Below are positions 1 to 37,455 of a DNA stretch of 37,455 nt, in pieces. The DNA is from Dehalococcoidales bacterium (lineage in GTDB: Bacteria; Chloroflexota; Dehalococcoidia; Dehalococcoidales; UBA2162), in contig JAUYMF010000026.1 of assembly GCA_030698765.1 (NCBI GenBank), forward strand, positions 1 to 37,455, read 5' to 3'. The number at the start of each line of letters is the position of its first letter. Within the stretch, counting starts at the first letter, position 1. The notes below the pieces were generated by a model. The model had not been told where the DNA came from, did not search any database, and was given only the letters and a program-made list of their open reading frames with translations. A program made the position numbers and the translations under genes.

Positions 1-25
1 GGATTCCAGCCTTCGCTGGAATGAC
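1..25. repeat. Short palindromic repeat, GTCATTCCAGCG type
   Basis: The first bases form an imperfect hairpin (GATTCCAGC / GCTGGAAT) ending in GGAATGAC. The reverse complement begins GTCATTCCAGCGAAGG, a pattern common as dispersed intergenic hairpins in many bacteria. A related copy lies at 13420-13442. The element may be cut by the window edge. Confidence 0.5.
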
Positions 26-108
26 AGCAACTTCCTTGATACGGCAAGATATATAAGAGATACTACACTAGTACCAAGTAACACTTATAGTTACGCTGCC
101 GCCACTGC

Positions 109-227
109 TGTCATTGCGAGACCATTCCGCCGCAGGCGGAATGCGAAGCAATCTTGGCGGGGGCGGAATTATCCCTTACCCCCAGATTGCCACGTCGTCC
201 ACCGGAGGCGGACTCCTCGCAATGACA
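109..227. repeat. 119-bp inverted-repeat element with TGTCATTGCGAG ends
   Basis: The element opens with TGTCATTGCGAG and closes with its exact reverse complement CTCGCAATGACA, giving 12-bp perfect terminal inverted repeats. It contains an internal palindrome (CCGCCGCAGGCGG), GCGAAGCAATC, and GATTGCCACGTCG. The same end and internal blocks occur in inverted orientation at 13895-14040, so this is one dispersed, non-coding, MITE-like or REP-like family. There is no transposase. Confidence 0.7.
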
Positions 228-433
228 ACACGAGTAACGTGCTTTTTATTGGAGAACGATTCGTTTCACTTCTTGAGCGAAAAATAATGCGATGCATCAC
301 ACTAGGTAGTCATCTATGGTTTGTTAAGTATCACTACTGATATGCAAATCCATGGTAAAGCTAGTATTCTATACTAACGGGAGATAGGCTAAGTGCGAGG
401 TGTACCCGTCGCGGAATCCGGGAGGAGGTGAGT
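228..433. other. Non-coding stretch upstream of the cupredoxin gene
   Basis: I see no credible gene here. The stretch is relatively AT-rich. It has a TATACT hexamer near 370 but no convincing matching -35 box. A strong Shine-Dalgarno (GGAGGAGG) lies at its end, just before the ATG at 434. Confidence 0.4.
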
Positions 434-886
434 ATGAAACGGTGTTTTACCTCTAGGATCGGAATATTCTTGTTACTTGTATCCGTGTTCCTGGTGATCC
501 TTGGGGGTTGTGGGGCACCTCCTCCAGAGCCTCCTCCCGCGCCGCCGCCATCTGCGCCTGAGCCAGTTCCACCGGTCCCGGCTCCACCTGCGGAGATAAC
601 AGTGCAGCTCGCCGCGGATGCAATCGCCTTTGACAAGAATGTTCTCACGGTGCCGGCCGGTTCCCAGGTAACGCTGGTCTTTAATAATAACGAGGACCCG
701 GTAATCTTCCATAATGTAGCTGTTTATACTACCAGAGCAGCCGGCGAGCCTGTCATGGTCGGCGAGTTCATACCGGGAGGAGCGAGTATAACGTATCAGT
801 TCACCGCGCCGAGTACTCCCGGTACCTACTATTTCCGATGTGATATTCACCCGCTGGCAATGAATGGCGATTTTATTGTTGAATGA
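434..886 (+). CDS. Cupredoxin-domain lipoprotein (plastocyanin-like)
   Basis: The 150-aa protein has an N-terminal signal with a lipobox (VILGGC, Cys26), so it should be lipid-anchored outside the membrane. A Pro-rich linker (about residues 28-53) follows, then one cupredoxin beta-barrel (about 55-150). Candidate type-1 copper ligands are His93 (FHNVAVY), Cys136, His139 and Met143 (RCDIHPLAM), the expected H...C-x2-H-x3-M arrangement. The role is probably small blue-copper electron transfer or copper handling; the partner is unknown. I chose ATG 434 over GTG 428 because GGAGGAGG sits at a good distance from the ATG. It stands alone, 76 bp before the sensor-kinase-like gene. Confidence 0.8.
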   Translation: MKRCFTSRIGIFLLLVSVFLVILGGCGAPPPEPPPAPPPSAPEPVPPVPAPPAEITVQLAADAIAFDKNVLTVPAGSQVTLVFNNNEDPVIFHNVAVYTTRAAGEPVMVGEFIPGGASITYQFTAPSTPGTYYFRCDIHPLAMNGDFIVE

Positions 887-962
887 GCTTTGACCTGTTT
901 GCCGGTAGCGGGTGTGAGCGGTGACCGGCCGGCGGAATAAAATCAGATGAGGAAAAGGGCAT

Positions 963-1712
963 ATGGAAAAACAGGGTAGACAGGAGGAAACCAAGGATAC
1001 CAGACCGGTCACGAATCCTGGTCTTTTTGAAAGACCGGTTGGTGAGACTGTCCGGGGCAAAGAAGCGGTCCCCAGAAGGTTTCTGGAGGTTGAAGAACAG
1101 GACCGTAAGATGATAAGTCGTAATCTCTATGATACGATAGGTCAATCTCTTGCCGTCCTCAAGCTTTCTCTTCACCGTGTTAAACGGTCGTTGATTGCTG
1201 ATATCGAGTCTGCCTCTGCCGAGATGGATACCATCGTCGACTGCATGATTGAACAAATGCGCGTGATATCAGACCTTCTGCTGCCCAGCACGCTGGATGA
1301 CTTCGGACTGCGCAAGACGCTGGAGGATTTATTCCGGAAGTACACGGAATCGACAGGCATTAAAATAAATTTCCATAATGAGGGCCTTGAACGGCGTATG
1401 CCATTGGAAACAGAAGCCACGATATTCCGTATTATCCAGGACACGCTGCTCAATGTTGTTTGCCGGGGGCAGACCAGCGAAGTCAATGTTGATGCGCGGC
1501 TAAAAACCGACACCGTATATCTGAGCATAGCCGTGGTGGGCAACGGGTTTGATTCAGCCATAGATAACAGCGAACAAGCTGTTATTAAAGAGCGGGCTTT
1601 ACTGCTGGGGGGGAGTCTGACCCTTGAGACATTTCCGGAGATGGTACGTTTATCGTCTGAACTGCCGATAGCCGGCAACTACGGTGAACCGGATAGATAT
1701 GTTCACAAATGA
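963..1712 (+). CDS. NarL-family histidine kinase-like protein lacking the phospho-acceptor His (probable pseudokinase)
   Basis: The 249-aa protein is built like the C-terminal half of a HisKA_3/HATPase_c kinase. The dimerisation/phospho-acceptor helix reads DRKMISRNLYDTIGQSLAVL, where family members have a conserved His in ELHDxxGQ; here it is Tyr56. In the ATP-binding region FRIIQDTLLNVV is kept, but the G1 box is GNGFDS instead of DNGxGF, and the G2 GLxGMRER motif is not recognisable. No sensory domain or membrane segment is visible. The intact paralogue follows at 1930. The protein most likely acts by dimerisation or binding rather than as a kinase, or it is decaying. The open frame and normal length argue against simple decay. 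Confidence 0.75.
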   Translation: MEKQGRQEETKDTRPVTNPGLFERPVGETVRGKEAVPRRFLEVEEQDRKMISRNLYDTIGQSLAVLKLSLHRVKRSLIADIESASAEMDTIVDCMIEQMRVISDLLLPSTLDDFGLRKTLEDLFRKYTESTGIKINFHNEGLERRMPLETEATIFRIIQDTLLNVVCRGQTSEVNVDARLKTDTVYLSIAVVGNGFDSAIDNSEQAVIKERALLLGGSLTLETFPEMVRLSSELPIAGNYGEPDRYVHK

Positions 1713-1791
1713 GCGGCCACTTTATGGGCGGAATACAGCGCGGGAGGCGGATTGGATCCCTGTTATCGGGGCAGAGCCTGTATGATAGAAG

Positions 1792-1800
1792 TGATATAAT
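1792..1800 (+). promoter_or_regulatory. Extended -10 promoter for the GAF histidine kinase
   Basis: TGATATAAT matches the extended -10 consensus TGnTATAAT. No good -35 box is needed or seen. Transcription would begin near 1807, leaving a leader of about 120 nt before 1930. Confidence 0.4.
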
Positions 1801-1838
1801 AATATCAAGGAAGCCTGCCGGAAAATTTTACAGCATGT

Positions 1839-1862
1839 GACACGGACGTATTTGACCGTGTC
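1839..1862 (+). terminator. Terminator-like hairpin in the leader of the histidine kinase
   Basis: The 7-bp perfect stem GACACGG/CCGTGTC has a 10-nt loop and is followed by a pyrimidine/T-rich run (TCTTTCTC). It lies downstream of the extended -10 at 1792, so it could terminate upstream transcription or act as an attenuator. Confidence 0.35.
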
Positions 1863-1929
1863 TCTTTCTCATTGTTTCAGCAGGTGGCCGGTTTAGGCTG
1901 TTCCGGATAAAGCTGTATAAAGGCGTAAA

Positions 1930-3126
1930 GTGGATAAGGTGTCACAGAAAGCGAACAGTACCCTGCTTACCATCATCAGGTGTACCTCGGCAATTATTCG
2001 GGCCGTGAATGAAGATACGTTACTGGCGCCGGTATGCCGGATTATCACCGAGACCGGCGGTTACAGCATGTGCTGGGTAGGGTATCCCCGTCCCGGCAGA
2101 CGGCCGGAGCTGGAAATTGTGGCGCTTGCCGGCTTTGATGATGGTTATCTTGACGCTACCGGCATTCCCCTGACGGATTCCGGGAAAGGCTCGGGGCCGG
2201 TCAGCGAGGCGCTCCGTACCCGCCAACCCTGTATAGTCAAGGATATTCTCACTGACCCTTCTTACCCGGTCTGGCGGGAAGAGGCGGTGAAGCGTGGCTA
2301 CAGGTCCTCCATCTCATTACCGCTGGTGCATGATAAGAACCTGCTGGGAGTGCTCAGTATCTACGCCACGGAACCGGGAGCCTTTCCGGATGATGTGGCG
2401 GAGCTTCTTGGCGGACTGGCGGCTGACCTTGCCTACGGTATCACTGTCCTACGAACCAGGACGGCGCGGGACAGGTCTGAAGAGGGACTGCATGTCCTGG
2501 TCAACCGGCTGCAAGATAAGCGGGAAGAGGAGTACCGCGGCATTGCCCGGGCGCTGCATGACGATGTCGGTCAGCAGGTGGCGCTGGTGAGTTTTCTGCT
2601 CAATAAAATGAGAACGTCACTGGGGGAAATGGTACCTGAGGAACTGGCGCAGATCTGGGAGATAATCATGGAGCTTATGTACAGAGTGCGCGATCTTTCT
2701 CTGAGCTTGAGCCCCGCTATGCTTCATGACATTGGTTTCCTGGCAACGCTGCAGTGGTATTTACCGGATTTCAGCAAAAAGACAGGTATTCAGGTTGATT
2801 TTATGAACTCGGGTTTGGAGATAAAGCTGCCGGCGCATATCGCCACGGCGGCGTACCGGATTATACAGGAAGCTTTGGCCAACGTAGTTTGTCACGCCAG
2901 CGCCAACCGGGTGGAAGTGACTGTTACTGCCGGGAAAAAATCCCTCGATATACTTATCCAGGACAACGGTATAGGCTTCAACGCGGCTACCATACCCCTG
3001 ACGGGCAGCGGACTGCCGGGGATACGGGAGCGCGTCCATTCTCTGGATGGAACCTTCAAGCTGGAGTCTGCGCCGGGGAAAGGAACCCGCCTTGTGGTGC
3101 ACCTACTCTTGCCGGTCTGCTCTTGA
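1930..3126 (+). CDS. GAF-domain sensor histidine kinase, NarL/HisKA_3 type
   Basis: The 398-aa protein has no obvious membrane segment, so it is probably a cytosolic sensor. Residues about 15-175 form a GAF domain (SSISLPLVHDKNLLGVLSIY near the end). Residues 200-265 are the HisKA_3 dimerisation domain with the canonical acceptor His210 in IARALHDDVGQQ. Residues 300-398 are HATPase_c with YRIIQEALANVVCHA, DNGIGF and the GLPGIRERV motif. All catalytic motifs are intact, unlike the preceding gene. The GTG start at 1930 is the first usable codon; GTG 1939 is an alternative. The natural partner would be a NarL/LuxR-type regulator, but only a lone receiver (3292) is nearby. Confidence 0.88.
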   Translation: MDKVSQKANSTLLTIIRCTSAIIRAVNEDTLLAPVCRIITETGGYSMCWVGYPRPGRRPELEIVALAGFDDGYLDATGIPLTDSGKGSGPVSEALRTRQPCIVKDILTDPSYPVWREEAVKRGYRSSISLPLVHDKNLLGVLSIYATEPGAFPDDVAELLGGLAADLAYGITVLRTRTARDRSEEGLHVLVNRLQDKREEEYRGIARALHDDVGQQVALVSFLLNKMRTSLGEMVPEELAQIWEIIMELMYRVRDLSLSLSPAMLHDIGFLATLQWYLPDFSKKTGIQVDFMNSGLEIKLPAHIATAAYRIIQEALANVVCHASANRVEVTVTAGKKSLDILIQDNGIGFNAATIPLTGSGLPGIRERVHSLDGTFKLESAPGKGTRLVVHLLLPVCS

Positions 3127-3291
3127 GCGGATGCCCGCCGGGGCTCGAGGGACCGTGGATTCAAAGACCGCTCAGAGAAAAAAGACCGCTTGTGGAGCTA
3201 ATATACTTCATGGTAGCGGGGACTGTGGATGGCAGAAGCCGGGGTGCGTATTGATTCCGCTGTGGATAAGGAGTAAAGTAGGTAATTAGCC

Positions 3292-3675
3292 GTGGTGAAT
3301 ACGAATAAACGAGTACTGGTGGTTGACGATGAGCCGGGGATAGTGAACATCTTGCGCATAAAGCTCAGGATTTCCGGATATGATGTTGTCACTACTACCA
3401 GCGGAGCTGAGGCAATCGAACTTGTCCGCGCGGACAAGTTCGATGTCATGCTGCTCGATGTACTCATGCCCGGCGTTAGCGGTTTCGATGTACTCGAAAA
3501 AGTGCGCTCCTTTTCACGGGTACCGATAATCGTATTCACGGCCAAGCCGGATATTATGCAGTTTGCCATAAAGCTGGGCGCTGATAATACAATTGCCAAG
3601 CCGTTCGATCCTGAAGAGGTGGTGAAGAAGATAGAGATGGTTCTGGATAACGCGCGCCACGAGAAGGGCGGATAA
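3292..3675 (+). CDS. Single-domain response regulator (CheY-like receiver)
   Basis: The 127-aa protein is a receiver domain with no output domain. The acidic pair is Asp12/Asp13 (VVDDEPG), the phospho-acceptor Asp56 (MLLDVLMPG), the switch Thr lies in VFTAKPD and the conserved Lys in AKPFDP. It follows two kinase-type genes on the same strand, 165 bp after the second, and could relay phosphate from His210 of that kinase. GTG 3292 and GTG 3295 are adjacent possible starts. Without an effector domain the protein must act by protein contact or as a phosphate sink. Confidence 0.88.
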   Translation: MVNTNKRVLVVDDEPGIVNILRIKLRISGYDVVTTTSGAEAIELVRADKFDVMLLDVLMPGVSGFDVLEKVRSFSRVPIIVFTAKPDIMQFAIKLGADNTIAKPFDPEEVVKKIEMVLDNARHEKGG

Positions 3676-3698
3676 CCCGCTAATCACGTTATCTGCCC
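3666..3698 (+). terminator. Hairpin at the end of the response-regulator gene
   Basis: GGGCGGATAAC pairs with GTTATCTGCCC (11 bp, one G-U pair) around an 11-nt loop and overlaps the stop codon. There is no immediate T-run, although GTTTTCT follows about 14 nt later, so it is a weak intrinsic terminator candidate. Confidence 0.4.
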
Positions 3699-3746
3699 CC
3701 CGGCGGCGTAGTTTTCTGTACCTCTTCTTCTTGATTCCACTACCAA

Positions 3747-3775
3747 TTGCAGAAGTGTTTCCTTTATGTTATACT
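3747..3775 (+). promoter_or_regulatory. Sigma-70 type promoter of the cold-shock/RNA-binding cluster
   Basis: TTGCAG (3747-3752) and TATACT (3770-3775) are separated by exactly 17 bp. Transcription would start near 3782, giving a leader of about 109 nt. The leader contains the AGCTTC/GAAGCT hairpin near 3810 and the start-codon hairpin at 3845-3891. Confidence 0.55.
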
Positions 3776-3844
3776 AAAGATAAGTTCTAGTTTAGGTTAT
3801 AACAAGCTTCCCGGAAGCTGTTTCACACAGGGACGTCGTAAGTG

Positions 3845-3891
3845 TTGGATGACCCGAACTCTAACTAATATAAAGAGAGGAGGTCATCCAA
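3845..3891 (+). promoter_or_regulatory. Leader hairpin enclosing the ribosome binding site
   Basis: TTGGATGACC (3845-3854) is perfectly complementary to GGTCATCCAA (3882-3891). The right arm takes in the last bases of the Shine-Dalgarno AGGAGGT and the A of the ATG at 3891. In the folded state the initiation region is partly closed, so translation of the zinc-ribbon gene is probably controlled by opening of this stem. Confidence 0.55.
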
Positions 3892-4199
3892 TGAGTTATC
3901 AGGACAAGTCTATCCAGTGCTCCGATTGCGGAGCAACCTTTACCTTCACCGGTGAAGAGCAGGAATTCTTCGCATCCAAGGGTTTTACCAACGAGCCGAA
4001 GCGCTGTCCCGAATGCCGCCAGGCGAGAAAGTCAGAGCGTTATGGCAGCAGCGGCAGTAGCAGCTACGGTTCTTCACGCCAGATGTTCCCCGCAACCTGC
4101 GCCGAATGTGGCAAAAGCACCGAAGTCCCGTTTCAACCCCGCGGTGATAAGCCGGTCTACTGCAGCGATTGCTATCGGAAAGTCAGACCGAGTAGATAA
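3891..4199 (+). CDS. Zinc-ribbon protein with CxxC-x17-CxxC domain
   Basis: The 102-aa protein has two small metal-binding modules. The N-terminal probable zinc ribbon has CSDCGATFTFT (about residues 10-20) and CPECRQARK (about 40-48). The C-terminal module is CAEC, 17 residues, then CSDC, exactly the CxxC-x17-CxxC arrangement. A Ser/Gly/Tyr-rich linker lies between them. Such small proteins are thought to bind nucleic acid, but no activity is established. I chose ATG 3891 because AGGAGGT precedes it; an upstream in-frame extension lacks a ribosome site. It is the first gene of the S21/RRM/DEAD-box cluster. Confidence 0.8.
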   Translation: MSYQDKSIQCSDCGATFTFTGEEQEFFASKGFTNEPKRCPECRQARKSERYGSSGSSSYGSSRQMFPATCAECGKSTEVPFQPRGDKPVYCSDCYRKVRPSR

Positions 4200-4218
4200 G
4201 TGAGGTTAAGCCGCGAAT

Positions 4219-4250
4219 CGCATCCGTACCGGAAAACCGGTTCGGGTGCG
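4219..4250 (+). promoter_or_regulatory. Stem-loop upstream of rpsU
   Basis: CGCATCCGTACCGG pairs with CCGGTTCGGGTGCG around an AAAA loop (14 positions, one G-U and one mismatch). It lies 19 bp before the TTG start of S21 and is not followed by a T-run. It looks more like an RNA processing or regulatory element than a terminator. Confidence 0.4.
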
Positions 4251-4269
4251 ACCGTGGTGAATTTGAATT

Positions 4270-4458
4270 TTGTCTTTAGAAGTATCAATACATAAAGGTG
4301 AATCACAGGAATCACTGTTACGCCGTTTTCAGCGAATGGTGCAGACGAGTGGTGTCTTGCGGGAGGTTAAAGCCAAGCGCCACTTTATATCCAAGGGCGA
4401 GGCAGCCCGCATCAAAGCCAAAAAGAGCGCCCAGCGCCGGCGGCGGCAGGGTATTTAG
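4270..4458 (+). CDS. rpsU: 30S ribosomal protein S21
   Basis: The 62-aa basic protein matches bS21 in length and pattern: LEVSIHKGESQESLLRRFQRMVQTSGVLREVK, then an Arg/Lys-rich tail (KKSAQRRRRQ). S21 sits at the mRNA exit side of the 30S subunit and aids initiation. The start is TTG at 4270; the two upstream GTG codons are out of frame, and GGTGA provides a modest ribosome site. Placement between a zinc-ribbon gene and RRM genes recalls the rbp-rpsU pairs of cyanobacteria. Confidence 0.9.
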   Translation: MSLEVSIHKGESQESLLRRFQRMVQTSGVLREVKAKRHFISKGEAARIKAKKSAQRRRRQGI

Positions 4459-4496
4459 AGAAACGGCGATAAAATCCGAGATAAGGGGGGCATTTT

Positions 4497-4913
4497 ATGA
4501 AAATCTATGTGGGTAATCTACCTTTTGATGTTACCGAGGATGAACTGACTGCAGAATTCAGTAACTATGGTAAGGTGGAATCTGTAGCTATTCCCTCTGA
4601 CAGGCTCAGCGGGCGGCCCAGGGGCTTTGCCTTTGTGGAAATGGCGTCAAGTTCTGAGGCTGAAGCCGCCATCGCGGGGCTTAACGGTAAGACATTGAAA
4701 GACCGCACTATCGTAGTTAATGAGTCCCGCCCTCGTGCGGACAACAGGGGCGGTGGTTCCTTCGGTGGCAGGAGGAGTGGTGGCGGCGGTGGTGGTGGTT
4801 ATGGTGGCGGCGGCGGTGGTTATGGTGGCGGTGGCGGCGGCGGTTATGGCGGCGGCGGTGGCGGCAGGGGTGGCCGCTCGGGTGGCGGTGGCAGACAACC
4901 GCGAAGATATTAG
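4497..4913 (+). CDS. Glycine-rich RNA-binding protein with one RRM
   Basis: The 138-aa protein has an RRM at residues 1-80 with RNP2 KIYVGNL and RNP1 RGFAFVEM. The tail (about 84-138) is almost entirely Gly with Tyr, Ser and Arg (GGGYGGGG repeats), ending in a basic patch. This is the architecture of bacterial and cyanobacterial Rbp and plant GRP proteins, which bind single-stranded RNA and are often cold-induced. A strong ribosome site (AAGGGGGG) precedes the ATG. It is 38 bp after rpsU, likely co-transcribed. The repetitive GGTGGCGGC coding region at about 4757-4895 is prone to length variation. Confidence 0.92.
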   Translation: MKIYVGNLPFDVTEDELTAEFSNYGKVESVAIPSDRLSGRPRGFAFVEMASSSEAEAAIAGLNGKTLKDRTIVVNESRPRADNRGGGSFGGRRSGGGGGGGYGGGGGGYGGGGGGGYGGGGGGRGGRSGGGGRQPRRY

Positions 4914-4929
4914 TCAATACCTACCGACT

Positions 4930-4969
4930 TGAATCGGCACTGGCATCTGCGTATGCCTTTACCGATTCA
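4930..4969 (+). promoter_or_regulatory. Two-tier stem-loop in the leader of the second RRM gene
   Basis: An outer stem TGAATCGG/CCGATTCA (8 bp) encloses a 4-nt internal loop on each side and an inner stem GGCAT/ATGCC with a 6-nt loop. It sits between the two RRM genes, followed by a smaller AACCG/CGGTT element near 4987. There is no T-run. It is a candidate cis-regulatory or protein-binding RNA structure. Confidence 0.4.
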
Positions 4970-5016
4970 CCCGTCACAAATCGGGAACCGTAAACCGGTT
5001 TGATAAAGGGGGTAGT

Positions 5017-5352
5017 ATGAATATCTATGTGGGCAACCTATCGCTTCAAACGACCGAAGAAGAGTTGCGGGAAAAGTTCACGGAATTCGGGGAAGTGGTG
5101 TCTGTAACCATCATGAACGATAAATATATCGGTAGCGGCCAGTCGAGGGGCTACGGGTATGTTGAAATGGTCTCGAAATCTGAAGGCGCAATCGCAATCG
5201 CCAATCTGGAAGGGAAGAAGATGAGAAACCAGGCTATTAATTTAGTTGAAGCCCTGCCGCTCTCAAATAAGAGCGGGGTAGTAATCCCTGCTACCAATAA
5301 CAATAATCGGTCGACTAATAAGCGAAGAGACAGAAAATATCAGATGATTTGA
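5017..5352 (+). CDS. RRM-domain RNA-binding protein with basic Asn-rich tail
   Basis: The 111-aa protein has an RRM at residues 1-80 with RNP2 NIYVGNL and RNP1 RGYGYVEM. It is clearly a paralogue of the preceding protein, but the tail has no Gly repeats and reads NNNNRSTNKRRDRK, i.e. polar and basic. The ribosome site AAAGGGGG precedes the ATG. It is separated from the first RRM gene by a structured 103-bp leader, so the two may be controlled separately while sharing a transcript. Confidence 0.9.
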   Translation: MNIYVGNLSLQTTEEELREKFTEFGEVVSVTIMNDKYIGSGQSRGYGYVEMVSKSEGAIAIANLEGKKMRNQAINLVEALPLSNKSGVVIPATNNNNRSTNKRRDRKYQMI

Positions 5353-5404
5353 GCCACCTGACCTGTATTTCAGGCTCTTGACTCGTATTTCAACAAGGAG
5401 TTTA

Positions 5405-6622
5405 ATGAATTTCGATACCTTTAATTTCCATCCGAGCATCATGGCCGGTGTGCATGCGCTCGGTTATTCCGAACCCACACCAATACAAATGAAGGCCATC
5501 CCGCCGATTATGCAGGGGCGGGATATCATTGGTCTGGCCCAGACCGGAACGGGTAAGACGGCGGCTTTCGTGCTGCCTATCCTGGAGCGTCTGCGTACCG
5601 GCCCGCGGGGACATGTCCGTGCTCTGGTGATCTCGCCCACACGTGAGCTGGCCGAGCAGATCTGCGAGGTTATCAACGGACTGGGAAGCAGGACCGGATT
5701 GCGGAGCATTACCATCTATGGCGGGGTAAATATGGACCAGCAAACCCGGGGTTTGTACGCAAATCCTGATATAGTGGTCGCCTGCCCGGGCCGTCTGCTT
5801 GACCATCTGTGGAAGGGCACGATAAATCTGGCAAAACTGGAAGTCCTCGTCATCGACGAGGCTGACCGTATGTTCGATATGGGCTTTCTGCCTGATATAC
5901 GTAATATTCTGGAGTGTATCCTGCATAAATACCAGGCGTTACTTTTCTCGGCGACTATGCCTTCTGATATCCGTCGCCTGGTGCGTGAAATCCTGCATGA
6001 CCCGGTCACCGTGCAAGTTGACCGCGAGCTGCCGGCAAAAACAGTGTCCCACGCTCTGTACCCGGTGCAACAGCATCTCAAGACAAATCTGCTGAAGGAA
6101 ATCTTAAAGAAGACCAAGACGGAGTCAGTGCTTGTCTTCACCCGTACCAAGCACCGCGCGGAGCGCGTGGCACAGCAACTGGTAAGAGGCGGGTATAAGG
6201 TGACTTCACTGCAGGGGAACCTTTCCCAGAACCAGAGGCAGGCTGCGCTTAACGGCTTCCGCAACGGCTCGATCAAGATTCTGGTGGCGACCGATATTGC
6301 CGCCCGCGGCATCGATATTTTGAGCATTTCCCACGTCATCAATTACGATATGCCTGACAGTACGGATGACTATATCCACCGCATCGGCCGTACCGGGCGG
6401 GTCAACAAATGCGGCGACGCATTGACCTTCGTAACCAGCTCTGATGCGGACAAAGTACGCGCCCTGGAACAGCTTCTTCACACGCCGCTGGAGCGTCTGA
6501 CGCTTCATGGTTTTGATTACAATGAGGCTGCGCCGGATAGAGAACATCACTTTTCGCAGCCCCCCCGACAGGGGTTCGCCAGAAAACAGGGAACCGGCAG
6601 GCAAATGGCGGCTAGAAGGTAA
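5405..6622 (+). CDS. DEAD-box ATP-dependent RNA helicase, RhlE-like
   Basis: The 405-aa protein carries all helicase motifs in order: Q motif (YSEPTPIQ), I (AQTGTGKT), Ia (PTRELAEQ), II (DEAD in VIDEADRMFDMGF), III (SAT), IV (VLVFTRT), V (ATDIAARGID) and VI (HRIGRTGR). The short basic C-terminal tail and the MFDMGF motif fit the RhlE/CsdA-like group, which unwinds RNA for ribosome assembly or mRNA decay in the cold. ATG 5405 is chosen because AAGGAG ends 4 nt upstream; the longer TTG start at 5378 has no good ribosome site. It closes the RNA-binding cluster. Confidence 0.92.
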   Translation: MNFDTFNFHPSIMAGVHALGYSEPTPIQMKAIPPIMQGRDIIGLAQTGTGKTAAFVLPILERLRTGPRGHVRALVISPTRELAEQICEVINGLGSRTGLRSITIYGGVNMDQQTRGLYANPDIVVACPGRLLDHLWKGTINLAKLEVLVIDEADRMFDMGFLPDIRNILECILHKYQALLFSATMPSDIRRLVREILHDPVTVQVDRELPAKTVSHALYPVQQHLKTNLLKEILKKTKTESVLVFTRTKHRAERVAQQLVRGGYKVTSLQGNLSQNQRQAALNGFRNGSIKILVATDIAARGIDILSISHVINYDMPDSTDDYIHRIGRTGRVNKCGDALTFVTSSDADKVRALEQLLHTPLERLTLHGFDYNEAAPDREHHFSQPPRQGFARKQGTGRQMAARR

Positions 6623-6664
6623 TGGTCTCTCGTATCTGATACTTCTTTAGCTCGTCCAACCGGT

Positions 6665-6719
6665 GTCATTCTGAACAAAGAGAATAATCCGTAATCGCCA
6701 CTGAGATTGCGGATTATTC
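6665..6719. repeat. GTCATTCTGAAC-type repeat with long hairpin
   Basis: The sequence starts TGTCATTCTGAACAAAG and contains GAATAATCCGTAATC (6682-6696) opposite GATTGCGGATTATTC (6705-6719), a 15-bp stem with one mismatch. It resembles the widespread dispersed GTCATTCTGAGCGAAG repeats. It lies between convergent genes and may also act as a bidirectional transcription barrier, although it has no T-run. Confidence 0.5.
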
Positions 6720-6791
6720 ACCGTTACGCTCCCCGGATCGCCTTTCTGCCAGGCCCCGGATTCCGGGCGGTAAGTTTAATCTGCGCTTAGG

Positions 6792-7412
6792 TCAGCTCTC
6801 GCCCAGTTCTTTATGGCGCCGCCGCGCAGCTTCTACCTCGATAGTCTCTACCCGGCGCTCCATACTCTCTTTGAGGGTTTGCAATCCCGCGCTGAGGCTC
6901 ACAGGATAGGTAGCCGGGTCTCGTATCATCTTGTACTTCTCGTCCAGTTGCCCGAATTCTTGCTGGAGCTGCTCCCGAATCTCCCGCAGGGAGGGCAACG
7001 GTGCGGTGATGTGACCGCCGGCCATGACTGGCTTTAGCAGCGGCTCTCCGCCGGTTATCATCTCGTCATGTAGCGCCAGGATATCATGATGCGGACGCCT
7101 GTCATCAGTAAAGCGGAACACCTGCTTCGCGTCGGGAAGGGAGACCTTGCCTGTGCTCAGCTTCAGGACCGGCCGCTCATCATAGCGGACCAGCTTGTAA
7201 GCCATATCAGTCCAGGGCGCGTCTCCCGAAACGCCCATCTTGGTACCAACGCCGTAGGCATCATAGGGGGCATTCTCCCGTGATAGCTCCTCAAGGTCGA
7301 ACTCATCCAGCCCGCCGCTGCCTACTATCTGTACATTGTGAAACCCGGCTTCATCCAGGATGCGTCTCACTTCACGGCCGAGGGTGAGCAGGTCACCGGA
7401 GTCGATGCGCAC
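6792..7412 (-). CDS. pncB: Nicotinate phosphoribosyltransferase, C-terminal part (frameshifted gene)
   Basis: This frame carries the C-terminal 200 or so residues of the NAPRTase: VRIDSGDLLTLGREVRRILDEAG, then VGTKMGVSGDAP and the family C-terminal region. The GTG that opens the frame is internal to the enzyme, not a natural start. The preceding residues QRLRG, expected before VRIDSGDL, are present in the DNA but sit in the other frame. The shift maps to a run of five C (plus strand 7429-7433); with four, both parts join into a normal enzyme of about 465 aa. Alone, this piece would lack the N-terminal half of the active site. Confidence 0.8.
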   Translation of the reverse strand: MRIDSGDLLTLGREVRRILDEAGFHNVQIVGSGGLDEFDLEELSRENAPYDAYGVGTKMGVSGDAPWTDMAYKLVRYDERPVLKLSTGKVSLPDAKQVFRFTDDRRPHHDILALHDEMITGGEPLLKPVMAGGHITAPLPSLREIREQLQQEFGQLDEKYKMIRDPATYPVSLSAGLQTLKESMERRVETIEVEAARRRHKELGES

Positions 7413-8190
7413 CCCCCGCAGGCGCTGACCCCCGGGCAGCCATCTCTCTGGCTACTTCTACCGCCTTGTGAGCGCCGCTGATGGCATCATAGGTTTCAAT
7501 GAGCAGGATGGACCGCTCCGGGAAGCTTCGAGTGAAGGCACGGAAAGCGTCAATTTCATGGTCATAACTACTGATATAAGAATGGGCCATCGTCCCCGCG
7601 ATGGGAATGCCGTAGGTCACCCCTGCCAGGACATTGCTGGTGGCATTAAAACCGGCGATATAGCTTGCCCGGGCCACTTTCATCCCGGCATCAGTGCCCT
7701 GGGTGCGGCGAAGGGAGAAATCGACAACAGAACGACCGTGTGATGCCTGAACACAGCGGGAGGCCTTGCTGGCGATGAGACACTGAAGGTTCATCTGGTT
7801 GATGATGAATGTCTCCACGATCTGGGACTCAATTATTGGCGCTGTCACTTCCAGCACCGGCTCGTCCACAAAGAACAGGCGGCCTTCGGGGATCGCCCGC
7901 ACCATACCGGTAAAGCTCAGTCCCTTGAGATAGTCCAGGAAGTCGGTTGAGAAGATGCCGGTATGCTGAAGCCGGTCTATGGCTCCGGAGGTGAAGCGGA
8001 ATTCCTCCAGGTAGTGCAGGATATCCTCCAGACCGCAGGAAACAAAGAAACCCCGGTGGGGCGGATACCCGCGGATAAATAGGCTGAACGTAGCCTGTCC
8101 ATTATGGTTATCCTGGAAGTAGCTTTGAGCCATGGTAAGCTCGTAGAGGTCAGTCAAGAGGGACATGTCCTCAGGTGGCACTGCTATCAT
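7393..8190 (-). CDS. pncB: Nicotinate phosphoribosyltransferase, N-terminal part (frameshifted gene)
   Basis: The enzyme makes nicotinate mononucleotide from nicotinate and PRPP in NAD salvage. This frame carries LLTDLYELTMAQSYF at the N-terminus and FSLRRTQGTDAGMKVARASYIAG, both typical of the family. It runs normally to VEVAREMAARG and then becomes non-homologous (SAPAGGAHRLR) before a stop. I chose ATG 8190 because GAGGAGG precedes it; the upstream extension to 8232 is not supported. It lies 95 bp behind prfC on the same strand. Either the gene is recently inactivated or the run of five G in the coding strand is a sequencing error. Confidence 0.8.
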   Translation of the reverse strand: MIAVPPEDMSLLTDLYELTMAQSYFQDNHNGQATFSLFIRGYPPHRGFFVSCGLEDILHYLEEFRFTSGAIDRLQHTGIFSTDFLDYLKGLSFTGMVRAIPEGRLFFVDEPVLEVTAPIIESQIVETFIINQMNLQCLIASKASRCVQASHGRSVVDFSLRRTQGTDAGMKVARASYIAGFNATSNVLAGVTYGIPIAGTMAHSYISSYDHEIDAFRAFTRSFPERSILLIETYDAISGAHKAVEVAREMAARGSAPAGGAHRLR

Positions 8191-8285
8191 GGTGCTGCGT
8201 CCTCCTCTCGCTCCGGTTTGCCGGGGGGGCACCGCGAAACTTATCCCGTAGTCTCTCCGGGTCCCGTCATTTTCCCGCTTTTCCT

Positions 8286-9905
8286 TCAGCCCATCTCAAT
8301 GAAGGCAATGTCCGGATTTTCCTTCTGGCAGTATTCCAGATCCCATATGGACGAGAAAAGAATAACCAACCGTCCCTGGAGGTCCTGACACCTCCGGTTG
8401 GAGCGCCGGGAAAGGGATATCTGTTCGAGCGCCGTGCTTTCAGCCTGTACCCATCTGGCGCAGGTGAAAGGCAGCCGGTCGATCCGCGCCTTGACACCAT
8501 ATTCATCCGATAGCCGGGATAAAACCACGTCAAACTGCAGCTCACCGACCGCAGCCAGAACCGGCTCCCGGCTGTAGCCGTCTTCAGCGTGGAGCACCTG
8601 AACCGCACCTTCCTCTTCAAGCTGCAGCAGTCCCTTGTGAAACTGCTTGTAACGGGTGATGTCTCCGTTGACCAGCGTGCCGAAGTGCTCCGGCGGGAAA
8701 CGGGGTATCCGGGCAAAAGGCATAGGCTTCCCGGTCGTCACCGTATCGCCGATGGTAAAGAGGCCGGGGCTGACAATGCCGATGACATCCCCGGGGAAGG
8801 CTTCGTCAATGGTCTCCCGCTCCCGGCCGAAGAGCCGGAACGAGCGCGATAGTCTTACATCCCGTCCCAGGCGGGGATGATAGACGGTCATGTCTTTCCG
8901 GAAATGGCCGGAGCAGATACGGAGAAATGCCATTCTGTCACGGTGACGCGGGTCGATGTTGGCCTGTACCTTGAAGACAAAGCCGGAAAATACCTCGCTG
9001 TTGGGGTCAATTATGCCCTCCTCTGTCTCCCGGGGGACAGGCGGCGGCGCCAGGTCAAGTATGGCTTCCAGAAAAGGTTCTACACCGAAGTTATTCAGGG
9101 CGCTGCCAAAAAACACGGGTGTCATCTCGCCGGACAGGAAAAGCGCCCGGTCAAAGCCGGCGACCGTCCCGGCCAGGAGTTCCACATCTTCGGTCAGTTT
9201 TCGGCACGCCTGTTCCCCCAGAAGTTCTGGCAGCAACGGGTCGTCCAGGCCGGTCACCTGGAGCGGAGCCCGGGACTGGCTATGCGTGGTGCGCTGAAAC
9301 AGGAGGACCCTTTCTCCCTGGAGGTCATATACTCCTTGAAAGGTAGGACCATCGCCAACGGGCCAGTTTAAGGGCACGGCGGTGATGCCGAGCATCCTCT
9401 CGACCTCGTCGAGCAGCGCCAGCGGGTCACGGCCGGGGTGGTCCATCTTGTTAATGAAGGTGAGAATGGGTATGCCCCGCATGCGGCAGACGCGGAAAAG
9501 TTTTTCCGTCTGAGGCTCGATGCCCTTGGCGCTATCCAGCACCATCACGGCACTGTCCACGGCCATCAACGTCCGGTAGGTGTCTTCACTGAAGTCCTGG
9601 TGGCCGGGCGTATCCAGTAAATTGATGCGGCATCCGCGGTACTCCATCTCCAGCGCGGTTGCCGAAATGGAAATGCCCCTCTGCTTCTCCATGGACATCC
9701 AGTCGGAAGCGGTATGTTGCAGGTTACCGCGCGCCCGGACAGCCCCGGCCAGTTCTACGGCACCGGCGTAGAGCAAGAGCTTTTCCGTCAGTGTGGTCTT
9801 GCCGGCATCCGGGTGCGATATGATAGCGAAGGTACGCCGCCGGGATACCTCCCGGAGAAGTCCGTCCCGGCTATTCTGTTCAGTTTGCTCTACCAGTAAA
9901 GACAC
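8286..9905 (-). CDS. prfC: Peptide chain release factor 3
   Basis: The 539-aa translational GTPase recycles RF1/RF2 from the ribosome after termination. It shows G1 SHPDAGKTTLTEKLLL, switch I around KQRGISISATALEM, G3 DTPGHQDFSEDTYRTL and G4 NKMD, then the RF3 domains II and III (the C-terminal region includes GELQFDVVLSRLSDEYGV). Length agrees with the usual ~530 aa. I chose GTG 9905 because GAGGAG lies 6 nt upstream; the longer TTG start at 9950 has no ribosome site. Probably transcribed from the promoter at 10288-10316 together with pncB. Confidence 0.92.
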   Translation of the reverse strand: MSLLVEQTEQNSRDGLLREVSRRRTFAIISHPDAGKTTLTEKLLLYAGAVELAGAVRARGNLQHTASDWMSMEKQRGISISATALEMEYRGCRINLLDTPGHQDFSEDTYRTLMAVDSAVMVLDSAKGIEPQTEKLFRVCRMRGIPILTFINKMDHPGRDPLALLDEVERMLGITAVPLNWPVGDGPTFQGVYDLQGERVLLFQRTTHSQSRAPLQVTGLDDPLLPELLGEQACRKLTEDVELLAGTVAGFDRALFLSGEMTPVFFGSALNNFGVEPFLEAILDLAPPPVPRETEEGIIDPNSEVFSGFVFKVQANIDPRHRDRMAFLRICSGHFRKDMTVYHPRLGRDVRLSRSFRLFGRERETIDEAFPGDVIGIVSPGLFTIGDTVTTGKPMPFARIPRFPPEHFGTLVNGDITRYKQFHKGLLQLEEEGAVQVLHAEDGYSREPVLAAVGELQFDVVLSRLSDEYGVKARIDRLPFTCARWVQAESTALEQISLSRRSNRRCQDLQGRLVILFSSIWDLEYCQKENPDIAFIEMG

Positions 9906-9946
9906 AAAGAACTCCTCTGATTTTGTTTTTGGAGACTGGCGGTGAG

Positions 9947-10252
9947 TCAACGGGTAAAGGCGATTTGCCTGTCAAAAATGAGCGCGAACTCCTCTCCGGG
10001 GTGGATTGACGGCTGTTTGCCGTTACGCCCGCCCGAAGCGATGGCGATCATCACCGCCTCCGGGTGTCCGGCTGTGTCAGGTGCCGGCAGGGCTTTGTTG
10101 CGTGCTCGGCATTGGGAACTCGCTGTCTCCTGCCGCTCGCTGGCGCGGGTAACCGGCCGCTTTCCGGTGAAAAAACCAGCCAGAGTTATCCCCGGGGTGG
10201 AGGTAATGTGTTCCAGTGATGCGATTGAAGGGGAGCCCGGTCTGTTTTCCAC
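9947..10252 (-). CDS. Possible small protein upstream of prfC
   Basis: This is a 101-aa open frame (GTG start) that I do not recognise. It lies between a good minus-strand promoter (10288-10316) and prfC, ending 41 bp before the prfC start, which is the arrangement expected of a first operon gene. The C-terminal half (PEAVMIAIASGGRNGKQ, then PGEEFALIFDRQIAF) is protein-like, while the N-terminal part is low in hydrophobic residues. The ribosome site is poor. A 142-aa plus-strand frame overlaps it, so the coding status is uncertain; the region may simply be a long leader. Confidence 0.25.
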   Translation of the reverse strand: MENRPGSPSIASLEHITSTPGITLAGFFTGKRPVTRASERQETASSQCRARNKALPAPDTAGHPEAVMIAIASGGRNGKQPSIHPGEEFALIFDRQIAFTR

Positions 10253-10287
10253 CTGTGATATGAAGCTTTGGATTCATGTCTGTTATA

Positions 10288-10316
10288 AGTGTATACCAAT
10301 ACTGAACACACGTCAA
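10288..10316 (-). promoter_or_regulatory. Sigma-70 type promoter for the prfC-pncB operon
   Basis: On the minus strand TTGACG (10316-10311) and TACACT (10293-10288) are separated by exactly 17 bp. Predicted start is near 10281, about 375 nt upstream of the prfC start. The intervening stretch holds either a small gene (9947-10252) or a long untranslated leader. Confidence 0.55.
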
Positions 10317-10407
10317 CTTACCCTATTTCGGCGGCACTATCAACCGGAACCGGGTGGCGCCGTTTTATGAGCAGGATTAATAAATTCCCCTTTTAATGAC
10401 GTGAAAG

Positions 10408-11433
10408 CTATTCCAGGGCTACCTTGAACTCCCAGGGACCCTGCCAATCCCCAAGTCGGGTTATAGTGAAGGTTAGCTCTCTGGCATCGTCGGGTACCGG
10501 GTCGAGGTAGCTGTTTCCATAGCCGAACATCATCTCCATTCCTTCATTGGTGAATTGTCTTTTCTCGGCTGAAAGTTCTTTGGTAACGCCGTCCACATCA
10601 TAGCGGGCATCCATATCAATGTTTGCCCAGCCATATTTGTAATTGCTGAGCGGACTATCAGGTGATGATACCAGAATCAAGAAACTGGACCTCTCCTGGC
10701 TCAGATCCACTCGCTTGAGCGTGAAAGTAATGTCCCCCTGCTTTGTCGCTCCATCCACTTCAAGGGGCAGGCTGACGGCGGTCACAAATTGGTTCAACTC
10801 GATGACCTTCTCCATCGCTCCCTGGGGATACTGGATAAGGAAAGCCCTTTCCCTGACACCTGAGCCAAAACTATCATCGGATGATTCCATGCGGACATTG
10901 ATGTTAGATTCATAGAAATACCAGCCGGGTGCTGCCTGATTTCCGTCTTCGTCTTTCTGGTCCCAGGTCAGGTCATAGGTTACCTTCTCCCCTGCCGCCA
11001 GTTTCTTCTCCCCGGTGCCGGCGGCTAAAGTCTTTACTATCCGGCTGCCGGTGATTTTCTCGTAGTACTCTCTTGTCCCCGGTTTTGCAGTACCGGCGCT
11101 ATCGTTCGGAATGACGATATTAATACCCGGCGGAAGTGGACTGACGTAGACCGGCTCGACTTCTCCCATAGAAGCATTGGTCAAAGTGAGAGCCATTTGT
11201 ACCGTTTCTCCCGGCAGATAAATAGTCTTGGAGGGGACGAGGTCTATCTCCACGGAATAGACTTTTTCACGACCGGTCGGTGGCTGCCCCGGGAGACCCG
11301 GTACGGTTACGGCGGTGGGAGGCTGGGTTGGCACAGACTCCGGATTTGCCGGGCTGGTCGTTGCAGGGTTAGCGCAGGAAACCGACAATAGTAATGATGC
11401 CATCAATATCAGTCCGGTTATCAATCTTTTCAT
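10408..11433 (-). CDS. Secreted lipoprotein homologous to the anti-sigma factor sensor region
   Basis: The 341-aa protein has a signal peptide with lipobox LSVSC (Cys20) and a Pro/Thr-rich linker, then a BsuPI-like beta-domain (about 58-210, with YDLTWDQKDEDGN and APGWYFY). The C-terminal domain ends in LTFTITRLGDWQGPWEFKVALE. Both the central WDQ motif and the C-terminal GPWEFKV motif recur in the preceding anti-sigma factor (TWSVAWDQRDSRG; ITFTITRFGNLEGPWEFKVPL). It is thus a surface paralogue of the sensor, third gene of a sigma/anti-sigma/lipoprotein operon, 12 bp after the anti-sigma gene. AGGAGG precedes its ATG. Ligand unknown. Confidence 0.8.
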   Translation of the reverse strand: MKRLITGLILMASLLLSVSCANPATTSPANPESVPTQPPTAVTVPGLPGQPPTGREKVYSVEIDLVPSKTIYLPGETVQMALTLTNASMGEVEPVYVSPLPPGINIVIPNDSAGTAKPGTREYYEKITGSRIVKTLAAGTGEKKLAAGEKVTYDLTWDQKDEDGNQAAPGWYFYESNINVRMESSDDSFGSGVRERAFLIQYPQGAMEKVIELNQFVTAVSLPLEVDGATKQGDITFTLKRVDLSQERSSFLILVSSPDSPLSNYKYGWANIDMDARYDVDGVTKELSAEKRQFTNEGMEMMFGYGNSYLDPVPDDARELTFTITRLGDWQGPWEFKVALE

Positions 11434-11445
11434 TGCTTGACCTCC

Positions 11446-12642
11446 TTATTGGAGCGGTACCTTGAACTCCCAGGGACCTTCCAGGTTACCGAAACGGGTG
11501 ATAGTAAAGGTGATTTCTCCGGCATCAGCAGGGACAGGGGGCAGGCTTTTCCAGATATGGAGTGTATTATGCAGAATCTCGGACGGGCCTGCCTTCTTCA
11601 GGGGTCCTCCGTCGATACCGTATTCAGCTTCGGCGTTTACCACGTATATATTAACCGACGCGTTATCAGCAGCCCTTACGGAAGCGTAGATATCCATTCC
11701 TCCGGTCTTTAGCTCGATTCGCTCCAGGGTAAAGACGTTGCTCTCCACGCTACGAGATTGGTTTACTTCCACTACTCTCTCACCGGGCTCCAGCGGGGGC
11801 TGAATCAGTATCCCGGAAGCCGTCCCAATTCTCGGCCCCGCTTTACCGTCTATGATAATATCGCTTACCTTTATATTGGGAAAGTAGGGTCCGGGCGGAA
11901 CCTGTTGCCCCCGGCTATCTCGCTGGTCCCAGGCAACGCTCCATGTCAGTTCTCCGCCCGGCTCCAGTTTCACTTCCCCTGAACCAGGGGTAAAGGTCGC
12001 TACGGTCTCAGGCTCAGGCTCCTGTCCCGAAACCCCGCCGGGCAATTTTATCTGTGTCGTAGGAGGGTCGGGACCGAACACTATTGCAGCGTGACTGACG
12101 TTTATGATAGATATTTCAAATGTGATTAGCTCCCCGAATGAGTAAACGCTCTTATTGGAAACTATACCCAGGTCCAGAACGCTTCGCGGTGGCAGGCCAG
12201 GGTGTGTCTGCGGAGCCGGCACCGTCGGTGTCGTTGGTACGGTAGGGGTTGTTGGGACTGTCGGCGTAGTGACTTGACCGCCCCGGAACCCGGGCAAAAC
12301 TCCCGTCCCCAGAAGCGCACCGAAGACAATCAACACCGTGACTAGCGGTATCGCCACGCGCCATACGGGACTGGTCATCATGGCGCTGACCTTTTCCCAA
12401 AACGGGTTCTTCGATTCGATACGCTGTCTTACCCATCCCCAGACCTGCGGAGACGGCTCAACATCAGCGACCCTTTCCCTGAGCGCCCGGCGCAGATCTT
12501 CCCGGGTGGAGTCCAGCAATCGCAGTTCTCCCCGGCACTTCTCGCAGGTGGGCAGGTGCGTCTCAAGATGACGCCGTTCTTCAGGAGTCGTCTCTGCATC
12601 CAGGTATGCTGCCAGCAGTTCACTTATCTCATCGCACTTCAT
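11446..12642 (-). CDS. Transmembrane anti-sigma factor with zf-HC2 domain and extracytoplasmic BsuPI-like sensor
   Basis: The 398-aa protein begins with a zinc-binding anti-sigma domain (CDEISELLAAYLDAE ... HLPTCEKC, the H-x3-C-x2-C signature). A single membrane helix follows (about residues 94-116, VAIPLVTVLIVFGALLGTG), then a Thr-Pro-Val repeat linker (TTPTVP, about 125-145) and a large outside region. That region has a BsuPI-like domain (TWSVAWDQRDSRGQQVPPGPY) and a C-terminal domain ending GPWEFKVPLQ. It should hold the cognate sigma factor (12659-13198) at the membrane until an outside signal is sensed. GAGGAAG precedes the ATG, and only 16 bp separate it from the sigma gene. Confidence 0.88.
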   Translation of the reverse strand: MKCDEISELLAAYLDAETTPEERRHLETHLPTCEKCRGELRLLDSTREDLRRALRERVADVEPSPQVWGWVRQRIESKNPFWEKVSAMMTSPVWRVAIPLVTVLIVFGALLGTGVLPGFRGGQVTTPTVPTTPTVPTTPTVPAPQTHPGLPPRSVLDLGIVSNKSVYSFGELITFEISIINVSHAAIVFGPDPPTTQIKLPGGVSGQEPEPETVATFTPGSGEVKLEPGGELTWSVAWDQRDSRGQQVPPGPYFPNIKVSDIIIDGKAGPRIGTASGILIQPPLEPGERVVEVNQSRSVESNVFTLERIELKTGGMDIYASVRAADNASVNIYVVNAEAEYGIDGGPLKKAGPSEILHNTLHIWKSLPPVPADAGEITFTITRFGNLEGPWEFKVPLQ

Positions 12643-12658
12643 AACTTCCTCACCCCTT

Positions 12659-13198
12659 CTACCCGCGCGTTTTTCCGTGCTGAAGATCGAATTGTCCCCG
12701 CAGTAGCTTCAGCGCCTGATTTATCCTTGACTTGACTGTCCCCGGAGGAATACCTAATGTGTGCGCGATTTCATCGTAGGATAGCTCGTTGAAGTATCTC
12801 AATACCAGCACCGTCCGGTGCTTGCTGTCCATCACATCCATGGCCGCTGTGAGCCTTTCCTGCTCTGCCCTGTCTACCGGCACCCCGGCACTAGCCTCTG
12901 CCTCCGGTAAATCGAACCTTTCCAGGGATACGGAGGTCAATTTCTTCTTGCGTTGCCTCTCCAGGCACTTATTGACCGTGATCCTGTGCAGCCAGGTGGT
13001 GAGCTTGCCCTTATCCGGGTCGAAAGTATGACGCGATCTCCACACCGATACAAATACCTCCTGCAGGACATCCTCGGCCTCTTCCCTTGTGCCCGTGATA
13101 AGGTAGGCGGTCTTGAACACAAGCTGCTGGTACTGCCGGAACAGGGCTTCAAAAGCAGTCGTATCGCCCGTTTGCCATTTACTTGTCAATTCGGCCAT
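12659..13198 (-). CDS. ECF-type RNA polymerase sigma factor (sigma-70 family)
   Basis: The 179-aa protein has region 2 (FEALFRQYQQLVFKTAYLITGTREEAEDVLQEVFVSVWR) and region 4 (RTVLVLRYFNELSYDEIAHTLGIPPGTVKSRINQALKLLR), with no region 1 or 3, the ECF layout. It directs transcription of stress or envelope genes when released by the adjacent anti-sigma factor. ATG 13198 is preferred; a longer TTG start at 13234 lacks a ribosome site. No Shine-Dalgarno precedes ATG 13198 either, and promoter-like boxes lie immediately upstream, so the mRNA may be leaderless. Confidence 0.9.
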   Translation of the reverse strand: MAELTSKWQTGDTTAFEALFRQYQQLVFKTAYLITGTREEAEDVLQEVFVSVWRSRHTFDPDKGKLTTWLHRITVNKCLERQRKKKLTSVSLERFDLPEAEASAGVPVDRAEQERLTAAMDVMDSKHRTVLVLRYFNELSYDEIAHTLGIPPGTVKSRINQALKLLRGQFDLQHGKTRG

Positions 13199-13205
13199 CG
13201 GTATC

Positions 13206-13242
13206 ACTATATAACTATATGCGGTTTCGGACAAAAAAGTTC
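13206..13242 (-). promoter_or_regulatory. Promoter region of the sigma/anti-sigma operon
   Basis: Two readings fit. GAACTT (13242-13237) with TATAGT (13219-13214) at 17 bp has an ECF-like -35 element, as expected for autoregulation. TTGTCC (13234-13229) with TATAGT (13211-13206) at 17 bp fits sigma-70 and would start transcription at about the A of ATG 13198. Confidence 0.4.
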
Positions 13243-13419
13243 ATTTTGAGGCCGATTAGAAATGGGGGTTGAAATTCACCTTGAGCAAGCAGACTAATGA
13301 GGAGGTGGCTTTCGGTCACACTGTCTCGAATGTCTGCGAGCGATTATTGCGTCTTGGCTGCAGTTCATCAACACCAGCCTTGTATGAGGCTGTCCGATAA
13401 CGCTATCCCAACAATATAA

Positions 13420-13442
13420 TGTCATTCCCGTGAAAGCGGGAC
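13420..13442. repeat. Short GTCATTCCCG-type repeat
   Basis: TGTCATTCCCGTGAAAGCGGGA forms a TCCCG/CGGGA hairpin of the same type as the repeat at 1-25. It is intergenic, just downstream of the zincin gene's stop. Confidence 0.5.
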
Positions 13443-13450
13443 TGTACGGT

Positions 13451-13819
13451 CTACATATCAAGTTTTTTAAGTCGCGCATCGCTTATTCCAAAATGATGCG
13501 CTATTTCGTGCTTGACCACTCTGGCTATCTCATCGGCCACCCCGGTATCATCCTGGCCGCACTTTCTCTCGATTGGCTTCTGAAAGATGGTTATCTTGTC
13601 AGGCGTTACCAGCCCGTAGTGAGAGCTCCGTTTGGTCAGGGGCACGCCCTCATACAGCCCGAGCAAGGACTGACTATGCCTGAAGCCTAACCGGTGTAGT
13701 TGTTCGGTACTGGGCCAGTCCTCCACTACTACAACAATGTTTTCGAGTCTGTGAGTGAATTCATCCGGCAAAGCCTGAATGGTCAGGGCGACAAGCTGCT
13801 CGAATTTCTCTCTGTCCAT
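13451..13819 (-). CDS. Small zincin-like metallopeptidase family protein
   Basis: The 122-aa protein contains the zinc-protease motif HEIAHHFGISDARL close to its C-terminus, the signature of the minimal zincin_1 family (PF06262 type). Members are 110-140 aa cytosolic proteins of unknown substrate. The upstream part (MDREKFEQLVALTIQALPDEF...IVVVVEDWPS) is also typical of the family, whose N-terminal region often reads FExLVxxALdxlPxef. It is a single gene flanked by repeats. The ATG at 13819 has only a weak ribosome site (AAAGGG). Confidence 0.85.
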   Translation of the reverse strand: MDREKFEQLVALTIQALPDEFTHRLENIVVVVEDWPSTEQLHRLGFRHSQSLLGLYEGVPLTKRSSHYGLVTPDKITIFQKPIERKCGQDDTGVADEIARVVKHEIAHHFGISDARLKKLDM

Positions 13820-13894
13820 TGATGATATTATAGCCCTTTAAGCTCCGCAAAGCATCTTTTCAGACGGTTCTGTTTGCATTTGGTCGGTTTTATT

Positions 13895-14040
13895 TGTCAT
13901 TGCCAGGAGCACGTTCACTTCGCTCAGTGTAAACTCCGCGACGTGGCAATCCGGGAGGGGTTGCAGCTTCCCCGCCACACGGATTGCTTCGCCTTCGGGC
14001 TGAAGCCTTCCGCCTATAATGAAATGGTCTCGCAATGACA
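13895..14040. repeat. 146-bp inverted-repeat element, second copy of the family at 109-227
   Basis: It begins TGTCATTGCCAG and ends CTCGCAATGACA. Read on the minus strand it starts TGTCATTGCGAGACCATT, identical over 18 bases to the element at 109, and shares GCGAAGCAATC and GATTGCCACGTCG in the same order. The segments between the shared blocks differ and are longer here. It is non-coding; the short frames over it are incidental. Confidence 0.7.
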
Positions 14041-14198
14041 TTTTCAAGCAGCCTGTCTCCGACACTCCTCCACCGGTTAAATCCCAAGCTCAAAAAGTTT
14101 GACATCCAGCCCGAGAACAGCTAGAGTAAATAGCATCAGTCTGTAGGCGGTTTATGTCCCTAAAGACAGTCTAACTTTGTTACCGGGAGGAAGAACTG

Positions 14199-14777
14199 GT
14201 GGGAAAAATTCAGATGGGGCCCCAGACACTGCTTTACCCGATGCCCGCAATGTTAATCGGGGCCGATGTTGATGGTGAGCCGAGCTTTATGGTCTGCGCC
14301 TGGTGCGGCATCGCTAACAGCGAGCCTCCCATGATTTCCGTAGGGGTCAGGCGCAGCCGGCATACTCAGAAGGGCATCAGGGAAAACATGACCTTCTCCG
14401 TAAATGTACCCTCCGTTGATATCATTAAGGAAGCTGACTACTGCGGCACCAACTCCGGCCCCAAAGCCAACAAACTGGATATTTGCCGCTTCAAGGTGTT
14501 TTACGGCAAGCTGAAGAATGCCCCGCTCATCGAGCAATGCCCCGTAAACCTGGAATGCAAGGTCATGCATGTCCTGGACCTGGGGACTCACCAGCTCTTT
14601 GTCGGTACCATCGAAGAGACCCACGTTTCCGAGGACTGTCTCACCGATGGCAAGCCGGATGTTAACAAAATCAAGCCCTACATCTTCGTCAAGTCAACGG
14701 TAACCCAGTATCAAGCCTTTGGGGAAGTAATAGCTCAGGTGGGCAGCCCCGGCCGGGAACTGAAAACAGGCAAATGA
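14199..14777 (+). CDS. Flavin reductase-like / flavoredoxin family protein
   Basis: The 192-aa protein has the FMN-binding split-barrel pattern of the flavin reductase-like family: LLYPMPAMLIGADVDGEPSFMVCAWCG at the N-terminus, PPMISVGVRRSRHTQKGIRENMTFSVNVPS for FMN contacts, and HVLDLGTHQLFVGTIEETHV in the C-terminal half. Such proteins in anaerobes bind FMN and move electrons or reduce flavins. The start is GTG 14199 with GGAGGAAG upstream. It lies 265 bp upstream of, and on the same strand as, the Hdr genes, which have their own promoter, so a functional link is plausible but not shown. Confidence 0.85.
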   Translation: MGKIQMGPQTLLYPMPAMLIGADVDGEPSFMVCAWCGIANSEPPMISVGVRRSRHTQKGIRENMTFSVNVPSVDIIKEADYCGTNSGPKANKLDICRFKVFYGKLKNAPLIEQCPVNLECKVMHVLDLGTHQLFVGTIEETHVSEDCLTDGKPDVNKIKPYIFVKSTVTQYQAFGEVIAQVGSPGRELKTGK

Positions 14778-14802
14778 AGGCATGGAATAGACACGCTTTT
14801 AT

Positions 14803-14831
14803 TTGCCTTGGAAATCTGCCTGTGCTATCAT
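14803..14831 (+). promoter_or_regulatory. Promoter of the HdrCB-HdrA operon
   Basis: TTGCCT (14803-14808) and TATCAT (14826-14831) are separated by 17 bp. Predicted start is near 14838, leaving a leader of about 205 nt before the ATG at 15043. Confidence 0.45.
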
Positions 14832-14866
14832 AATAGTGAAAGCGATAATATAGATTGGGGGAACCT

Positions 14867-14901
14867 CAGACGTCGGTACGGAACATATTACCCGGCGTCT
14901 G
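14867..14901 (+). promoter_or_regulatory. Stem-loop in the leader of the Hdr operon
   Basis: CAGACGTCGG pairs with CCGGCGTCTG (10 positions, one G-U) around a 15-nt loop. No T-run follows. Its position early in a 205-nt leader suggests a regulatory or RNA-stability role. Confidence 0.3.
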
Positions 14902-15042
14902 GATAGTTTTAGTCACATTGAACGCCAATTTAAGTCAAAACCACCGCACCAATGTACAGGTCAGCAGGAACGGTACCCCCCGATGGCAACCTGAACAGTC
15001 TTTATCTACCAGAGTAAACGACCCCGGAGACGGAGGATAATA

Positions 15043-16191
15043 ATGCAGATAGTTACTCCTGAAAAAGAAGTCATTGACATCATCAAAGAAGGTGGAACCG
15101 ACCTCTTCAAGTTCTGCTATCAGTGCGGGATGTGTAACACCGCCTGCCCCTGGAACAGGGTGCGCAATTTCCTCATCCGTCGCACCATGCACCAGTCACA
15201 ACTGGGTCTGGTCGACTTTGAAAGTGAAGACCTGTGGCTGTGTGCCACCTGTAACGCCTGCGTGGTAAGGTGCCCGAGGGGCGTCAAGATAATAGACGTC
15301 TGGCGCGCCTTGCGCCAGGTCATCGCCGAGGTGGGCGTCGGCAAGATGCCCGACCCGCTGAGGCTGGCCGTGAAAAACATATCGGCGGTAGGCAATCCCC
15401 TGGGGGAAGACCGGGAAAAGCGGACTGACTGGGCAAAAGACCTGAACGTGAAGACCTTCACCAAAGGCACCGAGGTACTCTACTTCCCCTGTTGTTACCA
15501 GGAATACGATGCCCGCGGTCAAAAGGTAGCCCGGGCGGTGGTTGATATCCTGAACAAGGCAAATGTAGACTTCGGTATCCTGGGGAATGAACAGTCCTGC
15601 TGCGGCGAGAGCGCCCGCAAAGCCGGCAATGAAAGCCTGTTCCGCAGCCTGGTCGAAAGCAACATCGCTCTTTTCAATGATACCGGAGTTACCCGGATTG
15701 TTACCACCTCACCCCACTGCTATCACACTTTTAAGAATGAGTATCCGGACCTGGGCGGTAATTTCGAGGTAATGCATTTCACGCAGTACTTGAGCGAACT
15801 GCTGAACGATGGCAAATTGAAATTTACCAAAGAATTCAACAAGAAGGTGGCCTATCACGATTCCTGTTACCTGGGACGGCACAATAATATTTATGACGAG
15901 CCGCGCCAGATACTGGAGAGCGTTCCGGGACTGGAACTGGTCGAGATGATTGATTCCCGTGAGGACGGCCTGTGCTGCGGCGGCGGCGGCGGCCGCGTCT
16001 GGGAGGAAACCAAAAAAGGAGAAAGGTTCTCCGATATCCGAATAGAACAGGCGCTGGAAACCGGAGCCAGCACCCTGGCCTCTGCCTGCCCGTACTGTAT
16101 GGTCATGTTTGAGGACAGTGTGCTGACCACGGAGAAAAGTGACGTTATTGAAGTTAAAGACCTCTCTGAAATTGTTCAGGAGGCCCTATAG
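15043..16191 (+). CDS. HdrD/HdrCB-type iron-sulfur oxidoreductase (two ferredoxin clusters plus two CCG domains)
   Basis: The 382-aa cytosolic protein begins with two [4Fe-4S] motifs, Cys25-28-31-35 (CYQCGMCNTACP) and Cys65-68-71-75 (CATCNACVVRCP), i.e. an HdrC part. Two CCG domains follow, as in HdrB: Cys148/149, Cys184/185 and Cys224 in the first, and Cys273, Cys309/310, Cys347/350 in the second. In Hdr and its relatives the CCG domains hold noncubane clusters that reduce a disulfide or pass electrons. The true acceptor here is unknown, as bacteria of this type lack CoM/CoB. The GGAGG ribosome site is clear. HdrA follows after 29 bp. Confidence 0.88.
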   Translation: MQIVTPEKEVIDIIKEGGTDLFKFCYQCGMCNTACPWNRVRNFLIRRTMHQSQLGLVDFESEDLWLCATCNACVVRCPRGVKIIDVWRALRQVIAEVGVGKMPDPLRLAVKNISAVGNPLGEDREKRTDWAKDLNVKTFTKGTEVLYFPCCYQEYDARGQKVARAVVDILNKANVDFGILGNEQSCCGESARKAGNESLFRSLVESNIALFNDTGVTRIVTTSPHCYHTFKNEYPDLGGNFEVMHFTQYLSELLNDGKLKFTKEFNKKVAYHDSCYLGRHNNIYDEPRQILESVPGLELVEMIDSREDGLCCGGGGGRVWEETKKGERFSDIRIEQALETGASTLASACPYCMVMFEDSVLTTEKSDVIEVKDLSEIVQEAL

Positions 16192-16220
16192 ATAACCCGA
16201 AGACGGGAGGTAAGCGATAA

Positions 16221-19200
16221 ATGACAACGCAACAGCAAGGTAGTAGAAGGAAAAAACTCCCCCCCACCGGTAATATGGGGGACGTTATGGTGGTCGGTGG
16301 CGGAGTCAGCGGTATCCAGGCTTCGCTGGACCTGGCCAATAACGGCTTCCGTGTTTTCCTGGTTGACGAAGCGCCCAACATCGGCGGCAAGATGGCCCAG
16401 CTCGACAAGACATTCCCGACCAATGACTGCTCGATGTGTATCCTCTCCCCCAAGTTTATCGAGTGTGACCGGCACCCCAATATCGAAATTCTGGCCTATA
16501 CCGAAGTGGAGAAGGTAACAGGGGAAGCCGGAGATTTCCAGGTAACTCTAAGAAGAAAACCCAGGTTCATTGACGAGGAACTATGTATTGGCTGTCGTGA
16601 ATGTCATCACTATTGCCCGGTCAAGATTGCGGACGAATTTAACCAGAACCTGAAGACCAAGAAATCCCTGTTTATTCCCTTCGCCCAGTCTGTCCCCAAC
16701 GTTTCTACTATTGACGAGACAACCTGCCTTTTCTTCCAGGGAAAATGCAAATCCTGCGTGCCGATTTGTAAGAATAATGCCATTGACCTTTACATGAAGG
16801 AAGAAAAGGTAGAGGCCCATGTCGGGGCGATAATTCTGGCCCCGGGCTACCAGGTATTTGACCCGGCGCTGAGGGCGGACTACGGCTACGGCAAGATGCA
16901 AAACGTGATCACCAGCCTGGAATACGAGCGGATAATATGCGCCGCCGGACCTTTCGAGGGTCAGTTGTTACGCCCTTCCGACAAGAAACACGCCAAAAAG
17001 ATAGCCTGGATTCAATGTGTCGGCTCGCGGCAGGTCACCCCGGGCGGCAATAGCTACTGCTCAGCGGTCTGCTGTATGTATACCACCAAGCAGGTAATCC
17101 TGGCCAAGGAACACGACAGCAGCATTGAAACCACGGTATTTCATAACGATATCCGCGCCTACGGCAAGGACTTCGAGCAGTACTACAACCGGGCGGAAAG
17201 AATGCCCGGAGTACGCTACATCAGAAGCTACGTTACCGTAGGTAGAGAAATACCGGAAAGCAAGAACGTGACCATAAAATACTCCGTCGAGGGCGAGGGA
17301 GTTAAAGAAGAAGAATTTGACCTGGTGGTCTTATCCGTAGGACTGGAAGCTTCAACCAGCGCTGAAAAGCTGGCTGAGAAGCTCTCCATTGACCTCAATG
17401 ATCACGGATTCTGCAAGACTAATGAACTCAGTCCTATTGAGACCAGCCGCCCCGGCATCTTTGTCAGCGGGGCTTTCCAGGGTCCCATAGACATTCCCGA
17501 GTCAGTGGTGACTGCCAGCGGCGCCGCCGCTCTCTGCGGCCAGCTACTCGCCGAACAGCGCGGTAAACTGTCCCAAGAAAGGGTATACCCGCCGGAGCGG
17601 GATGTCTCCGGAGAGGAACTGAGGATAGGCGTCTTTGCCTGCCACTGCGGCACTAATATTGCCAGCGTGGTTAGTATACCTGAGCTGGTGGAATACGCCA
17701 AGACCCTGGGTAACGTGGTGCATGTGGAAAATAACCTCTACGCCTGCTCCTCGGACACGGCGAAAGGCATATCCGACACCATCAGAGAGAAGGGGCTCAA
17801 CCGGGTCATCGTTGCCGCCTGTACTCCCCGCACCCACGAGCCGGTATTCCAGGACACACTCCGCGAAGCCGGTATTAATAAATATCTCTTCGTCATGGCT
17901 AACGTGCGGGAACAGTCTTCCTGGGTGCATGCCCGGGAAAAAGAGAAGGCCACCCAGAAAGCCAAAGATATCACCCGGATGGCGGTAGCCCGCGCCATGA
18001 AGCAGCAGCCCCTGGAAGAGTACGAGGTCCCGGTCAACAAGAGAGGGCTGGTACTCGGTGGCGGTCTGGCTGGCATGGTCAGCGCCCTGAGCCTGGCCGA
18101 GCAAGGGTTCCCCGTCACCCTGGTTGAGAAAGAGGCGGAGCTGGGCGGAGTCGCCCGCAGAATACACTACACCCTGGACGGAATGGATGTGCCCGCTTAC
18201 CTGAACAACCTTATCCAGCGGGTTCAGCAGCACCCATTGATTGAACTTCTGACCAAAACCGCGGTCATCAGTAACTCCGGCTATGTCGGAAACTTTGTGA
18301 CTAAAGTAATGTCCGAAGACAAAATAACGGAAATAGAGCACGGCGTTGCCATTATCGCCACTGGCAGCGAAGAGTACAAACCGGCGGAATATCTCTACGG
18401 TAAGGACGAGAGGGTGGTTACCCTCCTCGAACTCGAGGAGCTAATCGCCAAAGATGACGCCAGGTTACTCGATTCACAGAGCCTGGTGATGATACAGTGC
18501 GTCGGCTGCCGGCAGGAAGACCGGCCCCATTGCAGCCGGGTATGCTGTGGTCAAGCGATTAAGAATGCGCTAAAGCTAAAAGAGAAAAAACCCGATATGG
18601 ACATCTACATCCTCTACCGCGATATGAGGACCTACGGTTTTAGAGAGGACTACTACCGGGAAGCGGCCAACCAGGACGTAAAGTTCATCCGCTACGAGGC
18701 TGACGACAAGCCGCAGGTGGAAGTCATCGAAGTCGGTGGCAAGCCCACCTTGAGGGTTACCGTAACCGACCCCATTTTAGGGCAGAAGGTAGCTATTGAT
18801 ACCGACACCCTGGCGCTGGCGGCCGCGGTTATTCCCGCCGCCAGCAATAAAGAAACATCCCAGCAATTCAAGGCACCCCTGAACCAGGACGGCTTCTTCC
18901 TGGAGGCCCACGTAAAGCTGCGCCCGGTGGACTTCGCCGTGGACGGGATTTTCGTCTGTGGTATCGCCCACTTCCCCAAGTATATGCCGGAGACAATAAG
19001 CCAGGCTTACGGAGCCGCTGGCAGGGCCGCCACCATCCTCTCCAAAGAAACGATTGTATCCACCGGTACGATCTGTGAGATTGACGAGGAGAAGTGCATC
19101 GGCTGCAGCATCTGTGCCTCCGTCTGCCCGTTCAAAGCGATAGAGATGCAGGAGTCACCGGAAGGCTTGAAAGCCAAGGTCTTCCCGGTAGTCTGTAAAT

Positions 19201-19337
19201 CGTGCGGTATCTGTAACGTCAAATGCCCCACCGGGGCCGCCTCCCTCAAGCACTTCAATGACGAGCAGATTTTCACGCAGATTGAGACCGCATTCAGGAC
19301 GCCCGCGGGCAAGGAAAAGGAACTGCAACCGGTCTAA
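16221..19337 (+). CDS. Tandem HdrA-like FAD/iron-sulfur protein
   Basis: The 1038-aa protein carries two HdrA modules. The first has a dinucleotide-binding GGGVSG (residues 26-31), NDCSMCILSP (Cys70, Cys73), and an inserted pair of clusters (Cys122-125-128-132; Cys169, 176, 179, 183), then WIQCVGSR and YCSAVCCMYT. The second starts with the HdrA N-terminal domain (LRIGVFACHCGTNI, about 470), a second GGGLAGM (about 610), IQCVGCR and SRVCCGQ, and a C-terminal ferredoxin pair (CIGCSICASVCP; CKSCGICNVKCP). HdrA holds the FAD of flavin-based electron bifurcation, so two FAD sites in one chain are likely. It follows the HdrCB-type gene and ends before a strong terminator. Confidence 0.9.
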   Translation: MTTQQQGSRRKKLPPTGNMGDVMVVGGGVSGIQASLDLANNGFRVFLVDEAPNIGGKMAQLDKTFPTNDCSMCILSPKFIECDRHPNIEILAYTEVEKVTGEAGDFQVTLRRKPRFIDEELCIGCRECHHYCPVKIADEFNQNLKTKKSLFIPFAQSVPNVSTIDETTCLFFQGKCKSCVPICKNNAIDLYMKEEKVEAHVGAIILAPGYQVFDPALRADYGYGKMQNVITSLEYERIICAAGPFEGQLLRPSDKKHAKKIAWIQCVGSRQVTPGGNSYCSAVCCMYTTKQVILAKEHDSSIETTVFHNDIRAYGKDFEQYYNRAERMPGVRYIRSYVTVGREIPESKNVTIKYSVEGEGVKEEEFDLVVLSVGLEASTSAEKLAEKLSIDLNDHGFCKTNELSPIETSRPGIFVSGAFQGPIDIPESVVTASGAAALCGQLLAEQRGKLSQERVYPPERDVSGEELRIGVFACHCGTNIASVVSIPELVEYAKTLGNVVHVENNLYACSSDTAKGISDTIREKGLNRVIVAACTPRTHEPVFQDTLREAGINKYLFVMANVREQSSWVHAREKEKATQKAKDITRMAVARAMKQQPLEEYEVPVNKRGLVLGGGLAGMVSALSLAEQGFPVTLVEKEAELGGVARRIHYTLDGMDVPAYLNNLIQRVQQHPLIELLTKTAVISNSGYVGNFVTKVMSEDKITEIEHGVAIIATGSEEYKPAEYLYGKDERVVTLLELEELIAKDDARLLDSQSLVMIQCVGCRQEDRPHCSRVCCGQAIKNALKLKEKKPDMDIYILYRDMRTYGFREDYYREAANQDVKFIRYEADDKPQVEVIEVGGKPTLRVTVTDPILGQKVAIDTDTLALAAAVIPAASNKETSQQFKAPLNQDGFFLEAHVKLRPVDFAVDGIFVCGIAHFPKYMPETISQAYGAAGRAATILSKETIVSTGTICEIDEEKCIGCSICASVCPFKAIEMQESPEGLKAKVFPVVCKSCGICNVKCPTGAASLKHFNDEQIFTQIETAFRTPAGKEKELQPV

Positions 19338-19383
19338 ACATCCGGCGGGATAAAGAGAATAGCTCAGAACTGAGTGATAATAT

Positions 19384-19421
19384 AGCAAGAAGGGCGAGTA
19401 ATCTCGCCCTTCTTGCTTTTT
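19384..19421 (+). terminator. Strong intrinsic terminator after the Hdr operon
   Basis: A 15-bp perfect stem AGCAAGAAGGGCGAG / CTCGCCCTTCTTGCT with a TAAT loop is followed directly by TTTT. The A/T composition of its flanks means it could also stop the convergent minus-strand operon ending at 19483. Confidence 0.9.
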
Positions 19422-19482
19422 AGAAATCAGCCCGGTAGAGGAGGAGCTTGCTTCCGGGATGAGTTTGTTTTCCCGCCTTGAT

Positions 19483-20370
19483 TTATCCGGAGAAACCAAG
19501 ACCGGTGAAAGAGAGTCCTTCTCTGGCTGTTTTCAGTAATGAAGCGTCGGCGGTATCCTGGAACCGTGAGTTGGCTAAATCTACACCCAGGCTGGCCACC
19601 AGGTCTTTGATATCATCGGGGAGTTCGTAAGCGGTGACTAAAACCACCAGTTGAAACTCTTCCTTCATGGTTTTGCCATTATCATCATATTCCACAACCA
19701 GGTTTCGGGTGTCCCCGTTCTCAGTGATGGCTGATACCTCCCCGCTGCCCAGACTGATCCTGGCCTTTCCGCCCAGTTCCTTCTTCAGTTCAGCCTGATA
19801 AGATTCAGCATCAGCAAAGAAGAGATGGGTTTCTTCCAGATTCGGGATCTTGCGGTGGGCGGCCAGGGCTGCTTTAGCGGCGCGTGCCAGAGCGCTGGCA
19901 TCCAGATAAAGTCCCACGGGGACAAAAGCAATCCTGGTCGGTATTTCACCATCATAGGGACGCAGCACCAGCCCGTCATAAACGCCATTATCACTCAGGA
20001 TACGCTCAAACTGGGCGAAGGTGACCACGTTAGTGAATTTCCCGTAGCCATATTTTTCATCGATATAAGCCGGGGTTCTCTCCACGCCGGGGGCGATTAT
20101 TATCGAGTCAGCCTCAATTTCGATATCATTATCAACCTGACTGAAGTCAATCCCCTTGTTGTGGCAGGCCGCCAGACATAAGGCGCAACCGATACAGCGG
20201 CGGCAACTCAAACAACGTACCGCCTCCGCCATCGCCTGCTCCTGACTAAAATCAAGCTCCACCTCATCAAAGTTAGTTACCCTCTCTTCAACCGGAAGCT
20301 CGGGTAGCTTCTGGCGTTCGGTGGGGACGTCTTTGAATTCTATCAGATATCTTCCGCTACGCTCCGCCAT
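19483..20370 (-). CDS. HdrA C-terminal-half protein with GltD-type iron-sulfur motif
   Basis: The 295-aa protein starts with the linker seen near the C-terminus of GltD-type proteins (LPELPVEERVTNFDEVELDFSQEQAMAEAVRCLSC) and has a Cys cluster (Cys53, 56, 59, 62, 65, 69). From about residue 85 it matches the second half of HdrA: ADSIIIAPGVERT, YGYGKFTNVVTFAQFERILS and RPYDGEIPTRIAFVPVG, where normal HdrA has IAWIQCVGSR. The Cys at that site is therefore absent. There is no FAD-binding GxGxxG of its own. It starts 6 nt after, and in the same reading frame as, the GltD/HdrA hybrid, and probably completes it in a complex. Confidence 0.75.
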   Translation of the reverse strand: MAERSGRYLIEFKDVPTERQKLPELPVEERVTNFDEVELDFSQEQAMAEAVRCLSCRRCIGCALCLAACHNKGIDFSQVDNDIEIEADSIIIAPGVERTPAYIDEKYGYGKFTNVVTFAQFERILSDNGVYDGLVLRPYDGEIPTRIAFVPVGLYLDASALARAAKAALAAHRKIPNLEETHLFFADAESYQAELKKELGGKARISLGSGEVSAITENGDTRNLVVEYDDNGKTMKEEFQLVVLVTAYELPDDIKDLVASLGVDLANSRFQDTADASLLKTAREGLSFTGLGFSG

Positions 20371-20376
20371 ATCGCT

Positions 20377-22044
20377 TTACTCTCCCCCCAAATAGTGGAT
20401 AATCGAATCGGCCGCTTTATGACCGGCGGCAATAGCCCCGATAGCTGTCGCCGGGCCGGTAACCGCATCACCGCCGGCAAAGACGCCATCACGGGTTGTC
20501 GCCAGCGTATCCGGGTCAACCAGAAACGTATCCCTTCTCGTCGTCTCAATACCGCCACCTTTACCGAGGAAGGATACATCTGTAGCCTGGCCGATGGCCG
20601 GTATAATTGTATCCAGTTCAATATCAAACTCAGAACCTTTAACCGGTACCGGGCGTCTTCTTCCCGAGGCATCCGGTTCCCCCAGCTCCATACGGGTGCA
20701 CTTTATCCCTTTCGCCTTACCGCCGCTGACGAGAACCTCAGCCGGCGCCACCAGGTACTGAATTTCCACACCCTCCTCCTCAGCCGCCTCAATCTCTTCT
20801 TCAGTAGCCGGCATCTCTTGCCGGGTACGCCGGTAAAGCAGGAACACCTTCTTGGCCCCAATGCGGAGAGCTGAGCGGGCGGCATCAATAGCCACATTAC
20901 CGCCACCAATCACGCCCACCTTTTCTCCGATCTTAACCTTTTTGCCCAGGTTCATCTCTCTGAGAAAGTCCACTCCATTGATCACCATCTCAGCGTCTTC
21001 TCCCGGTACTCCCAGCTTCTGGCTCAGATGAGCGCCGACAGCGACAAATACCGCCTTGAAGCCCTGCCCGAAAAGGTCATCAATACTCAGGTCTTTACCG
21101 ATAGGGGTACCGGTCTTGATTTCCACGCCAAGGTCGGTTATGGCGTCAACTTCTCGCTGTAATATCTCCCGGGGCAACCTGTACTCGGGAACACCAACCG
21201 CCAGCATTCCCCCGACTACCGGCAGCGCCTCAAACACGGTAACCCGGTAACCTTTTGAGGCCAGGTCATTAGCGCAGGTGAGACCGGCCGGTCCGGCGCC
21301 GATGATGGCCACCTTCTCCTCACGCGGATTGGGTCTTGCCGGTGGTCTCCGCCGCCGCGCCGACTTTATTTCATAATCACAAACGAAACGCCTCAGCGAC
21401 CTGATAGCGATCGCCTGGTCCTGTATTCCCCGGTTGCAGACAAGCTCGCAGGGATGGGTACAGATACGCCCGCAGACTCCGGGGAAAGGTAGCCGCTGCC
21501 GTATCAGTGCCAGCGACTCCTCAAATTTTCCGTCAGCAATCAGGCCAACATAGCCCCGGACATCCAGATGCACCGGGCAGGTCTGCTGACAGATAGGCAT
21601 ATTTTCCCTGACGATGTTATAAACATCCGCCTCCCGATTGGAGAAATCGATAGCGGTACGTAAAGTAAGACCTCCGTTGGTTTCATCCTCCAGACTTACA
21701 GGGCAGATGCCGAGAGCGTTACAAAAATTATCACATTCTCCATCAATGACTCTCGCTGGTTTTTGCCTGACCCTGACCTTGAACCCGCCATCCTTTTCCG
21801 CAACCCTCTTCACCTCAGCGTTAGTAATTACTTCAATGTTACTATTCTGTCTCAGTTCCGCCAGGTCAGCGCCGGTAAACAGGTCATCCGGTGCCAGACT
21901 CTCACCGGGCAGTATGCTTTCACCGGCGACGCTGGCCTCCCTTCCCACCAGATAGACCTTCTTTCCGGCCTTGGCCTGCTCTAAGGCCGCTCTTACCCCG
22001 GCTACACCACCCCCGATAATTACTACGGTGTTTTTACCTGCCAT
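20377..22044 (-). CDS. HdrA N-terminal half fused to a GltD-like NAD(P)H oxidoreductase
   Basis: The 555-aa protein starts with an HdrA-like FAD half-domain (GGGVAGVRAALEQA, residues 11-24; KVYLVGREASVAG) and a short Cys motif (Cys104, 108, 114). From about residue 140 it is GltD-like (small-subunit glutamate synthase family): Cys152/156 and Cys191/195/199/203 for iron-sulfur clusters, FAD site IIGAGPAGLTCANDLASKGY, NAD(P) site VIGGGNVAIDAARSALR and C-terminal FAGGDAVTGPATAIGAIAAGHKAA. It probably oxidises or reduces NAD(P)H and passes electrons to iron-sulfur partners. It overlaps the MvhD stop by one base (TAATG), so translation is coupled. Confidence 0.85.
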   Translation of the reverse strand: MAGKNTVVIIGGGVAGVRAALEQAKAGKKVYLVGREASVAGESILPGESLAPDDLFTGADLAELRQNSNIEVITNAEVKRVAEKDGGFKVRVRQKPARVIDGECDNFCNALGICPVSLEDETNGGLTLRTAIDFSNREADVYNIVRENMPICQQTCPVHLDVRGYVGLIADGKFEESLALIRQRLPFPGVCGRICTHPCELVCNRGIQDQAIAIRSLRRFVCDYEIKSARRRRPPARPNPREEKVAIIGAGPAGLTCANDLASKGYRVTVFEALPVVGGMLAVGVPEYRLPREILQREVDAITDLGVEIKTGTPIGKDLSIDDLFGQGFKAVFVAVGAHLSQKLGVPGEDAEMVINGVDFLREMNLGKKVKIGEKVGVIGGGNVAIDAARSALRIGAKKVFLLYRRTRQEMPATEEEIEAAEEEGVEIQYLVAPAEVLVSGGKAKGIKCTRMELGEPDASGRRRPVPVKGSEFDIELDTIIPAIGQATDVSFLGKGGGIETTRRDTFLVDPDTLATTRDGVFAGGDAVTGPATAIGAIAAGHKAADSIIHYLGGE

Positions 22045-22826
22045 TAATCCTTTCCTTTAGCTGAGGCCACATACAATGGCGAAGTTTCTTTAATGCCGTC
22101 AAGCTCAAGGAAGCCCTTACGTCTCAAGGCGACCACATATTTGAGGACACGGGGGGAACTGACCCCTATCCTGCCGGCAATCTCCTTGACCGAGAGAGGT
22201 TCTTCCTGCGTCAGTAATAATATTTTACTTATCGGTATCTCATCGGCGATGACGCCTTCCAGCACCCGGTCCATTTCATGCCGGGTAAAGACCTCACCGT
22301 ACTTGTTGCCTTCAGTAGTAAACTCCGTCTGCTTGCCGCTGACTCCCCGCAGCCGTCTGCTTTCCGCGGCTAGCTTGGCTGCCTTCAACTCGAACTCCAG
22401 TTCCTCGGCGCTCATTTCCTCCGCCGAACCCAGCGGCCCGAGCTTTCTAACCTGTTCGGTAAAACTGTTCACCATCTCCGCGAAGCGGCCGCCCTCCGCC
22501 GCCGATGCCCAGTCCAGCGCCAATCTGCCGGGGTCGAGACCGATATAGTTCAATAACATTCTGGTCTCAACCACCGCATTCATCGCCTCATAGTTACCCG
22601 TAGTGTAGTGACAGTCCCCCGGATGGCAACCGAGGACCATGACGCCATCAGCGCCACTGAGGAAACCGCTGATGACGAATTTAGGGTCTACCCGGCCGGA
22701 ACACATTACCCTGACAATAACGATATTGTGGGCATATTGAGTCCGTGAAACACCGGCTAAATCAGCCGCGGCATAAGAACACCAACTGCAACAGAAACCC
22801 AGTATCTTCGGTTCAAAGGTACTCAC
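22044..22826 (-). CDS. MvhD/FlpD-type electron transfer protein with C-terminal winged-helix domain
   Basis: The 260-aa protein has an N-terminal MvhD domain (about 8-135) with Cys12, 13, 16 (GFCCSWCSY), Cys42 (MCSGRVDP), Cys67 and Cys72 (GCHPGDCHY), ligands for a [2Fe-2S] cluster. MvhD connects hydrogenase or formate dehydrogenase to HdrA. After a charged helical linker (about 140-195), residues about 205-250 form a helix-turn-helix (LSVKEIAGRIGVSSPRVLKYVVALRRKGFLEL), suggesting DNA binding or a structural reuse. The start is GTG 22826 with GGGAG upstream. It is the first gene of the mvhD-gltD-hdrA' operon. Confidence 0.85.
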   Translation of the reverse strand: MSTFEPKILGFCCSWCSYAAADLAGVSRTQYAHNIVIVRVMCSGRVDPKFVISGFLSGADGVMVLGCHPGDCHYTTGNYEAMNAVVETRMLLNYIGLDPGRLALDWASAAEGGRFAEMVNSFTEQVRKLGPLGSAEEMSAEELEFELKAAKLAAESRRLRGVSGKQTEFTTEGNKYGEVFTRHEMDRVLEGVIADEIPISKILLLTQEEPLSVKEIAGRIGVSSPRVLKYVVALRRKGFLELDGIKETSPLYVASAKGKD

Positions 22827-22892
22827 GCCAACTCCCGATAAGCTTAAACTTTACGACAACCATGGACTGATTCTTACCTATAATTATCACCA

Positions 22893-22921
22893 ATATTACC
22901 GCATCTTAACTAATGCGTCAA
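22893..22921 (-). promoter_or_regulatory. Promoter of the mvhD-gltD/hdrA operon
   Basis: On the minus strand TTGACG (22921-22916) and TAATAT (22898-22893) have a 17-bp spacer. Transcription would start near 22886, about 60 nt before the GTG. A second, weaker pair (TTGACT 22982-22977 and TATAGT 22961-22956, 15-bp spacer) lies further upstream. Confidence 0.6.
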
Positions 22922-23017
22922 ATTCTGACCGGCAGGGAGAAAAATACGCATCAGCACTATACTACCCCAATTCTATAGTCAATGTCCACCACCGCCTGCA
23001 AAGGTAACCAACCGCTT

Positions 23018-23629
23018 CTAAGAAGCCGTCACTAACTCCACACCCCTGTCGAAGGCCTTCATATTAAGCTCAAATGCCTTGGGGAAGCGCTCCTTTAATA
23101 TCGGCTCTATGGAACTCCGGTCCAGCGGCAACCCACCCGATCCAATCAGGGCGCCGACCAGAATCACGTTGGAGAGAATAGGGTTACCCAGCTTTTGCGC
23201 TTCATCGGTAGCATTTATCACCCAGGTTTTAGCTGACATGCTCTTGATGGTATCAATGACTTTACTCACTTCAGGATAGGCGCCCGTGCCCGAAATATCG
23301 ATAGAGTATATCGGCCTGGGGTTGACTATGGTGACCACATCCGGGTTACCGTACTCTCCCAGCATCCGCAGGGCTTCCACCGGTTCCATACCCAGAATAA
23401 TATCGCCATGCCCCTCGGGGATAAACGGGCCGTACGTTATTTCCTGGGAAATCCTGACGTAGTTCATCACCGGGCCGCCCCGCTGATTGGAGCCGTAAAC
23501 ATTTCCGAAACTGACCAGGTACCCGTCCCTCATCAAAGCTTGACTGATCAGATAGGATATCACCACATTACCCTGTCCGGCGACACCGATAATAATTACG
23601 TTCAGGGGATCCTTGACCAATTTCTTCAT
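23018..23629 (-). CDS. iorB: Indolepyruvate ferredoxin oxidoreductase, beta subunit
   Basis: The 203-aa protein has the gamma-domain pattern of 2-oxoacid:ferredoxin oxidoreductases (NVIIIGVAGQGNVVISYLISQALMRDGY, then GSNQRGGPVMNYVRIS). With IorA it oxidatively decarboxylates aryl-pyruvates to aryl-acyl-CoA, reducing ferredoxin. I chose ATG 23629 because it overlaps the IorA stop by 4 bp (ATGA), the usual coupled arrangement; the longer upstream frame reads through the ferredoxin region of iorA in another frame and is not real. Confidence 0.9.
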   Translation of the reverse strand: MKKLVKDPLNVIIIGVAGQGNVVISYLISQALMRDGYLVSFGNVYGSNQRGGPVMNYVRISQEITYGPFIPEGHGDIILGMEPVEALRMLGEYGNPDVVTIVNPRPIYSIDISGTGAYPEVSKVIDTIKSMSAKTWVINATDEAQKLGNPILSNVILVGALIGSGGLPLDRSSIEPILKERFPKAFELNMKAFDRGVELVTAS

Positions 23630-25578
23630 TTTACTCCTACTCCCTCCGCCAATTCTTTCTTCTCGGTTACGTAGGGCACCCTGATGATGGCCCCATGGGG
23701 GCAAACATCCGCGCACACGCCGCACCCGGCGCAGATAATGTCATCTATCTCTGACTTGCCCGTCTCCGGGTTATACCTGAGACCGGTACAGAGGAAAACC
23801 CGGCTGCACAGCAAGTCGCAGCCACAGTCATCGCCCAGGCACTTGTCAGGGTCGATATAGACCCGGTAGGGAGGTTCTTCTCTCCTGGCCCTTTGCAGTT
23901 CACACTCGCGTACCATGATGACTACCCTGGGGCCGTTACCCTCGTCAGCCATCACATCGAGCAGGGTATCACGGGCAGTATCCAGGTCAAACGGGTCACA
24001 CACTTCAACCCGCGCCCCGATAGCGCGGCAGACCGCCTCAATGCTTACCTTTCTGGCCGGCTCACCCATAGCATTCCTGCCGGTTCCGGCATGAGGCTGA
24101 AAACCGGTCATCGCCGTGGCGCTATTATCAAAGACGACCAGGACAAAGTTCGAATTGTTATAGATACCGTTGATCAGTCCCGGGATAGCGGCGTGGAAGA
24201 AGGTGGAATCGCCGCAGGCAGCAATCACCGGCTGGTCAAAACCGAACTGCCCCAGTTTCCCGAAACCATTAGCCACGCCGATGCCGCCTCCCATACAATA
24301 GTGGGTCTTGGCGACGGAATAACCACCCGCGCTCAACCCCACCGCGTAGCAGCCGATGTCACTGGTAACAAATCCGTAACGGCCATCCAGCCTCAGGGCG
24401 TTCTTTATTGACCAGTAGCTGGCTTTATGGGGGCAGCCGGGACATACCGTCCCGCTGCGGGCGATAACTTCACTCTCCAGAACAGCTTTAGCCTTCTGAG
24501 CGTATTCAGCGGGACGGGGCTCATAAGTAATCCCCAATACCTCGGTTATCGCCTTAATCACCGTATCCGGCATTTGCTCTCCGAAATCTTCGATATGCCC
24601 GGAGCGTTTACCATAGAAGATTGGGGTCGCCCCGTCAAACTTCACGTTGGCTGCCAGTTCCATCACGCTCCGCTCCAGGAAGGGGTCAATTTCCTCAACA
24701 ACCAGAACCTTGTCTGCCTTCTTCAGATGCTTGGCCACGAATTTGTCCGGAAGCGGCCAGAGGGTACCTATCTTCAGGATACCCACCTTATCTTCCAGTT
24801 TCAAGACCTTCACCGCTTCCTGAGAATACAGCCAGCCGCTGCCACAGGTGACAATCATCAGTTCCGGCTTGTCCGGCCCGACATACTTGTTAAACGGCGA
24901 CGACTCGAAAATTTCCTGCGCTTTCTTCAGTTTATCGTGCAGGAGAGCATGGGCGTGCTTACCTCTGGCTCCGCTTCCCCCGCTGATATTGAAATTCGCG
25001 TGAAGCTTCCGCTCCGGCATCTCACCCAGCAACACGTTGCCTCTGGTATGAGCAATCTTGCTGACGCTGCGAAGCATACAGAGACAATCCACCTGCTCGG
25101 AAAGTTCAAAGAGCCACTTTGTCATGTCCTTGGCTTCCTGAAAATCACCGGGCTCAAGCATCGGGATATCCAGCCATTTGGAAATCGGCCGGGTATCCTC
25201 TTCAGCGGAACTGTTTCTGCCCGTCGGGTCATCAACACTGACCAGTACCAGTCCGGCGCCGATGCTCCTCATCACCAGGTTGGACAGGAAGTCGGAGATG
25301 ACATTCACTCCATTGGCCTTCATCACCGCCATCGCCCGGATACCACCCAGAGAAGCGCCGGCAGCCGCTTCCATGGCTACCATCTCATTAACCGACCATT
25401 CCGCATAGATTCCGTTCCGCTTGGCCACTGCGGCGATAGTCGGCAGAATTTCAGACGAGGGTGTCCCCGGATAGGCGGCGGTAAAGCCCACCCCCCCTTC
25501 CAGTGCTCCACGGGCAATAGCCTCGTTACCCATCAAAAGCTCCGTCGTGCCCGGAGCATTGACATCAATATCCGCCAT
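23626..25578 (-). CDS. iorA: Indolepyruvate ferredoxin oxidoreductase, alpha subunit
   Basis: The 650-aa protein is TPP-dependent. The N-terminal pyrimidine-binding domain shows GNEAIARGALEGGVGFTAAYPGTPSSEI, the TPP domain has CPGCPHKASY and AACGDSTFFHAAIPGLINGIYNNSNFVLVVFDN, and the C-terminus carries a ferredoxin region (CLGDDCGCDLLC; CAGCGVCADVCPHGAI). The reaction is aryl-pyruvate + CoA + oxidised ferredoxin to aryl-acetyl-CoA + CO2 + reduced ferredoxin, part of aromatic amino-acid breakdown. GGAGG precedes the ATG. It lies 31 bp after the FrhB-like gene and is coupled to iorB. Confidence 0.92.
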   Translation of the reverse strand: MADIDVNAPGTTELLMGNEAIARGALEGGVGFTAAYPGTPSSEILPTIAAVAKRNGIYAEWSVNEMVAMEAAAGASLGGIRAMAVMKANGVNVISDFLSNLVMRSIGAGLVLVSVDDPTGRNSSAEEDTRPISKWLDIPMLEPGDFQEAKDMTKWLFELSEQVDCLCMLRSVSKIAHTRGNVLLGEMPERKLHANFNISGGSGARGKHAHALLHDKLKKAQEIFESSPFNKYVGPDKPELMIVTCGSGWLYSQEAVKVLKLEDKVGILKIGTLWPLPDKFVAKHLKKADKVLVVEEIDPFLERSVMELAANVKFDGATPIFYGKRSGHIEDFGEQMPDTVIKAITEVLGITYEPRPAEYAQKAKAVLESEVIARSGTVCPGCPHKASYWSIKNALRLDGRYGFVTSDIGCYAVGLSAGGYSVAKTHYCMGGGIGVANGFGKLGQFGFDQPVIAACGDSTFFHAAIPGLINGIYNNSNFVLVVFDNSATAMTGFQPHAGTGRNAMGEPARKVSIEAVCRAIGARVEVCDPFDLDTARDTLLDVMADEGNGPRVVIMVRECELQRARREEPPYRVYIDPDKCLGDDCGCDLLCSRVFLCTGLRYNPETGKSEIDDIICAGCGVCADVCPHGAIIRVPYVTEKKELAEGVGVK

Positions 25579-25609
25579 TACAGTTTACCTCCTTAGTTTA
25601 CTACCTATC

Positions 25610-26743
25610 CTAGGCCAAGAACCTGGTGATGAATTCCTGTGATACCTCTAAATAGCCCAGGTCATCTTTATCACCACTCATGGCGGTAAGGTTACTTATG
25701 GTCCGTTTCTTCTTATTCAATGAGGCCCGCTTCAGATTAATCACGCTATCCTCAGGAATCGGCTGGGTCACCAGCGCCCCTTTAGCTTTAGCCTTTTCCA
25801 CCAGCTCGGCGCCCGCCTGAGAGCGCACAACAACCGTGTTCCAGCCCTTGAACGCGGCGCGCCCCGAACCTACCGAGATATCAGAAAACTCGGCGGTCAT
25901 ATCGAAGCAGTAGCTGCAGGCATGATTGATGTAAGGGCCGATATCATCTATCTCCACCGACTGAATACCTGAGTCCGTATAGACATCGTAGGTATGAGCG
26001 GGGTGGTGGGGAACGTCAAATTTAGTTGCCTGAGCCAGGTCAAAGTGCTCATGCATAAACTCATGGAACCCGTGAGCCAGCGTCCAGCCGCAGAACAGCC
26101 CGATCGCCAGCTTGACATTATTCACATCTACCCGGTTCCGGGGAGGATCCAGTTGCATCTTCCGCAGACAGGCTATCTGACAGGGCACACCAACCATTCC
26201 CAATTTTTCAGCGCTGTTTTTGGGTAGACGGTTGAGGGTCTCCAGTACCGGACTCGGCTCATAGCTAACGCCGGCACAGTCCAGCAAGTCCTGTTTATTC
26301 CGGGCCAGGAAGCCATGCGGTCTTTTATCAGCATCCAGTTTGGTCTCGACAACGGCATCAAGCATCCCCTCATCCAGAGCAACCGATAATAGAGTGGTTA
26401 CAGTCCCACCGTCCTGTCCCTTCTCGTGAATTTGCGCATCCGCCGAGTGGGCCAGGAATATGTCCTTGAACACACCTATCTCGCTGGCGCCATAGGGTAC
26501 GCCAAAAACTTTCTGGTTAATCGCTTCCAGGTCAGTATGGGTGCGAGGACAGTATTCGTAACACTGCCCATCGTTCAGATTGCAGGCATCCATCAGTACT
26601 ATTCTGCCTTTATAAGGCACCAGATAGGGACAACCACCGGTACAGCCCCCGCACTGCGGGCACAGCTCCAGCTCGATAACTTCCTTGAATAGCTCCCTGG
26701 AAGCTTTAGCCCCATTCATTGCAGTTGTATTTCGTCGTTCCAT
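25610..26743 (-). CDS. FrhB/FdhB-type flavin and iron-sulfur protein (coenzyme F420 hydrogenase/dehydrogenase beta family)
   Basis: The 377-aa protein has an N-terminal cluster motif CPQCGGCTGGCPY (Cys28, 31, 34, 38) and further Cys at 54, 61 and 65. The FrhB N- and C-terminal domains follow, with HEKGQDGGTVTTLLSVALDEGMLDAVV, VGVPCQIACLRKMQ and CSYCFDMTAEFSDISVGSG, all typical. Family members hold FAD and reduce F420, ferredoxin or another acceptor. Being first in an operon with iorA and iorB, it probably takes electrons from, or gives them to, the Ior ferredoxin. Whether the organism makes F420 cannot be told from this window. Confidence 0.88.
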   Translation of the reverse strand: MERRNTTAMNGAKASRELFKEVIELELCPQCGGCTGGCPYLVPYKGRIVLMDACNLNDGQCYEYCPRTHTDLEAINQKVFGVPYGASEIGVFKDIFLAHSADAQIHEKGQDGGTVTTLLSVALDEGMLDAVVETKLDADKRPHGFLARNKQDLLDCAGVSYEPSPVLETLNRLPKNSAEKLGMVGVPCQIACLRKMQLDPPRNRVDVNNVKLAIGLFCGWTLAHGFHEFMHEHFDLAQATKFDVPHHPAHTYDVYTDSGIQSVEIDDIGPYINHACSYCFDMTAEFSDISVGSGRAAFKGWNTVVVRSQAGAELVEKAKAKGALVTQPIPEDSVINLKRASLNKKKRTISNLTAMSGDKDDLGYLEVSQEFITRFLA

Positions 26744-26851
26744 TTACCCCCCTTTACAATTCGGGACAACATTATCCTGCCCCTTTATTTAACTTCACTG
26801 GCCAAGCATCAGCCACTGCGTAACGCCAGGCTTCAGTAACATCACATAATA

Positions 26852-26881
26852 ATTATAGCAAAGTTGTCCGCGCACAAGCAA
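26852..26881 (-). promoter_or_regulatory. Promoter of the frhB-like-iorA-iorB operon
   Basis: On the minus strand TTGCTT (26881-26876) and a perfect TATAAT (26857-26852) have an 18-bp spacer. The transcript would begin near 26845, about 100 nt before the ATG at 26743. Confidence 0.55.
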
Positions 26882-26922
26882 ACAAAAATACATCCTTCCA
26901 TATCATTAGTGCCTTCAGGACT

Positions 26923-26943
26923 TTCTCCGGGATATCCGGAGAA
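26923..26943. promoter_or_regulatory. 21-bp palindrome, candidate operator
   Basis: TTCTCCGG and CCGGAGAA are perfect inverted half-sites around a 5-bp centre (GATAT). It lies about 40 bp upstream of the -35 box of the frhB-ior promoter, a usual place for an activator-binding site. No second copy was noticed in the window. Confidence 0.4.
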
Positions 26944-27050
26944 CTGTTGACACAGCTCTTAATCAAAAACGGCAGAACAACTCAACGACAGCATTGCTTC
27001 CGCCGGGTGAATTCGTCTTGACTTCGAATAACCAGGCACCAAACAACTCA

Positions 27051-27112
27051 GAGGGCTACTCAATCTCATAACAAATTTTTTAAACTCACCGTCATGAACT
27101 CGAGTAGCCCTC
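27051..27112. repeat. 11-bp inverted repeat with 40-nt loop
   Basis: GAGGGCTACTC (27051-27061) and GAGTAGCCCTC (27102-27112) are exact reverse complements. The long AT-rich loop contains a T-run. It lies downstream of the cyclase gene ending at 27177 and may act as a terminator or a binding site. Confidence 0.4.
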
Positions 27113-27176
27113 ATCTTGATTCGCATCCTCAACTAATAAGGATATATTATTTTTCCTGCCTCTTCAGGGGTAGCGG

Positions 27177-27884
27177 CTAATCTTCAAGAGCTATCACCGA
27201 GCACGGACACATGTGAGCACCCTTGATTTTAAGCGGCATGACTATCAACTTCACCCTCGGTTTGGTGATTTGACCACAGTTGATAATGCCTCCTATGCCC
27301 ATCTGCCCGCGGCGGATAGCGAAACCGCCCCGTTTCCCCGTCTTCTTATCCAGACCGGCAATATCACAGAGATCATACAGGTACATATCAGTCCCGTTAT
27401 TCTCCATGATTTCCATCAGTTTTTCAGCGCTGGCGGCATTGAAGTGGGGGCCGTTATCACTCCATAGGTGCCCCATCTTGAAATAGCGCTCGTGGTCTCC
27501 CCAGCCGCTTCTAATTAATAGAGCGTCTCCCTTCTGGTAGGGCGCTTTTTTGAAAGCCGCCTCAAGCTCGTCTGCCTCTACTATCTCATCATCTCCCTTG
27601 GGTATGTCAAGGATAACCGCATCCCGGAATATCAGCTTGTTGAGGTCGACATTCTCCAGTGTCACATCATCCTTGTAGTCTTTCCGGAAACTGGCCAGGA
27701 TAAATCTGGTCCCCGGTTCGCAAAAAATGGTATAAACATGAAATTTCATATTGCTCGGTTCATAGGACATCGTCTCAGTAGCCTTATATGATTCCGGCCA
27801 GATGTCATGAGCCTTAAAGCCCATATGACCATACTGAGAAGGCTGCCCGTTATAAAGCGGCATGGTCAAATCAATCTTTTTCAA
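27177..27884 (-). CDS. Cyclase-family (kynurenine formamidase-like) protein lacking the metal-binding motif, copy 1
   Basis: The 235-aa protein has the overall pattern of the cyclase family (PF04199 type): IDLTMPLYNGQP at the start, RDAVILDIP, LLIRSGWG, and ITKPRVKLIVMPLKIKGA near the end. The family metal motif HxGTHxDxxxH reads EPGTRFILASF here, so its His and Asp ligands are gone. The next gene upstream has the same change. A Cys pair ends the chain (HMCPCSVIAL). Function unknown; classical amide hydrolysis is unlikely. The start is TTG 27884, supported by a strong AAAGGAGGGG at 6 nt. Confidence 0.8.
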   Translation of the reverse strand: MKKIDLTMPLYNGQPSQYGHMGFKAHDIWPESYKATETMSYEPSNMKFHVYTIFCEPGTRFILASFRKDYKDDVTLENVDLNKLIFRDAVILDIPKGDDEIVEADELEAAFKKAPYQKGDALLIRSGWGDHERYFKMGHLWSDNGPHFNAASAEKLMEIMENNGTDMYLYDLCDIAGLDKKTGKRGGFAIRRGQMGIGGIINCGQITKPRVKLIVMPLKIKGAHMCPCSVIALED

Positions 27885-28001
27885 TTTGCTCCCCTCCTTT
27901 TAGTAAGTATTCCAGGTTCCCGATTAAATTGTTCTCTAAAACCTCAGCCAGCCTGATAAAAACGTGTTCCTTAAATAACCGACCCAAAAAGTGACGTTAG
28001 C

Positions 28002-28709
28002 CTACTCCTCAACCGCTACTACCCTGGCCGGCCCCATGTGGCAACCAGCCGACTTCATCGGCGAGATTATTAACTTTACCCGCGGTTTGGTGATGGCGCC
28101 GGCATTGACGATTCCCCCGATGGCTATCAGCCCGTCACGGATGGTGAACCCGTAGAACTGACCGGTTTTCTTATCGGTGCCGCCCATATCACAGTTATCA
28201 TATAGCCACATGTCACTCTGGTTCTTCGCCAGTAGCTCCATTAACTTATCCGCCGCGGCCGCGCTATAGTGGGGGCCCTTCTCCCGGTACTCATGTCCCA
28301 TCTTGAGATACCGCTCATCATTCCCCCAGCCGGTGCGGACCAGCAGGGCGTCTCCCTTCTTTACCGGCGCTTTGTTAAAAGCCTCTTCAAGTTTCTCGGC
28401 GGCGATGTCCGTCTCCGCTCCCGTGGGCACATCAAGGACAACCGCATCCCGGAGCACTATCCTTTCTATGTCCACAGTGTCAATGGTCGGCCCGTACCGG
28501 TATTCTTTCATAAAGCTGGGCAGGATAAATCTGGTACCCGGTTCACAGAAGATAGAAAAAACATGAAACTCCGAACCAGAAGTATCGAATGAGCGGGTCT
28601 CCGCCATCTTAAACGCGTCCGGCCACAGGGGGTTATTTTTGAAAGCCATATGGCCATACCCCGCCGGCATGCCTTCATAAAGTGGCATTGTCAGATCGAT
28701 TAACTTCAT
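28002..28709 (-). CDS. Cyclase-family (kynurenine formamidase-like) protein lacking the metal-binding motif, copy 2
   Basis: The 235-aa protein is a paralogue of the next gene, of identical length and colinear throughout (IDLTMPLYEGMPAGYGHMAF; RDAVVLDVP; LLVRTGWGNDERYLKMGHE). It also has EPGTRFILPSF in place of HxGTHxDxxxH, so the change is shared and under constraint rather than a random defect. The Cys pair at the end of copy 1 is replaced by GCHMGPARVVAVEE, closer to the usual family ending. GGAGGGG precedes ATG 28709. Both genes probably come from the promoter at 28896-28923, and could form a heteromer. Confidence 0.8.
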   Translation of the reverse strand: MKLIDLTMPLYEGMPAGYGHMAFKNNPLWPDAFKMAETRSFDTSGSEFHVFSIFCEPGTRFILPSFMKEYRYGPTIDTVDIERIVLRDAVVLDVPTGAETDIAAEKLEEAFNKAPVKKGDALLVRTGWGNDERYLKMGHEYREKGPHYSAAAADKLMELLAKNQSDMWLYDNCDMGGTDKKTGQFYGFTIRDGLIAIGGIVNAGAITKPRVKLIISPMKSAGCHMGPARVVAVEE

Positions 28710-29014
28710 ATTGTTCCCCTCCTTCAATAGATTGTTGTCTTGAGATTCAGGTTACCCGGTTCCGGAAGTCCCCAAAGTGGCTGGCTCAGGCTCAAGGTTT
28801 TTTCGCTCACTAATACCCCTTTGATACCAACAGACAGTTTCCCCCACAACTGGTTACGAGGTTGCTCAGGCGACAAACCGACGAAAAGTGAGTACAGTAT
28901 AGCATAAATGTAAGCCTTGTCAAGAACCCGTTACCCGTTCACTGCGCCGGTCGTTGACTTTCCAATATTAGCAACTGGTGCTAGAATTAGCCTGTACTGG
29001 ATAAAGGAACAGAT
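28710..29014. other. 305-bp intergenic region between divergent genes
   Basis: It holds the minus-strand promoter at 28896-28923 and, below it, an untranslated leader of about 180 nt for the cyclase pair. I recognise no known riboswitch in the leader. No gene is seen. Confidence 0.4.
28896..28923 (-). promoter_or_regulatory. Promoter of the cyclase-family gene pair
   Basis: On the minus strand a perfect TTGACA (28923-28918) and TATACT (28901-28896) have a 16-bp spacer. This is one of the best sigma-70 matches in the window. The leader to the ATG at 28709 is about 180 nt. Confidence 0.65.
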
Positions 29015-29263
29015 ATGGTTAATGAAGTGTACCTGCGCCGTTTGACGGCGGAAGATGCCCTGTTAAAACTGGATAAATACCTGGATGATGCTTTTATGTC
29101 CGGTCTATTCCGGGTTAGAGTGATACATGGTAAGGGGACGGGGACTCTACGCCAGGTAGTCCGCCAGCAACTGGGCAGACACCCGCTGGTCAGGTCATAC
29201 CGGCCGGGCGGTTATGGAGAGGGAGGAGCCGGCGTTACCATGGTGGAACTGGCGCTGAAGTAA
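29015..29263 (+). CDS. Stand-alone Smr-domain protein
   Basis: The 82-aa protein is an Smr domain alone (MutS2 C-terminal type): AEDALLKLDKYLDDAFMSGLFRVRVIHGKGTGTLRQVVRQQLGRHPLVRSYRPGGYGEGGAGVTMVEL. The IHGKGTGxLR and GGxGVT motifs are intact. The usual LDLHG start is YLRRL, so one catalytic element of the nicking-nuclease type is changed. The role is probably DNA or RNA binding or cleavage. AAAGGA precedes the ATG. It is a lone gene, not beside a mutS2. Confidence 0.88.
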   Translation: MVNEVYLRRLTAEDALLKLDKYLDDAFMSGLFRVRVIHGKGTGTLRQVVRQQLGRHPLVRSYRPGGYGEGGAGVTMVELALK

Positions 29264-29368
29264 CGGCGCATCCCCCCGCCGGTGTCTTACTGTTTCGGTG
29301 AATCTTACGCCGGAAGTTAAAGGTAGCCAGGCCGGCATCATAACAGGATAAGGTGCTTATTGAAGGCA

Positions 29369-30079
29369 CTACTGGAGATAATCCGTTAATTCATCCAGGC
29401 TGCGGATGCGGGGGCAGTCGGTTTCCTCCCGGTACAGGTCATAGCGGTCAATAAGTATGGGGTTGATGCCTACCCCTCTCGCCCCGATGATATCTATCTG
29501 GTACTGGTCACCTACGTGTACCGCCTCGGCAGGGTCTACTCCCGCTTTCTTTAGGGCGGTCAGGAAAACGGGCGGTTCCGGTTTGTCCACGCCCACCTCT
29601 GCGGAGGTGACGGTAAAGTCAAGGTAGGGTTCCAGTTCCAGTTCGCGACAGACAGGACTCATATCCTTGTCGATATTACTGAGCAGGCCCAGTACCAGGT
29701 TGCGCGCCTTCAGCAGCTTAAGGGCTGGCAGTACGTCATCGAACAGAGTGAAAGTCAACCCCTGAGATAACTGTTGCGCCCTTTTCAGGATTTTTACCAG
29801 TATGTCAGACCCCTCAGCGATATTAATCCCGGCTTCGGTTAATATCGTCCGCTGGTAGCGAGTAAAAATCCTGTCCTGTTCTGCAGGGCTCCTTTTCCGT
29901 ACCGGGGAAACGGCATTTTCCTCAAGGTAATTCCGGTCGGCAACCAGAAGGCCGGTCACTATTTTTTGTGGCGGAATATTAATACCGAATTCCTGAAGAG
30001 CCTGACTTTGTATGTTTTCCCGTGGGGGGTCATAGCGGGCCAGGGTATTAAACCAGTCGAAGAAAACGGCCTTAATCAA
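29369..30079 (-). CDS. HAD-superfamily hydrolase (subfamily IA)
   Basis: The 236-aa protein shows the HAD motifs: I FFDWFNTL (nucleophile Asp in DxFxT), II GLLSNID, III Lys in VDKPEPPVF, and IV HVGDQYQIDIIGARGVG. A helical cap lies between motifs I and II. It is probably a phosphatase of a small phosphorylated metabolite; substrate unknown. The start is TTG 30079 with GGGAAG upstream. It lies 17 bp after acpP and is the last gene of the nusB operon. Confidence 0.85.
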   Translation of the reverse strand: MIKAVFFDWFNTLARYDPPRENIQSQALQEFGINIPPQKIVTGLLVADRNYLEENAVSPVRKRSPAEQDRIFTRYQRTILTEAGINIAEGSDILVKILKRAQQLSQGLTFTLFDDVLPALKLLKARNLVLGLLSNIDKDMSPVCRELELEPYLDFTVTSAEVGVDKPEPPVFLTALKKAGVDPAEAVHVGDQYQIDIIGARGVGINPILIDRYDLYREETDCPRIRSLDELTDYLQ

Positions 30080-30096
30080 ATTGACTTCCCTGCCTG

Positions 30097-30354
30097 TTAC
30101 TCCTGAACGCCCAGGTCTCTGATGTAATCAACAGTGTCCTGAACGGTAATTATCTTCTCAGCATCCTCATCCGGGATTTCAATTTTCTGAGTCGAGTTAC
30201 TGAACTCTTCTTCTAAAGACATTATCAGTTCTACCAGGTCCAGAGAATCAGCACCCAAGTCATCAACGTAATTAGCTGTAGGTACTACCTCTTCCTCATC
30301 CACACCCAACTGATCCACGATTATCTTTTTGACACGCTCAAAAATAGAAGCCAC
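30097..30354 (-). CDS. acpP: Acyl carrier protein
   Basis: The 85-aa acidic protein has the phosphopantetheine site [21 protein letters not shown] with Ser37-type attachment in DSL. It carries growing acyl chains in type II fatty acid synthesis, served by FabD and FabG encoded nearby. GTG start with AAAGGGGGG upstream. The insertion NSTQK and the extended tail make it a little longer than usual (about 78 aa). Confidence 0.95.
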
Positions 30355-30380
30355 TTTCTACCCCCCTTTCTGAAAATTTC

Positions 30381-30788
30381 CTATTTGACCAGAGAGCTGA
30401 TTGAACCCAAGACGCCGTTAACAAATCTGGCTGAATTATCACTGCCAAATGCCTTGGACAGTTCGACCGCCTCATTTATCGCTATCTTATCTGAAACCTT
30501 ATTATCAAGTAAAATTTCGAATATTGCAAGCCTCAGGATATTCCGGTCAACTGTCGGGATTTGATCTAAAGGCCACATGGGGGCAAATTTTTTGATATTC
30601 TCGTCAATTCCTTCTTTATTCTGGATTACGCCCATCACCAGCCCGCGGCTGAATTTGGCGTTTTCTTCAGTTAATTTCCTCTCAGTGAGAAGACGGGCCA
30701 GCACCTCTTCCGCCCCGTGCCCGGTAGCATCAATCTCATATAGCGCCTGGAGCGCCAAACCTCTGGCTCTTCGCCGTGGCCCGACCAT
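30381..30788 (-). CDS. nusB: Transcription antitermination factor NusB
   Basis: The 135-aa all-helical protein matches NusB: RRRARGLALQALYEIDATG at the N-terminus, then LDQIPTVDRNILRLAIFEILLDN and INEAVELSKAFGSDNSARFVNGVLGSI. With NusE (S10) it binds boxA RNA for rRNA antitermination. It is the first gene of the operon nusB-acpP-HAD, with its promoter at 30816-30844 and GGGGAGGG as ribosome site. Confidence 0.95.
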   Translation of the reverse strand: MVGPRRRARGLALQALYEIDATGHGAEEVLARLLTERKLTEENAKFSRGLVMGVIQNKEGIDENIKKFAPMWPLDQIPTVDRNILRLAIFEILLDNKVSDKIAINEAVELSKAFGSDNSARFVNGVLGSISSLVK

Positions 30789-30815
30789 TAACTACCCTCC
30801 CCGTATTCCAGTTTG

Positions 30816-30844
30816 AGTTTAGCAGATAGGCAATACCAGGTCAA
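30816..30844 (-). promoter_or_regulatory. Promoter of the nusB-acpP-HAD operon
   Basis: On the minus strand TTGACC (30844-30839) and TAAACT (30821-30816) have a 17-bp spacer. Transcription would start near 30809, about 20 nt before the nusB ATG. Confidence 0.5.
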
Positions 30845-30935
30845 TCACTTTAGTTTCTCGCCGCAGGACAGCATTACCCGTATCTTTACACAGGAAAAAG
30901 CTGGCTGTACGGCGGGTTTACGGCAACTGCCCCGT

Positions 30936-31682
30936 CTAAACTATGGACATGCCGCCATCAACACTAATGACCTGACCGGTAATGTACCTGGCTTCTTCGG
31001 AAGCCAGGAAAGCGACTGACTCCGCCACATCACGCGGTGTGCCCAGGTAGCCAAGCGGGATGCGACTCTGAAGTTCCTGTTTCTGTTTCTCTTCCAGTTG
31101 CTGGGTCATGCCTGTATCAATAAAGCCGGGGGCGATAGCATTAGACGTAATGCCGCGGGAGGCCACCTCCTTGGCGATGGTGCGGGTAAAGCCGATAATG
31201 CCCGCCTTGGCTGAGGCATAGTTCGCCTGGCCGGTGTTGCCCACCAGTCCGACGATGCTGGAGAGGCTGATGATCCTCCCCCAGCGCTGCTTGATCATCG
31301 GTCTCAAGACAGCCTTGGTGCAGAGAAAAACGCTCTTCAGATTGACATTTAATACCCTGTCCCAGTCTTCCTCCGTCATACGTAGCAGAAGCTGGTCACG
31401 GGCGATGCCGGCATTGTTTACCAGGATATCAATCCGGCCGTAAGTGTTCATCGCGGTCTCTATCAGCCTGGTTACATCTGCCGACAGGCTAACATCAGCC
31501 AGAACAACCAGGCTCTCCCGGTTCAGGCTTTTGATCTCTTCGGCCACGCCGTTAGCATAAGAGGCGTCACCGACGTCATTGATAACAATGGTTGCCCCCG
31601 CCTCGGCCAGTCTCAGGGCGATGGCCCGCCCGATGCCCCGCCCGCTGCCCGTAACTATAGCTACCTTATTAGAAAGGTCCAT
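30936..31682 (-). CDS. fabG: 3-oxoacyl-[acyl-carrier-protein] reductase
   Basis: The 248-aa short-chain dehydrogenase has the NADPH site TGSGRGIGRAIA, structural NNAGIARD, catalytic Ser in ISLSSIVG and the YASAK Tyr/Lys pair, with the typical ending ITGQVISVDGGMSIV. It reduces 3-oxoacyl-ACP in fatty acid elongation. GGAGG precedes the ATG. It lies 39 bp after fabD in the same operon. Confidence 0.95.
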   Translation of the reverse strand: MDLSNKVAIVTGSGRGIGRAIALRLAEAGATIVINDVGDASYANGVAEEIKSLNRESLVVLADVSLSADVTRLIETAMNTYGRIDILVNNAGIARDQLLLRMTEEDWDRVLNVNLKSVFLCTKAVLRPMIKQRWGRIISLSSIVGLVGNTGQANYASAKAGIIGFTRTIAKEVASRGITSNAIAPGFIDTGMTQQLEEKQKQELQSRIPLGYLGTPRDVAESVAFLASEEARYITGQVISVDGGMSIV

Positions 31683-31721
31683 GATTCCTCCAGCAAGTAT
31701 TATAGAATTAAGATAAAGAGG

Positions 31722-32663
31722 TCAGGGGGTTGACGCACCCAGACTCATAATAGCGTCAACATCACCGATATTCAGGGTATTAACTTCCTTACTTATTCGT
31801 TTAACCAGACCGCTGAGCACCTTGCCCGCCCCAATCTCAATGAAGGTGGTAACGCCATCAGCTATCATATATTCTATAGAGCGTTGCCATTGCACCCCTT
31901 GACACAGCTGGTTCAGGAGCTCTTCTTTTATCTGCTCGGCGCTGGTCAGTGGTTGAGCAGTGACGTTAGCGACAATCGGCACATCGGGGTCCCGGAAGTC
32001 AAGACCGGCGATGGTCTCCGCCATCTCGTCCACGGCCGGCTGCATCAGTGGCGTATGAAAGGCGCCACTTACCGGTAAAGGGATGACGCGGCTGGCTCCT
32101 CTGGCTTTGGCTAAATCGGCAGCCCTGGGCAGGTTCTCTACCGCTCCGCTGATTACCATCTGTCCCGGGCAGTTAAAATTGGCGATATGGGTGCCAGTCT
32201 CCTGACACACTTCAGCCAGCGAGGCCTCATCAAGCCCGATGACGGCGACCATACCCCCCGGTCTCTTCAGACCGGCTTGATGCATCAGCCGTCCTCTCTC
32301 TCGCGCCAGAAAAATGGCAGTGGTAAAATCAATGACACCGGCCGCGGCCAGTGCCGTGTACTCACCCAGGCTGTGACCGGCAACAAAGGACGGCGGTGTT
32401 ATACCGCCACCAGCCATGTTGCGGATGGTATTTAAGCAGGCCAGGCTAACCGTCACCAGTGCCGGCTGGGTATTGATGGTCAGGCGGAGGTCATCGTCCG
32501 GCCCCTCAAAACACAAACGGGATATAGGAAAGCCCAGAACCTCATCAGCCTGCTGAAAGATAACCCTGGCTGAAGCGAAGCTATCATAAAGGTCACGCCC
32601 CATGCCTACCCATTGAGAACCCTGACCGGGAAAGACATAGGCTACCTTCAACATCTCAGTCAC
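31722..32663 (-). CDS. fabD: Malonyl-CoA:ACP transacylase
   Basis: The 313-aa protein has FPGQGSQWVGMG near the N-terminus, the active-site Ser in GHSLGEYTALAAAG, the Arg-containing RGRLMHQAG and the catalytic His in SGAFHTPLM. It loads malonate onto ACP. GTG 32663 has GAGGA upstream; ATG 32654 is an alternative start. The start overlaps the end of the small ORF at 32656-32769, so translation may be coupled. fabH and plsX, which often sit between rpmF and fabD, are absent here. Confidence 0.95.
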   Translation of the reverse strand: MTEMLKVAYVFPGQGSQWVGMGRDLYDSFASARVIFQQADEVLGFPISRLCFEGPDDDLRLTINTQPALVTVSLACLNTIRNMAGGGITPPSFVAGHSLGEYTALAAAGVIDFTTAIFLARERGRLMHQAGLKRPGGMVAVIGLDEASLAEVCQETGTHIANFNCPGQMVISGAVENLPRAADLAKARGASRVIPLPVSGAFHTPLMQPAVDEMAETIAGLDFRDPDVPIVANVTAQPLTSAEQIKEELLNQLCQGVQWQRSIEYMIADGVTTFIEIGAGKVLSGLVKRISKEVNTLNIGDVDAIMSLGASTP

Positions 32664-32769
32664 TACCAGTCCTCGCCGTCAGACTTTCAGGAGCGGTACC
32701 CGTTATTTCAGCTATGGTTTCTTTCAATAAACCCGAAGTCCCGCAGATAGCAGCGTTTAGCCGGTTCAA
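32656..32769 (-). CDS. Possible 37-aa small protein between rpmF and fabD
   Basis: A TTG-initiated frame with AAGGA three nt upstream encodes LNAAICGTSGLLKETIAEI, then TGTAPESLTARTGSD. It lies directly after the rpmF stop codon (and in the same frame) and ends inside the fabD start region. The peptide has a helix-like amphipathic middle, but I do not recognise it. It could be a small gene, a translational coupler, or chance. Confidence 0.3.
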   Translation of the reverse strand: MNRLNAAICGTSGLLKETIAEITGTAPESLTARTGSD

Positions 32770-32775
32770 AGTTCC

Positions 32776-32976
32776 TTAACCGGGCTTCTTTCCCGCGGTC
32801 TTAATCTCGATGACTTCCCTGCCATCATAAGTACCGCAGACGGGGCAGACATGATGAGACAGCCTGGGGCTGTGACATTGAGGGCAGGAAGTCAGGGAAG
32901 GAGGAGATAGTTTGAGATGGCCACGCCTTTCGCCCTGGCGTGCCTTGGCGTATTTTCGTTTCGGCAGAGCACCCAT
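32776..32976 (-). CDS. rpmF: 50S ribosomal protein L32
   Basis: The 66-aa protein has the L32 start MGALPKRKYAKARQGERRGHLKL and a zinc-ribbon pair CPQC and CPVCG with YDGREVIEI at the end. It keeps all four Cys, so it is the zinc-binding form. It follows yceD by 2 bp, the usual yceD-rpmF-fab order. Confidence 0.95.
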   Translation of the reverse strand: MGALPKRKYAKARQGERRGHLKLSPPSLTSCPQCHSPRLSHHVCPVCGTYDGREVIEIKTAGKKPG

Positions 32977-32978
32977 AG

Positions 32979-33530
32979 TTAATTAGTTCCTTTCTGTTTC
33001 ATTACTGAAGATTGCTGGTTAGCCATTACCAGTTCCCTGAGCTTGGACCAGCGTGGGTCAATCACCTGTGCCGGACAGTCGCAATCTGCCTGATTCAGAT
33101 TACGACCACATACGGGGCATAAACCGGCGCAATCAGTCCGGCAGAGGGGTTTCATCGGGGTAGCCAGTAGCGCATACTGGCGTATCGCCTCGGTTAAATC
33201 AAGGATGTTATGCTCATCAATAGTGAAGCACTCGGGTTCATCAGGTAAAGATATTGAGTTGCCGGTAATGATATCTATGGTCGGAAAATATTCCTCTTCG
33301 ATATCCAAAGTAAGGGGGTACCGGAATAGACTGAGACAGCGACTGCAGGTCAGCTCAATCCTGGCGTGTAGTGTACCCTTAGCCATGATACCCCGGTCAG
33401 TACGCATCAGCCTGATTTCACCGTGAACCAGACTGCTATCCCCGCCGATATCCATTACCTCACTCATCTGGTAACTTCGCGTTGTACCTATCTCGGCTTT
33501 AAGTTGCTGGGATACATTCACCTGTGTCAT
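32979..33530 (-). CDS. yceD: YceD/DUF177 family protein
   Basis: The 183-aa protein has the DUF177 core: GTLHARIELTCSRCLSLFRYPLTLDIEEEYFP and, near the C-terminus, TPMKPLCRTDCAGLCPVCGRNLNQADCDC. These proteins are encoded with rpmF and linked to 23S rRNA processing or ribosome assembly. The Cys motifs suggest zinc binding. GAGG and AAAGG lie close to the ATG. First gene of the rpmF-fabD-fabG operon. Confidence 0.88.
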   Translation of the reverse strand: MTQVNVSQQLKAEIGTTRSYQMSEVMDIGGDSSLVHGEIRLMRTDRGIMAKGTLHARIELTCSRCLSLFRYPLTLDIEEEYFPTIDIITGNSISLPDEPECFTIDEHNILDLTEAIRQYALLATPMKPLCRTDCAGLCPVCGRNLNQADCDCPAQVIDPRWSKLRELVMANQQSSVMKQKGTN

Positions 33531-33560
33531 GTTACCTTTACCTCATTTGGTTACTGACTT

Positions 33561-33590
33561 ATTATAAGTCGTGCCGCCTGTTGGCGTCAA
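33561..33590 (-). promoter_or_regulatory. Promoter of the yceD-rpmF-fabD-fabG operon
   Basis: On the minus strand TTGACG (33590-33585) and a perfect TATAAT (33566-33561) have an 18-bp spacer. The transcript would begin near 33554, about 24 nt before the yceD ATG. Confidence 0.65.
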
Positions 33591-33647
33591 TTAGCCCTTT
33601 TATCGTAGTACTCTATACAGTTTTGGTTGGTGATATCATTGAACTCA

Positions 33648-33677
33648 TTGAAAAGAGAGGGGTCTTTCCGCTATAAT
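33648..33677 (+). promoter_or_regulatory. Promoter of tRNA-His
   Basis: TTGAAA (33648-33653) and a perfect TATAAT (33672-33677) have an 18-bp spacer. The start would be near 33684, about 26 nt before the mature tRNA. It is divergent from the yceD promoter. Confidence 0.55.
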
Positions 33678-33709
33678 AGGCACTGCCACCAAAGCCAAGC
33701 CCTTCCCAT

Positions 33710-33787
33710 GGTGAGTGTAGCCCAGTGGTCTAAGGCGCCAGGTTGTGGCCCTGGAGATCGAGGGTTCAAATCCCTCCACTCACCCCA
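33710..33787 (+). tRNA. tRNA-His (anticodon GTG)
   Basis: The acceptor stem GTGAGTG/CACTCAC is perfect. The anticodon stem CCAGG/CCTGG closes the loop TTGTGGC with anticodon GTG. The T-arm GAGGG-TTCAAAT-CCCTC is perfect. A G at -1 (33710) faces C73, the tRNA-His identity pair, and CCA (33785-33787) is encoded in the DNA. Confidence 0.95.
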
Positions 33788-34112
33788 TCTCTACCCCACG
33801 GAAGATTCAGCGCGCCTGTAGCCCGGCATACCGGATGAAGTCTCCAGGGACGTCCCCTGTTCCATTGTTGAATCACCGTCCCATTCTTGCTCTCTTTATA
33901 ACGTTTTTGTCACTTTTTTGTAATCTATAAAAGGATTCCCGTTCAAAACTTGACAAAATATGTTACTGAATGTTTTAATTTAGATTCATTAAAGTGGGGT
34001 AATGTTTTTTCAAAAGCAAAACCTCCACATTCAATATTTACGCAAGCAGGAGAGTCCCGTCATGAAATAATTAACATTGCAGCAGAAGCATTATCATTTT
34101 GGAGGAAGAATA
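33788..34112. other. 325-bp AT-rich intergenic region and leader
   Basis: No gene is seen. It contains the promoter at 33950-33979 and a leader of about 125 nt for the binding-protein gene. The stretch 33895-34030 is distinctly AT-rich compared with its neighbours. Confidence 0.4.
33950..33979 (+). promoter_or_regulatory. Promoter of the solute-binding protein gene
   Basis: A perfect TTGACA (33950-33955) and TTTAAT (33974-33979) have an 18-bp spacer, in an AT-rich setting. Predicted start is near 33986. Confidence 0.5.
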
Positions 34113-35807
34113 ATGAGAAGGAAGCTAAGCTGGTTGGTGGTAAGCTGCCTGATGGTACTATCACTATTGCTGGCGTCCTGCGCCCCGGCAACACCGGTGA
34201 CGCCAACCACACCGACGACACCCACTGCCCCGACGACGCCTACCACGCCAACAACACCGACCACCCCCACTACGCCCACCGGACCGGAGATGGTACAGGA
34301 CTCGCTGGGAAGAATGGTGGAGAAGCCGAAATACGGGGGGGTGTATACAGTTGTCCCGACGAGTGAGCCAAGAGGCTTTGACCCGGCTATCGTTCACCCG
34401 TCCAGTTTGACTACCCTGGTACAAACCCACGAGAATCTGGTAGGTACGGACTGGATAAAGGGACCAACCGGCACCAATAATGTTGGTTTCGACTTCAGTC
34501 CGTTCCCTCTGACTTTCAAGACAGGTACCGTGGCGGAGAGCTGGGAGATACCCGATGAAACCACTATTATCTACCACATCCGCAAAGGGGTCCATTTTGC
34601 TCTTGACCCGAACAGCGCAGCCAGCCGACTGGTCAACGGGAGAGAACTGGATGCTAATGACGTGGTCTACTCTATATCCCGCAACTTCTTTGAAGAGATA
34701 CCCAAGTCCTTCCACCGCTCTCGGTGGTTGCCGGAAGAGTGGCCGTTATCGGTAACGGCGCCGGACAAGTGGACGGTTGTAGTTAAGACCAACCAGGGAT
34801 TCCTGGACTCGGTCTTACTGTCAACTGCGGACTGGACGGCACTGATTCCTCACGAAACTGTCGAGAAATACGGAAACCTGAACGACTGGAGGAATTCTGT
34901 GGGCACCGGAGCATTTATGCTGACAGACTATGTTCCCGGTAGCAGTGCTACCTTCGTCAGGAACCCCAACTACTGGCAGATGGACCCCTTTCACTCACAG
35001 AACCAGCTGCCTTATCTGGACGGGGTCAAATACCTGAATATCAAGGATATGTCTACCATTCTGGCTGGTCTACGCACAGGTAAGATTGATAGTCTCTATC
35101 AAAAACTGATGATTCCCCAGGATGACGTTGAAAGCTTAAAGAAAACTAATCCCGAGATGAAGTTCCGCCAGGTACTCCAAAACCCGAGTGCTCTCCATTT
35201 TATCATGAACAACCCGGCCCTGCCCTGGTCTGATATCATGGTACGGCGGGCGTTGCAGATAGCGATTGACAGAGAGGCAATAGCCCGGGATTACTACCAG
35301 GGTGATGCCATGATACACGCCGGGCCAATAGCACCCCATGCTGAGTACATGCCGATGTATACGTCCCTTGAGGAGTTACCCGGGGATGTTCAGGAACTTT
35401 TTACCTATAATCCGGAGAAGGCCAAGCAGATGCTGGCTGAGGCCGGTTACCCCAATGGCTTCAAGATGAAAGTAACCACCTCAGACCAATATGATATCGA
35501 CCTGCTGGCCGTCGTCAAATTCTACTGGGAGCAAATTGGCGTTGACGTGGAAATTGATATTAAAGAGAGGGCCGTTTTTACCTCAATGACGCAGGGCAGG
35601 ACAGTCATGGAGGCAGGCTGGACTACCAGCGACGCTGACGGGCCTTACGCCTTTCACATGTGGACACCGGAAGACCCGTCCAGCTATGGCCAGATTGTTG
35701 ACCAGCATAATTATGAGGTTCGCGAAGAAATGATGAAAAACTACATGCGTAATGAGGAGGCAATCTGGCCGCTCATGAAGGATTTCTACGTCTACGCCCT
35801 GGAATAG
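34113..35807 (+). CDS. ABC transporter solute-binding lipoprotein, family 5, ended by an in-frame TAG
   Basis: This frame gives 564 aa. It has a signal peptide with lipobox LLASC (Cys23), a Thr-Pro repeat linker (TTPTTP, about 30-60), then the SBP_bac_5 fold: YGGVYTVVPTSEPRGFDP, VAESWEIPDETTIIYHIRKGVHF, VVYSISR, LTDYVPGSSATFVRNPNYW and RRALQIAIDREAIARDYYQG. Family members bind oligopeptides or similar solutes. The last 50 or so residues of the family are not in this frame but follow in phase after TAG (35805-35807). ATG 34113 has GGAGGAAG upstream. No permease or ATPase gene is nearby, so it is an orphan. Confidence 0.88.
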   Translation: MRRKLSWLVVSCLMVLSLLLASCAPATPVTPTTPTTPTAPTTPTTPTTPTTPTTPTGPEMVQDSLGRMVEKPKYGGVYTVVPTSEPRGFDPAIVHPSSLTTLVQTHENLVGTDWIKGPTGTNNVGFDFSPFPLTFKTGTVAESWEIPDETTIIYHIRKGVHFALDPNSAASRLVNGRELDANDVVYSISRNFFEEIPKSFHRSRWLPEEWPLSVTAPDKWTVVVKTNQGFLDSVLLSTADWTALIPHETVEKYGNLNDWRNSVGTGAFMLTDYVPGSSATFVRNPNYWQMDPFHSQNQLPYLDGVKYLNIKDMSTILAGLRTGKIDSLYQKLMIPQDDVESLKKTNPEMKFRQVLQNPSALHFIMNNPALPWSDIMVRRALQIAIDREAIARDYYQGDAMIHAGPIAPHAEYMPMYTSLEELPGDVQELFTYNPEKAKQMLAEAGYPNGFKMKVTTSDQYDIDLLAVVKFYWEQIGVDVEIDIKERAVFTSMTQGRTVMEAGWTTSDADGPYAFHMWTPEDPSSYGQIVDQHNYEVREEMMKNYMRNEEAIWPLMKDFYVYALE

Positions 35808-35966
35808 TCCTGGCAAATAATCATGCCGGCACCATACATGTATATCCCCTACCAACCGTGGCTGAAGGGCTATAATGGAGAATCTGTCACCGGTTATGGT
35901 GAGTATCTGGGGCAAAGCTATTACCTCTGGATTGATAAGGACCTGAAGAAATCACTGGGGTACTAG
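35808..35966 (+). pseudogene. In-phase continuation of the solute-binding protein beyond the TAG codon
   Basis: In the same frame as 34113-35807, the 52 codons after TAG read SWQIIMPAPYMYIPYQPWLKG... and end in YYLWIDKDLKKSLGY before a second TAG (35964-35966). This is the expected C-terminal end of a family-5 binding protein. Restoring CAG at 35805 would give one 617-aa protein. So the gene has a nonsense change, is read through, or contains a sequence error. Confidence 0.75.
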
Positions 35967-36000
35967 AGAGCAGAAACTTTGTTGAAATAATAGATCTGAA

Positions 36001-36030
36001 AGGGGGCAGAGCGTAACCGCTCTGCCCCCT
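36001..36030 (+). terminator. Stem-loop after the solute-binding protein gene
   Basis: AGGGGGCAGAGCG pairs perfectly with CGCTCTGCCCCCT (13 bp) around a TAAC loop. There is no T-run after it (CACTATATTG), so it may be a terminator of weaker type or a transcript-stabilising hairpin. Its position 34 bp after the second TAG fits an end of transcript for the full-length frame. Confidence 0.65.
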
Positions 36031-36082
36031 CACTATATTGACAAACCGGAGACTATCTCTACAAACTGGTGATTGCAAGAGA

Positions 36083-36112
36083 TTGACCCCTTCCTATGAT
36101 TTAAGTTAATAT
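36083..36112 (+). promoter_or_regulatory. Promoter of the YeiH-type gene
   Basis: TTGACC (36083-36088) and TAATAT (36107-36112) have an 18-bp spacer. Predicted start is about 36119, only 3 nt before the GTG at 36122, so the mRNA may be leaderless. Confidence 0.45.
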
Positions 36113-36121
36113 TGCCCAAGA

Positions 36122-37219
36122 GTGAAAAAGCACTACAGAGAAAAGGCGATTAACGGCATAAGCTGGCCAAATCGGGTTAGTAGTCTTGCTCCAGGTCTTC
36201 TGGTCACTCTGGCCTTCGCTGTCGTCTCCTTCATTACCTGGTGGTTTCTTAAAGATACGTGGCTTAAATTCAGTGCTTTATTATGGGCTTTTGTCTATTC
36301 CATAATATTAGTCAATCTCAGGCCGGCGTTATTCGAGGGTAAGTTAAAGGCAGGAATAGAGTTTTCTTCGACTAAACTACTCTGCTGGTCTATTGCGCTG
36401 CTGGGTCTGACCATTAGTGCCTCGGTATGGGTCAAACTGGGAGGAATTGGATTAGCCATGGTGCTGATCAATCTGGCTCTGGTATTTACATTTGGAGTCG
36501 TCTTCTGCAAATACGTTCTGAAACTGGATAACGTGTTGTCACTCTTGATTTCGGTGGGGACGAGTATTTGTGGAGCCTCGGCAATTGCGGCGGTTGGTCC
36601 CGCACTCAAAGCGAAGGCGGAGCATATGGGTCTATCGGTGGCCGTCATCACCCTCTTCGGATTGTTAGCCATGTTTCTCTATCCCCTGCTGTTCGCCGGA
36701 CCCCTGATAGATTGGCTTGCCAATGACAACCTCGCTTATGGCATGTGGGTCGGAACCGGCATTCATGAGACTGCCCAGGTAATAGCGGCGTCAAGTCAGG
36801 TGGATAATGCGCTTTCGATTGCCAGTTCCGCCAAGTTCATCCGCATATTCTCGATAGGCCCAATGGTATTCATCAGTCAGTTCCTGCTTCGTCGTTTCAG
36901 CAGAATGAGTGAATCCGGGCGGACAAGAATGGCAGTTCCCTGGTTCGCTCTTTTCTTTATCCTTTTCAGTGTGATCCATCTCGGGTTGGAATCTCTACCC
37001 ATCCGGTCCCAATGGCTCTACTTTAATTCTACCTACCTATCACCGGCTATTACTTTTCTATTGTCCTGGTCCTTTGCCGCTATAGGTTTGAAAGTAAAAA
37101 TCTCTTCCATTCGAGTGGTCGGGTTAAAAGCCTTCCTGGGAGGAATGGGAATAGCTGTCTTCGCAGGGGTTATTTCCTTGCTTCTGGTCAGGTTCCTGTG
37201 GTTGCCTCTTAGCTCCTAG
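36122..37219 (+). CDS. YeiH/UPF0324 family membrane protein (putative sulfate exporter family)
   Basis: The 365-aa protein has about ten hydrophobic segments over its length and the family motifs SVGTSICGASAIAAVGP (about 142-158) and GMWVGTGIHETAQVIAAS (about 207-224). The YeiH family is predicted to export sulfonates or sulfate, but direct evidence is thin. The start is GTG 36122; no good Shine-Dalgarno precedes it, in keeping with the close promoter. Single gene, followed by tRNA-Arg. Confidence 0.88.
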   Translation: MKKHYREKAINGISWPNRVSSLAPGLLVTLAFAVVSFITWWFLKDTWLKFSALLWAFVYSIILVNLRPALFEGKLKAGIEFSSTKLLCWSIALLGLTISASVWVKLGGIGLAMVLINLALVFTFGVVFCKYVLKLDNVLSLLISVGTSICGASAIAAVGPALKAKAEHMGLSVAVITLFGLLAMFLYPLLFAGPLIDWLANDNLAYGMWVGTGIHETAQVIAASSQVDNALSIASSAKFIRIFSIGPMVFISQFLLRRFSRMSESGRTRMAVPWFALFFILFSVIHLGLESLPIRSQWLYFNSTYLSPAITFLLSWSFAAIGLKVKISSIRVVGLKAFLGGMGIAVFAGVISLLLVRFLWLPLSS

Positions 37220-37275
37220 ATTAAGAGTTTAGATGTCCCTTTCCTCAAACTATATCACTTCCAGTGCGCGAGTCA

Positions 37276-37307
37276 TTGACAGGGCTGTCCCCATCCTGTG
37301 TTATAAT
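37276..37307 (+). promoter_or_regulatory. Promoter of tRNA-Arg
   Basis: A perfect TTGACA (37276-37281) lies upstream of a perfect TATAAT (37302-37307), but the spacer is 20 bp, longer than usual. A shifted TGTTAT (37299-37304) would give 17 bp. It lies 14 nt before the tRNA. Confidence 0.45.
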
Positions 37308-37320
37308 TAAACGTCAAGGG

Positions 37321-37393
37321 GCGCCTGTAGCTCAGTGGATAGAGCATCGGTCTTCGGAACCGGGGGTCGTGGGTTCGAATCCCTCCAGGCGCG
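37321..37393 (+). tRNA. tRNA-Arg (anticodon TCG)
   Basis: The acceptor stem GCGCCTG/CAGGCGC is perfect, and the D-stem is GCTC/GAGC. The anticodon stem TCGGT/ACCGG closes loop CTTCGGA with anticodon TCG (reads CGA). The T-loop is TTCGAAT with one T-T mismatch in its stem. The discriminator is G, and CCA is not encoded, unlike the tRNA-His gene. Confidence 0.93.
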
Positions 37394-37455
37394 CTGGTTC
37401 GTGAAAACTCAGTCGGCAGAAAATAGCGGGCAATAATCCAAAATAAAAATGCCAG

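What the first reader, a model, noticed from the sequence alone, without database searches (positions are those of the whole stretch)
35805..35966. Family-5 binding protein interrupted by an in-frame TAG, with an intact C-terminus behind it
The 52 codons after TAG encode the expected family ending in phase, and a 13-bp stem-loop follows the second stop. A CAG-to-TAG change explains it simply. Recoding or readthrough is possible, but several other genes here end in TAG, so TAG is a normal stop. The lack of decay after the TAG suggests a very recent mutation, strain variation, or functional readthrough.
Basis: partly seen in the sequence, partly recalled or inferred. Interest (0 to 1): 0.5.

Follow-up and report, generated by a model that had tools for sequence, protein, structure and literature searches.

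The report
Transport gene with recent stop mutation
One of many similar nutrient-binding protein genes in an uncultured Chloroflexota bacterium carries a single premature stop codon, most likely a recent ordinary mutation and not a new kind of genetic decoding.

Summary
A family-5 (SBP_bac_5) lipoprotein gene at 34113-35966 has an in-frame TAG at 35805-35807, then 52 intact family codons, a second TAG, and a 13-bp hairpin. The interrupted codon is Gln in 43 of 56 homologues, CAG in 32. Of 144 family matches in 14 genomes, only this one is interrupted. TAG is an ordinary stop: 90 of 268 surveyed ORFs end in it, and an intact RF1 gene is present. The assembly shows no PylS over cut-off, no MttB and no CTA-anticodon tRNA among 39 found. 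The 52 lost residues are confidently modelled and hold the last long strand, so truncation should inactivate the protein. This copy lacks the aldehyde ferredoxin oxidoreductase neighbour that 10 of 17 paralogue places have within 350 bp. A second gene of the assembly has one internal TGA. The best reading is a very recent or still segregating nonsense mutation in a redundant paralogue. A consensus error is the main rival. Readthrough has no positive evidence. It is ordinary.

The parts
34101..34106 (+). Shine-Dalgarno-like GGAGGA just before the ATG
   Evidence: read directly
34113..35804 (+). Family-5 solute-binding lipoprotein, residues 1-564 (hydrophobic N-terminus with LLASC motif, Pro/Thr linker, SBP_bac_5 domain at residues 140-520)
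   Evidence: model aligns with E. coli DppA over residues 76-608, Z 30.5
35805..35807 (+). In-frame premature TAG, codon 565
   Evidence: Gln in 43 of 56 homologues at this column
35808..35963 (+). 52 intact codons of the family C-terminus (strands 568-570 and 573-580, helix 609-614 in the model)
35964..35966 (+). Second stop TAG, at the family's usual end
36001..36030 (+). 13-bp hairpin with 4-nt loop after the gene; possible transcript end, no U-tract

Best explanation
This is a very recently interrupted gene: a single nonsense substitution (probably from the family's glutamine codon) in one of about two dozen family-5 solute-binding lipoprotein paralogues. It may still be segregating in the sampled population. 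Translation should end at the TAG through RF1 and give a 564-residue protein without its last 52 residues, including the last long strand of the model. That product is expected to be misfolded or inactive. The loss is probably tolerated because paralogues (64% identity and below) exist and this copy lacks the enzyme-gene neighbour that most paralogues have. Shown: the stop, the intact tail, the paralogues, RF1, and that no suppressor machinery was detected. Inferred: loss of function, recency and redundancy.
For: Interrupted column is Gln in 43 of 56 homologues, CAG 32 and CAA 11. Only 1 of 144 family matches, in 14 of 61 genomes searched, has an internal stop. 23 SBP_bac_5 places in the genome. 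TAG ends 90 of 268 ORFs surveyed; RF1 and RF2 over their NCBIfam cut-offs. No PylS over cut-off, no MttB, no CTA anticodon among 39 tRNAs; the CTA-tRNA pattern met only the tRNA-Arg(UCU) gene. Tail modelled at pLDDT 92-97 per block, with strand 573-580. The same assembly has another singly interrupted gene, an AFOR with TGA at codon 301, so isolated nonsense codons of different kinds occur in it.
Against: No decay behind the stop: tail identity is as high as elsewhere, which also fits an error or readthrough. The tail's relative terminal branch is 1.55 times that of the rest, longer than in 43 of 53 sequences, the query counted among them: neither clearly relaxed nor clearly constrained, and 52 codons give little power. 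No reads, so a base-calling or assembly error is not excluded. Loss of function of the truncated protein is inferred, not measured.
Confidence: 0.72

Rival explanations
1. The TAG is an error or a minority-strain base in the consensus of a metagenome bin; the organism's gene is intact.
For: The assembly is fragmented (190 contigs, 4.93% contamination), which fits a metagenome bin. The tail is undecayed and no other family match carries the stop.
Against: Two interior nonsense codons turned up in a survey of about 342 kb, more than I would expect from short-read consensus substitutions alone (my rough estimate, no tool). No frameshift is seen in this gene.
Confidence: 0.15
2. The TAG is real and partly read through by near-cognate tRNAs, giving a small amount of full-length lipoprotein, either tolerated or used.
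For: Tail intact and in phase; a Gln tRNA with anticodon CTG, one base from reading TAG, exists.
Against: RF1 present. No internal stop in any of the 143 other family matches. RNA behind the stop folds no better than shuffles (z 0.36).
Confidence: 0.06
3. The truncated 564-residue protein is itself functional and the tail is dispensable.
For: The Pfam domain match ends at residue 520, before the stop.
Against: The tail spans columns 572, 580, 582, 583, 585, 589, 606, 608 and 616, each at least 90% conserved in 44 sequences (at 580 this protein has Tyr for the usual Trp). It is confidently modelled, and most of the 50 listed solved chains align up to residues 605-617 of the model.
Confidence: 0.06
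4. UAG is decoded as pyrrolysine or by a dedicated suppressor tRNA.
For: None beyond the in-frame TAG; tRNA-Tyr and tRNA-Phe were not found either, so the tRNA list is incomplete.
Against: No PylS over cut-off, which 1 of the 14 control genomes passed. No MttB. No CTA anticodon among 39 tRNAs. One third of surveyed ORFs end in TAG. The site is mostly a plain Gln column in a binding protein.
Confidence: 0.01

Closest known systems
SBP_bac_5 (PF00496) solute-binding lipoproteins of the DppA/OppA/NikA fold
   Same: Pfam E 1.7e-58; VIA-align Z 30.5 to E. coli DppA over 474 residues, rmsd 2.5, tied with other binding proteins
   Different: Single in-frame TAG at codon 565; no NCBIfam equivalog cut-off reached, so the ligand is unassigned
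Nascent (single-lesion) bacterial pseudogenes (recalled as a kind)
   Same: One nonsense change, no further lesion, intact paralogues in the genome
   Different: Fixation in the population is unknown because no reads are available
Pyrrolysine-containing methyltransferase genes with in-frame amber codons (passages of PMC8318568 seen)
   Same: In-frame TAG followed by conserved coding sequence
   Different: No pyrrolysyl-tRNA synthetase over cut-off, no amber tRNA and no MttB found; the site is an ordinary Gln column

Membership tests
Family-5 solute-binding protein (SBP_bac_5) | Match to PF00496 above the curated cut-off | tested here: met
   199 bits against cut-off 32.4 (read through the TAG); the genome search, whose match lies wholly before the TAG, gives 200.3 bits
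Family-5 solute-binding protein (SBP_bac_5) | Fold of the DppA/OppA/NikA binding proteins | tested here: met
   model pLDDT 90.4; best Z 30.5; the 50 listed rows are described as binding or transport proteins
Nascent pseudogene (nonsense) | Premature stop absent from homologues | tested here: met
   1 of 144 matches interrupted
Nascent pseudogene (nonsense) | Loss of function and relaxed constraint behind the stop | tested here: inconclusive
   tail identity not lowered; branch ratio 1.55, above 43 of 53; function itself not testable here
Pyrrolysine-decoding organism | PylS | tested here: not met
   best 16.1 bits against cut-off 178.15; assembly 96.79% complete
Pyrrolysine-decoding organism | tRNA with CTA anticodon | tested here: not met
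   none among 39 tRNAs; pattern scan met only tRNA-Arg(UCU). tRNA-Pyl is atypical and could escape these searches
Pyrrolysine-decoding organism | PylB, PylC, PylD | not tested
   no search was made for these three
UAG-reassigned code | RF1 lost and TAG rare as a stop | tested here: not met
   RF1 at 528.9 bits against cut-off 423.25; 90 of 268 ORFs end in TAG

The most novel reading that the evidence does not exclude
The TAG acts as a leaky stop, so that a small share of ribosomes makes the full-length binding protein and most make a short form: a readthrough-regulated lipoprotein in a Chloroflexota lineage that expands this family.
Probability: 0.03. Interest if true: 0.5.

Novelty: new member of a known kind. 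Interest (0 to 1): 0.1.

Why it matters
It matters little in itself: one paralogue of a large transporter-component family has a premature stop. It would matter only if the stop were read through, which would be an unusual way to tune a lipoprotein. As a negative result it shows that TAG is an ordinary stop in this organism and that an undecayed tail alone is weak evidence for recoding.

Tried and rejected
Pyrrolysine and suppressor tRNA: searched and not found. The weak PylS rows are far below cut-off, and all 14 control genomes give rows at that loose threshold, with one over the cut-off. PylB, PylC and PylD were not searched. Global TAG reassignment: rejected on stop usage and RF1. A 3' RNA structure behind the stop: not supported.

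Family-wide recoding: one search listed 12 AFOR-family rows with one 'stop inside', which looked like a pattern. Reading them showed that 11 of the 12 are natural stops within the last few residues of the match; only the own-genome row is internal.

Selenocysteine for that AFOR gene: not supported, but not closed. The best tRNA-Sec row reaches 46.9 bits against the cut-off of 47, only just below. It is the place that ARAGORN calls tRNA-Ser with anticodon TGA, not a Sec tRNA. The AFOR site is variable and Cys in 3 of 53 aligned rows, a few of which are the same gene fetched twice. SelA and SelB were not searched.

Split-gene survey. The ORFs are those of 100 or more residues with a coding-like codon score and at most 20% overlap, in 342 kb. 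The stretches are not random: I chose contigs that had shown an SBP, ABC-transporter or tRNA hit. 64 of 268 ORFs, the window gene included, have an in-frame extension of 30 or more codons; 20 others were scanned with Pfam. One (AFOR) has a domain spanning the stop. L148:12911-15247 at first also had a membrane domain running 25 residues past its TAA, but an ATG follows the TAA directly and the first gene scores better alone, 52.7 against 44.8 bits, so these are two genes. 12 more have separate domains on the two sides, 3 show a domain chiefly on the first side (L137:348-1532, L133:4140-5000, window:19486-22044), and 3 have no family or only weak rows behind the stop (L133:6-503, L144:2713-3444, window:10411-12642). 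43 candidates were not scanned.

Rows dropped before the count of 56 homologues: of 92 BLAST rows, 13 ended before residue 612 and 23 repeated a tail already kept. The tree uses the 53 sequences, query included, that cover enough of the alignment.

Literature: three searches gave no paper or one off-topic paper seen only as a listing. The search for pyrrolysine with Chloroflexi gave PMC8318568, of which I saw passages; its one Chloroflexi mention there is about selenocysteine. One search listed two papers that I did not open. The sequence search of solved structures gave the same family as the fold search.

Full report
Observation. The frame from ATG 34113 runs to TAG at 35805-35807 (564 residues). 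The same frame then continues for 52 codons to TAG at 35964-35966. There is no other stop in the frame. A 13-bp hairpin lies at 36001-36030 (-28.8 kcal/mol, z -7.0). No run of T follows it and the terminator scan did not list it.

Identity. The protein is an SBP_bac_5 solute-binding protein with a hydrophobic N-terminus, an LLASC motif (a lipobox as I recall the motif) and a Pro/Thr-rich linker. AlphaFold gives mean pLDDT 90.4. The model aligns with E. coli DppA at Z 30.5, rmsd 2.5, 474 residues, tied with other binding proteins. No NCBIfam equivalog cut-off is met, so the ligand is unknown.

Genome. The window is contig 26 of a 1.94-Mb, 190-contig assembly, 96.79% complete and 4.93% contaminated. 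The three named loci found by protein come from two groundwater Chloroflexi bins, which supports Chloroflexota. The genome holds 23 SBP_bac_5 places, 22 of them over the cut-off. The nearest relative is a paralogue at 64% identity; the nearest in another genome is 62%. A search of 156 genomes of the order found nothing nearer.

The interrupted site. In 56 homologues the column is Gln in 43, Lys in 4, Glu, Asn and Ser in 2 each, and Leu, Arg and Asp in 1 each; the Gln codons are CAG in 32 and CAA in 11. A one-step change from the Gln codon is the simplest origin, but among the closest homologues two have Lys and one has Glu, so the parent codon is inferred. Of 144 family matches (sum of the per-genome counts) in 14 of 61 genomes, only this one has an internal stop (in genomes with many candidates only the first 21 were scored).

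What the stop removes. Residue 565 is the last residue of helix 548-565 in the model. The lost part contains strands 568-570 and 573-580 and helix 609-614 at high confidence. It also holds nine columns conserved in at least 90% of 44 sequences. One of them, 580, is Tyr here where 52 of 56 homologues have Trp; 3 others share the Tyr. Loss of function is expected but was not tested.

Decay. Identity behind the stop equals identity before it for the nearest relatives: 31/52 against 298/483, and 32/52 against 290/481. On a fixed tree of 53 sequences the query's terminal branch, relative to the whole tree, is 1.55 times as long for the tail as for the rest; 43 of the 53 lie below it. This is on the high side but not outstanding, and 52 codons carry little power. 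Recent loss, segregating variation, an error and readthrough all fit this.

Is TAG a stop here? In 268 ORFs from 342 kb, TAA ends 92, TAG 90 and TGA 86 (the interrupted genes are counted by their first stop). RF1 and RF2 are both present as full-length genes. No PylS passes the curated cut-off and MttB is not found. Of 39 tRNAs none has a CTA anticodon, and a pattern for class-I CTA tRNAs met only the tRNA-Arg(UCU) gene. tRNA-Tyr and tRNA-Phe were not seen either, so the tRNA list is incomplete and the absence is strong but not absolute.

Context. Of the 17 other SBP places of the genome listed, 10 have an aldehyde ferredoxin oxidoreductase (AFOR) gene on the same strand within about 350 bp. 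Two more have one 1.2 and 1.5 kb away, and three of the remaining lie at contig ends, where a neighbour could be missing. The window copy has none in the window: a tRNA-His gene and YceD lie upstream, and a PF03601 gene and tRNA-Arg downstream. An unpaired, redundant copy is a plausible place for a tolerated nonsense mutation (inference).

Base rate. In the same survey an AFOR gene (contig 81, 1462-3429) has one internal TGA at codon 301, inside the AFOR_C domain. The site is variable. No tRNA-Sec passes its cut-off, though the best row is only 0.1 bit below it; that place is a tRNA-Ser. So single nonsense codons with undecayed tails occur in this assembly: two known in a non-random 342-kb survey of which 20 of 63 further candidates were scanned. 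This favours recent mutations or population variation over TAG-specific recoding, and makes the finding ordinary.

Verdict. A consensus error remains possible and needs reads.

Noticed in passing
L135:1462-3429 (G000:C81), TGA at 2362-2364: An aldehyde ferredoxin oxidoreductase gene of the same assembly is interrupted by one in-frame TGA at codon 301 with 355 intact codons behind it. The site is variable in 53 aligned rows; no tRNA-Sec over cut-off, best row 46.9 against 47 at a tRNA-Ser gene.
   Followed up: partly
G000 contigs C33, C34, C40, C48, C76, C84, C136, C145, C167, C183: Family-5 binding-protein genes and AFOR-family genes sit side by side on the same strand (gaps under about 350 bp) in 10 places of this genome, an expansion of a binding-protein plus AFOR gene pair. 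No held paper joins the terms Dehalococcoidia, aldehyde ferredoxin oxidoreductase and solute-binding (that the lineage is Dehalococcoidia is my guess).
   Followed up: partly
window 33711-33787 and 37321-37394: The interrupted gene lies between a tRNA-His and a tRNA-Arg(TCG) gene; a second tRNA-Arg(TCG) is on contig C116.
   Followed up: no
window 36001-36030: Very stable 13-bp hairpin without a U-tract behind the gene.
   Followed up: partly
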